Below are positions 1-56,379 of a DNA stretch of 56,379 bases, piece by piece (positions within the stretch are counted from its first letter, which is position 1; each line of letters starts with the position of its first letter). The notes below the pieces were generated by a model. That model searched no databases. It saw only the letters and a list, made by a program, of their open reading frames with translations, and was not told the origin of the DNA. This DNA is from an uncultured Bacteroidales bacterium. GTDB lineage: Bacteria; Bacteroidota; Bacteroidia; Bacteroidales; UBA932. The DNA lies in NCBI GenBank assembly GCA_946538425.1, contig CAMNGM010000002.1, positions 1-56,379 on the forward strand, written 5' to 3'. The position numbers were made by a program, and so were the translations under genes.

Positions 1-172
1 CGAGCGTGACCTGCTTGCCGCCCCGGTTGCGCCGGTCGATGCCGACGATGAGCCGTTGCTTCTCGGGCGGCAGCGTCTCCGCCTCCGCCTCCACGGCCGT
101 CTCATACTGAAAGTCCGGATTCGTGGAGTAGACGACGCCCAGGCGCGCTTTCCAGTCATTGTTGTTCTTCAT
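1..172 (-). CDS. SUI1/YciH-family translation factor, N-terminal part (runs off left edge)
   Basis: The minus-strand reading starting at the ATG at 170-172 gives MKNNNDWKARLGVVYSTNPD and continues into an RLIVGIDRRNRGGKQVTL segment. The RRNRGGKxVT segment is typical of the SUI1/eIF1-like fold (bacterial YciH), a small protein of about 110 residues thought to act in start-codon fidelity or translational stress. Only the first 57 codons lie in the window; the C-terminal half is missing because the window ends. The ORF is too short to appear in the supplied track. It lies downstream of malQ on the same strand, separated by a 94-bp gap containing a hairpin. The family call rests on the short basic motif and the start context, so it is good but not certain. 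Confidence 0.78.
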   Translation of the reverse strand, partial: MKNNNDWKARLGVVYSTNPDFQYETAVEAEAETLPPEKQRLIVGIDRRNRGGKQVTL

Positions 173-218
173 AAAAGTCCTTATGCACTTTTATTGTTTA
201 CGTTACCCCATCCCTAAA

Positions 219-239
219 TCCCTTCCCTCGGGGAAGGGA
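219..239 (-). terminator. hairpin between malQ and the SUI1-like gene
   Basis: A perfect 9-bp stem TCCCTTCCC/GGGAAGGGA with a 3-base loop lies 28 bases past the malQ stop in the reading direction of malQ. No clear T-tract follows, so this may be a weak terminator or an mRNA processing hairpin. Confidence 0.4.
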
Positions 240-266
240 CTTACTACGTCCTGACGGACTTGGGGA

Positions 267-2693
267 CTAGTCATTCCGTCCAGCCATATCGACCATTCCT
301 TTCACGTGCTGGTTGAAGGCGGTGGCGCCGATCAGGGATTCCAGGGTGCAGTGCATCCGATAGCGCCAGTAGTAGCGCGGGATGGCCGGCACGTTGATGC
401 GCTCGTCGGCCGGGTTGCCGCCGTAGCGGACCGCGCCGTCGGTGGCCATCCAGTCCTGCAGGGGCAGGATGGCGAGCATCGCCGGCGACTTCAGGTGCGC
501 GCCGATGACGAGGTCGGCCACCCACGGTTCGCAGAACGCCGGCGCCTCCCCGGCGCAATGGAGCATCTCGTTGAAATAGCGCTGCGTGAGGGCGCGGTCC
601 TCCTCCCACCAGGCCCTCAGCGGGCTGGTGTCGTGGGTGCCGGTCGCGCACACGCAGGAATACGGATACCGGGCGGGATCCGCGAAGGTGTCCTTCGGGT
701 CCTTCGGCATCCGCTGGATCTCCAGGCTCAGGATGTCCAGGTCCGCCATCGTCTCGGGGACGCTGGCCGGGATCATCCCCAGGTCCTCGCCGCAGCACAG
801 CATCCCCGTGGTGCGGAGCAGGGCCGGGAGCTTCCGGTAGGCCGACTCCTTCCAGAACTGGTTGTGCCGATGGTAGAAGAAATCGTTGTACAGCTCGTTG
901 TACCTGTCCTTGAGCCAGTCGGGAAGCTGCGCATAGGCGCTCGTATTCTGGGAAGAGATGCGCGGGTGCCAATAGTCCTTGCGGCGCGGATCCTCCACGA
1001 ACAGGACATCGGTATCGCCCGTGCTCTCCGGATTGAAGCCCTTGTCGCGGAGCTCCTTGCCGCTGTACGGGAGGGCCGGGTTGAAATGGCCCATCAGGCC
1101 GCTCTTGTACGGCACCGGGATCTCCCAGATGCGGAAGAAGCCGAGGATATGGTCGATGCGGAAGGCGTCGAAGTACTCCGCCATCTTGCGCATACGGGCC
1201 TTCCACCAGCCGAAGCCGTCCTCCGCCATCTTCTCCCAGTTGTAGGTCGGGAAGCCCCAGTTCTGGCCGTCCACCGCGAAAGCGTCCGGCGGAGCGCCGG
1301 CCTGGCTGTCCAGGTGGAACAGGTCGGGGTGCTGCCAGGCGTCCACGCTCTGGCGGCTCACGCCGATCGGGAGGTCCCCCTTCAGGGCGACGCCGCGCTT
1401 GTGCGCGTAGGCCACGGCCTCGTGGAGCTGCGCGTCCAGCAGGAACTGCTCCCAGCAGTAGAAATTGACCTCGTCCACATGGGCCTCCGCGAAGGCGTCC
1501 ACCTTGCGGACCCTGTACTCGGCGAACTCGCCCCACTGCGAGAAGTCGCAGGTGCCGTTGAGGTCGCGCAGGACGGAGAAAACGGCGTACGGCATCAGCC
1601 ATTCGGCGTTGGCTGCGACGAAATCGTGGTAGGCCTGGGACTGCATCGTCTCCTGGCCCTTGGACGCATAGACCTTCCGCAGCAGGGCGGTCTTGGCCTC
1701 GTTCACCTTCTCGTAGTCCACCTGCGGCAGGGCCTCCAGCTCCGCCTTCAGGGCCTTGTACTTCGCATCCCGCCGCACACCAGCCGCGGGCAGGTGCAAG
1801 AACTGCGGATGCAGGGCGAAGGAGCTGACGGCGTTGTAGGGATAGGAATCCTGCCAGGTATGGGTCATCGTCGTGTCGTTGATGGGCAGGAGCTGGATGA
1901 CGCTCTGACCGGCCTCCACGGCCCAGTCCACGAGTTTCTTGATGTCGTTGAACTCGCCCACGCCGAAGCTGTCCTCCGAACGGAGGGCGAAGACGGGCAC
2001 GGCGACACCGGCGCCGCGCCAGGGACGGGACTTGAAGACGGGAACGGCGTCGGCGACTTCCAGGCGGCAGCCGGCGGCGGGCAGTTCCGCGAAGAAATGG
2101 TTCGGTCCCTCTTCCCACAGGACGGGTTTCCGGGTGGCCGTGTCCACGATGACGAACTTGTACTCGAAAGGCTCCTTCACGTCCAGGGCGATGTGCCAGT
2201 ACGGGAAGGCGCCGTCGTCCAGCAGGCGGAACTCCTTCCAGTCGCCGAGCGGGCCGCTGCCCGCGAGGGCGACGGACTCGCCCGAGCGGACCTCGGGGAC
2301 GGCGACGCGGAAGAGGACGTTCCCCTCCCACGGGGCCGCAGGACGCGGATTCCGGAAGGAAGCGCCGTCCGGGCGCCGGAAGATGACGTCGCTGAACGCG
2401 GCGGCGTAGAACGTGGAGTTCGCGGGGCGGTCGTTCCAACGGGCGCGGATCACCAGCGACGTGCCGCCGGCGGGGGCCTCGTAGCGGTGCGCCCGCCACT
2501 CGCGGCGGACGGTCTTCCCGTCGCGCTCCACCTCGAAGGTGTAGGCATCCCCGTCGCGGAGGCTGCGCCCCGTCAGCTCTTTCTGCCAGATGTTGGCATA
2601 CGCCGAATCCATCGGATACCGCTTCTTCCCGATGCGGAGCGCCAACGTCTCGCCCCAACGCGTATGATACTGAATGGTAATGCGAATATTCAT
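267..2693 (-). CDS. malQ: 4-alpha-glucanotransferase (amylomaltase, GH77) with N-terminal starch-binding modules
   Basis: This cytoplasmic enzyme transfers alpha-1,4-glucan segments and disproportionates maltodextrins for glycogen/starch metabolism. The 808-residue length matches the long Bacteroidetes form, which carries CBM20-like beta modules ahead of the GH77 barrel; here the N-terminal ~215 residues show the pattern GSGPLGDWKEF typical of CBM20. The GH77 part begins near VFALRSEDSFGVGEFNDIK. The catalytic sites are visible: DAFRIDHILGFFRIW (nucleophile Asp), GEDLGMIP (acid/base Glu) and TGTHDTSPLRAWW (conserved HD). The ATG at 2691-2693 is the only sensible start. The gene has its own promoter, divergent from rsgA. 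No signal peptide is seen. Confidence 0.95.
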   Translation of the reverse strand: MNIRITIQYHTRWGETLALRIGKKRYPMDSAYANIWQKELTGRSLRDGDAYTFEVERDGKTVRREWRAHRYEAPAGGTSLVIRARWNDRPANSTFYAAAFSDVIFRRPDGASFRNPRPAAPWEGNVLFRVAVPEVRSGESVALAGSGPLGDWKEFRLLDDGAFPYWHIALDVKEPFEYKFVIVDTATRKPVLWEEGPNHFFAELPAAGCRLEVADAVPVFKSRPWRGAGVAVPVFALRSEDSFGVGEFNDIKKLVDWAVEAGQSVIQLLPINDTTMTHTWQDSYPYNAVSSFALHPQFLHLPAAGVRRDAKYKALKAELEALPQVDYEKVNEAKTALLRKVYASKGQETMQSQAYHDFVAANAEWLMPYAVFSVLRDLNGTCDFSQWGEFAEYRVRKVDAFAEAHVDEVNFYCWEQFLLDAQLHEAVAYAHKRGVALKGDLPIGVSRQSVDAWQHPDLFHLDSQAGAPPDAFAVDGQNWGFPTYNWEKMAEDGFGWWKARMRKMAEYFDAFRIDHILGFFRIWEIPVPYKSGLMGHFNPALPYSGKELRDKGFNPESTGDTDVLFVEDPRRKDYWHPRISSQNTSAYAQLPDWLKDRYNELYNDFFYHRHNQFWKESAYRKLPALLRTTGMLCCGEDLGMIPASVPETMADLDILSLEIQRMPKDPKDTFADPARYPYSCVCATGTHDTSPLRAWWEEDRALTQRYFNEMLHCAGEAPAFCEPWVADLVIGAHLKSPAMLAILPLQDWMATDGAVRYGGNPADERINVPAIPRYYWRYRMHCTLESLIGATAFNQHVKGMVDMAGRND

Positions 2694-2722
2694 AGTGGTT
2701 TATTAGTTTTAATGTTCGGGGA

Positions 2723-2736
2723 CGGACCTAGGTCCG
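2723..2736. promoter_or_regulatory. 14-bp palindrome in the malQ leader
   Basis: CGGACCTAGGTCCG is an exact palindrome located between the malQ -7 box and its start codon. It could be an operator or simply a small RNA hairpin; nothing else supports either reading. Confidence 0.35.
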
Positions 2737-2746
2737 GACCTTGAAG

Positions 2747-2777
2747 CAAAAATAGGGAATGGGGACGGATTTCCAAA
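2747..2777 (-). promoter_or_regulatory. Bacteroidetes-type promoter for malQ
   Basis: Read on the minus strand, TTTG (2774-2777) is followed after 19 bases by TATTTTTG (2747-2754). This fits the Bacteroidetes primary sigma consensus TTTG-N17-23-TAnnTTTG. It would start transcription about 50 bases upstream of malQ. Confidence 0.65.
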
Positions 2778-2786
2778 ACAAACCCT

Positions 2787-2794
2787 TATCTTTG
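2787..2794 (+). promoter_or_regulatory. -7 box for rsgA
   Basis: TATCTTTG matches the TAnnTTTG -7 consensus 29 bases upstream of the rsgA ATG. No clear TTTG lies at the expected -33 position. It sits beside the divergent malQ -33 element, so the two promoters are back to back. Confidence 0.55.
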
Positions 2795-2823
2795 CGGTAC
2801 GAACTGTTCAAAAAGAGCGACGA

Positions 2824-3756
2824 ATGACACAAGGGGAAGCGACCGTCGTCAAAAATGCCGGCAGCCACTACGAACTTTCCGCCCTCCCTCAGTGGCGGGT
2901 CTTTCCCGCCGTGCTCCGCGGCCGCATCCGCCTGAAGGCCAGCCAGATCACCAATCCGGTGGCCGTCGGAGACCGGGTCCGGTACGAATGGGCCGACGGC
3001 GAGGAGACGGCCGTCATCACGGAAGTGCTCCCGCGGGAGAACTATGTGATCCGGCGGTCCACGAACCTGTCCCGCCAGGCGCACATCATCGCCGCCAACG
3101 TGGATATGGCCTACCTGGTCGTCTCCCTGTTCTTTCCCGAGGTGAAACTTCCCTTCCTGGACCGCATCCTCGTCACCTGCGGCGTGTACGGCATCCCGGC
3201 CACCGTGGTCCTGTCGAAGGTGGACCTGTACCGGGAGCTCGCCCCGGAGCAGGTCGACGCGTTCCACAGCATCTACGAGGGGGCGGGCTACCGCGTCATC
3301 GACACGTCCGTGCTGACGGGCGAAGGCATCGGCGAACTCCGGGATTCCTGCCGGGGAAAGATCAACCTTTTCTCCGGGGAATCGGGCGTGGGCAAATCCT
3401 CCCTCATCAAGGCGCTGGACCCGGCCCTGGACCCCAAGATCGGGCAGATTTCCACGGCCCACCTGCAGGGGAAGCACACCACTTCCCTGTACGAGATGTA
3501 TCCCTTGTCGACAGGGGGCTATGTCATTGATTCTCCGGGCCTTCGCGGATTCGGGCTGGTAGATCTCGAAAAGGAGGAGATCGGAAAGTATTTCCCCGAA
3601 ATGCTCCGCGCCTCCGAGGGGTGCCGGTTCACCCCCTGCACGCACACCCACGAACCCGGCTGCGCCGTGAAGGCGGCCGTGGACGAGGGCGTCATCTCCC
3701 CCGAACGCTACGCTTCCTACCTGGGAATGCTGGAGGAAGACAAGAAGTTCCGATGA
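2824..3756 (+). CDS. rsgA: Ribosome small subunit-dependent GTPase A
   Basis: RsgA is a circularly permuted GTPase that checks late 30S subunit maturation. The permuted order is visible: an OB-fold N-terminus (about 1-75), the G4 motif VVLSKVDL near residue 130, then the G1 P-loop GESGVGKSSLIKAL near 185, and G3 DSPGLRGFGL near 238. A C-terminal zinc finger CRFTPCTHTHEPGC follows near 270. The length of 310 aa is normal. The ATG at 2824 follows a TAnnTTTG box. The stop codon overlaps the start of the MATE gene in ATGA, so the two are probably translationally coupled. Confidence 0.96.
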   Translation: MTQGEATVVKNAGSHYELSALPQWRVFPAVLRGRIRLKASQITNPVAVGDRVRYEWADGEETAVITEVLPRENYVIRRSTNLSRQAHIIAANVDMAYLVVSLFFPEVKLPFLDRILVTCGVYGIPATVVLSKVDLYRELAPEQVDAFHSIYEGAGYRVIDTSVLTGEGIGELRDSCRGKINLFSGESGVGKSSLIKALDPALDPKIGQISTAHLQGKHTTSLYEMYPLSTGGYVIDSPGLRGFGLVDLEKEEIGKYFPEMLRASEGCRFTPCTHTHEPGCAVKAAVDEGVISPERYASYLGMLEEDKKFR

Positions 3757-5222
3757 ACCTCCACCGGGACATCCTCCGCCTCGCCGTTCCGAGCATCCTC
3801 GCGAACATCACCGTGCCCCTGGTGGGGATGGTCGACATCGCCGTGGCCGGGCACCTGGGCGCCTCGGGCGGCCTGAGCGCCGCCGCCCTCATCGGCGGCA
3901 TCTCCATCGGCACGATGCTCTTCGACATGCTGTACTGGAACTTCGGGTTTCTCCGCGGCGGGACCGGCGGTTTGACGGCGCAGGCGTATGGAAGGATGAC
4001 CGCCCATCCCGAAGGAAGCGACGAGAATGCGCTGGCCAAACGCGACATCGCGCTGACGCTGAAAAGGGCGCTCGGCATCGCGCTGGGGTCCGGACTGCTG
4101 CTGGTGGCCCTGCAATGGGTGGTGGTCCAGGTGGCGTTCCTCCTAGTGGAGTGTTCGCCCGAGGTGCAAAAGCTTGCTACCCAATACTTTTACATCCGGA
4201 TCTGGGCGGCCCCGGCCACCCTGTCGCTGTTCGCCTTCAAGGGCTGGTTCATCGGTATGCAGGACACCGTCCGGCCGATGACCTGCGACCTGATCGTCAA
4301 TTTCACGAACATCCTCCTGTCCGTAGGCCTCGCCTTCGGGTACGCCGGCCTCCCGGCGCTCGGCTTCGCCGGCGTCGCCTGGGGCACCCTCATCGCCCAG
4401 TGGACGGGCTTCCTGTACGCTTCGCTGGCCGTCCGGTTCCGGTACGGAATCTTTTTCCGGAAAACAGATTCCTTCGCTTCGCTCGGAATGACAAAAGGAA
4501 ATACCGGAACGACAGACTGTCATCCCGAGGAGGTCGAAGACCGACGAAGGGATCTCGACAGAAAAGGCTGGCGGGCGTTCTTCGTGCTAAACCGGGACCT
4601 GTTCTTCCGGTCGCTCTGTATGATCGCGGTGTACATCGGCTTCACGATGATATCGGCCCGATACGGGGATATGATGCTCGCGGTGGGGGCGATCCTGATG
4701 AAACTGCTGATGATCTTCAGCTACTTCACCGACGGGTTCGCCTACGCCGGCGAGGCGCTGACGGGCCGCTTCATCGGGGAAAGGTCCCCGGACGGGGTCC
4801 GGTCCACCATCCGGCAGACCTTCCTGTGGAGCCTGGGCGTGACGGGCCTGTTCTTCCTGGTGTACGGGGTGGGCGGCGTGCCGCTGCTGCGCCTGATGAC
4901 GTCCGACCCCGGCGTCGTGGAAGCGGGGCGCGAATTCATCCCCTGGCTGCTGCTGATGCCGGTCATCGGCTGCCCCGCCTTCACCTGGGACGGCATCTTC
5001 ATGGGGGCGACCGCCTCGAAGGATCTGCGGAACTCCACGGTGTGGTGCGTCGTGGGCTTTTTCGGCGTGTGGTTCGTCGGCATCGGCCTCCTCAAAGCCG
5101 TCCGGGGAACCGTTCCGGAGACCCTCGCCATCCACCTGCTGATGGCCGCCTATTTCACCCATCTGGCCGTCCGGGCCGCCTATCTGACCCTCCGTTGGCG
5201 GAAGGCCATCCCCTACGCTTGA
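3753..5222 (+). CDS. MATE-family (DinF/NorM-like) multidrug or metabolite exporter with internal repeat insertion
   Basis: This is a 489-residue, roughly 12-helix inner-membrane antiporter. The start is placed at 3753 (MNLHRDILRLAVPSILANIT), overlapping the rsgA stop by ATGA; the longer track start at 3621 lies inside rsgA and is rejected. The GGLTAQAYGR stretch after helix 2 and the DGFAYAGEALTGRFIG segment in the second half are typical of Bacteroidetes MATE proteins. Residues about 238-268 are encoded by a pair of short interspersed repeats and read RKTDSFASLGMTKGN and onwards. These residues fall in the loop between helices 6 and 7, where hydrophilic extra sequence is tolerable. The frame stays open throughout, so the transporter may still work. 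Its substrate is unknown. Confidence 0.9.
   Translation: MNLHRDILRLAVPSILANITVPLVGMVDIAVAGHLGASGGLSAAALIGGISIGTMLFDMLYWNFGFLRGGTGGLTAQAYGRMTAHPEGSDENALAKRDIALTLKRALGIALGSGLLLVALQWVVVQVAFLLVECSPEVQKLATQYFYIRIWAAPATLSLFAFKGWFIGMQDTVRPMTCDLIVNFTNILLSVGLAFGYAGLPALGFAGVAWGTLIAQWTGFLYASLAVRFRYGIFFRKTDSFASLGMTKGNTGTTDCHPEEVEDRRRDLDRKGWRAFFVLNRDLFFRSLCMIAVYIGFTMISARYGDMMLAVGAILMKLLMIFSYFTDGFAYAGEALTGRFIGERSPDGVRSTIRQTFLWSLGVTGLFFLVYGVGGVPLLRLMTSDPGVVEAGREFIPWLLLMPVIGCPAFTWDGIFMGATASKDLRNSTVWCVVGFFGVWFVGIGLLKAVRGTVPETLAIHLLMAAYFTHLAVRAAYLTLRWRKAIPYA
4466..4556. repeat. Paired short interspersed repeat inside the MATE gene
   Basis: The plus strand contains GATTCCTTCGCTTCGCTCGG followed by AATGACA, a ~20-base spacer, then TGTCATCCCGAGG and a diverged tail ending CGAAGGGATCTC. 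The second half is an imperfect inverted copy of the first. The same half-unit occurs at 7896-7944, 12045-12117, 31693-31727 and 54132-54159. Here the whole element is translated in-frame as part of the exporter. Confidence 0.85.
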
Positions 5223-5241
5223 ATATCCGCGTAAAAAGCCG

Positions 5242-5249
5242 TATATTTG
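5242..5249 (+). promoter_or_regulatory. -7 box for alaS
   Basis: TATATTTG fits TAnnTTTG and lies 21 bases before the alaS start. A TTG is present about 20 bases further upstream, at the end of the MATE gene. Confidence 0.6.
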
Positions 5250-5270
5250 CAGGATATTATAAGTGTGATT

Positions 5271-7889
5271 ATGATGACTGCAAAAGAGATTCGACAGAGG
5301 TACCTGGAATTCTTCGCTTCCAAGGGACACACCATCGTTCCGAGCGCCCCCATGGTGATCAAGAACGACCCCACCCTGATGTTCACGAACGCGGGAATGA
5401 ACCAGTTCAAGGATATTTTCCTGGGCAACACCCAACCCAAGTTCCCCCGGGCCACGGACAGCCAGAAGTGCCTCCGCGTGAGCGGAAAGCACAATGACCT
5501 GGAGGCGGTGGGCCACGACGGCCGCCACCACACGATGTTCGAGATGCTCGGAAACTGGAGCTTCGGCGACTATTTCAAGGCCGAGGCCATCGACTGGGCC
5601 TGGGAGCTCCTCACCGAGGTGTACAAGATCGACAAGACCAAGCTCTATGCGACCGTGTTCGAAGGCGCGGCCGACGACGGCACCGCCCTCGACACCGAGG
5701 CGCAGGAGGCCTGGCTGAAGCATATGCCGGCGGACCACGTCCTGCTGGGCAACAAGCACGACAATTTCTGGGAGATGGGCGACACGGGCCCCTGCGGCCC
5801 CTGCTCGGAGATCCACATCGACCTCCGCTCCGACGAGGAGATCGCGAAGGTCCCCGGCCGTGACCTCGTGAACACCGACAACGACGAGGTGATCGAGATC
5901 TGGAACCTCGTGTTCATGCAGTACAACCGCAAGGCCGACGGCCACCTGGAGCCGCTGCCCGCCAAGAACATCGACACCGGTATGGGCTTCGAGCGCCTGT
6001 GCATGGTCCTGCAGGGCAAGACGTCCAACTACGAGACGGATGTGTTCAGCGGCCTCATCGGCTGCCTGGAGAAGCTCTCCGGACACAAGTACCACGAGAA
6101 CGAAAAGGTGGAAGTGGCCATGCGCGTGTGCGCCGACCACATCCGCGCCATCGCCTTCTCCATCGCCGACGGCCAGCTGCCGTCCAACGTGAAGGCCGGC
6201 TATGTGATCCGCCGCATCCTTCGCCGCGCCGTCCGCTACGGCTACACCTTCCTGGGCTTCAACGAGCCGTTCCTCACCCGCCTGGTTCCCCAGCTGGTGG
6301 AGGACATGGGCGAGGCCTATCCGGAGCTCAAGGCCCAGCAGAAGCTCATCGAGAGCGTCATCCGCGAAGAGGAGAACGCCTTCCTGCGCACGCTGGACCG
6401 CGGAATCCGCCTCCTGGAAGACACGATGGCAAAGAGCGCCGCGACGAAGGTCATCGCCGGCACGGACGCCTTCGTCCTGTACGACACCTACGGCTTCCCG
6501 ATCGACCTGACCGAGCTCATCGCCACCGAGAAGGGCTACACCGTGGACCTGGACGGCTTCCAGGTGGAGCTCGGAAAGCAGAAGGAGCGCGCCCGCAACG
6601 CCACCGCCAACGAGTTCGGCGACTGGGTGGAGTTCGCCGCCGGAGACGAGGTGGAATTCCTGGGCTACGACCTGCTGGACTATGAAGGCGCCACGCTCCT
6701 GAAGCAGCGCACCGTCAAGCAGAAGAACAAGGAGCTGTACCAGCTCGTCTTCGACAAGACCCCGTTCTACGCCGAGATGGGCGGCCAGGTGGGCGACACC
6801 GGCTGCATCGTCTCCGCCTCCGGCGAGAAGATCGCCATCCTGAACACCGTCAAGGAGAACAACCTCACCATCCACCTCGCCGAGCGCCTTCCCGCCGACG
6901 GCACCGAGTCCTTCGACCTCCACGTCGACGGCGAGCGCCGGAAGAAGATCCAGGCCAACCACTCCGCGACGCACCTCCTCCACGAGGCCCTGCGCGAGAT
7001 CCTGGGCACCCACGTGGAGCAGAAGGGTTCCTTCGTGGGCCCGGACTACTTCCGCTTCGACTTCTCCCACTTCGCCAAGATGACCGACGAGGAGATCCTC
7101 GCCGTCGAGAAGAAGGTCAACGCCCTCATCCGCGCCAACGATCCCCTCTGGGAGAAGCGTGACGCGACGATGGACGAGGCCCGCGCGATGGGCGCGATGG
7201 CCCTGTTCGGCGAAAAGTACGGCGACGTGGTCCGCGTGGTCCGCTTCGGCGATTCCGTGGAACTCTGCGGCGGTACGCACACCTCCGCGACCGGCAACAT
7301 CGGCCTCCTGAAGATCGTCTCCGAGAGCGCCATCGCCGCCGGTGTCCGCCGGATCGAGGCCCTCACGGGCGAAGCGGCCGAGAATTATGTCCACGCGATG
7401 GAGGAAGCCCTCCGCGGGGCGAAGTCCTTCTTCAACAACACGCCCGACCTCGCCGGCGCCATCCGCAAGCTGGTCGAGGAGAATGCCGACGCGCGCAAGC
7501 AGCTGGAGGCGGCCGCGGCCGAAAAGGCCGCGCAGCTGGCCGAGCGCCTGTACGCCGGCGCCGAGGTCGTGAACGGCATCCGCGTCGCCAAGTTCGAGAT
7601 GTCCGTGGATCCGGGCTTCGCCCGCAACCTGGCGCTCCTCCTGCAGAAAAAGGCCGAGAACCTCGTGCTCGTGGGCGCCTACGAGTTCGGCGGCAAGCCG
7701 AACCTCCTGGCGATGTACTCGGGCGACCTCGTCGCGAAGGGCAAGAACGCCGGCAAGGACATCCGCGAAGCCGCGAAGCTCATCCAGGGCGGCGGCGGCG
7801 GACAGCCCGGCCTCGCCACGGCCGGCGGCCGCGACACCGCGAACCTCCCTGCCGCCCTCGAGAAACTGATTGAATTAGCGACGGCATAA
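5271..7889 (+). CDS. alaS: Alanyl-tRNA synthetase
   Basis: AlaS charges tRNA-Ala with alanine and edits mischarged Ser/Gly. At 872 aa it has the usual length. The class II catalytic core is visible near residues 58-100 ([19 protein letters not shown], then [18 protein letters not shown]). The editing domain zinc motif [11 protein letters not shown] lies near 563 and [13 protein letters not shown] near 665. The C-terminal C-Ala part ends with [14 protein letters not shown]. The start is chosen at the ATGATG pair at 5271/5274 just after the -7 box; the track start at 5247 lies within the promoter. The next gene follows after a 55-base stretch that is almost entirely interspersed repeat. Confidence 0.97.
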
Positions 7890-7895
7890 CCCTCC

Positions 7896-7944
7896 TGTCA
7901 TTCCGAGCGCCCTATTGTCATTCCGAGCGTAGTCGAGGAATCTC
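7896..7944 (+). repeat. Short interspersed repeat forming the lptG leader
   Basis: Two direct partial copies (TGTCATTCCGAGCG, then TGTCATTCCGAGCGTAGTCG with AGGAATCTC) fill the alaS-lptG gap. The last base of AGGAATCTC is directly followed by the lptG ATG, so the repeat itself forms the ribosome landing region. Confidence 0.85.
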
Positions 7945-10389
7945 ATGAAAAAGCTGGACCTGTTCATACTGAAGTCGTTCATAGGACCGTTCTTCGCGAT
8001 CCTCGCGATCACCATCTTCATCCTGGTGATGCAGTTCCTGTGGCTGTACATCGATGAACTGGTCGGCAAAGGCCTGGAGCTCAAGGTCATCCTGGAGTTC
8101 CTCCTGTGGGGGAGCTGCCAGGTGCTGCCGCTGGCCCTGCCGCTGGCAACCCTCCTGGCGTCGATGATGACCTTCGGCGACATGGGCGAGCACTACGAGC
8201 TCACCGCGATGAACTCCGCCGGCATCTCCCTCGCCCGCATCCTGCTGCCCGCGACGGTCGCCAGCGCCGTCATCGCCGTCGCCGCGTTCTTCATCGGCGA
8301 CCGGCTGGTCCCCTACTCCATCAACCACATCTATACGATGCGCGAGGACATCGGGCGCACCAAGTCCGAGATCAAGATCCCCGTCGGGACCTTCTACGAC
8401 GGCATCGAGGGGTACATCCTCCGCATCGACGACCGCGACAAGGAGACCGGGATGATGTACGGGGTGATGGTCTACGACCACACGACCGACAAGGGCAACC
8501 TCCGCCTCACCGTCGCCGACAGCGGCCTGATGAAGATGTCCAAGGCCAAGGACTACCTGACCTTCCAGCTGTACGACGGCACCAACTACCAGGAGACCAA
8601 CACCCGCAAGTACCGGGACACCACCCTCGCCCTGCAGCGGATCCATTTCGCCCGCCAGGAGATGGTGATTCCGCTGGAGAACTACTCGTTCCATCATTCC
8701 GACTCCGCCCGCTACGGCGACCAGGTCCGGTCGATGTCCAACGAGCAGCTCCGCCACGGCCGGGATTCCCTGGCCGAGAAGTCGGACGCGGGCGCGGAGA
8801 AGTTCCTGGAGGAGATCCGGCACTCGTACGCCCTCCAGTGGCAGTCGCAACTGGATTCCGGCTGGAAGGATCCCGCCAAGAAGCCGTTCGACCTCAGCCG
8901 CGAACCGGCCTCCTGGGAGGATCCGGGACGGCGGAAGATCGCCTACGAGTCGGCCGTGTCCAACGTGAACCAGCTCCAGTCCACCATCCAGACCCAGGGG
9001 ATGGAGGCCTACGAATACAGCCGCCTCCTCCGCCTGAGCGAGGTGGAGATCTGGAAGAAATACGCCCAGGCCCTCGCCTGCTTCATCCTTTTCTTCATCG
9101 GCGCCCCGATCGGCTCCCTCATCCGCAAGGGCGGACTGGGCACCCCGGCCGTCGTGTCCATCCTGTTCTTCGTCCTGTACTGGGTCGTGGACATCTCGGG
9201 CACGAAACTGGCCCGCGACGGCGCCACGACGCCTTTCATCGGCGATTTCATATCGGCCTTCGTCCTGATTCCCATCGGCGTGTTCCTCACCTGGATGGCC
9301 ATCCGGGAGAAGTCCCTCAACCTGGACGCCTTCAAGACCTGGCGCCGCAAATTCTTCAGCAAGCTTATGTCCCTGTTCAAGAAGACCCGCATCGTCTATA
9401 TGGGCACGCCCGAGTTCGCCGTGGCCCCGCTCGACGCCCTCACCAAGGGGCGCGGCTACAAAGTGGTCGGCGTCGTGACCGTGCCCGACAAGCCCAGCGG
9501 CCGCGGGCTCAAGATGAACGAGAGCGCCGTGAAGAAATATGCCGTGGCGAACGGCCTCCCCCTCCTGCAGCCCGAAAAGCTCAAGGGCCCGGCCTTCCTC
9601 GAGGCCCTCGCGGCCTGGAAGGCGGACCTGTTCGTGGTCGTCGGCTTCCGGATGCTGCCGGAGGTGGTCTGGAAAATGCCCAAGATGGGCACCTTCAACC
9701 TCCACGCCGCCCTCCTGCCGCAGTACCGCGGCGCTGCCCCGATCAACTGGGCCGTCATCAACGGGGAGAACCTCACGGGCGTGACGACCTTCATGATCGA
9801 CCAGAAGATCGACACGGGCGGCATCCTCCTGCGCCAGGAGTGCCGGATCGAGCCCACGGACACCGTCGGCGACGTGCACGACAAGCTGATGGCCCTCGGC
9901 GCGGACCTCGTGGTCGAGACGGTCGAAGGCCTCATCCAGAAGAATGTCGAGACGCGCGTCCAGCGCAGTTTCGTCCAGGGTTCCGAAGTCCTGAAACCAG
10001 CCCCGAAGCTCACCCGCGAGCTCCAGCACATCGACTGGGACGACACCGCGCGCAACATCTACAACCTCGTCCGCGGCCTGTCCCCGTTCCCGGGGGCCTT
10101 CACCGAACTGGTCAAGGACGGCCAGGCCACGCAGCTGAAGGTCTTCTTCGGCGAAATCCGCACCGACCTCCACGCCGCGCCGGGCACCGTCCTCTCCGAC
10201 GGCAAGACCTACCTCGCCGTCGCCACGCAGGACGGCGCGCTCGCCCTCACCGACCTCCAGCTCGCCGGCAAGAAGCGGATGGATGTCAAGGCCTTCCTCC
10301 TGGGCTTCCGCGAACCGGAAACCTACACCACGTCCAAGGGTACCTCGAAGGCTGAAATCCTGAAAACCAAACCCACAGACGAGGATTAG
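7945..10389 (+). CDS. LptG/LptF-type LPS export permease continuous with methionyl-tRNA formyltransferase
   Basis: One 814-codon open frame carries two normally separate proteins. Residues 1 to about 472 are a YjgP/YjgQ (LptF/G) permease: an N-terminal helix FFAILAITIFILVMQFLWLY, two further helices to about 125, a periplasmic jelly-roll domain, and three C-terminal helices including FFIGAPIGSLIRKGGLG. This partner of LptB moves LPS to the Lpt bridge. From about 475 a complete Fmt follows: RIVYMGTPEFAVAPL, PDKPSGRGLK, the catalytic NLHAALLPQYRGAAPI and DQKIDTGGIL, then the C-terminal OB domain. No stop codon separates them. An in-frame ATG at 9367 sits exactly where a stand-alone Fmt would begin. 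Either a true fusion exists or the lptG stop was lost and Fmt is also made from the internal start. A sequencing error that removed a stop is possible but would have to keep the frame. Confidence 0.88.
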   Translation: MKKLDLFILKSFIGPFFAILAITIFILVMQFLWLYIDELVGKGLELKVILEFLLWGSCQVLPLALPLATLLASMMTFGDMGEHYELTAMNSAGISLARILLPATVASAVIAVAAFFIGDRLVPYSINHIYTMREDIGRTKSEIKIPVGTFYDGIEGYILRIDDRDKETGMMYGVMVYDHTTDKGNLRLTVADSGLMKMSKAKDYLTFQLYDGTNYQETNTRKYRDTTLALQRIHFARQEMVIPLENYSFHHSDSARYGDQVRSMSNEQLRHGRDSLAEKSDAGAEKFLEEIRHSYALQWQSQLDSGWKDPAKKPFDLSREPASWEDPGRRKIAYESAVSNVNQLQSTIQTQGMEAYEYSRLLRLSEVEIWKKYAQALACFILFFIGAPIGSLIRKGGLGTPAVVSILFFVLYWVVDISGTKLARDGATTPFIGDFISAFVLIPIGVFLTWMAIREKSLNLDAFKTWRRKFFSKLMSLFKKTRIVYMGTPEFAVAPLDALTKGRGYKVVGVVTVPDKPSGRGLKMNESAVKKYAVANGLPLLQPEKLKGPAFLEALAAWKADLFVVVGFRMLPEVVWKMPKMGTFNLHAALLPQYRGAAPINWAVINGENLTGVTTFMIDQKIDTGGILLRQECRIEPTDTVGDVHDKLMALGADLVVETVEGLIQKNVETRVQRSFVQGSEVLKPAPKLTRELQHIDWDDTARNIYNLVRGLSPFPGAFTELVKDGQATQLKVFFGEIRTDLHAAPGTVLSDGKTYLAVATQDGALALTDLQLAGKKRMDVKAFLLGFREPETYTTSKGTSKAEILKTKPTDED
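9367..10389 (+). other. fmt: Fmt portion with possible internal start (methionyl-tRNA formyltransferase)
   Basis: Translation from the in-frame ATG at 9367 gives MSLFKKTRIVYMGTPEFAV and 340 residues, the ordinary length and N-terminus of Fmt. Fmt formylates Met-tRNAi using 10-formyl-THF. The Asn-His pair in TFNLHAALLP and the Asp in DQKIDTGG match the catalytic triad known in E. coli Fmt. The usual SLLPxxRGAAP is AALLPQYRGAAP here, a mild variation. This entry marks a possible independent product of the fused frame. Confidence 0.7.
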
Positions 10390-10499
10390 GTGGCAGGCCC
10401 TCTCTTTTCAAACCCCCGCTTTGCGGTCCCTCCCATAAATGGGCCCCTCCCTCTTATAAGCCGAGGGTGGCATAGGTTTGAAAAGAGAGGCCCTGCCAC
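10390..10499. repeat. Long inverted repeat between fmt and thiN
   Basis: The arms GTGGCAGGCCCTCTCTTTTC+AAAC (10390-10413) and the reverse complement at 10476-10499 match at 23 of 24 positions around a 62-base GC-rich centre. The left arm starts directly after the fmt TAG and the right arm ends 18 bases before the thiN ATG. It could act as a terminator-like hairpin, but the size and defined ends also fit a small non-autonomous mobile element. No T-tract follows. Confidence 0.8.
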
Positions 10500-10517
10500 A
10501 AGACAGACGCTGACACC

Positions 10518-11162
10518 ATGAAAAACGTTGTCATCCTGTGCAATGGGGCGTTTCCCCGGAAAGCGTATCCGCTGTATCTGCTGGACAGCGCCGAGGTGGT
10601 CGTGTGCTGCGACGGGGCGGCGGTGAAGTATCTGCGCCGGTACGGGGGGAAAAGATTGCCGGAGGCGGTGATCGGGGACATGGACTCGCTGCCCGGGCGG
10701 TGGCGGGAGAAACTGGCGCCGATTGTCGTGCATGTGGAGGAGCAGGACGACAATGATATGACGAAGGCGATGCGGTACGTGCTGGAACACCATCCGGACG
10801 TGACGGACATCCACATCCTGGGCGCCACGGGACTCCGGGAGGACCACACCGTGGGCAATCTGGGGCTACTGATGGAATACACCCGGTTGTTCGACCTGGG
10901 CGGCATCCGCGTGGAAATGGTGTCGGATTTCTCCACGGCCTTTGCCATCACGGACAGCTGCGAGCTGCATGTGGGCAAGGGACGGCGCGTATCCTTGTTC
11001 TCCCCCGACAACGCCTTGACCATCAAGTCCGAAGGACTCCATTGGCCCACGGACGGCGTCGTTTTCGACGCCTGGTGGCCGGCCACGCTGAACCGGGCCG
11101 ACGCCGACATCATAAAACTCACTTTTTCACATCCTTCCCGCGCGCTGATCATCCTGGATTGA
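10518..11162 (+). CDS. thiN: Thiamine pyrophosphokinase
   Basis: This cytoplasmic enzyme converts thiamine plus ATP to thiamine diphosphate. The 214-residue protein shows the family pattern: VVILCNGAFP at the start, VVCCDGAA near 30, VIGDMDSLP near 55, DDNDMTKAM near 78, and LGATGLREDHTVGN near 100. The C-terminal beta domain ends with LTFSHPSRALIIL. The start is the ATG at 10518, 18 bases after the long inverted repeat. The gene is followed by an independent promoter for the next gene. Confidence 0.9.
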   Translation: MKNVVILCNGAFPRKAYPLYLLDSAEVVVCCDGAAVKYLRRYGGKRLPEAVIGDMDSLPGRWREKLAPIVVHVEEQDDNDMTKAMRYVLEHHPDVTDIHILGATGLREDHTVGNLGLLMEYTRLFDLGGIRVEMVSDFSTAFAITDSCELHVGKGRRVSLFSPDNALTIKSEGLHWPTDGVVFDAWWPATLNRADADIIKLTFSHPSRALIILD

Positions 11163-11173
11163 GTATTTTTTCC

Positions 11174-11181
11174 TATCTTTG
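11174..11181 (+). promoter_or_regulatory. -7 box for the NapHG-like gene
   Basis: TATCTTTG matches TAnnTTTG, 23 bases before the ATG at 11205, within a T-rich stretch after the thiN stop. Confidence 0.55.
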
Positions 11182-11204
11182 CCCGATTAACAATAAAAGG
11201 TCAA

Positions 11205-12731
11205 ATGCTTAGGAAAATACGCATCGCACTGGCCGTCATCTTCTGGCTGGGCATCACGCTGCTGCTCCTGGACTTCACGGGAGCGCTGCACGGATGGCTC
11301 GGTTGGATGGCGAAGGTCCAGTTCCTGCCGGCCGTTCTGGCCCTCAACGTGGCCGTCATCGTCGGCCTCGTGCTCCTGACCCTGGTCTTCGGACGGGTCT
11401 ATTGTTCCGTCATCTGCCCGCTGGGCGTCTTCCAGGACGGCGTGGCACACCTCAACGTCGCACGCAAGCGCAGGAAGAAGGACCGCAAGCCGTACGGCTA
11501 CAGCCCCGAGGTGAAGTGGCTCCGCTACGGCGTATGGGCGCTCTTCGTCATCGCCCTCATCGCGGGCGTGCAGGCGCTCGTCGCCCTGCTGGCCCCGTAC
11601 AGCGCCTGGGGACGTATTGTCCAGAACCTGTTCCAACCGGTATACCTGTGGGTGAACAACCTCTTCGCCGCCCTGGCGGAGCGGGCCGGCAGCTACGCCT
11701 TCTACGAGAAGGAAGTCTGGCTCCGCAGCCTGCCCACCTTCATCGTGGCCGCGACCACGCTCGTGGTGGTGGTCATCCTCGCCTGGCGCAACGGCCGTAC
11801 GTATTGCAACACCATCTGCCCCGTGGGCACTACGCTCAGCTTCTTCTCCCGCTTCGCGATGTTCCGCCCGGTCATCGACGCGGACAAGTGCAAGAACTGC
11901 AAGGTGTGCGAACACAACTGCAAGGCCGCCTGCATCAACATCGCCGAGCACAAGATCGACTACTCCCGCTGCGTGGACTGCTTCGACTGCCTCGAGGACT
12001 GCAAGTTCGGGGCGCTGAAGTACCGGTATGCGTGGGGGAGGAAAGAGATTCCTTCACCGGCTGCGCCGGTTCGGAATGACAACGCCCCTGTCACTCCGGG
12101 CGAAGCGAAGGAGTCTCAAGGCCGCCGGGCCTTCATCACCGGCGCCGCGCTGGCCGTGGGAACGGCCGCGCTGAAGGCGCAGGAGAAGAAGGTGGACGGC
12201 GGTTTCGCAGTCATCCTGGACAAGGAAGTGCCCGTGCGCGACATCCCCCTCACGCCCCCCGGATCCAAGAGCGTCAAGGACTTCTACCGCCGCTGCACGG
12301 CCTGCCAGCTGTGCGTGGCCGAATGCCCGAACAACGTGCTCCGTCCGTCGACGGACCTCAAGCACTTCATGCAGCCCGAAATGTCCTACGAGCGCGGCTA
12401 CTGCCGTCCGGAGTGCACCCGCTGCTCCGAACTGTGCCCGACGGGCGCCATCCGGAAGATCAACAAGGAGGAGAAGACGCAGTACCATGTGGGCACGGCC
12501 CGCGTGAACGCGGAACTCTGCGTGGTGGAGCAGGGGGTGGAATGCGGCAACTGCGCCCGCCACTGCCCCGCCGGCGCCATCCGGCTCGTCAAGGACGAGG
12601 CGACCGGCTACCGCCGGCCCGTGGTGAACGAGGAGCGCTGCATCGGCTGCGGCGCCTGCGAGAACCTGTGCCCGGCGCGCCCGATCAGCGCGATCACCGT
12701 CAATGGACGGCATAACCATATCGAGGAATAG
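11205..12731 (+). CDS. Polytopic iron-sulfur protein resembling a NapH-NapG fusion (quinol dehydrogenase type)
   Basis: The 508-residue protein has about four membrane helices in residues 1-200, with RVYCSVICPLGVFQD and RTYCNTICPVGTTLSFF, the twin CxxxCP motifs of NapH/CcoG-like proteins. A dicluster segment follows (CKNCKVCEHNCKAACI, then CVDCFDCLEDCKFGALKY). A linker encoded by an interspersed repeat leads to GRRAFITGAALAVGTAALKAQ, which looks like a Tat-type anchor embedded mid-protein. The last ~190 residues hold NapG-like clusters: CTACQLCVAECPN, CTRCSELCPTGAI, CGNCARHCPAGAI and CIGCGACENLCPA. In known systems NapH oxidises quinol and passes electrons to exported NapG. By analogy this protein could move electrons from the quinone pool to a periplasmic acceptor. 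The Tat-type AKR gene downstream is the obvious candidate acceptor. The role is inferred; the Fe-S and membrane content is directly visible. Confidence 0.82.
   Translation: MLRKIRIALAVIFWLGITLLLLDFTGALHGWLGWMAKVQFLPAVLALNVAVIVGLVLLTLVFGRVYCSVICPLGVFQDGVAHLNVARKRRKKDRKPYGYSPEVKWLRYGVWALFVIALIAGVQALVALLAPYSAWGRIVQNLFQPVYLWVNNLFAALAERAGSYAFYEKEVWLRSLPTFIVAATTLVVVVILAWRNGRTYCNTICPVGTTLSFFSRFAMFRPVIDADKCKNCKVCEHNCKAACINIAEHKIDYSRCVDCFDCLEDCKFGALKYRYAWGRKEIPSPAAPVRNDNAPVTPGEAKESQGRRAFITGAALAVGTAALKAQEKKVDGGFAVILDKEVPVRDIPLTPPGSKSVKDFYRRCTACQLCVAECPNNVLRPSTDLKHFMQPEMSYERGYCRPECTRCSELCPTGAIRKINKEEKTQYHVGTARVNAELCVVEQGVECGNCARHCPAGAIRLVKDEATGYRRPVVNEERCIGCGACENLCPARPISAITVNGRHNHIEE
12045..12117. repeat. 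Palindromic pair of interspersed repeats inside the NapHG-like gene
   Basis: The left half GAGATTCCTTC-ACCGGCTGCGCCGGT-TCGGAATGACA and the right half TGTCACTCCGGGCGAAGCGA-AGGAGTCTC form a 73-bp inverted pair. The middle of the left half is itself a small hairpin. The frame is kept open and encodes RNDNAPVTPGEAKES-like sequence in the linker between the two halves of the protein. Confidence 0.85.
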
Positions 12732-12740
12732 ATTTCTCGG

Positions 12741-12800
12741 CAAGCTCGAAATGACAAAGTGGTACTCAAAATGACAAAGAGGTACTCGAAATGACAAGTA
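12741..12800. repeat. Three tandem 20-bp repeats before the aldo/keto reductase gene
   Basis: The unit (G)GTACTCRAAATGACAAAGW repeats with an exact 20-bp period (12741, 12761, 12781). It contains a diverged copy of the TCGGAATGACA end of the interspersed repeat. The last unit supplies an ATG (12791) in-frame with the downstream gene. Confidence 0.75.
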
Positions 12801-14152
12801 TGGAAAGAAGAGACTTTATCAAGATATCGGGCGCGGGGGCGCTGGCCCTCGGCGCCGCCGCCGTGGGATGCGCGCCCAAGAAGGCCGCAACGGCTCCGGC
12901 CGAGGAAGGTCCGGAGGAGATGGTGCTCCGCGAGAATCCCGTCAACGGGGACAAGGTGTCCCTCCTGGGCTTCGGCTGCATGCGCTGGCCCATGGTCGAG
13001 AAGGACGGGCAGCGGGTCATCGACCAGGAGGCCGTCAATGAGATGGTGGACTACGCCATCGAACACGGGATCAATTACTTCGACACCTCCCCCGCCTACC
13101 TGATGGGGCAGTCGGAAAAGGCCGCGGGCATCGCCCTAAGCCGCCATCCGCGCGACAAGTATTACATCGCCACGAAACTCTCCAACTTCAACAACGCCAC
13201 GCCGGAGGCCTCCATCCAGATGTACAAGGACTCCTTCGAGCAGCTGAAGACGGACTATTTCGACTACTACCTCCTGCACGCCATCGGCAGCGGCGGCGTG
13301 GCCGCTTTCGAACAGCGCTACGTGCAGAACGGCATGATGGATTTCCTCGTCAAGGAAAAGGAGGCGGGCCGCATCCGCAACCTGGGCTTCTCCTTCCACG
13401 GAGCCCCCGGCGAGTTCGACGAGCTCATCGGCCTGCACGACAGCGGGAAATACCATTGGGACTTCGTCCAGATCGAGATGAACTTCGTGGACTGGAACCA
13501 CGCCGACGGCCGGCGGAACGCCAACGCCTCGTACCTGTATGAGGAACTGGACAAGCGCGGCATCCCCATCGTCATCATGGAACCCCTCCTGGGCGGCCGC
13601 CTGGCCAACGTGCCGGAAGCCATCGCCACCCAGATGAAGGAGCGCGAACCGGACAAGTCCATCGCCTCCTGGGCCTTCCGTTTCTGCGGAACCCAGCCCC
13701 GGGTCCTGTGCACCCTGAGCGGCATGACGAACATGGACCCGCTCCTGGACAATGTCAAGACCTTCACGCACTTCAAGCCCCTCACGGAGGAGGAGCTGGA
13801 CTTCCTGGAGCGGATGGCCACCCAGATGATGGAGTATCCCACCGTGAACTGCACGGACTGCAAGTACTGCATGCCCTGCCCCTGGGGCATCGACATCCCG
13901 GGCATCTTCAAGCACTACAACACGTCCGTCACGGAAGGCCGCTACCCGCAGACGCAGGAGCAGAAGGATTACCAGAAGCTCAAGAAAGCCTACCTGGTGA
14001 GCTACAACCGGGCCATCCCGACGCTCCGGCAGGCCGAGCACTGCATCCACTGCGGCGAATGCCTGTCGCACTGTCCGCAGTCGATTCCGATTCCGCGGGA
14101 GCTCCAGCGGATCAACCGCTACATCGAGAAGCTCAAGCAGGATACGCTGTAA
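12800..14152 (+). CDS. Tat-type aldo/keto reductase with C-terminal 4Fe-4S domain
   Basis: The protein starts MERRDFIKISGAGALALGAA, a twin-arginine signal (RRDFIK), followed by GCAP, which could be a lipobox. The AKR barrel runs from about residue 45 to 330 with LLGFGCMRWP, NYFDTSPAYLMGQSEKA (Asp and catalytic Tyr), YYIATKLS (Lys) and YLLHAIG (His). Two cluster segments follow: CTDCKYCMPCPWGIDIP and CIHCGECLSHCPQSIPIP. The start at 12800 is preferred because the upstream ATG at 12791 lies in a tandem repeat. It sits 68 bases behind the NapHG-like gene and is probably co-transcribed. An exported AKR would not meet NAD(P)H, which suggests electrons come through Fe-S relays, but this is inference; the Tat motif may instead be a cryptic or anchoring sequence. 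The substrate is unknown. Confidence 0.88.
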   Translation: MERRDFIKISGAGALALGAAAVGCAPKKAATAPAEEGPEEMVLRENPVNGDKVSLLGFGCMRWPMVEKDGQRVIDQEAVNEMVDYAIEHGINYFDTSPAYLMGQSEKAAGIALSRHPRDKYYIATKLSNFNNATPEASIQMYKDSFEQLKTDYFDYYLLHAIGSGGVAAFEQRYVQNGMMDFLVKEKEAGRIRNLGFSFHGAPGEFDELIGLHDSGKYHWDFVQIEMNFVDWNHADGRRNANASYLYEELDKRGIPIVIMEPLLGGRLANVPEAIATQMKEREPDKSIASWAFRFCGTQPRVLCTLSGMTNMDPLLDNVKTFTHFKPLTEEELDFLERMATQMMEYPTVNCTDCKYCMPCPWGIDIPGIFKHYNTSVTEGRYPQTQEQKDYQKLKKAYLVSYNRAIPTLRQAEHCIHCGECLSHCPQSIPIPRELQRINRYIEKLKQDTL

Positions 14153-14182
14153 AGGCGCATCTTGCGATCGACGCCAAACGAG

Positions 14183-14215
14183 AGAGAGCCGGCCCCGAAA
14201 CGGGACCGGCTCTCT
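14183..14215. terminator. Bidirectional hairpin terminator
   Basis: AGAGAGCCGGCCCCG / CGGGACCGGCTCTCT form a 15-bp stem with one mismatch and a 3-base loop. It lies between the converging AKR and fimbrillin-like genes. Confidence 0.8.
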
Positions 14216-14232
14216 TACGAAATAGCCGTTAC

Positions 14233-16653
14233 CTATTTGCGTTTTGCAAACACCTGCGGAAACTTCTCCTGGGCAGGCTTTACCCGGACGGCCTTGTCCT
14301 GACAGACATTCCCGCGGACAACCGAGGCAGGGGCGGAAGAAGTTGTCGCCTTCTGGGGAACCGGCCCGTACATAATGATATTCGAGTATCCCGCAAACGC
14401 ATCCGTATCCAGGTTCCAATAAGTGTAAGTGAAATACTCATAGTTCAGGCTCAAGCTGTTCAGGTCCTCCGAAATCTCGAAGGTGAGAGGAACCGCATCG
14501 TGGGCGTCGTTCATATAATCCTCGAAGACGATACCGTAATTCGTCCCATCCTGCTCGAAGGAATAGATCGGCTGGGCGGCATCGAAGGTCAGCAGTCCGT
14601 GCGCGGAATCGAACCGTCCGTAGATGGGGGTATCCACACCGCAGAAACCGACACCGGTCTCCTCGAAATCGACGAGCATCACATTGCCAAGTTCTTCGTC
14701 GTCGCTCTCGGCGAAGGTGAACGAAACCGTATAGGCACCATCCTGCCAGGCATAGGCGTCATCGTCATCGTTCGTGTCATCTTCGTCATACAGGGTCGGA
14801 TTGAAGAACATCTCCACCTCCGTATCTTTCCAGGTGCCCAGGATGGCGGAAAGCGGGACCTGACGGTCCTGGGAAGCGCTGTAGTACTTGAAGGGTTCGG
14901 AGGAATAGAACATACCGGCACTGGGGGCGAGGCCGTCCACGGCCAGGGCCTTCAGATAGACACGATACTCGCCGGTGGGAGCATTTTCGGGAAGCGCGAC
15001 TTCATATTCGCCGGACGAGGTGATTTCCGTCACACCGGTACCGGAAGCGATGGCCGCCTTGGCCGCTTCGGGCGTGGCGGCAATGACCAGCTTTGCGCCG
15101 GCCAGGTCGATGCCCAGGTAGGTGGAAACCATCGCGACCGGATGGACGGGATCGTCATCCGCGATCTCCGTAAAGGAGACGGAGGCGTCCAGGTCGTATG
15201 TTTCATCCGTCGCGCCGGGGAAAATGATCCGGACAAGGTTATTCTGAAGATAGGTGCTGGCACCTCCGGACCAGTAACCATTCCCCGTCGAGGCATTGGA
15301 AAGCCACCAATAGATCGGAGCGAGCTGGACCTGACCCGGTACGCCCGTGGACTGGAACTTGATGACGGCATTGTGAGAAGCTTCGTAATCGCCGAGATAG
15401 CCGGAGGCGGGATCGATGACCTGGGTCTCGATTCTCTTCCGCAAGTTATTCGTATAGGAAGGATGGTACAGGCCGGTATTGTGCGGGGTCTGGAAGCTCA
15501 CACTGCCTTCGGAAGAGACCGTCAGGTACAGATCCTCCGGGCCGACGGGGGTAAGTCCTCTCGGAACCGAATACTTGAACGCAGAGGCCGCTGCGCCGTA
15601 AGGGGAAGCGACACGGAATGCGGTCGGATCGGCGGAATCCCGGAAAATCTCCACATCGACGAACTGCCCGCTGGTGAAGGAGAGCTGATTCCAGATATAA
15701 TTGTCGAGGAAACGTCCCGTACCCAGGGAAACCCACTCGTGCGCAGTCTTGAGCGGCGTGAGTTCCGTCACCTTGTTCCGCTCGATGACGATGTCCTTCT
15801 GGGTCGCCTTCTGGAAGAAAATGACGTCCTCGTTCTCATTCTCGATGTAGAAAGTCGTGCCGGCGGAGAGTTTTCCGACCGGAAGCGGGATATACAAGGT
15901 CGCCGTACCGTCCGAAGCCGGCGTAAAATGATACCAAAGGTTATGGCTGGAGTAATTGCCCGTGTGCTCCGCGCCTTCGTCATCCGTATAGGTATAAGTT
16001 CCGGGAATGGCGCTCTCGTTGGTCAGCAAGCCGTTCTCGTCGATATAGAAATAACCGGCGATCTTCTCCACCGGGTCATAGATCCGGAGGAAACGGGCCT
16101 CGGCGGGGAGATCGGTGAAAGACACCTTGAGCGCGCCCATCGCCGTCTTGAAAGCATACGCGGTCCCCTCTTCATTCACGGTACCGACCAGCGCGAGGTT
16201 CTGGAGCGGATTGTCGCTCGGAGCCGAGTAATAATCGCCGGAGGTGTCGTCCATAAAGATGGCCCCAGGGATATAGAAGGCGACTTCGCCATTGATGAAA
16301 GCGGCGTTCTCGGGATAAGTGGCCATAAAGGAAGGGACGTATCCCTCCTCGACATCGCCGACGAAAGTCGTCGTCACGCCGGCTTCCTGCGCGGTGAACT
16401 CGGCAATTCTGTAATAACTATCGGTCTCATTGTAGGTAAGGACGGAAATCTTGTCTCCGGCCAACCAGGAAAACTTCTGGAAATCGGCATAGGCGGTACG
16501 GGTTTCTTCGCCGCCGATGGTCCCCTCGATCGTATAGGTGACGTAAGAGAGGTCCCCTTCGGTTTCAGCAGCAACCGGAGCCTCGGCTTCCTTGGTGCAG
16601 GACACGGCGACGAGTCCGGCAAGCGCGAAGGCGCTATAGAGCAATTTCTTCAT
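14233..16653 (-). CDS. Fimbrillin-like (Mfa-type) surface lipoprotein
   Basis: The chosen start at 16653 (MKKLLYSAFALAGLVAVSCTK) gives an SPII signal with lipobox VAVSC; the track start four codons earlier is possible. The first ~270 residues follow the fimbrillin-family layout in Bacteroidales: TRTAYADFQKFSWLAGDKIS after a short linker, then FKTAMGALKVSFTDLPAEA, and an N-terminal domain ending near ERNKVTELTPL. The remaining ~530 residues are beta-rich and acidic (EDDTNDDDDAY) and not recognised. Such proteins are fimbrial subunits or surface adhesin-like lipoproteins. A 47-codon ORF lies just upstream on the same strand and probably shares its transcript. No other fimbrial assembly genes are in the window, so a fimbrial role is only a guess. 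Confidence 0.72.
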   Translation of the reverse strand: MKKLLYSAFALAGLVAVSCTKEAEAPVAAETEGDLSYVTYTIEGTIGGEETRTAYADFQKFSWLAGDKISVLTYNETDSYYRIAEFTAQEAGVTTTFVGDVEEGYVPSFMATYPENAAFINGEVAFYIPGAIFMDDTSGDYYSAPSDNPLQNLALVGTVNEEGTAYAFKTAMGALKVSFTDLPAEARFLRIYDPVEKIAGYFYIDENGLLTNESAIPGTYTYTDDEGAEHTGNYSSHNLWYHFTPASDGTATLYIPLPVGKLSAGTTFYIENENEDVIFFQKATQKDIVIERNKVTELTPLKTAHEWVSLGTGRFLDNYIWNQLSFTSGQFVDVEIFRDSADPTAFRVASPYGAAASAFKYSVPRGLTPVGPEDLYLTVSSEGSVSFQTPHNTGLYHPSYTNNLRKRIETQVIDPASGYLGDYEASHNAVIKFQSTGVPGQVQLAPIYWWLSNASTGNGYWSGGASTYLQNNLVRIIFPGATDETYDLDASVSFTEIADDDPVHPVAMVSTYLGIDLAGAKLVIAATPEAAKAAIASGTGVTEITSSGEYEVALPENAPTGEYRVYLKALAVDGLAPSAGMFYSSEPFKYYSASQDRQVPLSAILGTWKDTEVEMFFNPTLYDEDDTNDDDDAYAWQDGAYTVSFTFAESDDEELGNVMLVDFEETGVGFCGVDTPIYGRFDSAHGLLTFDAAQPIYSFEQDGTNYGIVFEDYMNDAHDAVPLTFEISEDLNSLSLNYEYFTYTYWNLDTDAFAGYSNIIMYGPVPQKATTSSAPASVVRGNVCQDKAVRVKPAQEKFPQVFAKRK

Positions 16654-16678
16654 GATCGATCTCATTTCAGGTTACACA

Positions 16679-16822
16679 TTAAGACCAAGGATTGAACGGG
16701 TCGTCCGGATCGTCCAGGTCCTCTCCCGTGGACCCGTCGAAACCAACTGTCGAAGTGAGGAAATTCACTTCGAAACCCACGTACGAGATACGCACTTCGG
16801 GTTCAAGATACTGTTTCTTCAT
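16679..16822 (-). CDS. 47-residue small protein upstream of the fimbrillin-like gene (not in ORF track)
   Basis: The minus strand reads ATG at 16820-16822 to TAA at 16679-16681: MKKQYLEPEVRISYVGFEVN, then FLTSTVGFDGSTGEDLDDPD and DPFNPWS. It begins with a basic MKK start and ends in a strongly acidic tail with a terminal NPWS. It has no signal peptide or membrane helix. It is 25 bases ahead of the fimbrillin-like gene and 71 bases behind a TAnnTTTG box on the same strand, so it is well placed to be the first gene of that transcript. The function is not known. The start with MKKxYxEPE and the GTGEDL-DP tail look like a recurring style of small Bacteroidales protein, from memory only. Confidence 0.6.
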   Translation of the reverse strand: MKKQYLEPEVRISYVGFEVNFLTSTVGFDGSTGEDLDDPDDPFNPWS

Positions 16823-17205
16823 ATTGAATAAGAATTAAACCAATAATCGTTCCCGGCAGGAAAACCCCCTGCGCAAAAAGTATATTTGCCGCCAAAATTA
16901 TAAAAAAAAAACAAAAATGCCAAGAGAAACGCCACGCCTATCAATCCATTAAATGCCTGCCCAGCCTAGAAAAATCGCAATTTTAATTACGATTTGAAAC
17001 TTGACAAAAACACATACTAACAAATTGTAAGCAGTTCTGAAAAATGACAAGTAAATCAAAAGAGCATCCTTTCATTCAAAGATACCCTCCATCACGTCAA
17101 CATCCCCCTTGCGAACTTGCAATTATGAAATAATATTCCGAAATTTGCAAGATATTCGCTTCTTCAGAAGAAGGTAACAAATTAAAACATATTAACAGAC
17201 AACCT
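16823..17205. other. 383-bp AT-rich intergenic region between divergent transcripts
   Basis: No coding frame of interest is seen. It is far more AT-rich than the genes around it, with A8-A10 tracts near 16900-16915. It carries a minus-strand TAnnTTTG box at 16893-16900 and a plus-strand TATATTTG at 16881-16888. A weaker GAAATTTG lies at 17150-17157, 49 bases before the SusC start. The long leader of the SusC gene could hold post-transcriptional control, but no fold was established. Confidence 0.6.
16893..16900 (-). promoter_or_regulatory. -7 box for the small ORF and fimbrillin-like gene
   Basis: On the minus strand this reads TAATTTTG, matching TAnnTTTG, 71 bases before the start of the 47-codon ORF. 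A TTGG about 20 bases upstream could serve as the -33 element. Confidence 0.5.
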
Positions 17206-20200
17206 ATGAAACAAAGGTTCATTGCGTTTCTGGCGGGTCTGCTTCTCTGTTCCGCGCTCGCATCGGCCCAGACGACGGTCAACGGTACCGTCGTCGACGC
17301 CCAGGGAGAGCCGGTCGTAGGAGCGGCCGTCTACGTAGAAGGATTCCAGTCCGTGGGCACATTGACCGACCTGGACGGAAACTTCACCCTCAAGAATGTT
17401 CCCGAGAAGGGAAAGTACATCGTGGCCTCCTGTATGGGTTACAAGGACCTGCGCCTTCCGGTCAAGGACGGGATGCGTTTCGTCCTGCAGGATGATTCGA
17501 CGGTCCTCGACGCCGCCGTCGCCACCGGTATGCAGACGGTGGACCGCCGCCTGATGACCGGTTCCACCACCAAGGTCGACGCGGAGAGCGCCAAACTCGC
17601 CGGCGTGGCCGACATCTCCCGCTCCCTGGAAGGCCAGGTGGCCGGCGTCTCGGTCCAGAACGTGTCCGGCACGTTCGGCACCGCCCCGAAGATCCGCGTC
17701 CGCGGCGCCACCTCCATCTACGGTTCCTCCAAGCCGCTGTGGGTCGTGGACGGCGTGATTATGGAAGACGTCGTGGACGTTTCCGCCGACGACCTCTCCT
17801 CCGGCGACGCCTCCACCCTGATTTCCTCCGCCATCGCGGGCCTCAACTCGGACGACATCGAGTCCTTCGACATCCTGAAGGACGGCTCCGCCACCTCCAT
17901 CTATGGTGCGCGCGCGATGGCCGGCGTCATCGTCGTCACGACCAAGAAGGGTAAGGCGGGTCAGAGCCACATCAGCTACACGGGCGAATACACCGTCCGC
18001 CTGAAGCCGATGTACTCCACCTTCAACATCATGAACTCCCAGGACCAGATGTCCATCTACCAGGAGCTCCAGCAGAAGGGTTACCTGAACTACGCGGAGA
18101 CGGCGAACTCGATGAACAGCGGTATCTACGGAAAGATGTACCAGCTGATCAGCCAGTACGACGCCACATCCGGCCAGTTCGGCCTCAAGAATACGGAAGA
18201 AGCGAAGGCCGCTTACCTGAGAGCCGCCGAATACCGGAACACCGACTGGTTCGACCTCCTGTTCACGAATTCCGTCCAGCACAACCACTCCATCTCCACC
18301 TCCGGCGGTACGGACAAGGCCAACTACTATGCCTCCCTGTCCCTGATGGACGACCCGGGCTGGACCCTGCAGAGCTCCGTCCGGCGGTACACCGCCAACT
18401 TGAACACGACCTTCAAGCTCAGCCAGAACCTTTCCATCAACCTGATTTCCAACGCTTCCTACCGCAAGCAGCTGGCGCCCGGAACGCTCTCCAGCGAGAT
18501 CGACCCGGTCTTCGGCGAGGTCAAGCGCGACTTCGACATCAACCCCTACTCCTATGCGCTAAACACGTCCCGCGCCTTGGACCCGGATGTCTTCTATACG
18601 CGCAACTACGCTCCTTTCAACATCGTCCACGAACTGGAGAACAACTATATCGACCTGAACGTGACGGATTTCCGCATTCAGGGAGAAATCAAGTACAAGA
18701 TGTTCCCCCAGCTCGAATTCAGCGCCATCGGAGCCGCCAAGTACACGGCCTCGGTACAGGAGCACAACATTACGGATTTCTCCAACCAGGCCCAGGCTTA
18801 CAGGGCGATGGGAACATCCACCATCCGGGGTGCGAATCCTTTCCTGTACAGAGACCCCGACAACCCCTACGCCCTTCCGATCACCGTCCTTCCTGACGGC
18901 GGTATCTACGAGCGTACGGACAATTCCATGCTCGGCTATGACTTCCGCGCCACGTTCAACTATTCGGACACCTTTGCGGACAAGCACATTGTCAACCTGT
19001 TCGGCGGAACGGAAATCAACAAGATCGACCGCCACAGCACCTGGTTCCGCGGCTGGGGCATCCAGTACGGAATGGGGCTGACGCCCAACTACGCCTACGA
19101 GGTCTTCAAGCAGGGCTCCGAGCAGAACGCGAACTACTATACGGTGGATTACCGCTGGGACAGGAGCGCCGCATTCTTTGCCAACGGAACCTACTCCTAC
19201 CAGGGCAAGTACGTACTGAACGGGACCATCCGCTATGAGGGTACCAACAAACTCGGAAAGGCGCGGAAATCGCGCTGGCTTCCTACCTGGAACGTCTCCG
19301 GAGCCTGGAACATCAGCGACGAACCCTTCTGGAAGCCGATCCAGGACGCCGTATCCCATCTGAGCATCAAGGCCTCCTACTCGCTGACAGCCGACCGGGG
19401 TCCTTCGTACGTCACGAACTCGACCGTCGTCATCTACAGCACGACTCCCTGGAGACCGACGACGTCCACCCGCGAATCCGGCCTGTCCATCTCCAGCATC
19501 GCCAACGGAGAGCTGACCTACGAGAAAAAGAACGAGCTCAACATCGGCCTGGAGGCCGGTTTCCTCCAGAACCGGATCAACCTGACCTTCGACTGGTACA
19601 AGCGCAACAACTACGACCTGATCGGTATCGTCAACACCCAGGGCGTCGGCGGCGAGGTCGCCAAGTTCGGTAACATCGCGTCGATGGGATCCGACGGCTT
19701 CGAGGTGAGTCTGACGACCAACAATGTCAAGGCGCACGATTTCAGCTGGACGACGAACCTGATCTATTCCCACACGCGCAACAAGGTGACCAACCTCCAG
19801 ACGACCATGCGGGTCATCGACCTGGTCGCCGCGACCGGTTTCGCCCAGGAAGGGTACCCCGTCCGAGGCATCTTCTCCATCCCGTTCCTGCGCCTGAATG
19901 AAGAAGGCCTCCCTGTGTTCAAGGACCAGGACGGGAACGAGTCCGTTTCGGGAATCTACTTCCAGGAATCCGACCCGGAGAAGCTCAAGTTCCTCGAGTA
20001 TTCCGGCAACGCCGACCCGACGGACGTGGGCTCGCTCGGTAACATTTTCACCTACAAGGGACTCCGCCTGAACGTGTTCCTGACCTACTCGTTCGGCAAT
20101 GTCATCCGCCTGGACCCCGTATTCAGCAACACCTACAACGACCTGGATTCCATGCCCAAGGAGTTCAAGAACCGCTGGACCGTCCCCGGCGACGAAAAGA

Positions 20201-20532
20201 TCACGGACATTCCCGTCATCGCCAGCCGGGTCCAGAACCGGAACGACACCCAGCTCGCCTACGCCTACAATGCGTACAACTACTCCACGGCCCGAATCGC
20301 CAAGGGCGACTTCATCCGCCTGAAAGAGATCTCCCTGGGATACGATTTCCCGAAGAAGGTCTCCGATGCGCTCCATTGCAACTCCCTGTCCCTGAAAGTC
20401 CAGGCCACCAACCTGTTCCTCCTCTACGCGGACAAGAAGCTCAATGGCCAGGATCCGGAATTCTTCAACACCGGCGGTGTGGCAGTGCCGCTTCCCAAAC
20501 AGTTCACCGTCACCTTGAAACTCGGAATCTAA
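17206..20532 (+). CDS. SusC/RagA-type TonB-dependent outer-membrane transporter
   Basis: This 1108-residue outer-membrane barrel imports oligomeric nutrients with its SusD partner. A Sec signal ends near SALASAQ. A carboxypeptidase-regulatory-like domain (VNGTVVDAQGEPVVGAAVYVEG) spans about 25-105. The plug domain follows with the VATGMQTVDRR segment in the TonB-box position, IRVRGATSIYGSSKPLWVVDG, and SIYGARAMAGVIVVTTKKG. The rest is barrel, ending in LPKQFTVTLKLGI. There is no STN domain, so direct anti-sigma signalling through this protein is unlikely. It opens a five-gene cluster in which the SusD gene follows after 16 bases. The RagA-like TonB-box wording (VATGMQ rather than VVVGYG) and the metallohydrolase neighbour hint at peptide or protein import. 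Confidence 0.93.
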   Translation: MKQRFIAFLAGLLLCSALASAQTTVNGTVVDAQGEPVVGAAVYVEGFQSVGTLTDLDGNFTLKNVPEKGKYIVASCMGYKDLRLPVKDGMRFVLQDDSTVLDAAVATGMQTVDRRLMTGSTTKVDAESAKLAGVADISRSLEGQVAGVSVQNVSGTFGTAPKIRVRGATSIYGSSKPLWVVDGVIMEDVVDVSADDLSSGDASTLISSAIAGLNSDDIESFDILKDGSATSIYGARAMAGVIVVTTKKGKAGQSHISYTGEYTVRLKPMYSTFNIMNSQDQMSIYQELQQKGYLNYAETANSMNSGIYGKMYQLISQYDATSGQFGLKNTEEAKAAYLRAAEYRNTDWFDLLFTNSVQHNHSISTSGGTDKANYYASLSLMDDPGWTLQSSVRRYTANLNTTFKLSQNLSINLISNASYRKQLAPGTLSSEIDPVFGEVKRDFDINPYSYALNTSRALDPDVFYTRNYAPFNIVHELENNYIDLNVTDFRIQGEIKYKMFPQLEFSAIGAAKYTASVQEHNITDFSNQAQAYRAMGTSTIRGANPFLYRDPDNPYALPITVLPDGGIYERTDNSMLGYDFRATFNYSDTFADKHIVNLFGGTEINKIDRHSTWFRGWGIQYGMGLTPNYAYEVFKQGSEQNANYYTVDYRWDRSAAFFANGTYSYQGKYVLNGTIRYEGTNKLGKARKSRWLPTWNVSGAWNISDEPFWKPIQDAVSHLSIKASYSLTADRGPSYVTNSTVVIYSTTPWRPTTSTRESGLSISSIANGELTYEKKNELNIGLEAGFLQNRINLTFDWYKRNNYDLIGIVNTQGVGGEVAKFGNIASMGSDGFEVSLTTNNVKAHDFSWTTNLIYSHTRNKVTNLQTTMRVIDLVAATGFAQEGYPVRGIFSIPFLRLNEEGLPVFKDQDGNESVSGIYFQESDPEKLKFLEYSGNADPTDVGSLGNIFTYKGLRLNVFLTYSFGNVIRLDPVFSNTYNDLDSMPKEFKNRWTVPGDEKITDIPVIASRVQNRNDTQLAYAYNAYNYSTARIAKGDFIRLKEISLGYDFPKKVSDALHCNSLSLKVQATNLFLLYADKKLNGQDPEFFNTGGVAVPLPKQFTVTLKLGI

Positions 20533-20548
20533 CTGATGTAGAAAAGCT

Positions 20549-22147
20549 ATGAAGCACAACAACATACTGCATATCCTGATCGCCGGCATCCTGCTTGCGT
20601 TGCCGGTTTCCTGCGACAAGTTCCTGGACCAGATGCCGGACAACCGCGCCGAAATCGACAGCCGGGAAAAGATCCGCGCCCTGCTCGTTTCCGCCTATCC
20701 GGCCACCGATTATATGCTCCTCACCGAGTTCATGTCCGACAACGTCGACGACTACGGCAAGAACAACCCCTACACGGACCGGTTCATCGACCAAGTCTAT
20801 GCGTGGGATGACGTGACGGAAACGGACAACGAGGACCCCGAGAGCGTCTGGGGCAATTCCTATCTGGCCATCGCGGCCGCCAATGAAGCCCTGGCCGCCA
20901 TCGAAAAGCTCGAGGAAGAGAATCCCGCCGAGGATTTCAGCGCCGAACGCGCGGAAGCGTATCTCTGCCGGGCATACAACCACTTCATCCTGGTGAACCT
21001 GTTCTGCCAGGCGTACAATCCCGCCACGGCCTCGTCCGACCTGGGCATCCCGTTTATGGAAGAGCCTGAGACGACGCTGAATCCCAAGTATTCCCGCGGC
21101 ACGGTGGCCGAAGTCTACGAAAAGATCGGAAAGGACATCGAGACCGCCCTGCCGATGGTGTCCGACAACTACTACACCGTTCCCAAGTACCACTTCAACC
21201 AGAAAGCGGCCTACGCCTTCGCCGCCAGGTTCTACCTCTATTACGAGCAGTTCGAGAAGAGCGTCTACTACGCGGACAAGGTCCTGGGTTCCCAGCCCGA
21301 GTCCATGCTGCGCGACTGGAAGTACCAGGCGTCCATGACCCAGAGCTATGAGCCGATTGTGGAGCACTACATCGATGCGGGCCTGAGCTGCAATCTGCTG
21401 CTGATCACGGCTTATTCCAAGATGGGTCTCGCCTTCGGTCCGTACAGCGTCTATTCGAAATACGCCCACGGAGAGTATCTGGCCAACCGGGAAACCGGGA
21501 TCGCGATCACCAGCCTCTGGGGCGGTACGAACGATTCCTATTACAGCGACATGAAGATCTATTCGGCGACCAACCTGGACAAGACGATCTTCTGGAAGCT
21601 TCCGTTCCTCTTCGAATATACCGATCCGGTCGCCCAGGTCGGATACTACCGGACGGTTTACCCGGCGTTCGCCGCAGACCAGGTCCTTCTGGAACGCGCC
21701 GAAGCCAATGTCATCCTCGGTCATTTCGACCGCGCCGTCGAGGACATCAACCGATGGGTGCGGAACATCGCCAGGAATCCCCAGGAACTGACCCAGGAGA
21801 GTATCCACGCGTATTTCAGCGACACCGAATACAGCGTTTGGAACAACGCCACCGTCAAGAAGCCCCTGCATCCTTCCGCCACCATCCAGCTTGGCGAAGA
21901 AGGCAGCCTGAAAGAGAGCCTGCTCCAGTGCGTCCTGGCGCTCAAGCGGGTGGAGACGCTGGGCCAGGGCCTCCGCTGGTTCGACATCAAGCGCTACGGC
22001 ATCGAAATCGACCGAAGGATCATCAACGCCGCCGGAAGGCCGGACCGCAAGACCGACACGCTCGTCCAGGACGATCCCAGGCGCGCCATCCAGATTCCGC
22101 CCAAGGTCGTTGCCGCAGATATGGAACCGAATCCCCGAAACAAGTAA
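20549..22147 (+). CDS. SusD/RagB-type outer-membrane nutrient-binding lipoprotein
   Basis: The 532-residue protein starts with an SPII signal (LLALPVSC) and the SusD-like CDKFLDQMPDNRAEI leader. TPR-like helices follow, with AAANEALAAIEKLEEE and RAEAYLCRAYNHFILVNLFC, the usual SusD core wording. It ends near LRWFDIKRYGIEIDRR, the conserved SusD C-terminal segment. It caps the transporter encoded upstream. It lies 16 bases after the SusC gene and 13 bases before the metallohydrolase gene. Confidence 0.93.
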   Translation: MKHNNILHILIAGILLALPVSCDKFLDQMPDNRAEIDSREKIRALLVSAYPATDYMLLTEFMSDNVDDYGKNNPYTDRFIDQVYAWDDVTETDNEDPESVWGNSYLAIAAANEALAAIEKLEEENPAEDFSAERAEAYLCRAYNHFILVNLFCQAYNPATASSDLGIPFMEEPETTLNPKYSRGTVAEVYEKIGKDIETALPMVSDNYYTVPKYHFNQKAAYAFAARFYLYYEQFEKSVYYADKVLGSQPESMLRDWKYQASMTQSYEPIVEHYIDAGLSCNLLLITAYSKMGLAFGPYSVYSKYAHGEYLANRETGIAITSLWGGTNDSYYSDMKIYSATNLDKTIFWKLPFLFEYTDPVAQVGYYRTVYPAFAADQVLLERAEANVILGHFDRAVEDINRWVRNIARNPQELTQESIHAYFSDTEYSVWNNATVKKPLHPSATIQLGEEGSLKESLLQCVLALKRVETLGQGLRWFDIKRYGIEIDRRIINAAGRPDRKTDTLVQDDPRRAIQIPPKVVAADMEPNPRNK

Positions 22148-22160
22148 TCATCGACAGGCC

Positions 22161-23063
22161 ATGAAGACAAAAGCAATACTTCCTTTTCAGGTCATCGTCC
22201 TTCTCGTCGCGGGCATCTGCGCAGTCGGATGCCAGAAAGAGGAGCTCAATCCCAACAGCGTGATCCGGGTCGCCCAGACCCAGAAAAACGACTTCGACCG
22301 CTGGCTGGACGTCAACTTCAACATCCCCTATAACATCGAGTTCAAGTACCGGTACGAGTTGAACGAGTCCGACCTCAACTACTTCACGATTCCGGCCGAG
22401 TACGATTGCTCCATCATGATGGCGCACCTGGTGAAATACCTGTGCGTCGAGACCTACGATGAAGTGGCGGGCATCACTTTCACGCGCACCTACTTCCCCA
22501 AGATGTTTTTCCTGACCGGAGAATGGGAATACCGCAACAACGGCACCATCATCCTCGGAACGGCGGAAGGCGGAAAGAAGATTTTCCTCGCGGGCGTCAA
22601 CCTGCTCCCCGAGTACATCAACAACGTGGAAGACCTCAACACCTACTACATCAAGACGATCCACCACGAGTTCACCCATATCCTGAACCAGACCAAAGAC
22701 TTCCCCGTCGAATTCAAGGCGATCACCGGTTCCGGTTATGTGGCGGACAGCTGGAACGAGGAGCCTTACGAGAGCCACCACCTGGAGTACGGTTTCATCA
22801 CGGACTACTCCCAGTATTCCGAGGACGAAGACTTTGCCGAGATGCTGTCCGAATACATCACCCACACGCCGGAATGGTGGGATCGCACGATGAAGGCCGC
22901 CGGAGACGGTGCCGCCTCCATCATGGCCAAACTCGACATCGTCCGTTCCTATATGGCAGACGCTTTCGACATCGACCTGGACGAACTCCGTCGGACGGTC
23001 AACCGGCGTCAGCAGGATATCGTGAACGGGAAAGTGGACCTTCACGACATTACCATCAAATAA
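22161..23063 (+). CDS. Substrate import-associated zinc metallohydrolase lipoprotein
   Basis: The start at 22161 (MKTKAILPFQVIVLLVAGIC) gives an SPII signal with lipobox ICAVGC; the track start at 22110 lies inside the SusD gene. The zinc site HHEFTHILNQ (HExxH) is near residue 173, and a downstream EDEDFAEMLSEYI supplies a likely third ligand. The layout and 300-aa length match the family named for its association with SusC/SusD import loci (TIGR04549). It is probably a surface or periplasmic peptidase-like enzyme acting on the imported substrate. The substrate is unknown. Confidence 0.9.
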   Translation: MKTKAILPFQVIVLLVAGICAVGCQKEELNPNSVIRVAQTQKNDFDRWLDVNFNIPYNIEFKYRYELNESDLNYFTIPAEYDCSIMMAHLVKYLCVETYDEVAGITFTRTYFPKMFFLTGEWEYRNNGTIILGTAEGGKKIFLAGVNLLPEYINNVEDLNTYYIKTIHHEFTHILNQTKDFPVEFKAITGSGYVADSWNEEPYESHHLEYGFITDYSQYSEDEDFAEMLSEYITHTPEWWDRTMKAAGDGAASIMAKLDIVRSYMADAFDIDLDELRRTVNRRQQDIVNGKVDLHDITIK

Positions 23064-23077
23064 CAAGGAGGATTTCC

Positions 23078-24397
23078 ATGAAAAAACTGACTTTCTTTTT
23101 GATGTCCGCGGTCGTCGTGCTGGCATCGTCCTGCCTGAAAGACCAGAAGGACTACTTTGATAAATCCTCCGCCGAACGGCTTCAGGAGGTCCAGGAGAAC
23201 CTGCGGGCGCTCCTCGCCGACAACCAGTACGGATGGCGTATCGAATATTTCATCGGCAACACGGAACAGGACCGGGGAGGCAAGAACCTGACCTTAAAGT
23301 TCGGAAAGGACCTCGACACCGTCTGCGTCCGCTCCGAGGAGTTCGTCGATTCTTCCTTCACCAGCCACTTCAAACTGACCGGTGACGACGGCCCCGTCCT
23401 CTCCTTTGACACCTACAACGGCATCCTCCACAAATATGCCGTTCCCAGCAGCTCGTATTATGAAGCCCGCGGCGGCGATTTCGAGTTCCTCATCATCGAC
23501 TATTCCCCCGAGAAGATTGTCCTGAAGGGAAAACGCTCCGGAAAGACGAGTGTCCTGTATCCGCTGGCCGAAGATGCGAAAACCTTCACGGAACGGCTCC
23601 ATCAGTCCGACAAGGCGTTTTATGTCAGCTCCTTCGAAGGTACGCTGGGCAGTACGGCCGTCAAAGGCGAGATCGATGTCCGGAACCGCCAATTCACCAT
23701 TACGGAAAAACTGGATGACGAATATGCCGACGCGGAGACGACGACGCTTCCCTACATCCTAACGGAGAAGGGGTTGCAGTTCTATGAGCCCGAAGAGTTC
23801 CTGGGCACCACGCTGGAATCGCTCACCTACTCCGCCGCCGACACGACGTTCTCGGCCGCCGGCGTCTCCTTGAAGGGCTTCATTCCCAAGGACTGGCGTC
23901 CTTACGAGTTCTTCGAGGGCTCCTATATGTTCCTGCACAATGACGGGATGTTCCAGATCGAACTGGTTCCCACCGAGGACCAGGAATCCTACCGGGCGAA
24001 CGGATTCGGTACGAATTTCGACATCTTCATGTTCTACGACATCAAGACGGGCCGTTTGAACATCGAGGCGCAGTTCGTGACGGCCAAAGGCTCGGATGAG
24101 GTCCTTCAGGAAGGCGAGAACTATGTCATCATGGCCCCTCTTGGAGAAAGCGGATTCTTCGGTCTGGACGGGGAAGGCTACTCCTCGGCCTGGAACATGC
24201 GGGAAGACCGCCCCGTCTATGTCTGGGAAAACAACGGCAGGAACGCCCGTTTCATGAGTTCCGAACTGATGCTCCGCCTGTATAACCTGACCGATGGTTT
24301 CGTCCGCGACAGCCAGGGTTATTCCATGGGCCCCTCCGTTGCCAAATTCAACGGAAACAAGGCTTCGCTCACCCCGAAATCGATGCAAAAGCGCTAA
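23078..24397 (+). CDS. DUF4302 lipoprotein
   Basis: The protein starts at the ATG at 23078 (MKKLTFFLMSAVVVLASSCL) with an SPII lipobox. The opening YFDKSSAERLQEVQENLRAL followed by YGWRIEYF is characteristic of DUF4302 lipoproteins, which accompany the HExxH lipoprotein in SusCD loci. Its biochemical role is not established; a surface substrate-binding role is plausible. An AAGGAGG sequence six bases upstream is a strong Shine-Dalgarno match, which is unusual in this phylum. Length is 439 aa. Confidence 0.85.
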   Translation: MKKLTFFLMSAVVVLASSCLKDQKDYFDKSSAERLQEVQENLRALLADNQYGWRIEYFIGNTEQDRGGKNLTLKFGKDLDTVCVRSEEFVDSSFTSHFKLTGDDGPVLSFDTYNGILHKYAVPSSSYYEARGGDFEFLIIDYSPEKIVLKGKRSGKTSVLYPLAEDAKTFTERLHQSDKAFYVSSFEGTLGSTAVKGEIDVRNRQFTITEKLDDEYADAETTTLPYILTEKGLQFYEPEEFLGTTLESLTYSAADTTFSAAGVSLKGFIPKDWRPYEFFEGSYMFLHNDGMFQIELVPTEDQESYRANGFGTNFDIFMFYDIKTGRLNIEAQFVTAKGSDEVLQEGENYVIMAPLGESGFFGLDGEGYSSAWNMREDRPVYVWENNGRNARFMSSELMLRLYNLTDGFVRDSQGYSMGPSVAKFNGNKASLTPKSMQKR

Positions 24398-24409
24398 GTG
24401 TTCAAGATT

Positions 24410-25471
24410 ATGAAAAGAATCCTTTACTGTCTGTCTGCAGCCCTGACTGCCGGCCTGCTCCTGTCCTGCCACCAGGAAGACCCGGAGCCCCAGCAGGAAA
24501 ACAATATCGAAATCCTGAACGGAGAAATCTCCTTCCAGCCTGACGGAGGAACGGAGATCATCCGTGTCAAAGCCTCCGGGGCGATCTCCGCGCAGGCCGA
24601 CAAAGACTGGTGCGCCGTTTCCGTGGAAGGGGACGACCAGGTCCGCGTCACGGCTCCTTCCTACGATGGAATAGAGACCCGCTATGCCTATGTGGACATC
24701 CGCTGCGGCGATGAGACCGTCGGCGTCATCATCCATCAGTTCGGGGTCATCGTCCGCAGTTTCGAGGCCTCCGACCTCTTCCTCAAGAACGCGCCTGCCG
24801 AATTCACCTTCGAATATGATGCGAACGCGACGATGTCAGCAAACGCCAATGTCGACTGGATCCATACGAAAGTCGAGGGAAAGACCTTGTCCGTCACCGT
24901 CGACCGCAACGAAGGGATGCAATCCAGGACCGGCACCGTCAAATGGGAAATCGGAGCGATGACGGATTCGTTCAACATCACCCAGTTCGATCCCGCCGAG
25001 TCCGGGCTTCTGGGAGAATGGACCTGGAATGCCGTCCGCGTTACGGACAATTCCCGGCTCGAGCTGGCCGCGAATCTAACCGAAGCGGGGGAAGGTTCCT
25101 ACGAACTCACCCTCCAATCCGACAATATGGACTTCAAGTTCACGGACGTCCGTATGGACGGCATCGTCCTGCAGATTCCCCTGGGTCAGGAGATCGGAAC
25201 ATACCGGACATCCTCAAGCACTTACTACGCATTCTGCCTCCTGGCCCCCGACACAAAAGCCATCACTTACACGAATGTCAATGCCGTCAGGACCGGGTAC
25301 TACACCTTTGACCTGCATTTTGACACGGAGAATCAGACCTGGACGGCGACGGCACGCGAATCGGAGTATCCGAACAAGAATTTCCGTTTCGAGTACTGGA
25401 AGACTTCGGCCCACACCGGCAACTCCTCTTCCAGAACCGTGTTGAAGAGCATTGTCCTGAATAAACAGTGA
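24410..25471 (+). CDS. BACON-domain lipoprotein
   Basis: The start is the ATG at 24410 (MKRILYCLSAALTAGLLLSC); the track begins at a GTG four codons earlier. Two BACON-like immunoglobulin-fold repeats are visible: ISFQPDGGTEIIRVKASGA ... DKDWCAVSVEGD and AEFTFEYDANATMSANANVD ... TVDRNEGMQSRTGTV. The remaining ~170 residues are beta-rich and unassigned. It is the last gene of the SusC-to-BACON cluster. Such proteins are thought to bind or space surface glycoprotein/peptide ligands. A GC-rich hairpin follows. Confidence 0.82.
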   Translation: MKRILYCLSAALTAGLLLSCHQEDPEPQQENNIEILNGEISFQPDGGTEIIRVKASGAISAQADKDWCAVSVEGDDQVRVTAPSYDGIETRYAYVDIRCGDETVGVIIHQFGVIVRSFEASDLFLKNAPAEFTFEYDANATMSANANVDWIHTKVEGKTLSVTVDRNEGMQSRTGTVKWEIGAMTDSFNITQFDPAESGLLGEWTWNAVRVTDNSRLELAANLTEAGEGSYELTLQSDNMDFKFTDVRMDGIVLQIPLGQEIGTYRTSSSTYYAFCLLAPDTKAITYTNVNAVRTGYYTFDLHFDTENQTWTATARESEYPNKNFRFEYWKTSAHTGNSSSRTVLKSIVLNKQ

Positions 25472-25501
25472 TCCGCTCCGATTCCTGATCTGAACCTTGC
25501 G

Positions 25502-25543
25502 GAAGCCCCGGCCCGGTTATTCGAAACCGGAGACCGGGGCTTC
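25502..25543. terminator. Hairpin after the BACON gene
   Basis: GAAGCCCCGG / CCGGGGCTTC flank an inner stem CCGGTT/AACCGG. It overlaps the last codons of the VanX remnant on the other strand. No T-tract is obvious. Confidence 0.5.
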
Positions 25544-25714
25544 GGCTTCCAACTGGCTGACGGGGAAGGTGAAGTACGTGTCCGGGAAGGGCTCGTCCTC
25601 CAGCGTGAAATGCCACCACTCCGTGTCCAGGGGCTTGAATCCGTGGGCCAACATCGCCCTGCGGAGAATCATCCGGTGGGCGAACTGCTCGGCGGTCCTT
25701 TCCGGATTTAGGTT
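25517..25714 (-). pseudogene. 3' remnant of a VanX-type D-alanyl-D-alanine dipeptidase
   Basis: Read on the minus strand, about 65 codons end at TAA (25517-25519). They encode NPERTAEQFAHRMILRRAML, then AHGFKPLDTEWWHFTLEDEP and FPDTYFTFPV. The EWWHFTL segment contains the catalytic Glu and the last zinc-binding His of the M15D (VanX/DdpX) family. The N-terminal two thirds, including the SxHxxGxAxD zinc site, is absent. Upstream of about 25714 the frame hits a TGA and the sequence becomes AT-richer. No other part of the gene is found in the window. It is a truncated, presumably dead gene. Confidence 0.8.
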
Positions 25715-25925
25715 GACTCCGGAGGGAGGTCAAATAGCTGTGTCACGAGGGGTGTTGTTGTGGTCCTTGCCTGCGGAAAAACCGTACCTACCCGTCAAAT
25801 GGAAGATACTGAGAGAAAGAAAGTTGCAAAAAGTTGACCATTCTATTTGGCGCAGCCATAATGTCGTAGTTGACTGTATACCAATGATTTACATTCTACG
25901 ATAGCGTAACAACCATCTCTCTAAT
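25715..25925. other. AT-richer foreign-looking segment without a clear gene
   Basis: Base composition drops well below the surrounding ~60% GC. No complete gene is seen. In one plus frame a short piece ending at a TGA near 25838 (CGKTVPTRQMEDTERKK) weakly recalls the C-terminus of HigB/RelE-type toxins, but it is far too short to claim. This segment replaces the missing 5' part of the VanX gene, so it may be the edge of an old insertion. Confidence 0.45.
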
Positions 25926-25989
25926 GGAGATTCCGCCGGCCGGGGGCCGTCGCTATCTCGGTGCCCTCCCGGGGGGTCCTTGCGAAGCA

Positions 25990-26114
25990 ATGACTCACAG
26001 CCGTCGGGCCTGACGGCCCTCTTGTCTGTTTCCGTGCACGCCGTCCGGTGAGCAAGCTCCCCGTCCGACGCACACGAAAACAGCCAGCTGCTATCGCAGC
26101 CGGCTGTGAGTCAT
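25990..26114. repeat. Long imperfect palindrome beside tRNA-Ser
   Basis: ATGACTCACAGCCG (25990-26003) is exactly inverted as CGGCTGTGAGTCAT (26101-26114). A second nested pair, CTGTTTCCGTGCACG and CGCACACGAAAACAG, is inverted between them. The structure lies 8 bases beyond the 3' end of tRNA-Ser. It may be a non-autonomous mobile element or a large terminator-like fold. Confidence 0.65.
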
Positions 26115-26121
26115 CGTTTTG

Positions 26122-26209
26122 CGGAGAGAGCGAGATTCGAACTCGCGATACCCTTTTGGGGTACACACGCTTTCCAGGCGTGCCTCTTCAGCCACTCGAG
26201 CATCTCTCC
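26122..26209 (-). tRNA. tRNA-Ser (anticodon GGA)
   Basis: The minus strand gives an 88-nt class II tRNA. The acceptor stem is GGAGAGA/TCTCTCC with discriminator G. The D-arm reads TGCTCGAGTGGCTGAAGAGG, and the anticodon loop CTGGAAA gives anticodon GGA (26173-26175). A long variable arm (GTACCCCAAAAGGGTAT) and the T-loop TTCGAAT are present. CCA is not encoded. It reads UCC/UCU serine codons. Confidence 0.96.
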
Positions 26210-26245
26210 AATACGTATCCGGGGCCTTTCGGTCAAACCGGACTG

Positions 26246-26276
26246 CAAAGGTAATCATTTTTTCCGGAAGTGCAAG
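26246..26276 (-). promoter_or_regulatory. Promoter for tRNA-Ser
   Basis: On the minus strand CTTG (26273-26276), a 19-base spacer and TACCTTTG (26246-26253) fit the Bacteroidetes consensus. It lies about 36 bases upstream of the tRNA 5' end. Confidence 0.65.
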
Positions 26277-26305
26277 TACCGGAGGGTCAATTTTTCCACA
26301 CGGGG

Positions 26306-27565
26306 CTATAAAGTCAGGCTGTGGTCGATGCAACCGGGGTATTCTTCGGGGTAATGGGTCACCATCACGAGGGTTTTGCCGGGGGCGCCGCAGTAGCGGT
26401 CCAGCAAGGTTTTCACGTGCCTGCGCTGCGGTTCGTCCAGGCCCTGCAGGGGCTCGTCCAGGATGTAGAGCGGCGGATCCTTGACAAAGGCGCGGGCCAC
26501 CAGGCACAGGCGCTGTTCGCCGCTGGAGATGCGCAGGAAGGGCCTTTCGGCCAGGTGGCCGATCCTGAATTCCTCCATCCACCGACGGGCGGTCTCCCGC
26601 TGGTCCTCGGACGGCTTCCGGAACAGGCCTTCCGTGTCGAAGTGCCCGCTCGTGACGATGTTCAGCGCGGTGGCGTCCTGCTGGAAGGCACGGTGCAGCT
26701 CGGGGCTCACGAAGCCGATCTTGCGCTTGATGTCCCAGATGGTCTCGCCGGTGCCGCGAGGGCGGCCGAAGAGTTCGATGTCGTGGGCGTAGGCCTGGGG
26801 ATTGTCGGCATTAATCAAGCTCAGGAGCGTGCTCTTGCCGCTGCCGTTCGCGCCGGTCAGCGCCCAATGCTCCCCTTCCCGCACGGTCCAGTTCAGGGAA
26901 TTCAGGATGACCCGCCCGCCGAAGCGGATGGTCACGTTCCGGAGGCGGATGACGGCGGGCGGCAGGACACGGTCCAGGTACGCCTCCCGCGGCTCCTTCT
27001 CCCCCGCTTTCCCGTCTTCGACTGGGATGACGTGGGTGACGAAGGGCGGGATCTCCGCCGGACGGGACAAGACCAGCACCAAGGTCATTGACGCGGACAA
27101 GGCGGTCAGAAGCTCTGTCAGCAGGGCCCTCGTCCGCGGGTCCAAGCCGATGTACGGATTGTCCACGACCAGGATTTCCGGTCCGCCCAGCAGGGCGCGC
27201 GTCAGCTGATACTTGCGGAGCTCGCCCGACGACAGCGTCACCAGGGGCTTGTCCAGCAGCGGTTCCATCGAGAACAGGGCGGTCAATTCCTTTACCCGCC
27301 GGAGCGCCGCCTCGGGATCCTTGCTCTCGGCCGCGTCCTGCCGCAGCGCCTCCCCCACGGAAGGCGGATCGCCTTCCAGCGTAAAGAGGTTCCAGCGCTG
27401 CTGCATAAAGAAATTGCGGTCGCCGTAGCTCCCGTACGAATCCCGGAAAGTGATGTATTTCGCGCCTTTGCGGCCGGAGAAGACGGACGCGAGCCGGCTC
27501 TTGCCGGAGGCGTTGTCCCCCACCAGGGCGACCTGTTCTCCGCGACGGATATCCAAACTGTCCAT
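26306..27565 (-). CDS. Tandem ABC ATPase (ModF/PhrA-like)
   Basis: Two nucleotide-binding domains sit in 419 residues with no membrane part. NBD1 has Walker A GDNASGKSRLA, signature LSSGELRKYQ and Walker B ILVVDNPYIGLD, where the usual catalytic Glu is Asn. NBD2 has GANGSGKSTLLSL, SSGEQRLCL and PLYILDEPLQGLD with a normal DE. The segment HDIELFGRPRGTGETIWDIK is typical of ModF/PhrA-type proteins, which are soluble, not classic importers, and of uncertain role. The N-terminus before the first Walker A is only about 17 residues, shorter than usual. It starts 5 bases after the DUF3109 stop, so the three minus-strand genes form an operon. NBD1 may bind but not hydrolyse ATP. Confidence 0.85.
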   Translation of the reverse strand: MDSLDIRRGEQVALVGDNASGKSRLASVFSGRKGAKYITFRDSYGSYGDRNFFMQQRWNLFTLEGDPPSVGEALRQDAAESKDPEAALRRVKELTALFSMEPLLDKPLVTLSSGELRKYQLTRALLGGPEILVVDNPYIGLDPRTRALLTELLTALSASMTLVLVLSRPAEIPPFVTHVIPVEDGKAGEKEPREAYLDRVLPPAVIRLRNVTIRFGGRVILNSLNWTVREGEHWALTGANGSGKSTLLSLINADNPQAYAHDIELFGRPRGTGETIWDIKRKIGFVSPELHRAFQQDATALNIVTSGHFDTEGLFRKPSEDQRETARRWMEEFRIGHLAERPFLRISSGEQRLCLVARAFVKDPPLYILDEPLQGLDEPQRRHVKTLLDRYCGAPGKTLVMVTHYPEEYPGCIDHSLTL

Positions 27566-27570
27566 AGGCC

Positions 27571-28176
27571 TTATTCCTGGGCAATCAGCTGCTCCGCAGC
27601 GGCGCAGAGCGCGTCATAAAAGTCCTGCCCATAAGCGGCAATGAGCGGTTCCTTCAGGAACTGATAGACCCGGATGCCTTCGCGCCGGCCTTTCTCGAAC
27701 GCGCACTTGCAGATGTCCCAGCGGTGGAGGTTCAACCCCTGCCCGCCGCTGCGCAGCTGCACCACGCGGATCGGATACAATTGACAGGAAATGGGTTTCC
27801 GGAAGGTCGACTTGCCGGCGAAGAACTGCCGCTCGATGGAGCAGAAGCAGTTCCCGTCCTCGAAATGGCAGAAGGCGCACTCTTCGCTGCCGGGCACGAG
27901 CGGCGTCACGAGATCGCCGTCCCGGTCGATCTCGAAGAACCCCTTCCCGTCCACGGCCTGCCGCCCCTCCGGGCGCATCAGGGGCGCGAACGCGTCATAA
28001 TTGGCCTCGATGGGGTCCAATTCCTCCTCCTTCAGCGGGGCGCCGCTGTCGCCGACGATGCAGCACTTCCCCTTGCACACGGGATAGTCGCAGGCAAAAT
28101 ACTCCAGGATGACATCCTCCGACACGAGGATGTCCCCGATTTCCACGATGGTTCCGAACGGTCGCTTGTGTCCCAT
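27571..28176 (-). CDS. DUF3109 cysteine-rich protein
   Basis: The 201-residue protein shows FACDYPVCKGKCCIVGDSGAPL near the start, then AFCHFEDGNCFCSIE, and PISCQLYPIRV with WDICKCAFE. These conserved Cys clusters are shared by DUF3109/YkgJ-like proteins and suggest a metal or Fe-S site. Function is unknown. Its ATG directly follows the stop of the M16-like gene (TAAATG), a sign of tight coupling. It is cytoplasmic as far as can be seen. Confidence 0.88.
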   Translation of the reverse strand: MGHKRPFGTIVEIGDILVSEDVILEYFACDYPVCKGKCCIVGDSGAPLKEEELDPIEANYDAFAPLMRPEGRQAVDGKGFFEIDRDGDLVTPLVPGSEECAFCHFEDGNCFCSIERQFFAGKSTFRKPISCQLYPIRVVQLRSGGQGLNLHRWDICKCAFEKGRREGIRVYQFLKEPLIAAYGQDFYDALCAAAEQLIAQE

Positions 28177-30648
28177 TTACTCAATCACGATTTCCGCGGT
28201 TGAACCGGCCGCGAGGGCGGACAACATCTCGGTGATGCGCGCGGCGGTGACGCCGTTCACGCTTTCCTTATAATGGGTGACCAGGTCCTTGCCGATGCCA
28301 TAGCGGGCGACGAGGGCCTCCACCATGGTTTCCGGTTCGGTCAATTCCTGGTTTATTCCGGCTAGGGCCGCCGCCTTGAAGGCGTTCAGGTCCTTGGCGG
28401 ACAGGGTGGTCTTCGCCGCCTTCTGGATCCCTTCCCGGACGGCGTCGAGGTTCGTTCCCCCTTCGCAGGAAAGGAACATCCACAGCCGCTCCTGCGGATA
28501 GGTCTGGAAGCCGGAGGTCACCTCCACCGACATCCCCGTCCCGTCGAGCGAGCGGACCAGCTGGCGGCGGAGCGCCTCAACCGCGACCTCGGCCGCGGCA
28601 TAATTGATCCCGGACAGCGGATACTCCGCATCCAGGCGCACATAGACGCCCTTGCGGCCGCCTTCCTCTCTCTTCGTCACGGTTCCCGGGCGCGGCTGGT
28701 AGCGGACCGACTTGCGGGCCGCGGTCCCGCGCTGCGTGCGGAACCCGCCGAGATACCGGAGCAGGACGCGGCGCACGGTGGCTTCGTCCACGTCGCCCAC
28801 GAGGATCAGCATCCCGTCGTTCATCCGGGAGAACAGGGACTCGTAGAACTGGGCGGCCTTGGCCTGCGTGCCCGGATTCAGGCCGGTCGCATATTTCTTC
28901 GAGGAATAGCTGAAACCCGGATACATCATCGCATAGAGCCGGTTCTCCACCGGTTCCCGGGCCCACCTCGCGTTGCGGAGGAAGATGTCGAACTCGCCCC
29001 GGTTCACCGTCCGGCCGTTTGCGAGGGCCAGGAGCGCCTTCAGGAGCGTGGGAAGCTTGGATGACGGAGCCTGCCCGTAGATGGACGTATAGGTCATCGC
29101 GACCTGCGCGTCCATACGGATGCCGTTCACGGCCAGATGGTCCCGGAAATCGGGGGCGGAAAGGCCGCCGGCGTCATACAGGGACAGCATATCCCCGAAA
29201 TAGCCGCCCTCCCCCTCCGTCAGGCCGTTGGCGCCGGACAGCCCGCTCCCCAGCAGGAGCGAATACTGGAAGGTCCGCCGGCCCGGAACCTGTTTGTACA
29301 CCACCCGCATCCCGTTGGAAAAGGTCCACAGGACGCCGCCGGAGACGGGCTCGGGCTTGGTCTCCTTGAGTTTGACCTTCGGGCAGTTCACTTCCAGGCC
29401 GGCGGTGTCCCGCTGCCAGGTATAGTCCTTCGCCTCCTTGAACGTGGACCCGTACAGATAGGCCAGGTTGTACTGGAACAGGGCGTTGTCCTCGTCCAGC
29501 GTATCCAGCCGGGCGCGGTACTCGAGCGTCAGGTTGGAGAGCTGGTTCAGGAGGGAATTCGAGAACTGGTTGAACAGGCGGGTCTCCGTGCTGTCCGGCA
29601 GGTTTTTCCGGGCGAAAAGACGCGTTTCCTCGCTATAGGGGGCCAGGTTGGCCCCATACAGGAAATGGGACACGCAGCGATCCACATACTGCCGGTCCGT
29701 CAGGGGCTCGCTCCCCCGGGGAAGCATCTCGGCCATCATCACCTGCTTCGCCTCGGAGAATTCCGCCACGGGAACGCCGAACTCGTCCAGGCCCGCCAGC
29801 GTCCCGGAGACGGTCTTCATCGCCGCCTCCAGGTGGTCGCGGTCCGTCTGGACCTCCACGGTGTATTCCTCGTCGCCGCCGGTCTCGGTGCTGTTCAGGT
29901 AGGTGAAATCCAGCCGGCCGTACGGGATGCCCGCATCGCGCAGGTTCCGCTCGATCCGCCGGAGCGCGATGGTCCGGAACTCCCGGCTGAGGATGCCCAT
30001 CACCAGCGCCTGGGCCGTGTTCATCTGCTCCTGCGGCGTGCGCGGGGCGGCATACGAGACCCGGACGACGCCCCGGTCCCCCATCGGCTCGTTGCGCAGG
30101 ACGATGGACGGCATCACGGACGGTTCCCACACATAGTCGGGACCGTGGCTGTTCTCCACGAAGTGCTGCGGCACCATCATCGAGAAGATGTCCAGCTTCT
30201 TCTTGAATTCCGCCGGGTCGATGTCGCCGGCCACGATGACCGCCTCCGCGGCGGACGAAGCCGCCACCTGGGCGAAGGTCACCAGCAGGGTGGAGTCCAG
30301 CGCGTTGGCGTCATACACCGGAACGCGGTCCAGATGCAGGACCGTGGACCCGTCGAAATCCCGGAAATAGCCGCCGGGACGGGGGCCGATCCCGTTGCGG
30401 GACAGATAGGCCGTCTCCAGCGACTCCTCGGCGGCGGGACCGGGCGCCTCGCCGCGGCGGACCACGGCGAAATCGGCATAGCCCTTGCGCTCGTCATTCT
30501 TGACCATATAGTAGGCCACGCCACAACGCAGGGTTCCTTTTTGGATCTTGGGATCCACGGGAAGCGAAGGAAGAGTCTGTGCTGGCACAATTCTTGAAAC
30601 CGTGAGTAAGGCCAGGCCGATGAGTATTTGGGACAGTCGGTTTGCCAT
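28177..30648 (-). CDS. Exported M16 (insulinase/pitrilysin) family protein lacking the zinc motif
   Basis: The start at 30648 (MANRLSQILIGLALLTVSRI) gives a Sec signal ending near PAQ; the track start 11 codons earlier lies in the promoter. The 823-residue protein has the two-half M16 layout, with DARxxxNARxA-like wording, VGDVDEATVRRVLLRYLGGF in the second half and VVAGDIDPAEFKKKL in the first. No HxxEH zinc motif is found in either half; the expected place in half one reads ESLETAYLSRNGIG. It is therefore likely a non-catalytic M16 homologue, as known for partner subunits of M16B proteases. No catalytic partner is in the window. Confidence 0.78.
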   Translation of the reverse strand: MANRLSQILIGLALLTVSRIVPAQTLPSLPVDPKIQKGTLRCGVAYYMVKNDERKGYADFAVVRRGEAPGPAAEESLETAYLSRNGIGPRPGGYFRDFDGSTVLHLDRVPVYDANALDSTLLVTFAQVAASSAAEAVIVAGDIDPAEFKKKLDIFSMMVPQHFVENSHGPDYVWEPSVMPSIVLRNEPMGDRGVVRVSYAAPRTPQEQMNTAQALVMGILSREFRTIALRRIERNLRDAGIPYGRLDFTYLNSTETGGDEEYTVEVQTDRDHLEAAMKTVSGTLAGLDEFGVPVAEFSEAKQVMMAEMLPRGSEPLTDRQYVDRCVSHFLYGANLAPYSEETRLFARKNLPDSTETRLFNQFSNSLLNQLSNLTLEYRARLDTLDEDNALFQYNLAYLYGSTFKEAKDYTWQRDTAGLEVNCPKVKLKETKPEPVSGGVLWTFSNGMRVVYKQVPGRRTFQYSLLLGSGLSGANGLTEGEGGYFGDMLSLYDAGGLSAPDFRDHLAVNGIRMDAQVAMTYTSIYGQAPSSKLPTLLKALLALANGRTVNRGEFDIFLRNARWAREPVENRLYAMMYPGFSYSSKKYATGLNPGTQAKAAQFYESLFSRMNDGMLILVGDVDEATVRRVLLRYLGGFRTQRGTAARKSVRYQPRPGTVTKREEGGRKGVYVRLDAEYPLSGINYAAAEVAVEALRRQLVRSLDGTGMSVEVTSGFQTYPQERLWMFLSCEGGTNLDAVREGIQKAAKTTLSAKDLNAFKAAALAGINQELTEPETMVEALVARYGIGKDLVTHYKESVNGVTAARITEMLSALAAGSTAEIVIE

Positions 30649-30669
30649 GGAATAAACGCTAGGACAATG

Positions 30670-30703
30670 CAAAATTAACAATAAAAATTGCTATTTTTGC
30701 AAA
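30670..30703 (-). promoter_or_regulatory. Promoter for the M16-DUF3109-ABC operon
   Basis: On the minus strand TTTG (30700-30703), a 22-base spacer and TAATTTTG (30670-30677) fit the consensus, 21 bases before the M16 start. It overlaps the divergent TPR-gene promoter. Confidence 0.6.
30692..30699 (+). promoter_or_regulatory. -7 box for the TPR gene
   Basis: TATTTTTG matches TAnnTTTG, 57 bases before the ATG at 30757. It overlaps the -33 spacer of the M16 promoter, so the two promoters may compete. Confidence 0.5.
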
Positions 30704-30756
30704 ATGCGTGCAAACGGCAAGAATTATAAGTTTTAACAAATAAACCCGAACGAAAG

Positions 30757-31692
30757 ATGAAAAGATTATTTGTCGCCGTTGCGGCGTTCGCACTCGCCGC
30801 AGGAATCGCTTCCGCCCAGGACATGAGCGCCGCTGTCGAGACCTTCAACATGGGTGCCCAGACCCTGGAGTCCAACAAAGTCGAGGCCCTGAACCAGTTC
30901 AAGAGCGCCCTCACCCAGTTCGAGGCCTGCTCCGAGGAAGAGGCCGCCGAGATGATCGCCCAGTGCAAGAAGATCATTCCCCAGACCATGGTTTCCATCG
31001 CCAAGGAGCAGATCAACGAGGCCCAGTACGACGAGGCGCTCGAGACCCTGAAGGAGGCGACCGCCACCGCTGAAGGCTATGGACAGGAAGAGACTGCCGC
31101 TGAAGCCAAGGAACTCGTTCCCACTGCATACACCCGCAAGGGCGCTGCCCTGCTGAAGGCGAAGGATTTCGTCGGCGCCGCCGCCGCTTTCAAGGCTGTG
31201 GTGACCCTCGATCCCGCGGATGGCCAGAGCCAGCTTCTCTACGGACAGGCCCTGATGCAGGCCGGTGACAATGACAACGCCGTCGCCGCCCTCGAGGCCG
31301 CCGCCGCCAATGGCAAGGAAGACCAGGCCAACAAGCTTCTCTCCAACCTCTTCCTCAAGGAAGGCATGGCCCTCGTGAAGGCGAACAAGAGCGCCGACGC
31401 CATCGCCGCCCTCGAGAAGGCCAACAGCTACCTGGAGAGCGCCAACGCCTACAAGCTCATCGCCAGCGCCAACACCAAGCTCGGCAAGAGCAAGGCCGCC
31501 ATCGAGGCCTACAAGAAGTACCTCGAGGTGAGCCCGGAGGCCAAGGATGCCGCCGACGTGATGTTCACCATCGCCGCCACCGCCCAGAAGGCCGGCGACA
31601 AGGCGACCGCCATCGAATACTACAAGAAGCTCTCCGGCAACGCCAAGTACGCCGCCCAGGCCACCCAGCAGCTCGGTGCCCTGCAGAAATAG
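30757..31692 (+). CDS. Periplasmic tetratricopeptide-repeat protein
   Basis: The 311-residue protein has a clear Sec signal (MKRLFVAVAAFALAAGIASAQ). The rest is helical TPR-like repeats, for example AKDFVGAAAAFKAVVTLDPADG, GDNDNAVAALEAAAANGKE, ANKSADAIAALEKANSY and LGKSKAAIEAYKKYLEVSPEA. It is very rich in Ala, Lys and Glu and has no lipobox or membrane helix, so it should be soluble in the periplasm. Such proteins act as scaffolds; the partner is unknown. Codon use is strongly biased to C/G-ending codons, consistent with high expression. Confidence 0.85.
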   Translation: MKRLFVAVAAFALAAGIASAQDMSAAVETFNMGAQTLESNKVEALNQFKSALTQFEACSEEEAAEMIAQCKKIIPQTMVSIAKEQINEAQYDEALETLKEATATAEGYGQEETAAEAKELVPTAYTRKGAALLKAKDFVGAAAAFKAVVTLDPADGQSQLLYGQALMQAGDNDNAVAALEAAAANGKEDQANKLLSNLFLKEGMALVKANKSADAIAALEKANSYLESANAYKLIASANTKLGKSKAAIEAYKKYLEVSPEAKDAADVMFTIAATAQKAGDKATAIEYYKKLSGNAKYAAQATQQLGALQK

Positions 31693-31727
31693 GAGATTCC
31701 TTCCCTGCTTCGCAGGTTCGGAATGAC
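31693..31727. repeat. Single copy of the interspersed half-unit
   Basis: GAGATTCCTTC-CCTGCTTCGCAGG-TTCGGAATGAC, starting right after the TPR-gene stop. The middle forms a small hairpin, as in the 12045 copy, but with a different stem sequence. Confidence 0.85.
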
Positions 31728-31729
31728 AA

Positions 31730-31765
31730 AAAAAGGCCGGTCTCCGCACGGAGACCGGCCTTTTT
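31730..31765. terminator. Bidirectional rho-independent terminator
   Basis: AAAAAGGCCGGTCTCCG and CGGAGACCGGCCTTTTT form a perfect stem with A and T tracts on either side. It serves the converging TPR and hydrolase genes. Confidence 0.9.
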
Positions 31766-31784
31766 CATGCCTTCGCCCGGACGC

Positions 31785-32693
31785 CTAGTCGATCAGGCCG
31801 TTCTTCTCGATGGTCCAGCCTTCGCGGTTCGCGAGGCCGCAGTCGGCGCCCTGGAAGAGTTTCGCAGCCTCCTGGTCGCCCTTGAGCTGCCACTGGAGCC
31901 AGGCCAGGGCCGGGACGGTGAATTCGCCCCCGTGGTCCTGGCGGTAAGTGCCGCCGTGGCCCACCGGGTAGTTCGCGGCGAAGGCGGGGACCTTCACCAG
32001 GCGATGGAAGTCGTCCATCCCGTTCTCATAGGCGATGTCCTCGGGACCGCCCAGGATGTAGATCACCGGGACGGTGATCTCCTGGAGGCGCTCCTTCTGG
32101 GGCATCGGCATATTCGGGACGGCCGTGCCCGGGTTGATGAACAGGCCGCTGTTGCAGATCATGATGGTCTTGAGGCGCGGGTCCGTGGCGTTGTCCAGGG
32201 TCTGCAGGCCGCCGCAGGACATACCGGCCGCGGCGATGTGGTCCACATCGATCCGGCCGTAGTACGGGCTGTTCTTGTCGGCATTCTGCGCGATGGCCCA
32301 GTCGATGGACTCGATCTGCTGCGCGGAGGTGGACATCGGCCCGCGATAGGGCTTCTCTTCCATCGGGATATAGCCGGTGGCGATCACGAGGAAGCCGTGG
32401 GAGGCGATCTCATTCAGGAACTTGTAGTGTTCCCACGGGGAGTTGGTGCAGGCGCCGTTGCCCCACACGAGGACGGGCAGCGGGTTCTTCTTGCCGAACG
32501 GAGCGAGATCCTGCGGCGCGAAGATGGTGTGCGCCTCCAGGGAAGGATCTTCCAGCATCAACACCTTGTAGGGGCCGGTGCCGCCGTCTTCGACGACCTT
32601 GGACTGGCTGGCCACGGGGGCGACCGGGCCGCGCTGGCACGCGGTGCCCAGCATCAGCAGGCACGCGGCGGAAAGGAATGCGATTCGTTTCAT
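31785..32693 (-). CDS. Secreted alpha/beta hydrolase lipoprotein (cutinase/esterase-like)
   Basis: The 302-residue protein has an SPII signal (LLMLGTAC). The alpha/beta hydrolase order is clear: LPVLVWGNGACTN (oxyanion region), the nucleophile elbow AAAGMSCGGLQ (Ser in GxSxG), VIYILGGPEDIAY (likely Asp) and YPVGHGGTY (catalytic His). The overall pattern is like the dienelactone/PET-hydrolase-type secreted hydrolases, so an ester substrate is likely. It lies 19 bases after the GH2 gene and is probably in its operon. In this PUL it could remove an ester group such as acetyl from the glycan; this is inference. It is absent from the most familiar mucin PUL layouts I know. Confidence 0.8.
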   Translation of the reverse strand: MKRIAFLSAACLLMLGTACQRGPVAPVASQSKVVEDGGTGPYKVLMLEDPSLEAHTIFAPQDLAPFGKKNPLPVLVWGNGACTNSPWEHYKFLNEIASHGFLVIATGYIPMEEKPYRGPMSTSAQQIESIDWAIAQNADKNSPYYGRIDVDHIAAAGMSCGGLQTLDNATDPRLKTIMICNSGLFINPGTAVPNMPMPQKERLQEITVPVIYILGGPEDIAYENGMDDFHRLVKVPAFAANYPVGHGGTYRQDHGGEFTVPALAWLQWQLKGDQEAAKLFQGADCGLANREGWTIEKNGLID

Positions 32694-32712
32694 ATGACGA
32701 GAGGTTAGGCTG

Positions 32713-35820
<3,108 letters not shown>

Positions 35821-38565
35821 CTAAGGTTTTGTATCCGGGTTGGGAGAACGGTTCTCCTGCTTGAAACGCGTCGGAGTCACGCCCTTCAGGTTCTTGAAGG
35901 AGGTGCTGAAATAACGCGGATAGGCGAAACCGACTTCGTAAGCGATTTCATTGATATTCTTGTCCGTGTGCAGAAGGAGGTCCACGGACCGTTCGATGCG
36001 TATCCGGTTGATATAGTCCTTGACACCCTGTCCTGTCACCTGTTTTACCTTGCCGTACAGGAGGGTCCGGCTCATCGCCAGCTGCTCCGTGAGGAACTGG
36101 ACGTCCAGGCCGGGATCGGACAGATGCCGGAGGATGACGGCATCCAGCCGGGCCTTGAATTCCGGATCGGGCGTGATGGCGGTATCATCTTCCCGCTCTT
36201 CCGTATCTTGCAGCATTTCCTCGAGGAAATGGGCCATGGAACTGTTGGTCTCGTGCTCCCGCCGCTTGGTGACGGTGCGGATGCCCCAGGCGGCCGACGC
36301 CAGCAGAAGGGCGGCCAACAGCAGTCGGAACCATACGGTCCGGTACCAGGGAGGAAGCACGACGACTTCCAGCAGGCATTCCGGCACAGTAAAATCGCCA
36401 CCCTTCTGCAGGCAGGAAACCAGAATCCGGTATGTCCCGTCCGACAGGGCGGGAAGCCGCAGGCGGGCGTCGTCGCTTTCAAAGGTCCGCGTCTGTGTCC
36501 CTTCCACGGTGTAGCGGAAATACTTGCGCTGGAAGGCATCGCCGTCCTTGACCTGGAAAGAGGCGACAAGGGACTGATAGTTCCAGGGGACGCGGATCCG
36601 GTTTCCCTGCACATCGGACAGCGCAGGACGGCCGTCCACCGTCAACTGGTCCAGAAAGACCGCGACCGGTTCCAGCCCCGGAATCGGGATGTCCCGGCTG
36701 ATCTGCACCAGCCCGTCCGAACCGCCCATGTACAGGTAATCGGGACTCGTGGCGTTCTGGTACAGCATTTTAATGTCGTTCGGGCGGAACCCGTCCGAAG
36801 CGCTCCAGGAAACGAAGCGGTTCCCTTCGCACAGATAGGTGAACAGCCGGCTGCGGGCGCAGATCCACAGCTGTCCGTTCCCGGCGTATTCCAGAGCCGA
36901 CACGCTGTCGAAAAGGCCGGTTTCCACCGGTTCATACGTATCCGAGCGGCGGTCGTACCTTCCAAGGCCGCGGTCCGTCCCCACCCACACGGTCCGATCA
37001 CCGTCATAGGCGACGGATGTCACTTTCTCCTGCTCCCCCACACGGAAAAGCAGTCGGATCCTGTCCTCCTTCAAATCGGCGATCAATACCTGATTGTCCC
37101 GATAGAAGAAGGCCTCCCGCCCATCGGAACAGGCCATCCTGACACCGCTGACGGCCAGGCTGTCATCCACCTGGAGCAAAGAGAAGCTCCGGGTGCGCAG
37201 GTCGTAGAGCCAGGGGGAATAACTGAGGAAATACAGCTTGTCACCAGCCACGCGCGCCACACGGGGAAGGTATCCCCAGAAACATTCCTGCCGATTCACT
37301 TCCTCATTGACAAGCGTAAACGGTTTCCGTGCACCGGTCACTCTGTCCACCAGGAAAAAGCCCTCCATATAGATGGAAGCCAGCAGATTCCGGGCATCGA
37401 ATCCGACCAGCGAAAGGATTTTGCCACGGGTTCCCGGCAGCGGCGTAAAACGACCTGAAACCGGATCGAAACGATGGATGCCGCCGCCGTCGGTTCCGAC
37501 CCAGAGCGAGCCGTCGTCCTCCCGGTACAGGCTGATGACCGCGTTGTCCGTCAATCCGCACAATGGGCCGCTGAAAGAGCGGATATGGTTCTGGCGCACC
37601 TGGAAGAAGCCATGTTTGACGGTTCCTGCCCACAGGACGCCGGAAGAATCGAGGTAAAGCACCGTCACCGAGTTGGACGGCAGGCAAGCCGGATCGTCAG
37701 GGCTGTGACGAAGTGTCTGAAAGCGGCCGGAAGAGAGGTCCAGGAGCGAAATGCCGCCACCATCCGTGGCGATCCAGAGGGATCCGTCATATTCCGCGAA
37801 ACTCTGGACATAGTCATGGGTCAGCCCGCTGTTACGGGTCGTATAATGGGCCAGCTCGGTTCCGTCCGGGGAATAACGCCGGACACCATCTCCGTCGTAT
37901 GCAACGAAGATATCCCCCGCCTGGCTTCTGTACAAGGCGATGACCTGCCGGAACGCTTCCTGCGTAAACGGAACGGCCGGATGGCCGGGCTCGTAGCGGA
38001 ACAGGCCCATCTCATCCGTTCCAAGCAGCAACTCACTCCCCTCCAAGGCCACCATCCGTCCGATGCGGTAAGCCCGGTTTCCCACACAGGAGCCCTCCCC
38101 GAAAGGATACAGGTACTCGGAACTTCCGTCTTCCGCCACGCGGGCCAGGCATCCATCACCTCCGAACAGGATTCCGTCGGGAACGGCCAGTGACGAGAAG
38201 AAGGGTTTCACCATGACGGTCTCGAATCCGCCCCGGGAGGGGCGATAGCGGGCGATGCCGCGCGACGTCCGGATCCAGACCGATCCGTCCGCGGTTTCGG
38301 ACAGGTCCCGGATCTCGTTCCCCGGCAGGTGTGCCGCATCGTGTCCATGGGATGTATAGACCGTTATCTCCTGCCGGTCCATCCGATTCAGCCCGTTCCG
38401 GGTTCCGATCCACAAACTGCCCCGGCTGTCCAGCAGCAACGATGTGACATTCGGCTGGGACAGGCCGTTTTCCAAGGAGATCGGGATATAGGCATACGGC
38501 GAATTCTGTGCGGCCGATACCCAAACCGCAGGAAGGAGAAATAGCAGAAGCAGGATGTTTTTCAT
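35821..38565 (-). CDS. Membrane-spanning one-component regulator: propeller-Y_Y_Y-TM-AraC, without kinase or receiver
   Basis: The start at 38565 (MKNILLLLFLLPAVWVSAAQ) gives a signal peptide; the track start is 25 codons earlier. The periplasmic part has Reg_prop propeller blades (for example LDSRGSLWIGTRNGLNR, YDGSLWIATDGGGISLLD and REDDGSLWVGTDGGGIHRFD) followed by a Y_Y_Y domain near 680-760. A helix WFRLLLAALLLASAAWGI lies near 775. Only about 90 residues later comes an AraC-type HTH pair (LDVQFLTEQLAMSRTLLYGKV and KNINEIAYEVGFAYPRYFST). The histidine-kinase and receiver domains of normal hybrid two-component systems, over 450 residues, are absent. It most likely transmits sugar binding straight to DNA binding, like SusR. 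It heads the GH2 operon and is divergent from SusC. Confidence 0.88.
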   Translation of the reverse strand: MKNILLLLFLLPAVWVSAAQNSPYAYIPISLENGLSQPNVTSLLLDSRGSLWIGTRNGLNRMDRQEITVYTSHGHDAAHLPGNEIRDLSETADGSVWIRTSRGIARYRPSRGGFETVMVKPFFSSLAVPDGILFGGDGCLARVAEDGSSEYLYPFGEGSCVGNRAYRIGRMVALEGSELLLGTDEMGLFRYEPGHPAVPFTQEAFRQVIALYRSQAGDIFVAYDGDGVRRYSPDGTELAHYTTRNSGLTHDYVQSFAEYDGSLWIATDGGGISLLDLSSGRFQTLRHSPDDPACLPSNSVTVLYLDSSGVLWAGTVKHGFFQVRQNHIRSFSGPLCGLTDNAVISLYREDDGSLWVGTDGGGIHRFDPVSGRFTPLPGTRGKILSLVGFDARNLLASIYMEGFFLVDRVTGARKPFTLVNEEVNRQECFWGYLPRVARVAGDKLYFLSYSPWLYDLRTRSFSLLQVDDSLAVSGVRMACSDGREAFFYRDNQVLIADLKEDRIRLLFRVGEQEKVTSVAYDGDRTVWVGTDRGLGRYDRRSDTYEPVETGLFDSVSALEYAGNGQLWICARSRLFTYLCEGNRFVSWSASDGFRPNDIKMLYQNATSPDYLYMGGSDGLVQISRDIPIPGLEPVAVFLDQLTVDGRPALSDVQGNRIRVPWNYQSLVASFQVKDGDAFQRKYFRYTVEGTQTRTFESDDARLRLPALSDGTYRILVSCLQKGGDFTVPECLLEVVVLPPWYRTVWFRLLLAALLLASAAWGIRTVTKRREHETNSSMAHFLEEMLQDTEEREDDTAITPDPEFKARLDAVILRHLSDPGLDVQFLTEQLAMSRTLLYGKVKQVTGQGVKDYINRIRIERSVDLLLHTDKNINEIAYEVGFAYPRYFSTSFKNLKGVTPTRFKQENRSPNPDTKP

Positions 38566-38624
38566 CAAAGCCGTGGTTGCAATGGCTAAATTAGCGTTTT
38601 TCCGGAGAAAAGCCAAACATCCGC

Positions 38625-38686
38625 GTCCGAATTCGTCCAATCCGCATTTTTGGACGAAATCGGACTATTTACGGACAAGATCGGAT
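38625..38686. promoter_or_regulatory. Candidate operator: inverted repeat plus third copy in the PUL divergent region
   Basis: GTCCGAATTCGTCCAA (38625-38640) is inverted as TTGGACGAAATCGGAC (38650-38665), matching at 15 of 16 bases. A third copy GGACAAGATCGGAT (38673-38686) repeats GGACGAAATCGGAC (38652-38665) directly at 11 of 14 bases. The offset is exactly 21 bp, two helical turns. This is the spacing expected for AraC-family sites. It lies between the regulator and SusC starts. Confidence 0.7.
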
Positions 38687-38707
38687 TCGGTTTCGCAGGG
38701 TTTTTCC

Positions 38708-38715
38708 CAACTTTG
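38708..38715 (+). promoter_or_regulatory. Weak -7 box for the second SusC gene
   Basis: CAACTTTG is a near match to TAnnTTTG, 47 bases upstream of the SusC ATG and 22 bases past the third operator copy. A weak promoter next to an activator site fits positive control. Confidence 0.4.
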
Positions 38716-38762
38716 TGCAGATAACCGCATCCATATCCACTAACCATAACTAAAAAACCACT

Positions 38763-41700
38763 ATGCTTAAAACACTCCGCAAAGCCATCCTGTCGGCGAC
38801 AGCCGCACTCATGGCTTCCATCGTCGTGCTGGCACAGGGCCCACAGACCGTCCGGGGAACGGTTACCGATCCATCCGGTGAAACCGTCGTCGGCGGCTCT
38901 GTGTTCGTCAAGGGCACACAGACCGGCACGGTCACCGACATCGACGGCACCTACGTCTTGAACGGTGTCCGGCCCGGCAACGTCCTCGTTTTCTCCTGCA
39001 TCGGCTATGTCACCCAGGAGATCACCTGGAACAGCGGACCCCTGAACGTGGTCCTGCAGAACGATACGCAGATGCTGGAAGAAACGGTCGTCGTCGGTTA
39101 CGGCGTCCAGAAGAAAGTCAACCTGACCGGCGCCGTCTCCCAGGTCAAGGGAGATGACTTCGCCCAGCGTCCCGTCGTGGATGCCGCCCAGGCCCTTCAG
39201 GGCATGGTTCCCGGCCTGACCATCTCCAACACGGCGGCCGGCACCCCGGGCGCCGCGACGACCATCACCCTCCGTGGACGCGGCAACCTGAGCGATACCG
39301 GCAATCCCTATATCCTCGTGGATGGCGTCGAGATGAGCCTCCAGGATGTCAACCCCAATGATATCGAGAGCATTTCCGTCCTCAAGGACGCCGCCTCCGC
39401 CGCCATCTACGGAGCCCGGGCCGCCTACGGTGTCATCCTGGTCACGACCAAGCGCGGAGCCGACGGGAAGCCCGTCATCAGCTATTCCGGCAATGTCGGA
39501 TGGAACGCACCGACCAAACTTCCGACCATGGCCAGTTCCGTGGATTTCGCCCATTTCTGGAACGACGGCGCCGCCAATGCCAATGCACCCCGAAAGTATT
39601 CCGACGAAAAGATCGCCGACCTGCAACGGTTCATCGACGGAGATCCGTCCGCCGACCCGTGGGCGGAGATCCGCGACAATCCCACGGCCAACCCGTCGTC
39701 CTTCGAGAACTCGGAAAAAGGCCTCGGCAACACCGACTACTTCAAGCTCCACTACAAGGACTGGGCACTCAAGCACAACCACAACCTGTCCATCCGCGGA
39801 GGAAGCAAGAAAGTCCAGTACTATGTGAGCGGCGGCATGTATGACGAAGACGGTGCGCTGCGCTTCGCCGACATGGGCTACAAGCGTTTCAACGTGAATG
39901 CCAACACGCAAGCCCAGGTCACCGACTGGCTCAAGCTCATGTTCAGCACCAAATTCGTCCATGGACAGACCGACAGTCCGTTCGGGGACGGTGCCATCGG
40001 CTATGGCTTCTACCACACCCTGGCCCGTGAGTTCTCCACGAAACACTACATGGATGACAATGGCCACTATGTGGAATTTACGATGATCCCCTACCTCCAG
40101 AGCGGTACTTACACGACCACCAAGCGCGACCGTCTGGACATTACCCCCGGGCTGCAGATCCAGCCTGTCAAGAACTGGTTCATCAATCTGGACTACACCT
40201 ACCGGTTGGGTGTCAACAATTACGAAGCCGTGGCCATCGCGCCGGACATCTACATGATGGACGGAGTGACCACCGTCAAGGGCGGACGTTCCGAGCTGGG
40301 CATTCCCAAGGACGGAAAATATACCCGGTCCAATACGAACACCAACTACCAGAGCATCAGCCTCTACACCAATTATTCCTTCACGCTGGGCGAAAAGAGC
40401 AACTTCGCGCTGCTGGCCGGCTATCAGGAAGAGGACTACCACTACGCCTACATCAAGAACGCCATCACCGGCCTTTACACCACGGCCACGCCCAGCGTCA
40501 CCATGGGCAATGGCGACCAGACCATTACGGATACCCGTTACGGGTGGGCCACCCGCGGCTACTTCGGGCGCATCAATTACGACTATGACGGCCGGTATCT
40601 GCTGGAACTGAACGGCCGTTACGACGGATCTTCCCGTTTCGCCGCCGACCACCGCTGGGGCTTCTTCCCGTCCGTTTCCGCCGGTTGGAACATTCACAAG
40701 GAACCGTTCCTGCAGTCCGCTTCCGGCTGGCTTTCCAACCTGAAACTCCGGGCCTCCTACGGTCTGCTGGGCAACCAGGCAGGAGCCGCGACCTATACTT
40801 TCGCCTCCACCATGAGCATGAGTTCCGGTCTGGGCAGTTACATTTACTCCGACGGACGCCATTCCTACACCCAGGCTCCCGGCGTGGTGAATCCTCTCAC
40901 CACCTGGGAAAAGGTGTTGAACCAGAATGTCGGTCTGGATTTCGGCTTTTTCGGGAACGCCCTCACCGGCTCCTTCGACCTGTTCCAGCGCGACACGCGC
41001 GACATGCTGGGCCCGGGCGAAGACTATCCGGACATCTTCGGTGCCAGCGCGCCCCAGACCAACAACGCGAACATGCGTAACCGGGGTTGGGAATTCGCCA
41101 TCAACTACCGGGGCCACGCCGGACGCGACTTCAACTACTCCATCGGCGGTTCCGTGTCGGACGCCACGGCCGTCGTCACCAAGTATTCCAACCCGACCGG
41201 AACCGATCCTGCCGGCAGCTGGTATGAGGGGAAGAGCGTCGGCGAGATCTGGGGATACCGGGCAGACGGCCTCATCCAGAACCAGGCCGAGGCGGATGCC
41301 TTCAATGCCTTGGACCACTCCTTCATCAGCGCGACGAAGTGGACGCCCGGCGATGTGAAATACATCGACCTGAACGGGGACGGCAAGATCAACAAGGGCA
41401 GCAATACCCTGGGTGACATGGGAGACTTCACCGTTATCGGCAACACCACTCCCCGCTACAACTACACGATCAACGGATCCGTCTGGTGGAAGGGTATCGG
41501 CCTGAACTTCCTGTTCCAGGGCGTGGGCAAGCGCGACTATGACCCTTCGAGCTCCCTCTATTTCTGGGGCTTCGGACCTTATGCCCAGGTGACCGTGCTC
41601 AAGGAGCACATGGACTACTGGCGGGAAGACAATCCCAACGCCTATTATCCCAAACCGTACATCCACAACGCCGGCGGCGTGGGCACCTACCAGAGCAAGC

Positions 41701-41999
41701 AGAAGCAGTGCAGCGACCGTTACCTGCAGAATGCCGCATACCTCCGCCTGAAGACCGTCACCCTGTCCTATGACCTTCCGCAGTCGTTGATCGGCAAAAT
41801 CGGCCTGAGCAAGGCCCAGTTGTACGTGACGGGAGAAAATCTCCTGACTTTCACCAAACTGTCCACGATCTTCGATCCGGAAGCCATCTTCACCTATAAT
41901 TCCTATAACGGCGGTAATGCCAACCGTGGCGCTTCAGACGCCGGTAAGAGCTATCCGATGAACAAGACCGTTTCCGTAGGTATCGTCGTCAACTTCTAA
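38763..41999 (+). CDS. SusC-type TonB-dependent outer-membrane glycan transporter
   Basis: The 1078-residue protein has a Sec signal ending near VVLAQ, a CarboxypepD_reg-like domain (VRGTVTDPSGETVVGGSVFVKG), and the TonB-box-like EETVVVGYGVQKKVNLTGAV. The plug contains ITLRGRGNLSDTGNPYILVDG and AAIYGARAAYGVILVTTKRG. The barrel ends in MNKTVSVGIVVNF. It imports oligosaccharides with the SusD encoded next. It is the first gene of the sulfatase/GH20 operon and probably regulated by the divergent propeller regulator. Confidence 0.95.
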   Translation: MLKTLRKAILSATAALMASIVVLAQGPQTVRGTVTDPSGETVVGGSVFVKGTQTGTVTDIDGTYVLNGVRPGNVLVFSCIGYVTQEITWNSGPLNVVLQNDTQMLEETVVVGYGVQKKVNLTGAVSQVKGDDFAQRPVVDAAQALQGMVPGLTISNTAAGTPGAATTITLRGRGNLSDTGNPYILVDGVEMSLQDVNPNDIESISVLKDAASAAIYGARAAYGVILVTTKRGADGKPVISYSGNVGWNAPTKLPTMASSVDFAHFWNDGAANANAPRKYSDEKIADLQRFIDGDPSADPWAEIRDNPTANPSSFENSEKGLGNTDYFKLHYKDWALKHNHNLSIRGGSKKVQYYVSGGMYDEDGALRFADMGYKRFNVNANTQAQVTDWLKLMFSTKFVHGQTDSPFGDGAIGYGFYHTLAREFSTKHYMDDNGHYVEFTMIPYLQSGTYTTTKRDRLDITPGLQIQPVKNWFINLDYTYRLGVNNYEAVAIAPDIYMMDGVTTVKGGRSELGIPKDGKYTRSNTNTNYQSISLYTNYSFTLGEKSNFALLAGYQEEDYHYAYIKNAITGLYTTATPSVTMGNGDQTITDTRYGWATRGYFGRINYDYDGRYLLELNGRYDGSSRFAADHRWGFFPSVSAGWNIHKEPFLQSASGWLSNLKLRASYGLLGNQAGAATYTFASTMSMSSGLGSYIYSDGRHSYTQAPGVVNPLTTWEKVLNQNVGLDFGFFGNALTGSFDLFQRDTRDMLGPGEDYPDIFGASAPQTNNANMRNRGWEFAINYRGHAGRDFNYSIGGSVSDATAVVTKYSNPTGTDPAGSWYEGKSVGEIWGYRADGLIQNQAEADAFNALDHSFISATKWTPGDVKYIDLNGDGKINKGSNTLGDMGDFTVIGNTTPRYNYTINGSVWWKGIGLNFLFQGVGKRDYDPSSSLYFWGFGPYAQVTVLKEHMDYWREDNPNAYYPKPYIHNAGGVGTYQSKQKQCSDRYLQNAAYLRLKTVTLSYDLPQSLIGKIGLSKAQLYVTGENLLTFTKLSTIFDPEAIFTYNSYNGGNANRGASDAGKSYPMNKTVSVGIVVNF

Positions 42000-42006
42000 A
42001 CGCTCC

Positions 42007-43815
42007 ATGATCATGAAACTACGCAATATACTGACTGTACTGGCCATCATGACGGCCGCAACGGCCTGCTTCAAGCTGGACAAGGACCCGGAAGGCGTGC
42101 TTTCCACGAATAACCCGTTCCGGTCCACCGGTGAAATCCAGAATTACATCAACCAGTTTTACGAGACAGCCGTCCGCACACAGGATTTCGGCATGGGCGG
42201 CGGCAACCATATCGCTGGATCGGACACCTATAGCGACAACATGGCCGCTTCGGCACCGGTCGCCCGCATCAACGGCGCCCTTTCCATCGGCAACGCCGTT
42301 TCCCTGAGCGCCTATACCCGCATCCGCAATGTCAATTTCCTGCTGAACAACAAGGACAACTGCGACAAGACGGGCAACTACAACCAGCTCATCGGCGAGG
42401 CCTACTATTTCCGCGCCTGGTACTATTATCAGCTGCTCAAGGATTATGGCGGGGTCGCCATCGTGAAGGAACCGCTGAATCCGGACCTGGAAGCCATGCA
42501 GGTGGGCCAAGACTCACGCACGGCCGTGACCGACTTCATCCTGGAGGACCTGGATGAGGCCATCAGCCTCCTCAATGAACAGAACAGCGCCGCCACGATG
42601 CGCGTCCACCGCGATGTCGCCCGCGCGCTGAAAAGCGAGGTCGCCCTGTTCGAAGGCACGTGGGAAAAATACCACAAGGCCAAGAACGACGCCTTCTACG
42701 ACAAGACCGTCACCGATGACAAGATCCAGTCCTATCTGCGGACCGCGGCCGAAGCCGCCAAAGCCGTCATGGACCGTGGCGTATGGGCCATCCACAACAC
42801 GGGAAAGACCAACGACGACTACCGGGTCGTGTTCCAGACCACGAATCTGGACAACAACAAGGAAGTGCTCTGGTACAAGCGTTACGACGGAGACCTCGTG
42901 GGCAACAACGTGGACCGCTATCTGAACAAGGGCGGCGGTGGCGTCGGTGTCACTTCTTCCCTGGTGAACGACTACCTGTCCATCGACGGAAGACCTTACA
43001 CCAAGGCCGAGCGGGAAGCCGCGCAGGTCGTTTACGGACAGGAGCTTCTGCCCACGGTGCGTGACCCTCGCCTCGCCCAGACCGTCGCCATGCCCGGCCA
43101 GGTCCTGCGTCCGGACATGCAGGAAGGAATGCCGGCACCTCCGCTCTTTGCCGAAGGCCACCATCACAACACGACAGGCTATGCCATCCTCAAGCACGTC
43201 CAGATCGACTATACCGGAAATCTGGAAGCGGAATACAAGGGTGCTACGCCGGCCATCCAGGTACGCTATGCCGATGTCCTGCTGAACTACGCCGAAGCAC
43301 TGGCCGAGCTGGACGGCGCCGGCAACGAATCCCGGATCATCGCTGCCTTGAAGCCGCTCCGCGACCGCGTGGGCATGCCGGCGATGGATTTCGACCGCGA
43401 GTACAACACCGAAGCCGATTATCCGTTCCGGAGCCTGAACAAGTACATCCAGGCAGTCCGTCGTGAGCGCCGCGTGGAACAGGCCCTGGAAGGCCGCCGC
43501 TTCTACGATATCGCCCGTTGGGCCGCAGCCGATGTCCTGTTGGTGAACTGGACGCCCGAAGGAGCCCTTTTCACGGGCAGCAACCTCCCGACCCTGCGGG
43601 ACAATTTCAGCGAACTGGTCTATGACCAGGATTCCGGGAACAACCTGTTCCTCACCGGTGTGGCCGGCGATGCCCGGCGCTACATCATCCCCATCCCTCC
43701 GGGCACGATGAGCGGCGGATACAAGTTCAAGGAAAACAGAGACTACCTGCTTCCGTTCCAGCAGCGCCTCCTGACGCTTACGGGGAACAAGTGGCAGCAG
43801 AATCCCGGTTGGTAA
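42007..43815 (+). CDS. SusD-type glycan-binding lipoprotein
   Basis: The 602-residue protein starts MIMKLRNILTVLAIMTAATA followed by CFKLDKDPEG, an SPII lipoprotein; starting at the second Met (42013) is equally possible. SusD landmarks include GEAYYFRAWYYYQLLKDYGGVAIV, VRYADVLLNYAEALAELDGAG and AVRRERRVEQALEGRRFYDIARW. It binds glycan at the cell surface for the SusC pore. Its stop overlaps the sulfatase start by one base (TAATG). Confidence 0.94.
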   Translation: MIMKLRNILTVLAIMTAATACFKLDKDPEGVLSTNNPFRSTGEIQNYINQFYETAVRTQDFGMGGGNHIAGSDTYSDNMAASAPVARINGALSIGNAVSLSAYTRIRNVNFLLNNKDNCDKTGNYNQLIGEAYYFRAWYYYQLLKDYGGVAIVKEPLNPDLEAMQVGQDSRTAVTDFILEDLDEAISLLNEQNSAATMRVHRDVARALKSEVALFEGTWEKYHKAKNDAFYDKTVTDDKIQSYLRTAAEAAKAVMDRGVWAIHNTGKTNDDYRVVFQTTNLDNNKEVLWYKRYDGDLVGNNVDRYLNKGGGGVGVTSSLVNDYLSIDGRPYTKAEREAAQVVYGQELLPTVRDPRLAQTVAMPGQVLRPDMQEGMPAPPLFAEGHHHNTTGYAILKHVQIDYTGNLEAEYKGATPAIQVRYADVLLNYAEALAELDGAGNESRIIAALKPLRDRVGMPAMDFDREYNTEADYPFRSLNKYIQAVRRERRVEQALEGRRFYDIARWAAADVLLVNWTPEGALFTGSNLPTLRDNFSELVYDQDSGNNLFLTGVAGDARRYIIPIPPGTMSGGYKFKENRDYLLPFQQRLLTLTGNKWQQNPGW

Positions 43816-45494
43816 TGGACGCTCCCAGACTCTTTCTGATGTTGACAGGAGCTGCGGCCACGGCGGCCGCAGTCTCCTGTTCCCAAGCAAAGAAAAAGCC
43901 CGAAAAGCCGCTGAATGTCGTTTACATCATGTGTGACGACCACGCCTACCAGACCATAAGCGCGTATGACCAGCGGTTCATGCGGACCCCCAACATCGAC
44001 CGTCTGGCCGAGGAAGGGGCCCGCTTCACAAACAGTTTTGTCGCAAATTCCCTGAGCGGACCCTCCCGGGCCTGCCTGCTGACCGGCAAGCACAGTCATG
44101 CCAACGGTTTCACGAACAACGAGCACGGCATCTTCGACGGCAGCCAGCAGACACTGCCGAAGTTGATGCAGGCGGGCGGATACCAGACGGCGATGGTCGG
44201 GAAATGGCACCTGGTGAGCGATCCCACGGGATTCGATTACTGGGACATCCTCACCGGACAGGGAGATTACTACAACCCGGTATTCATCCGGAACGGGGAA
44301 AAGGTCGTCCGCCCCGGCTATTCCACGGACATCACGACGGACGTGGCCTTCGAATGGTTGGAGCATCGGGATGCCGACAAACCTTTCTGCCTGTTCCTCC
44401 ACTACAAGGCCCCGCACCGCAGCTGGATGCCGGACCTGCAGGACCTGGGGAGTTTCGACGAGGTCACCTTCCCGCTTCCGGAAACCTTCTATGACGACTA
44501 CGCCACCCGCGAAGCCGCCGCCAAGCAGGAAATGAGCATCCTCGCCGACATGAACGTCGTCTACGACCTGAAGATGGCGGACCGGGAAAACGAGATCCAT
44601 ACTCCGGAACAGCCGTGGCTGGAGGAATACGGCCGCAGCCTGTACCGGCAGGACCTCGCTCCCGGCGAGACCGTGGAAGGCCGGATGGACGCGGAGCAGC
44701 AGGCCGTCTGGGATGCGTACTACGACCCGATCATCGCGCAGTTCAAGCGGGACAACCTTTCCGGGAAAGCCCTGTATGAGTGGAAATACCAGCGCTACAT
44801 GCGGGACTACTGCAGCGTCATCCGATCCGTGGACCGGAATGTGGGCCGGGTCTATGAGTACCTCGAAAAGCATGGCCTGCTGGAGAATACCGTCGTGATC
44901 TATACCTCCGACCAGGGGTTCTACATGGGCGAACACGGGTATTTCGACAAGCGGTTCATGTACGAGGAGAGCTTCCGGACACCGTTCCTGATCAGGATGC
45001 CGGGCGGGAAGCCCGTGAAGGCGGCCAAGGGCCGCACCCGGGTCCTGGGAGCCGGCTTCGGACACCGCTCCAACGACATCGACGAGTTCATCCAGAACAT
45101 CGACTACGCTCCCACGATCCTGGAGATGGCCGGCCTGCCTGTCCCGGATGACATCCAGGGCGAGAGTTTCCTGCCTCTCCTGCGGGGAGAAAAGCCGGCG
45201 AACGTGATGACCTCCGAAGGGAAGGGATGGCGCCGGTCGCTCTACTACCATTTCTACGAGTATCCGGCCGAGCATTTGGTCCGCCGCCACTATGGCGTCC
45301 GGACGGAACGCTACAGTCTGATGCACTTCTACAACGACATCGACGAATGGGAACTGTTTGACTTGGAACAAGATCCGTTGCAGCTTCACAACATCTACGG
45401 GGAACCCGGGACGGAAGCCGTCACGAAGGAACTGCTCGATGAACTGCACCGGCTGCAGAAGCTGTATCAGGATCCGATTGAACAAACCTTATGA
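43815..45494 (+). CDS. S1-family sulfatase, serine type (GlcNAc-6-sulfatase-like)
   Basis: The start at 43815 overlaps the SusD stop; the track GTG start lies inside SusD. A lipoprotein signal is possible (AAAVSCSQ). The sulfatase signature SGPSRACLLTGK has Ser81 in the position converted to formylglycine, so it needs an anSME maturase. Metal-binding IMCDDHAYQT and IYTSDQGFYMGEHGYFDKRF are present. The FDKRFMYEESFRTPFLIRMPG stretch is typical of enzymes near N-acetylglucosamine-6-sulfatase, so that specificity is suggested but not proven. Length is 559 aa. Its stop overlaps the GH20 start by ATGA. Confidence 0.88.
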   Translation: MDAPRLFLMLTGAAATAAAVSCSQAKKKPEKPLNVVYIMCDDHAYQTISAYDQRFMRTPNIDRLAEEGARFTNSFVANSLSGPSRACLLTGKHSHANGFTNNEHGIFDGSQQTLPKLMQAGGYQTAMVGKWHLVSDPTGFDYWDILTGQGDYYNPVFIRNGEKVVRPGYSTDITTDVAFEWLEHRDADKPFCLFLHYKAPHRSWMPDLQDLGSFDEVTFPLPETFYDDYATREAAAKQEMSILADMNVVYDLKMADRENEIHTPEQPWLEEYGRSLYRQDLAPGETVEGRMDAEQQAVWDAYYDPIIAQFKRDNLSGKALYEWKYQRYMRDYCSVIRSVDRNVGRVYEYLEKHGLLENTVVIYTSDQGFYMGEHGYFDKRFMYEESFRTPFLIRMPGGKPVKAAKGRTRVLGAGFGHRSNDIDEFIQNIDYAPTILEMAGLPVPDDIQGESFLPLLRGEKPANVMTSEGKGWRRSLYYHFYEYPAEHLVRRHYGVRTERYSLMHFYNDIDEWELFDLEQDPLQLHNIYGEPGTEAVTKELLDELHRLQKLYQDPIEQTL

Positions 45495-47065
45495 AATTCC
45501 ATCCTCTCATAGCCATCCTGCTTGCAACGGCGGCTTGCGCCCCGGATCCCGTCCTGGGTGATTTCGCCGTCAGCCCCCTGCCGAAAGAGATCACGGTCGA
45601 GGAAGGCGCCCCCTTCGTGTTTTCTCCCCGGACGGCCATCCAGGCACCCCGGGAACTGGAAACGACTGCCCGGCTGCTCTCCGAAGCACTGGAAGAAGCC
45701 ACGGGGATGAAACCGGCCCTGTCGGAAAAGGGACGGATCGTCCTTTCCATCGACCCGACCCTTCCCGAAGAAGGCTACCGGATCCAGTGCCGGAAAAACG
45801 GCATCCACATCACCGGAGGCAGCGGGAAAGGGGTCTTCTACGGAACGCAGACCCTGTACAAAGCCCTCCCTGTCCATCCCCAAGGCCGTCCCGCCCTCCC
45901 GGCAGCGACGGTCCAGGATACCCCGGCTTTCTCCTACCGCGGGTTCATGGTGGATGTCGGTCGTCACTATTTCGACATCGGCTATCTGGAAGAACTCCTG
46001 GATATCATGGCCCTGCACGGGATCAACGTCTTCCACTGGCACCTGACCGAGGACCAGGGATGGCGGATCCCGGTTCCGGCCTATCCGCGCCTGACGGAGG
46101 TCGGCTCCTATCGTTCCCGGAGCATCCTGGAGCCGGGTTCGACCCAGTTCGACACCATTCCCGTCCAGGGTCATTACACCCGGGAGGAGATGGAACACCT
46201 GGTCCGCTACGCGGCCGACCGGCAGATCACGGTCATCCCGGAAATCGACATGCCCGGCCACATGCTCGCGGCGCTCGCTTCCTATCCCGAACTGGGTTGT
46301 ACAGGCGGTCCTTATGCCGTCGCGGAGCGTTTCGGCGTGTTTGCCGACGTGCTCTGCCCCGGAAAGGACGCGACTCTGGACTTCGCAAAAGCCGTCCTGG
46401 AGGAAGTGATGGACATCTTCCCGTCGCAGTACATCCACCTGGGAGGGGACGAATGCCCGAAAGAACGCTGGGAATCCTGTCCGGACTGCCAGGCCCGGAT
46501 CCGTGAGCTCGGCTTGAAGGACCTGCCGGGAAAAAGCAAGGAGAACCGTCTTCAGACTTGGTTCATGGAACAGATGCAGGAGGTGCTCCGGGCCCGCGGC
46601 CGGCACATGATGGGGTGGGATGAGATCCTGGAAGGGACGCCGGCCCCGGATGTCACGGTCCTGGCATGGACTTCCACGAAAGCCGCGCTCCGCTCCGCCC
46701 GCGAAGGGCACCCGACCGTCACCTGTCCCATCCAGCATCTGTATTTCAGCAATCCCCGGTGGAACCGTCTGACCGGACGGGAAAGCATCGACCGCGTATA
46801 TAGCCTGGAGGTCGTTCCGGCCGAGCTTTCCGAGACGGAGCGGAAGAATGTCATCGGAGCCGAAGGGTGCATCTGGACCGAATGGGTCGCCGATTCCACC
46901 AAGATGGAATGGGAAATGCTGCCCCGCATCGCCGCGCTCGCGGAACTGCAATGGGGTGCCCCGAAGGACCTGGATGCGTTCCTCCCCAGATTGGAAAAAA
47001 TGACGCAGCTCTACGACCACCGCGGCTGGAGTTGGAAAGAGGACATCGCCGAAGCCTGGCATTGA
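45491..47065 (+). CDS. GH20 beta-N-acetylhexosaminidase
   Basis: The 524-residue enzyme has an SPII signal (IAILLATAAC). An N-terminal GH20b domain precedes the barrel, which starts at FSYRGFMVDVGRHYFDI. The substrate-binding FHWHLTEDQGWRIP and the catalytic Asp-Glu pair in HLGGDECPKERW (about residues 319-320) are intact. The enzyme uses the N-acetyl group of the substrate as nucleophile and removes terminal GlcNAc or GalNAc. It overlaps the preceding sulfatase gene, which fits desulfation before hexosamine removal. The length is slightly short but complete. Confidence 0.93.
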   Translation: MKFHPLIAILLATAACAPDPVLGDFAVSPLPKEITVEEGAPFVFSPRTAIQAPRELETTARLLSEALEEATGMKPALSEKGRIVLSIDPTLPEEGYRIQCRKNGIHITGGSGKGVFYGTQTLYKALPVHPQGRPALPAATVQDTPAFSYRGFMVDVGRHYFDIGYLEELLDIMALHGINVFHWHLTEDQGWRIPVPAYPRLTEVGSYRSRSILEPGSTQFDTIPVQGHYTREEMEHLVRYAADRQITVIPEIDMPGHMLAALASYPELGCTGGPYAVAERFGVFADVLCPGKDATLDFAKAVLEEVMDIFPSQYIHLGGDECPKERWESCPDCQARIRELGLKDLPGKSKENRLQTWFMEQMQEVLRARGRHMMGWDEILEGTPAPDVTVLAWTSTKAALRSAREGHPTVTCPIQHLYFSNPRWNRLTGRESIDRVYSLEVVPAELSETERKNVIGAEGCIWTEWVADSTKMEWEMLPRIAALAELQWGAPKDLDAFLPRLEKMTQLYDHRGWSWKEDIAEAWH

Positions 47066-47081
47066 CACGAAAGAGAATTGA

Positions 47082-48641
47082 ATGAAAGGTAAATTATGGT
47101 ACGCCGCCTGCCTTCCCGCTGTCGCATCATCCTGCGTCCAGCCAGGGAGGACGGAAGGTCCCCCGAATGTAGTGATCATCCTGGCCGATGATCTCGGGTA
47201 TGGAGACCTGGGATGCTATGGCGCCCGGAATGTGGAGACGCCCCATGTGGACCGGCTGTCCATGCAAGGCGTCCGCCTGACCCAGGCGTACGCGACCTCC
47301 TCGGTATCCACCCCCTCCCGCTACTCCCTGCTTACCGGGGAGTACGCCTGGCGCCGGAAAGATACCGACATCGCCGTGGGCGACGCCGGCATGATCATCC
47401 GCCCCGGACAATATACCCTGGCCGATGTCTTCGCAAACGAAGGCTATGCCACCGGCGCGTTCGGGAAATGGCATCTGGGCCTGGGAGAGAAGGGAGGCGA
47501 GCAGGATTGGAACGCCCCGCTACCGACCGGCCTTGCCGACATCGGGTTCCGGGAATCCTATATCATGGCGGCCACGGGCGACCGGGTTCCCTGTGTGTTC
47601 ATTGAAAACGGCCGGGTCGCCCAATACGATCCGTCGGCCCCCATCGAGGTCAGTTACCGGCAGCCCTTCGAGGGAGAACCGCTCGCCAAGGACCACCCGG
47701 AACTGCTCTTCAACCTCCCGTCCACGCCCGGAGTCGGGCACAACCAGGCCATTGTCAACGGGATTGGACGGATTGGATACATGAAAGGTGGCGGCAAGGC
47801 CCTGTGGAAAGACGAGAACATCGCCGATTCCATCACCGTCCATGCGCTCGATTTCATGGAAAGGAACAAGGACAAGCCCTTTTTCGTCTATCTCGCGACC
47901 AACGACATCCACGTCCCCCGCTTCCCGCATGAACGGTTCCGGGGACGGTCCGGAATGGGGCTGCGCGGCGACGCCATCGTGGAATTCGACTGGACGGTAG
48001 GCGCCGTCATGGAACAGCTGGATCGGCTCGGACTCACGGAAAACACGATCCTGATCGTCACCAGCGACAACGGTCCCGTCCTGGAGGACGGATACCAGGA
48101 CCAGGCCCGGGAACTGCTGAACGGGCACAGCCCTTCGGGGACCCTGCGGGGGAACAAATACGGCGTTTACGAAGCCGGTTCCCGGGTTCCTGCCATCGTC
48201 CGCTGGCCCGGCCGCATCGCAGCCGGGACCCAGTCCGAGGCCCTCGTTTCCCAAGTGGACCTTTTCGCTTCGCTGGCCCGCCTTCTGGGCGCGGCCCTGC
48301 CCCGCGGAGCCGCTCCGGACAGCCGGGACGGCCTTGACGCCTGGCTGGGGCAGGATCCGGTGGGACGGCCGTACGTGGTGGAACAGGCCAACAACCGCAC
48401 GCTCTCGGTCCGGACGCCCCGGTGGAAGTATGTCGAGCCTTCGGACGGGCCGGAAGAATACCGGTGGGCCCCGGGCTCCGAGCTGGGTTACAAGCCCTTC
48501 CCGCAACTCTTCGACCTTTCCACCGACCCGCGCGAGCAGCGGAATGTCGCCGAAGGCCAGCCCGGCACGGTCCGGGAACTGGAAGCCCTCCTGGCGGCGG
48601 AAAGGGCGGCCGGCGCCCCGGGGCGAGACGAGACAAGATAA
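47082..48641 (+). CDS. S1-family sulfatase, serine type (arylsulfatase-like)
   Basis: The 519-residue protein starts MKGKLWYAACLPAVASSC, probably an SPII signal. VVIILADDLGYGDLGCYGA carries the metal-binding Asp pair and SVSTPSRYSLLTGEY the activation motif with Ser76. SDNGPVLEDGY and the KYGVYEAGSRVPAIVRWPG segment complete the active site. The wording STSSVxTPSRYSLLTGEYxWR is close to galactose-3-sulfatase-type S1 enzymes, a weak hint only. It begins 16 bases after the GH20 stop. Confidence 0.87.
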   Translation: MKGKLWYAACLPAVASSCVQPGRTEGPPNVVIILADDLGYGDLGCYGARNVETPHVDRLSMQGVRLTQAYATSSVSTPSRYSLLTGEYAWRRKDTDIAVGDAGMIIRPGQYTLADVFANEGYATGAFGKWHLGLGEKGGEQDWNAPLPTGLADIGFRESYIMAATGDRVPCVFIENGRVAQYDPSAPIEVSYRQPFEGEPLAKDHPELLFNLPSTPGVGHNQAIVNGIGRIGYMKGGGKALWKDENIADSITVHALDFMERNKDKPFFVYLATNDIHVPRFPHERFRGRSGMGLRGDAIVEFDWTVGAVMEQLDRLGLTENTILIVTSDNGPVLEDGYQDQARELLNGHSPSGTLRGNKYGVYEAGSRVPAIVRWPGRIAAGTQSEALVSQVDLFASLARLLGAALPRGAAPDSRDGLDAWLGQDPVGRPYVVEQANNRTLSVRTPRWKYVEPSDGPEEYRWAPGSELGYKPFPQLFDLSTDPREQRNVAEGQPGTVRELEALLAAERAAGAPGRDETR

Positions 48642-50107
48642 TGATGGACAGAAAGACGATTCCCGGAAAACTGATCCTGACCGGCGCCGCGGCGTTGGCC
48701 GCGGGCTCCTGCAACCATCCTGCCCAGGCCCCTGCTCAGCACCCGAACGTGGTGTTCATCCTCGCGGACGACCTGGGCTGGGGGGACTTGAGCTGTTATG
48801 GACAGCGGCGGTTCGAGACGCCGAACATCGACCGGATCGCCGCGGAGGGGATGCGGTTCACCCAGTGCTACAGTGGCACGACGGTGAGCGCGCCTTCGCG
48901 GTCCTGCCTGATTACCGGCACGCACAGCGGGCATACGGCCATCCGCGGCAACCGGGAGCTCCAGCCCGAAGGGCAGTTCCCGCTGCCGGAAGGCACCGAG
49001 ACGCTGTTCCACGATTTCAAGACCGCCGGCTATGCGACGGGCGCCTTCGGCAAATGGGGCCTCGGCTTCGTAGGCACGTCCGGAGACCCGCAGGCGCAGG
49101 GCGTGGACACTTTCTACGGCTTCAACTGCCAGCTGCTGGCGCACAGCTACTACCCGGACCACCTGTGGGACAATGACATCCGTATCGACCTGTCGGAAGC
49201 GAACCGGTGCGACGACTCCTACGGGACCGGCGCCTACGCCCCGGACCTCATTCACGAGCAGGCGCTGGCCTTCCTGGACCGCGCCGCGGAGGACGGGAAG
49301 CCTTTCTTCCTGTGGTACCCCACGACCATCCCTCACGCGGAACTCATCGTCCCGCAGGACAGCATCATCCAACGGTTGCGGGGCCGGTATCCCGAAACGC
49401 CCTACAACGGCGCCCGGCCGGACAGCCCGTACTTCATGAAAGGCGATTACGTCGCCCAGGACGAGCCCCACGCCACCTTCGCCGCGATGGTCACCCGGCT
49501 GGACGTCTATGTCGGCCAGCTGGTGGACAAGCTCAAGGAGCTGGGCCTGTATGAGAACACGATCCTGATCTTCAGCAGCGACAACGGCCCGCACCGGGAA
49601 GGTGGCGCCGACCCGGATTTCTTCGACAGCAACGGCCCCTGGCGGGGCTACAAGCGCGATGTCTACGAGGGTGGTATCCGCGTGCCGATGATCGTGGCCT
49701 GGCCCGGGCACATCCGGCCGGGCACGGAGACGGATTTCCCGTGCTCCTTCTGGGACTTGATGCCCACGTTCCGGGAATTGACCGGGGCGGCTTCGACGGA
49801 AGGGATGGACGGCGTGAGCCTCCTTCCCCTGCTGACCGGAAAGGAAGGACAGCGGGAGCACGACTATCTGTACTTCGAATTCCAGGAACTCGGTGGGCGT
49901 CAGGCCGTCCGGGAAGGCCCTTGGAAGCTGGTCCACCTGGACATCCGAGGCGCGCATTCGCGGTATGAACTCTACAACCTGGACGAGGATCCCGGCGAAG
50001 AGAACGACCAGGCGGCCACGAAGCCCGACATCGTGGATCATCTCCAAGATTTGATGCGGGAAGCGCACGTTCCCAACCCGGATTTCCCGGTCCTTCCCGG
50101 GGAATAG
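48641..50107 (+). CDS. S1-family sulfatase, serine type (galactose-sulfatase-like)
   Basis: The start at 48641 (MMDRKTIPGKLILTGAAALA) shares one base with the upstream stop (TAATG); the track start at 48422 lies inside the previous gene. The SPII signal reads AAGSC. Motifs are FILADDLGWGDLSCYG, VSAPSRSCLITG with Ser83, and SSDNGPHREGGADPDFF. The HSGHTAIRGN wording after the motif is shared with galactose-4/6-sulfatase-like S1 members, a tentative hint. Length is 488 aa. It is the last gene of the operon and is followed by two hairpins. Confidence 0.87.
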   Translation: MMDRKTIPGKLILTGAAALAAGSCNHPAQAPAQHPNVVFILADDLGWGDLSCYGQRRFETPNIDRIAAEGMRFTQCYSGTTVSAPSRSCLITGTHSGHTAIRGNRELQPEGQFPLPEGTETLFHDFKTAGYATGAFGKWGLGFVGTSGDPQAQGVDTFYGFNCQLLAHSYYPDHLWDNDIRIDLSEANRCDDSYGTGAYAPDLIHEQALAFLDRAAEDGKPFFLWYPTTIPHAELIVPQDSIIQRLRGRYPETPYNGARPDSPYFMKGDYVAQDEPHATFAAMVTRLDVYVGQLVDKLKELGLYENTILIFSSDNGPHREGGADPDFFDSNGPWRGYKRDVYEGGIRVPMIVAWPGHIRPGTETDFPCSFWDLMPTFRELTGAASTEGMDGVSLLPLLTGKEGQREHDYLYFEFQELGGRQAVREGPWKLVHLDIRGAHSRYELYNLDEDPGEENDQAATKPDIVDHLQDLMREAHVPNPDFPVLPGE

Positions 50108-50115
50108 GAGCCCCA

Positions 50116-50148
50116 TTTCACGCAAAATTCCGGCATTTTTGCGTGAAA
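50116..50148. terminator. Hairpin after the sulfatase operon (first)
   Basis: TTTCACGCAAAA and TTTTGCGTGAAA form a perfect 12-bp stem with a 9-base loop, 8 bases past the last sulfatase stop. Confidence 0.65.
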
Positions 50149-50156
50149 AGATTTTC

Positions 50157-50193
50157 AAAAGCAGGCCCTCCAGCAAGCTGGGAGGCCTGTTTT
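50157..50193 (+). terminator. Hairpin after the sulfatase operon (second)
   Basis: A GC-rich stem centred on CAGCAAGCTG with arms GCAGGCCCTC/GGAGGCCTGT and a following TTTTC looks like a rho-independent terminator with small bulges. Confidence 0.65.
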
Positions 50194-50213
50194 CAACTTT
50201 ATCCGTTTCCCTT

Positions 50214-50245
50214 TTTGCGAACACGGCTCGTTTCCCGGAACTTTG
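50214..50245 (+). promoter_or_regulatory. Promoter for the lipoprotein gene
   Basis: TTTG (50214-50217), a 20-base spacer and GAACTTTG (50238-50245) fit the Bacteroidetes consensus except for the T of TAnnTTTG. It ends 38 bases before the ATG at 50284. Confidence 0.5.
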
Positions 50246-50283
50246 TATCCGTGGAGCCGGGCTGCAAATCCGGTACGAGAAAG

Positions 50284-51474
50284 ATGAAGAGAATGATCCT
50301 GTTCGGGTGCCTGGCCGGCGCCCTTGCGGTCACCGCCTGCGAGCGGCTGGACCGCGTGAATCCTCCCTCCGACGAAGCGGGAGAACCCCTTGTGTTCACC
50401 TTGGACGAGGTGGCGCGCCTCCTCGCCGCCGTCCCGGTCGGACAAGACCAGGTGGCTGAGGTCCGGGACGCCGTCACCGTCTCGTCCGGCAACGGGTACG
50501 ACGAGGAGTATCCGATGCGGCAGGTTTTTGAAACCCCGGGAACGGGGGTGGGCGCCGCGCCGGCCACCCGGGTGGAAGCCTACCCGGAGCCGCTCCGGGA
50601 CCTGCTCAGCGCCGAAATCCGGAAGCAGTACGGGACCCGCGCCCTGGCCGCCGATGCCTTCCTTGACGCGCTGTCCACCTCGGACGTGCAGATCTACTGG
50701 CCTTTCTCCGAGGAGTTCGCGGGGAACGAAACGCCCATTGTCACCTTCGACCCCGGCGGCCGGGATACGGAGAACATCGGCTGGATCCGGCGGGACGACG
50801 GTACCGTAGAAGAAATCATCGTCAATGAAGAAATGGCCCGGGAGCGACCTGTATGGGTCATCAACCGAAACCGCGACGCGGAATACCAGTCCCTGGAGAT
50901 GCGGCGGCGGGAGGACCCGGCCTGGGGCCAGGGCGGCGGCGAAATCCTCGTCCGCCCGAAGGCCGGAAGCGCCGCGCCCGCCACCCGGTCCGATGACCGG
51001 GAGTTCAAGACCCTGGTCCTCCGCTCCTTCAAGGCCAACCGCCAGTTCGACACCTGGTTCTGCGGCGGATCGGAGGTGTGGGTGAAATGCGGGGCCGTCG
51101 AGGACTTCTGGGCCACGACGGAGGCGGAGCTGCGCCTCTATTCGCCATCCGTCACGGACTTCCTCATCGTGGTCCGGCGGAAACAGGTGGGCGAGGTGCT
51201 GGACTTCAACGCCGTCCTCGTGTCGGAATGGACCGGGATGCTGGACAACTGCGCGTTTATGATGGTCGAGGACGACGGCGGCACCATGACTACCTGGAAA
51301 TGCTCGGCGATGGTCAAGTACAATTCCCGGAGCTACGGTTTCGAGATCGAAATCCCCCTGCGGGCGCGCGACGACATCATCTGGCGTGGCGCCCTCACGC
51401 GGACTTACATCGAGCGCAACAACGGCGTCACCGGTCACTTCGGCGACGTGGAACTGGTGCTGGAGCTGATTTGA
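50284..51474 (+). CDS. Unrecognised lipoprotein
   Basis: The start at 50284 (MKRMILFGCLAGALAVTACE) gives an SPII lipobox; the track start at 50143 lies in the terminator region. The 396-residue protein is not recognised. It is acidic and begins with a disordered-looking Pro/Glu stretch. A central YWPFSEEFAGNETPIVTFDP segment and ETFVL-like beta strands follow, and the C-terminal half (VEDFWATTEAELRLYSPSVTD) suggests a beta-sandwich. Two AxxATR segments (GAAPATRVE, SAAPATRSDD) may mark domain linkers. It has its own promoter after two terminators, so it is separate from the PUL. Confidence 0.7.
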   Translation: MKRMILFGCLAGALAVTACERLDRVNPPSDEAGEPLVFTLDEVARLLAAVPVGQDQVAEVRDAVTVSSGNGYDEEYPMRQVFETPGTGVGAAPATRVEAYPEPLRDLLSAEIRKQYGTRALAADAFLDALSTSDVQIYWPFSEEFAGNETPIVTFDPGGRDTENIGWIRRDDGTVEEIIVNEEMARERPVWVINRNRDAEYQSLEMRRREDPAWGQGGGEILVRPKAGSAAPATRSDDREFKTLVLRSFKANRQFDTWFCGGSEVWVKCGAVEDFWATTEAELRLYSPSVTDFLIVVRRKQVGEVLDFNAVLVSEWTGMLDNCAFMMVEDDGGTMTTWKCSAMVKYNSRSYGFEIEIPLRARDDIIWRGALTRTYIERNNGVTGHFGDVELVLELI

Positions 51475-51477
51475 AAC

Positions 51478-51508
51478 TTGACATATATGTAAAACTTTTA
51501 TATCTTTG
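51478..51508 (+). promoter_or_regulatory. Promoter for the toxin-antitoxin pair
   Basis: TTG (51478-51480), a 20-base AT-rich spacer containing the palindrome ACATATATGT, and a perfect TATCTTTG (51501-51508) precede the toxin ATG by 5 bases. The palindrome is a candidate site for autorepression by the antitoxin. The very short leader could even be leaderless-like. Confidence 0.65.
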
Positions 51509-51513
51509 CAACG

Positions 51514-51993
51514 ATGAAGAAGAAAACGACGGTGGAACTCGTCGAACAATCTGAAAAAGTGAGTTTTTATTCCATCAGTTTCCAGATGGACAGAACGACG
51601 GAGTTCGAACGGTTCCTCTCCAAGTTTGAGGAAGAAGCCGAGTTCAATGAAGACTATCAGAAGATTCTGGGGGCACTGGAGATTATCCTCGACAGAGGCG
51701 CACTGGAGCGGTATTTCCGCCCCGAAGGGGCCATACATGACAACCTTTGCGCCCTCCCCTTGGAATCGGGAAACATCCGACTATACTGCCTCCGTATCTC
51801 TGATGAAATTCTGATTCTCGGAAACGGGGACAGAAAGGCGACAAGAACATACCAGGAAGATACGCGACTGCTCGGTTACGCCCTGGACTTACAGAAATTT
51901 GACAAACTTCTCAGAGACGATCTTGACAAAGGATTCGTCACCATTGAAGAAAGGACGCTGAAATCCATTGAAGACCACGTCTACTTACTATGA
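51514..51993 (+). CDS. HigB/RelE-like toxin of a type II toxin-antitoxin pair
   Basis: The 159-residue protein contains the core FLSKFEEEAEFNEDYQKILGAL, then RYFRPEGAIHDNLCALPLESG and IRLYCLRISDEILILGNGD, a layout seen in Bacteroidales RelE/HigB-like proteins encoded just before an XRE gene. Toxins of this class usually cut mRNA on the ribosome. The C-terminal extension (LDLQKFDKLLRDDLDKGF) is longer than in typical HigB. It overlaps the antitoxin start by ATGA. Codon use is AT-richer (AGA, AAA) than its neighbours, suggesting transfer. Confidence 0.75.
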   Translation: MKKKTTVELVEQSEKVSFYSISFQMDRTTEFERFLSKFEEEAEFNEDYQKILGALEIILDRGALERYFRPEGAIHDNLCALPLESGNIRLYCLRISDEILILGNGDRKATRTYQEDTRLLGYALDLQKFDKLLRDDLDKGFVTIEERTLKSIEDHVYLL

Positions 51994-52256
51994 AACAGAA
52001 CGATCTGCTGCACAGACAATTTGAAAAGGTATCACCGGCCGTCCGACTGGAAGTGGCCTGGTCTGCTTCCATCATCGACAAGATTGACCGTATCTCACGG
52101 GAGAAAGGGATTACGCAAAGAGAACTTGCCCGAAGGATAGGCTGCAACGAAACGCAGATTTCCCGTTGGACCAAGGGGTTTCCGAACTTTACACTGAACT
52201 CCCTCGCGAAACTCTCCGATGCGCTCGGGGAAAACCTGATTCAAATCCCGGTTTAA
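51990..52256 (+). CDS. XRE-family antitoxin (HigA-like)
   Basis: The 88-residue protein has a C-terminal helix-turn-helix: KGITQRELARRIGCNETQISRWTKG with FTLNSLAKLSDALGENL. The N-terminal half (SPAVRLEVAWSASIIDKIDRI) probably binds the toxin. The toxin-first order and ATGA overlap are typical of HigBA modules. It likely represses its own promoter through the palindrome at the -10/-30 region. Confidence 0.85.
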   Translation: MKQNDLLHRQFEKVSPAVRLEVAWSASIIDKIDRISREKGITQRELARRIGCNETQISRWTKGFPNFTLNSLAKLSDALGENLIQIPV

Positions 52257-52324
52257 GGATTGGCCAGATGGCCAGTCCGCCCTTACAAGCGGCCAGACTA
52301 GCCATGAAAAGACGCTGGAAAAGG

Positions 52325-54172
52325 CTATCGGACCGTCATTTCACAGGCCGCGCAGTCGAAGTCCAGGCGGAGACGGCGGCCATTGTTGCGCAGGTACAGG
52401 GGCTCGGGACGGGTGCCGGGCTTCTGCTTCGGGCAGAGGCCCAGTTCGTGGCGGAGGCAATATTTCGTCCGCATATACTCGGCGCCCGCCCGGTGGGAGA
52501 GTTCGAAGGCGTCCTCGACGGACACGCTCCCCCGCTCCCGGAAGATCTCCCGGGCAAGGGAATTGGCGATATTGTCTTGATAGGTCAAGGCTTCCGGGGC
52601 CGGATCGGGGCGCACGACGCCGCGGCGGAGCGGCCGCATCCGCGCCGGCTGCGCATCCAGGGCGGCGGCCAGCTCGCGCCGGATTCCGTTCAGGAAGGCG
52701 GCGCCCATAAAGGGAACCGGGTCGCCCGCCTCCACCTCCGCCACGGAAAACGCATAGATCCCGGACCGCTTGGACAGCTGGGCGCGGACGGTTTCCAGCA
52801 TCCGGCCCGCCTCCCGCGCCGGCTCGAACGGCGCCGGCGCCACCACGGACGCTTCCCGGCCGTCTTCCGTCACGGCTGCGACGGACAGGGCGCCGTCTTG
52901 CAGCCGCGCCTTCAGCGTCACGCCGATCTCCCGGACCGGCCGGTCCGCCTCGAGCTTCCGCTCGAATTCCGCGTCGATGTTGCGGTACAGCCGCATTCCT
53001 TCCTTCAGGCCGGGCACTTCTTTCGAGCGGATGGTGAAGCCTTCGCAGACGTCACCCCGGAAACCGACGATGCCGCCGTCCCGGCCCACGAAGGCGAAGC
53101 CGTCGCCGTTGTGGAGCGCCAGGCCGGGGCCGGCCGGCCGGACCGTCACGGCGCCCGCCCGCAGGCGGTCCACGGTGCCGATGTACTCTCCCATCGACTT
53201 GGGGGCGTCCATCGCGGCCCACGCCCCGCGTTTTCCGTCCAGGAACAGTTCCGTATAGTCGCGGTTGAACGTCTTCCTCAAATCGGGCCGGAAACCGCCC
53301 CGGAGCGCACCGAAGGAGGCGCGGCAGTACCGGTCGGGATAGCGGCGGACAAGGGCGTCCAGCGCGTCGGAATAGGCCCGGACGACGTTCCGGACATAGG
53401 AGGCGCTCTTGAGCCGGCCTTCGATCTTGAACGAATCGGCCCCCGCCTCCGCGAGGTCCTCCAGCCGGTGGATGAGGTTGAAATCCTTCAGGGAAAGCAG
53501 GGCCTTGTTCTTCACGAGCACGCGGCCGGACGCGTCTTCCAGGTCGTAGAGGGACCGGCAGGCCTGGATGCAGGCCCCGCGGTTCGCGCTCCGGCCCGCG
53601 AGATGCTCCGACAGGTAGCACTGTCCGCTGTAGCACACGCAGAGGGCGCCGTGGACGAAACATTCGAGCTCGGCGTCGACAGCCGCCCGGATGGCGCGGA
53701 TCTGCTCCAGGGACAGCTCCCGCTCCAGGACGAGCCGGCCATAGCCGAGGCTCTCGGTCAGCCGCGCCTTCTCCGGCGTGCGGATGGCGCACTGGGTGGA
53801 GGCGTGGAGAATCATCCCCTCCGGGGCGAGCCGGGTCACGGCCGCATCCTGGACGATCAGCGCGTCCACGCCGGCCTCCTGCAGCTCAAGCAGCAGCCGC
53901 CGGGCCTGCGGAATCTCCTCCTCGTACACCAGCGTATTGAAAGTCACGTAGATGCGGACGCCGAACCGATGGGCGTAATCGCACAGCCGTCGGATGTCCG
54001 CCACGGGGTTCCCCGCCGCCTGCCGCGCGCCGAAGGCCGGGCCGGCGATATACACGGCGTCGGCCCCGCAGTCGACGGCCGCGACGCCGATGTCCGCCGT
54101 CCGGGCGGGGGCGAGGAGTTCCAAAGGACGGGGATTCCTTCGCTCCGCTCGGAATGACAGGGGAATCTGCAC
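52325..54172 (-). CDS. U32-family peptidase/hydroxylase-like protein (RlhA/YegQ type)
   Basis: About 615 residues. The U32 core runs from LELLAPARTADIGVAAVDCG, through ECFVHGALCVCYSGQCYLSEH and NRGACIQACR with the conserved Cys cluster, to SFKIEGRLKS. A C-terminal part has EYMRTKYCLRHELGLC and DFDCAACEM, likely Fe-S ligands. Members hydroxylate RNA bases (RlhA, TrhP) or are annotated as collagenase-like. The start is unclear: the track start at 54373 lies inside prmC. The options are a GTG at 54170-54172, right after the prmC stop, or a TTG at 54122-54124 directly before ELLAPA. The first includes 16 residues encoded mainly by an interspersed repeat (FRAERRNP). It is last in the PBP-ddl-prmC cluster. 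Confidence 0.85.
   Translation of the reverse strand: MQIPLSFRAERRNPRPLELLAPARTADIGVAAVDCGADAVYIAGPAFGARQAAGNPVADIRRLCDYAHRFGVRIYVTFNTLVYEEEIPQARRLLLELQEAGVDALIVQDAAVTRLAPEGMILHASTQCAIRTPEKARLTESLGYGRLVLERELSLEQIRAIRAAVDAELECFVHGALCVCYSGQCYLSEHLAGRSANRGACIQACRSLYDLEDASGRVLVKNKALLSLKDFNLIHRLEDLAEAGADSFKIEGRLKSASYVRNVVRAYSDALDALVRRYPDRYCRASFGALRGGFRPDLRKTFNRDYTELFLDGKRGAWAAMDAPKSMGEYIGTVDRLRAGAVTVRPAGPGLALHNGDGFAFVGRDGGIVGFRGDVCEGFTIRSKEVPGLKEGMRLYRNIDAEFERKLEADRPVREIGVTLKARLQDGALSVAAVTEDGREASVVAPAPFEPAREAGRMLETVRAQLSKRSGIYAFSVAEVEAGDPVPFMGAAFLNGIRRELAAALDAQPARMRPLRRGVVRPDPAPEALTYQDNIANSLAREIFRERGSVSVEDAFELSHRAGAEYMRTKYCLRHELGLCPKQKPGTRPEPLYLRNNGRRLRLDFDCAACEMTVR
54132..54159. repeat. Interspersed half-unit at the U32 start
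   Basis: GGATTCCTTCGCTCCGCTCG-GAATGAC on the plus strand is the same half-unit as elsewhere. It occupies the junction between prmC and the U32 core and is translated if the GTG start is used. Confidence 0.85.
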
Positions 54173-54173
54173 G

Positions 54174-55076
54174 TTACTTCGTATAGAAGATGAAGCGGTT
54201 CTTGTCGTAGAAGTCCTTGACGATGTCCGTCTGGGTGAAACCGGCCTCCTTGAAGACGGCCTCGGTCTCCTTGCCCAGGACTTCATTGATCTCCGTGAGA
54301 CCCTTGCCCTCGGCCGCCAGGAAACGGTCCGACCAGCGGGCGATGGCCCGGTAGAACTTGAGCGGATCCGCATCCGGCACGAACAGGGCGGAGGCCGGTT
54401 CGTAGTCCAGCACGTTCTTCCGCATCTGGCCCCGTTCGGATTCCATCACGTAGGGCGGGTTGGAGAGGATGAGGTCGAACTCGCCGAAGTTGAATTCCTG
54501 CTCCGTTTCCAGCACGTCGGCGTTGACAAAGGTGGGCGCCTGGGCGCCGGTGGCCTTCATCTCGGAGGAGAAATTCTGGCTCCGGGCCACGTCCAGGGCG
54601 CCTTCGGAGTTGTCCACGCCCACCACGCGGGCGCCCGGGACCCCCAGGGCGACCGTCCAGGCGATGTTCCCGGAACCGGTGCAGAGGTCCAGGATACGGA
54701 CCGGCTCCGCGGAGCGGCCGTACGGGATGCGGCGCTGCTTGATGCGGGCGGCGAGCTTCACCGCCTCGCGCACCAGGAGCTCCGTCTCCGGACGCGGCAC
54801 CAGCACGTTCTTGTCCACCTTGAAGATATGGCCGCAGAATTCGGTCTTGCCCACGACATACTGGATGGGCTCGCCGGCCTGGAGCCGGACCATCGCCTCG
54901 GCCAGGGGCTGCACCTTCTTCTTGTCAATCTGGTACTGCGGCTCGATGATGTGGGTATAGTTCTTCGTTCCCAGGATCTCGCTGCAAAGCTGGAGCACGA
55001 CCGCCTTCGCTTCCGCCGTAGGATAGAGGTTCTCCAAGGAGGCGACACCGTCTTTCAGGAATTCGGACAGGAGCAT
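54174..55076 (-). CDS. prmC: Release factor glutamine methyltransferase
   Basis: PrmC methylates the GGQ glutamine of release factors RF1/RF2 using SAM. The 300-residue protein has the N-terminal helical domain, then the SAM-binding LDLCTGSGNIAWTVAL near 130 and the substrate NPPY motif in DLILSNPPYVMESERGQM near 205. The C-terminal LTEINEVLGKETEAVFKEAGF completes the Rossmann fold. It starts 4 bases after the ddl stop on the minus strand. Confidence 0.94.
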   Translation of the reverse strand: MLLSEFLKDGVASLENLYPTAEAKAVVLQLCSEILGTKNYTHIIEPQYQIDKKKVQPLAEAMVRLQAGEPIQYVVGKTEFCGHIFKVDKNVLVPRPETELLVREAVKLAARIKQRRIPYGRSAEPVRILDLCTGSGNIAWTVALGVPGARVVGVDNSEGALDVARSQNFSSEMKATGAQAPTFVNADVLETEQEFNFGEFDLILSNPPYVMESERGQMRKNVLDYEPASALFVPDADPLKFYRAIARWSDRFLAAEGKGLTEINEVLGKETEAVFKEAGFTQTDIVKDFYDKNRFIFYTK

Positions 55077-55080
55077 GGGG

Positions 55081-56100
55081 TCAGGCGTTTTCGATGATCT
55101 GGGTGAGGAAGTCGGTGAAGTTGAGCCCGGCGGCGCGGACCATCTTCGGGACCAGCGAAGCGTTGGTCATCCCCGGGATGATGTTGACCTCCAGGAAATA
55201 AATCCCGTCCGGGGCGGTCAGGTAGTCCATCCGGACCAGTCCCTTGCAGCCGAGATGGCGGTAGATGCGGCGCGAGATGTCCTGGATCTGCTGCGTCAGG
55301 GCGTCGGGCACCTCGGCCGGGCAGACCTCGCGGCTGAGCCCGTTGTACTTGGCGTCATAGTCGAACCAGCCCGTCTCGGAGATGATCTCGATGATGGGGA
55401 GGGCCCGGACGCCCGTGCCGTCGTTGTAGACGGCGCAGGTGAGTTCGTGCTCGGAGGCGATGCCCTTTTCCACGAGGACCGTCTCGCCTTCCTTGAAGGC
55501 ATACTTGATGGCCGAGGGGAGGTCCTCCGCCCGGGTCACCTTGGTGATGCCGAAGCTGGAACCGCCGTTGGTGGGCTTGACGAAAAGGGGCAGGCCCAGG
55601 GCCGCGACCGTCTTCTCGGAGAAGGCGTCCACGTCCTGGCCGAGGCGGATGAAGGCGTCCGGCGCGAGCTTCACATAGTCCAGTCCCCGCAGATAGTTCT
55701 TGCAGGAGTATTTGTCGAACGCCACGGTGGTGACGAAGGCGCTGCAGGAGGAGTGCGGAATGCCCAGCATCTCGAAATAGCCCTGCAGGAGCCCGGTCTC
55801 GCCCGGCGCGCCGTGCTGCATGATGTACACGAAATCGAACTTGACCTTCTCGCCCAGCACGCGGACGGAGAAGTCGGTCTTGTCCACCTGGGGCTGGGCG
55901 CCCTCCGGGAACGGGACCCGCATCGAATTGGCCTTCCGCATCGCCACGAGCTTCCAGTCGCCGAAGCGGGCGAAAATCTCGTAGACGTCGTACTTGAACT
56001 CGTCGATCCGGGAGGCGGTGAACTCGCCGCTGCGGCAAGACACCTCCCACTCGGAAGAATCACTGCCGTAGATGACGGCGATGGATTGGTATCGGGACAT
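55081..56100 (-). CDS. ddl: D-alanine--D-alanine ligase
   Basis: The start at 56100 (MSRYQSIAVIYGSDSSEWEV) replaces the longer track start, which runs into the preceding gene. The 339-residue ATP-grasp enzyme joins two D-Ala for peptidoglycan. Landmarks are FVYIMQHGAPGETGLLQGYFEML, the ATP-binding LFVKPTNGGSSFGITKV, ETVLVEKGIASEHELTCAV, and the metal site IYFLEVNIIPGMTNASLVPK. It sits between the PBP gene (17 bases away) and prmC. VanX remnants elsewhere in the window degrade the product of this enzyme but are non-functional. Confidence 0.95.
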   Translation of the reverse strand: MSRYQSIAVIYGSDSSEWEVSCRSGEFTASRIDEFKYDVYEIFARFGDWKLVAMRKANSMRVPFPEGAQPQVDKTDFSVRVLGEKVKFDFVYIMQHGAPGETGLLQGYFEMLGIPHSSCSAFVTTVAFDKYSCKNYLRGLDYVKLAPDAFIRLGQDVDAFSEKTVAALGLPLFVKPTNGGSSFGITKVTRAEDLPSAIKYAFKEGETVLVEKGIASEHELTCAVYNDGTGVRALPIIEIISETGWFDYDAKYNGLSREVCPAEVPDALTQQIQDISRRIYRHLGCKGLVRMDYLTAPDGIYFLEVNIIPGMTNASLVPKMVRAAGLNFTDFLTQIIENA

Positions 56101-56116
56101 AGGTCGAAAAACCGTT

Positions 56117-56379
56117 TTATTCAAAATAATAATCTTCCAGCTCGGACTTCGCCGAGTCGGCTCCTTCCCCGCCGTCGCAGAACGAGACGTTCGTCCCGGC
56201 CGGGAAGGCATCGTTGGAGGAGATGCCCAGGGTGCCGTCCGCGAGGACCTTCTTCATCCAGATGCCCCAGATCGGCAGGGCCATGTTGGCGCCCTGGCCG
56301 AGCGCCGTGGAGGAGAAGTGGACATAGCGGTCCTCCGCGCCCACCCAGACGCCCGCCGTGATGGTGGGGGTGTAGCCGA
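56117..56379 (-). CDS. Class A penicillin-binding protein (PBP1A-like), C-terminal fragment
   Basis: The last 87 codons are in the window. ITAGVWVGAEDRYVHFSSTA, then LGQGANMALPIWGIWMKKVL is the end of the transpeptidase domain of bifunctional PBP1A proteins (GVWVG... GxxxALPIW). The tail is acidic and Ser-rich (SAKSELEDYYFE). The frame is open to the right edge. It crosslinks peptidoglycan in the periplasm. Its position just upstream of ddl suggests co-expression of wall synthesis genes. Confidence 0.9.
   Translation of the reverse strand, partial: GYTPTITAGVWVGAEDRYVHFSSTALGQGANMALPIWGIWMKKVLADGTLGISSNDAFPAGTNVSFCDGGEGADSAKSELEDYYFE

Follow-up and report, generated by a model that had tools for sequence, protein, structure and literature searches.

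Methionyl-tRNA formyltransferase (Fmt), whose catalytic Asn, His and Asp are known from the E. coli enzyme, is usually regarded as a free cytosolic enzyme. LptF is one of the two permease subunits of the lipopolysaccharide (LPS) extractor LptB2FG, and in the known LptF structures both ends of the chain are cytoplasmic. Here we describe a gene that joins the two, located in a window of 56,379 nucleotides (the whole stretch of DNA analysed) from an uncultured Bacteroidales bacterium. Like ArnA, the formyltransferase-decarboxylase fusion of LPS modification, its product carries an Fmt-like domain in an LPS-connected fusion. However, ArnA is soluble and acts on a UDP-sugar, whereas the domain present here is that of a true Fmt and its partner is a transporter subunit.

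Compared with Fmt (TIGR00460; 1FMT and 2FMT from E. coli), the formyltransferase half likewise has both domains and the catalytic Asn, His and Asp, passes the family cut-off and is the sole copy, but its N-terminus is joined to a membrane permease and its own start codon is often absent. The permease half resembles LptF and LptG of LptB2FG (PF03739) in having a large periplasmic domain flanked by six hydrophobic segments, and a separate LptG-like partner is situated beside tgt in a same-genus genome. It differs from them in being the longer Bacteroidota form with an additional C-terminal enzyme domain, and in scoring below the TIGR04407 cut-off. Tandem lptF-fmt pairs of relatives (genera g27, g210, g215, g216, g223, g226 and g229) have the same genes in the same order, touching or overlapping, and a basic LptF tail, but there a stop codon or a change of frame separates the two proteins. 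No paper on an LptF-Fmt fusion was found in literature searches whose reach excluded most subscription journals and all preprints, in agreement with the statement of the first-pass annotation that no functional link between the permease and Fmt has been described. Protein databases probably hold such fused sequences without comment.

Organization of the fused gene

The fused gene runs uninterrupted from an ATG start to a TAG, with no internal stop (Table 1). Pfam analysis of the product places LptF_LptG at residues 8 to 450 (5e-66), followed by Formyl_trans_N (4e-34) and Formyl_trans_C (6e-23), so that the single frame holding both a permease and Fmt, as first annotated, is confirmed by the reading of the frame as well as by the domain search. 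The proposed search for the same joined frame in related genomes found it, identical in arrangement, in nearly every genome of the genus that has the gene intact, and direct reading showed it intact in 123 distinct fused genes (final gene counts are those after removal of 7 duplicate loci). A chance open frame is ruled out by this conservation. The opposite case, in which relatives all have a stop before the Fmt ATG, was examined and did not come true.

Table 1. Features of the lptF-fmt locus and its neighbours (window coordinates).
Feature	Coordinates	Strand	Remarks
Fused lptF-fmt gene	7945..10389	+	814 aa; coordinates include the stop codon
LptF permease part, residues 1-450	7945..9294	+	Pfam PF03739, hydropathy, AlphaFold helices and strands
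Linker, about residues 451-480	9295..9384	+	Basic, partly helical
In-frame ATG, residue 475, candidate internal Fmt start	9367..9369	+	Not conserved
Fmt catalytic domain Formyl_trans_N, residues 482-659	9388..9921	+	Pfam; N585, H587 and D623 invariant
Fmt C-terminal domain Formyl_trans_C, residues 688-788	10006..10308	+	Pfam
alaS, alanyl-tRNA synthetase	5274..7889	+	Upstream neighbour, context only; Pfam tRNA-synt_2c, 3e-199
Thiamin pyrophosphokinase gene	10518..11162	+	Downstream neighbour, context only; Pfam TPK_catalytic, 9e-21

Several repeats are present around the gene. Two copies of a dispersed-repeat core are located immediately 5' of its ATG (7897-7942), so that the repeat forms the 5' leader of the gene. 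Right after its stop codon, in the gap ahead of the thiamin pyrophosphokinase gene, is a 25-nt inverted repeat (10390-10499) with 96% complementary arms and a 60-nt spacer; besides copies of the same locus, its arm is present in just one of the loci fetched (L038). The dispersed repeat whose core precedes the gene is of the GTCATTCCGAGC kind and is enriched in the window (9 matches against 1.4 expected); another copy lies in frame at 4475-4560 within a MATE-family transporter gene (3621-5222) and contributes the residues FASLGMTKGNTGTTDCHPEEVEDRRRDLD to the transporter.

The permease half

The permease was initially called LptG. In our analysis it scores as LptF, with 138.7 bits for NCBIfam TIGR04407 (LptF) against 102.3 for TIGR04408 (LptG), both below cut-off. 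The equivalog cut-off of TIGR04407 (230 bits) is likewise missed by stand-alone Bacteroidales homologues (161.4 and 134.8), and the PF03739 (LptF/LptG) cut-off is passed with 223.5 against 27.9 bits. As it scores below the equivalog cut-off, we file the protein as an LptF-type permease of PF03739 and not as a member of the equivalog model. Same-genus genomes have as a rule two LptF/LptG permeases, the fused one of about 820 aa and a separate one of about 365 aa. In one of them (L195) the second permease adjoins tgt and scores higher as LptG (186.3) than as LptF (147.3), and the fused permease is therefore best called LptF. A search of the incomplete genome of the window itself (56% complete) did not reveal the second permease (LptG).

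Hydropathy analysis reveals six hydrophobic segments, at about residues 11-33, 52-72, 97-118, 376-390, 401-415 and 435-449, with the large periplasmic domain between the third and the fourth. An AlphaFold model of the protein contains long membrane helices and the strands of a jellyroll, with Fmt folded as a separate unit, and the model's pTM of 0.40 leaves the placement of Fmt relative to LptF unfixed. In Foldseek searches solved Fmt structures rank at the top and LptF/LptG chains (5x5y_F, 6mit_F and 9dok_F) lower. Hydropathy, AlphaFold and Foldseek together bear out a permease of six membrane segments with a periplasmic jellyroll. Since both ends of LptF are cytoplasmic, the Fmt half would sit on the cytoplasmic side. 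Assembly of the fused LptF with LptB and its role in LPS extraction are putative.

The linker and the candidate internal start

The stretch between the two folds (residues 450-482) is 33, 34 or 35 aa long in all 105 distinct aligned same-genus genes, with a mean net charge of +7 and with R468, S472 and F478 conserved. Its dN/dS of 0.20 is similar to that of LptF (0.19) and indicates purifying selection. In the AlphaFold model residues 456-479 have a pLDDT under 50.

The in-frame ATG at 9367, seven codons ahead of the Fmt fold, had been put forward as a canonical Fmt start. The ATG is indeed present, but it is not conserved: of the 105 distinct same-genus genes, 29 have Met 475 and 51 have Met 477, and the other residues found at this position are I, F, L and V, as expected of a helix position. 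The same annotation had offered, as its second option, that the frame makes the fusion as well as a free Fmt of 38 kDa through internal initiation. Initiation would then be at 9367 (or at codon 477 in relatives), most of the Fmt would be soluble and the fused copy would be incidental. Some free Fmt could be made where, as in 86 of the 109 distinct genes in the genus set of the window, that of the window included, an ATG is present within 20 codons before the Fmt fold, and the fmt gene of unfused relatives begins at about the distance of the 9367 ATG. However, among all 123 fused genes the 20 codons before the fold are devoid of ATG in 34 and of ATG, GTG and TTG alike in 18, and initiation at Met 486, which is conserved, would cost the first strand of the Fmt fold. 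The residues upstream of the putative start (451-474) are also constrained as protein (dN/dS 0.21), and the junction shows no dip in synonymous change such as an embedded start signal might cause. With many genes lacking a usable start, a second, free product does not hold as a general feature, and we regard this reading as unlikely. Because the internal start is not conserved, a single fused protein is the better reading, though internal initiation can still take place in the clade of the window, in which many genes have the ATG.

It is also possible that the fusion is processed after synthesis. A single chain might be cut in the basic linker, which has low model confidence and may be exposed, and soluble Fmt would be freed in this way. 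The fixed length and the conserved R468, S472 and F478 suggest a structural role instead, yet they would fit a protease site too, whereas the differing linker lengths and sequences of separately arisen fusions (see below) leave no common site for such a cut. We consider cleavage slightly less probable still than internal initiation.

The formyltransferase half

The Fmt half exceeds the TIGR00460 equivalog cut-off (234.9 against 201.5 bits). It matches E. coli Fmt at 7e-58, and solved Fmt structures overall at 1e-51 to 1e-58. In an alignment with 1FMT the catalytic residues correspond to N585, H587 and D623, which are invariant in 105 of 105 distinct genes, and the C-terminal tRNA-binding domain (PF02911, 6e-23) is present. 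The fused Fmt is predicted to formylate Met-tRNA(fMet). In several longer fusions of the same genus (L056, L062, L072 and others) there is an apparent insertion of about 20-40 aa at about Fmt residues 724-744, which falls in the tRNA-binding domain and splits the alignment there.

We searched 41 same-genus genomes (40 at least 90% complete, and the window's own) for further copies. Exactly one match over the TIGR00460 cut-off was present in 39 of them, always within a frame of 803-996 aa, and none in the other two; a second, free Fmt elsewhere in the genome was not found at this cut-off in any of the 41. Other formyltransferase matches are far under the cut-off and resemble short relatives such as PurN. 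The one match, always in a frame of fused length, means that the fused Fmt is the only Fmt these genomes show.

These data also bear on the idea that the C-terminal half is an LPS-sugar formyltransferase of the ArnA or FdtF type, an identity that would account for its partnership with a permease for LPS. Such enzymes belong to the same fold superfamily, and ArnA and FdtF are among the weaker matches. However, the ArnA model gives only 149.7 bits, far under its cut-off of 777, and ArnA itself matches at about 1e-29, far behind the solved Fmt structures. Moreover, no other Fmt is seen in these genomes, peptide deformylase is present in 21 of 21 genomes tested, and the fused half shares about 50% identity with the stand-alone Fmt of other families. 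An LPS-sugar formyltransferase is thus very improbable.

A full-length fused protein is most likely produced, as suggested by the conserved frame, the sole Fmt and the constrained linker of fixed length. The same three observations support the first option of the first-pass annotation, a real fusion which ties Fmt to the membrane.

Distribution of the fusion

The fusion is found throughout the window's genus, in which one relative (L107) bears the name Candidatus Cryptobacteroides. It also occurs in genera g26, g208 (G430), g209, g211, g219, g220, g221 and g227 (G483) of the same family. The source assembly of the window is a fragmented, 56% complete MAG, but a junction stop lost through an assembly or sequencing artefact is refuted by the recurrence of this frame in 123 distinct genes across many independent assemblies and by the constrained linker. 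Nor does a high G+C content on its own account for the open frame, as fused genes occur at 39% and 42% G+C (g211 and g227) and genes that are not fused reach 62% (g218).

Closely related genera of the same family carry lptF and fmt as two genes. In 26 of 27 sampled unfused pairs fmt begins at most 300 nt after lptF or overlaps it, and most of the pairs overlap. The LptF of unfused relatives already has the same kind of basic C-terminal tail. In six unfused pairs (L151, L152, L154, L155, L164 and L177) the two genes are in the same frame with one or two stops between them, which is near to the fused state. In another family (L199) the order is lptF, two glycosyltransferase-like genes, ribBA and fmt, which suggests that lptF and fmt may have been close together even before the two came to adjoin.

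No fusion was seen outside the family in those genomes of the class that have a detected Fmt (0 of 144); all of them have only stand-alone Fmt frames. A search across the order (393 genomes) gave no out-of-family fusion among the best matches listed (about 155). The open-frame value of the genome search reads through single stops, and such cases were checked by direct reading; the apparent fusions G050, G469, G582, G596 and G608 were rejected in this way, single stops having been read through. Two genomes of family f91 in the same order (G381 and G127; 1.0-1.2 Mb, 99% complete) have no match or a weak match to the LptF-Fmt probe and are candidates for natural loss of Fmt or of LPS export.

Origins of the fusion

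A maximum-likelihood tree was built on both halves with the linker left out. It needs four changes between the fused and the unfused state, three of which are forced by well-supported branches, and the fused genes fall into four groups: g1 with g221; g209, g211, g219 and g220; g208 with g26; and g227 (G483). A single origin, with all fused genes in one clade, is rejected (p-AU 1e-37). Linker length and sequence differ between the separately arisen groups, as separate events predict. On this phylogeny three or four separate origins of the fusion within one family are probable, and some of the changes could be losses instead of gains.

A model for the fused protein

The account that we favour, with a probability of roughly 0.8, is that of one bifunctional LptF-Fmt protein of about 90 kDa which arose three or four times as a near-neutral by-product. 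Its N-terminal half would be LptF and its C-terminal half the only methionyl-tRNA formyltransferase of the cell, tethered on the cytoplasmic face of the inner membrane, at LptB2FG, by about 30 mostly basic residues which would derive from LptF's own C-terminal tail. The tethered Fmt would still formylate Met-tRNA(fMet); as this substrate is diffusible, Fmt need not be soluble.

The ancestral state was a tandem of touching lptF and fmt genes, which were probably translationally coupled, and the joining may have occurred through loss of a stop or a small indel. The most economical scenario is a ratchet in which the stop is lost, the tethered Fmt works equally well, and the separate fmt start then decays. 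In all likelihood the close coupling of the two genes gave rise to the fusion as a by-product that is tolerated or weakly favoured, and LPS export and translation would not be specifically coupled.

Alternatively, fixation on several occasions and long retention could reflect positive selection for coupling LPS export to translation; a benefit is thinkable in view of three or four fixations and the length of time for which the fusion has been kept. Formylation capacity, and with it translation initiation, would then be tied in amount or in place to LPS export. We judge a functional tether of this kind to be about as improbable as the second, free Fmt discussed above. If true, selection for it would explain why the fusion arose separately three or four times and was then kept for so long; for instance, formylation of initiator tRNA might take place close to the membrane, or the state of the envelope and the start of translation might be adjusted together.

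A large group of uncultured gut bacteria appears to be without a free-standing Fmt gene. Genes of this kind are easily labelled with just one of their two functions during annotation. The repeated fusion beside unfused sister lineages offers a natural experiment on how tandem overlapping genes become fusion proteins. Fmt in these bacteria would have to act at the membrane while belonging to a subunit of an LPS transporter, and it is directly testable whether a membrane-bound Fmt is tolerated by translation initiation or is of advantage to it.
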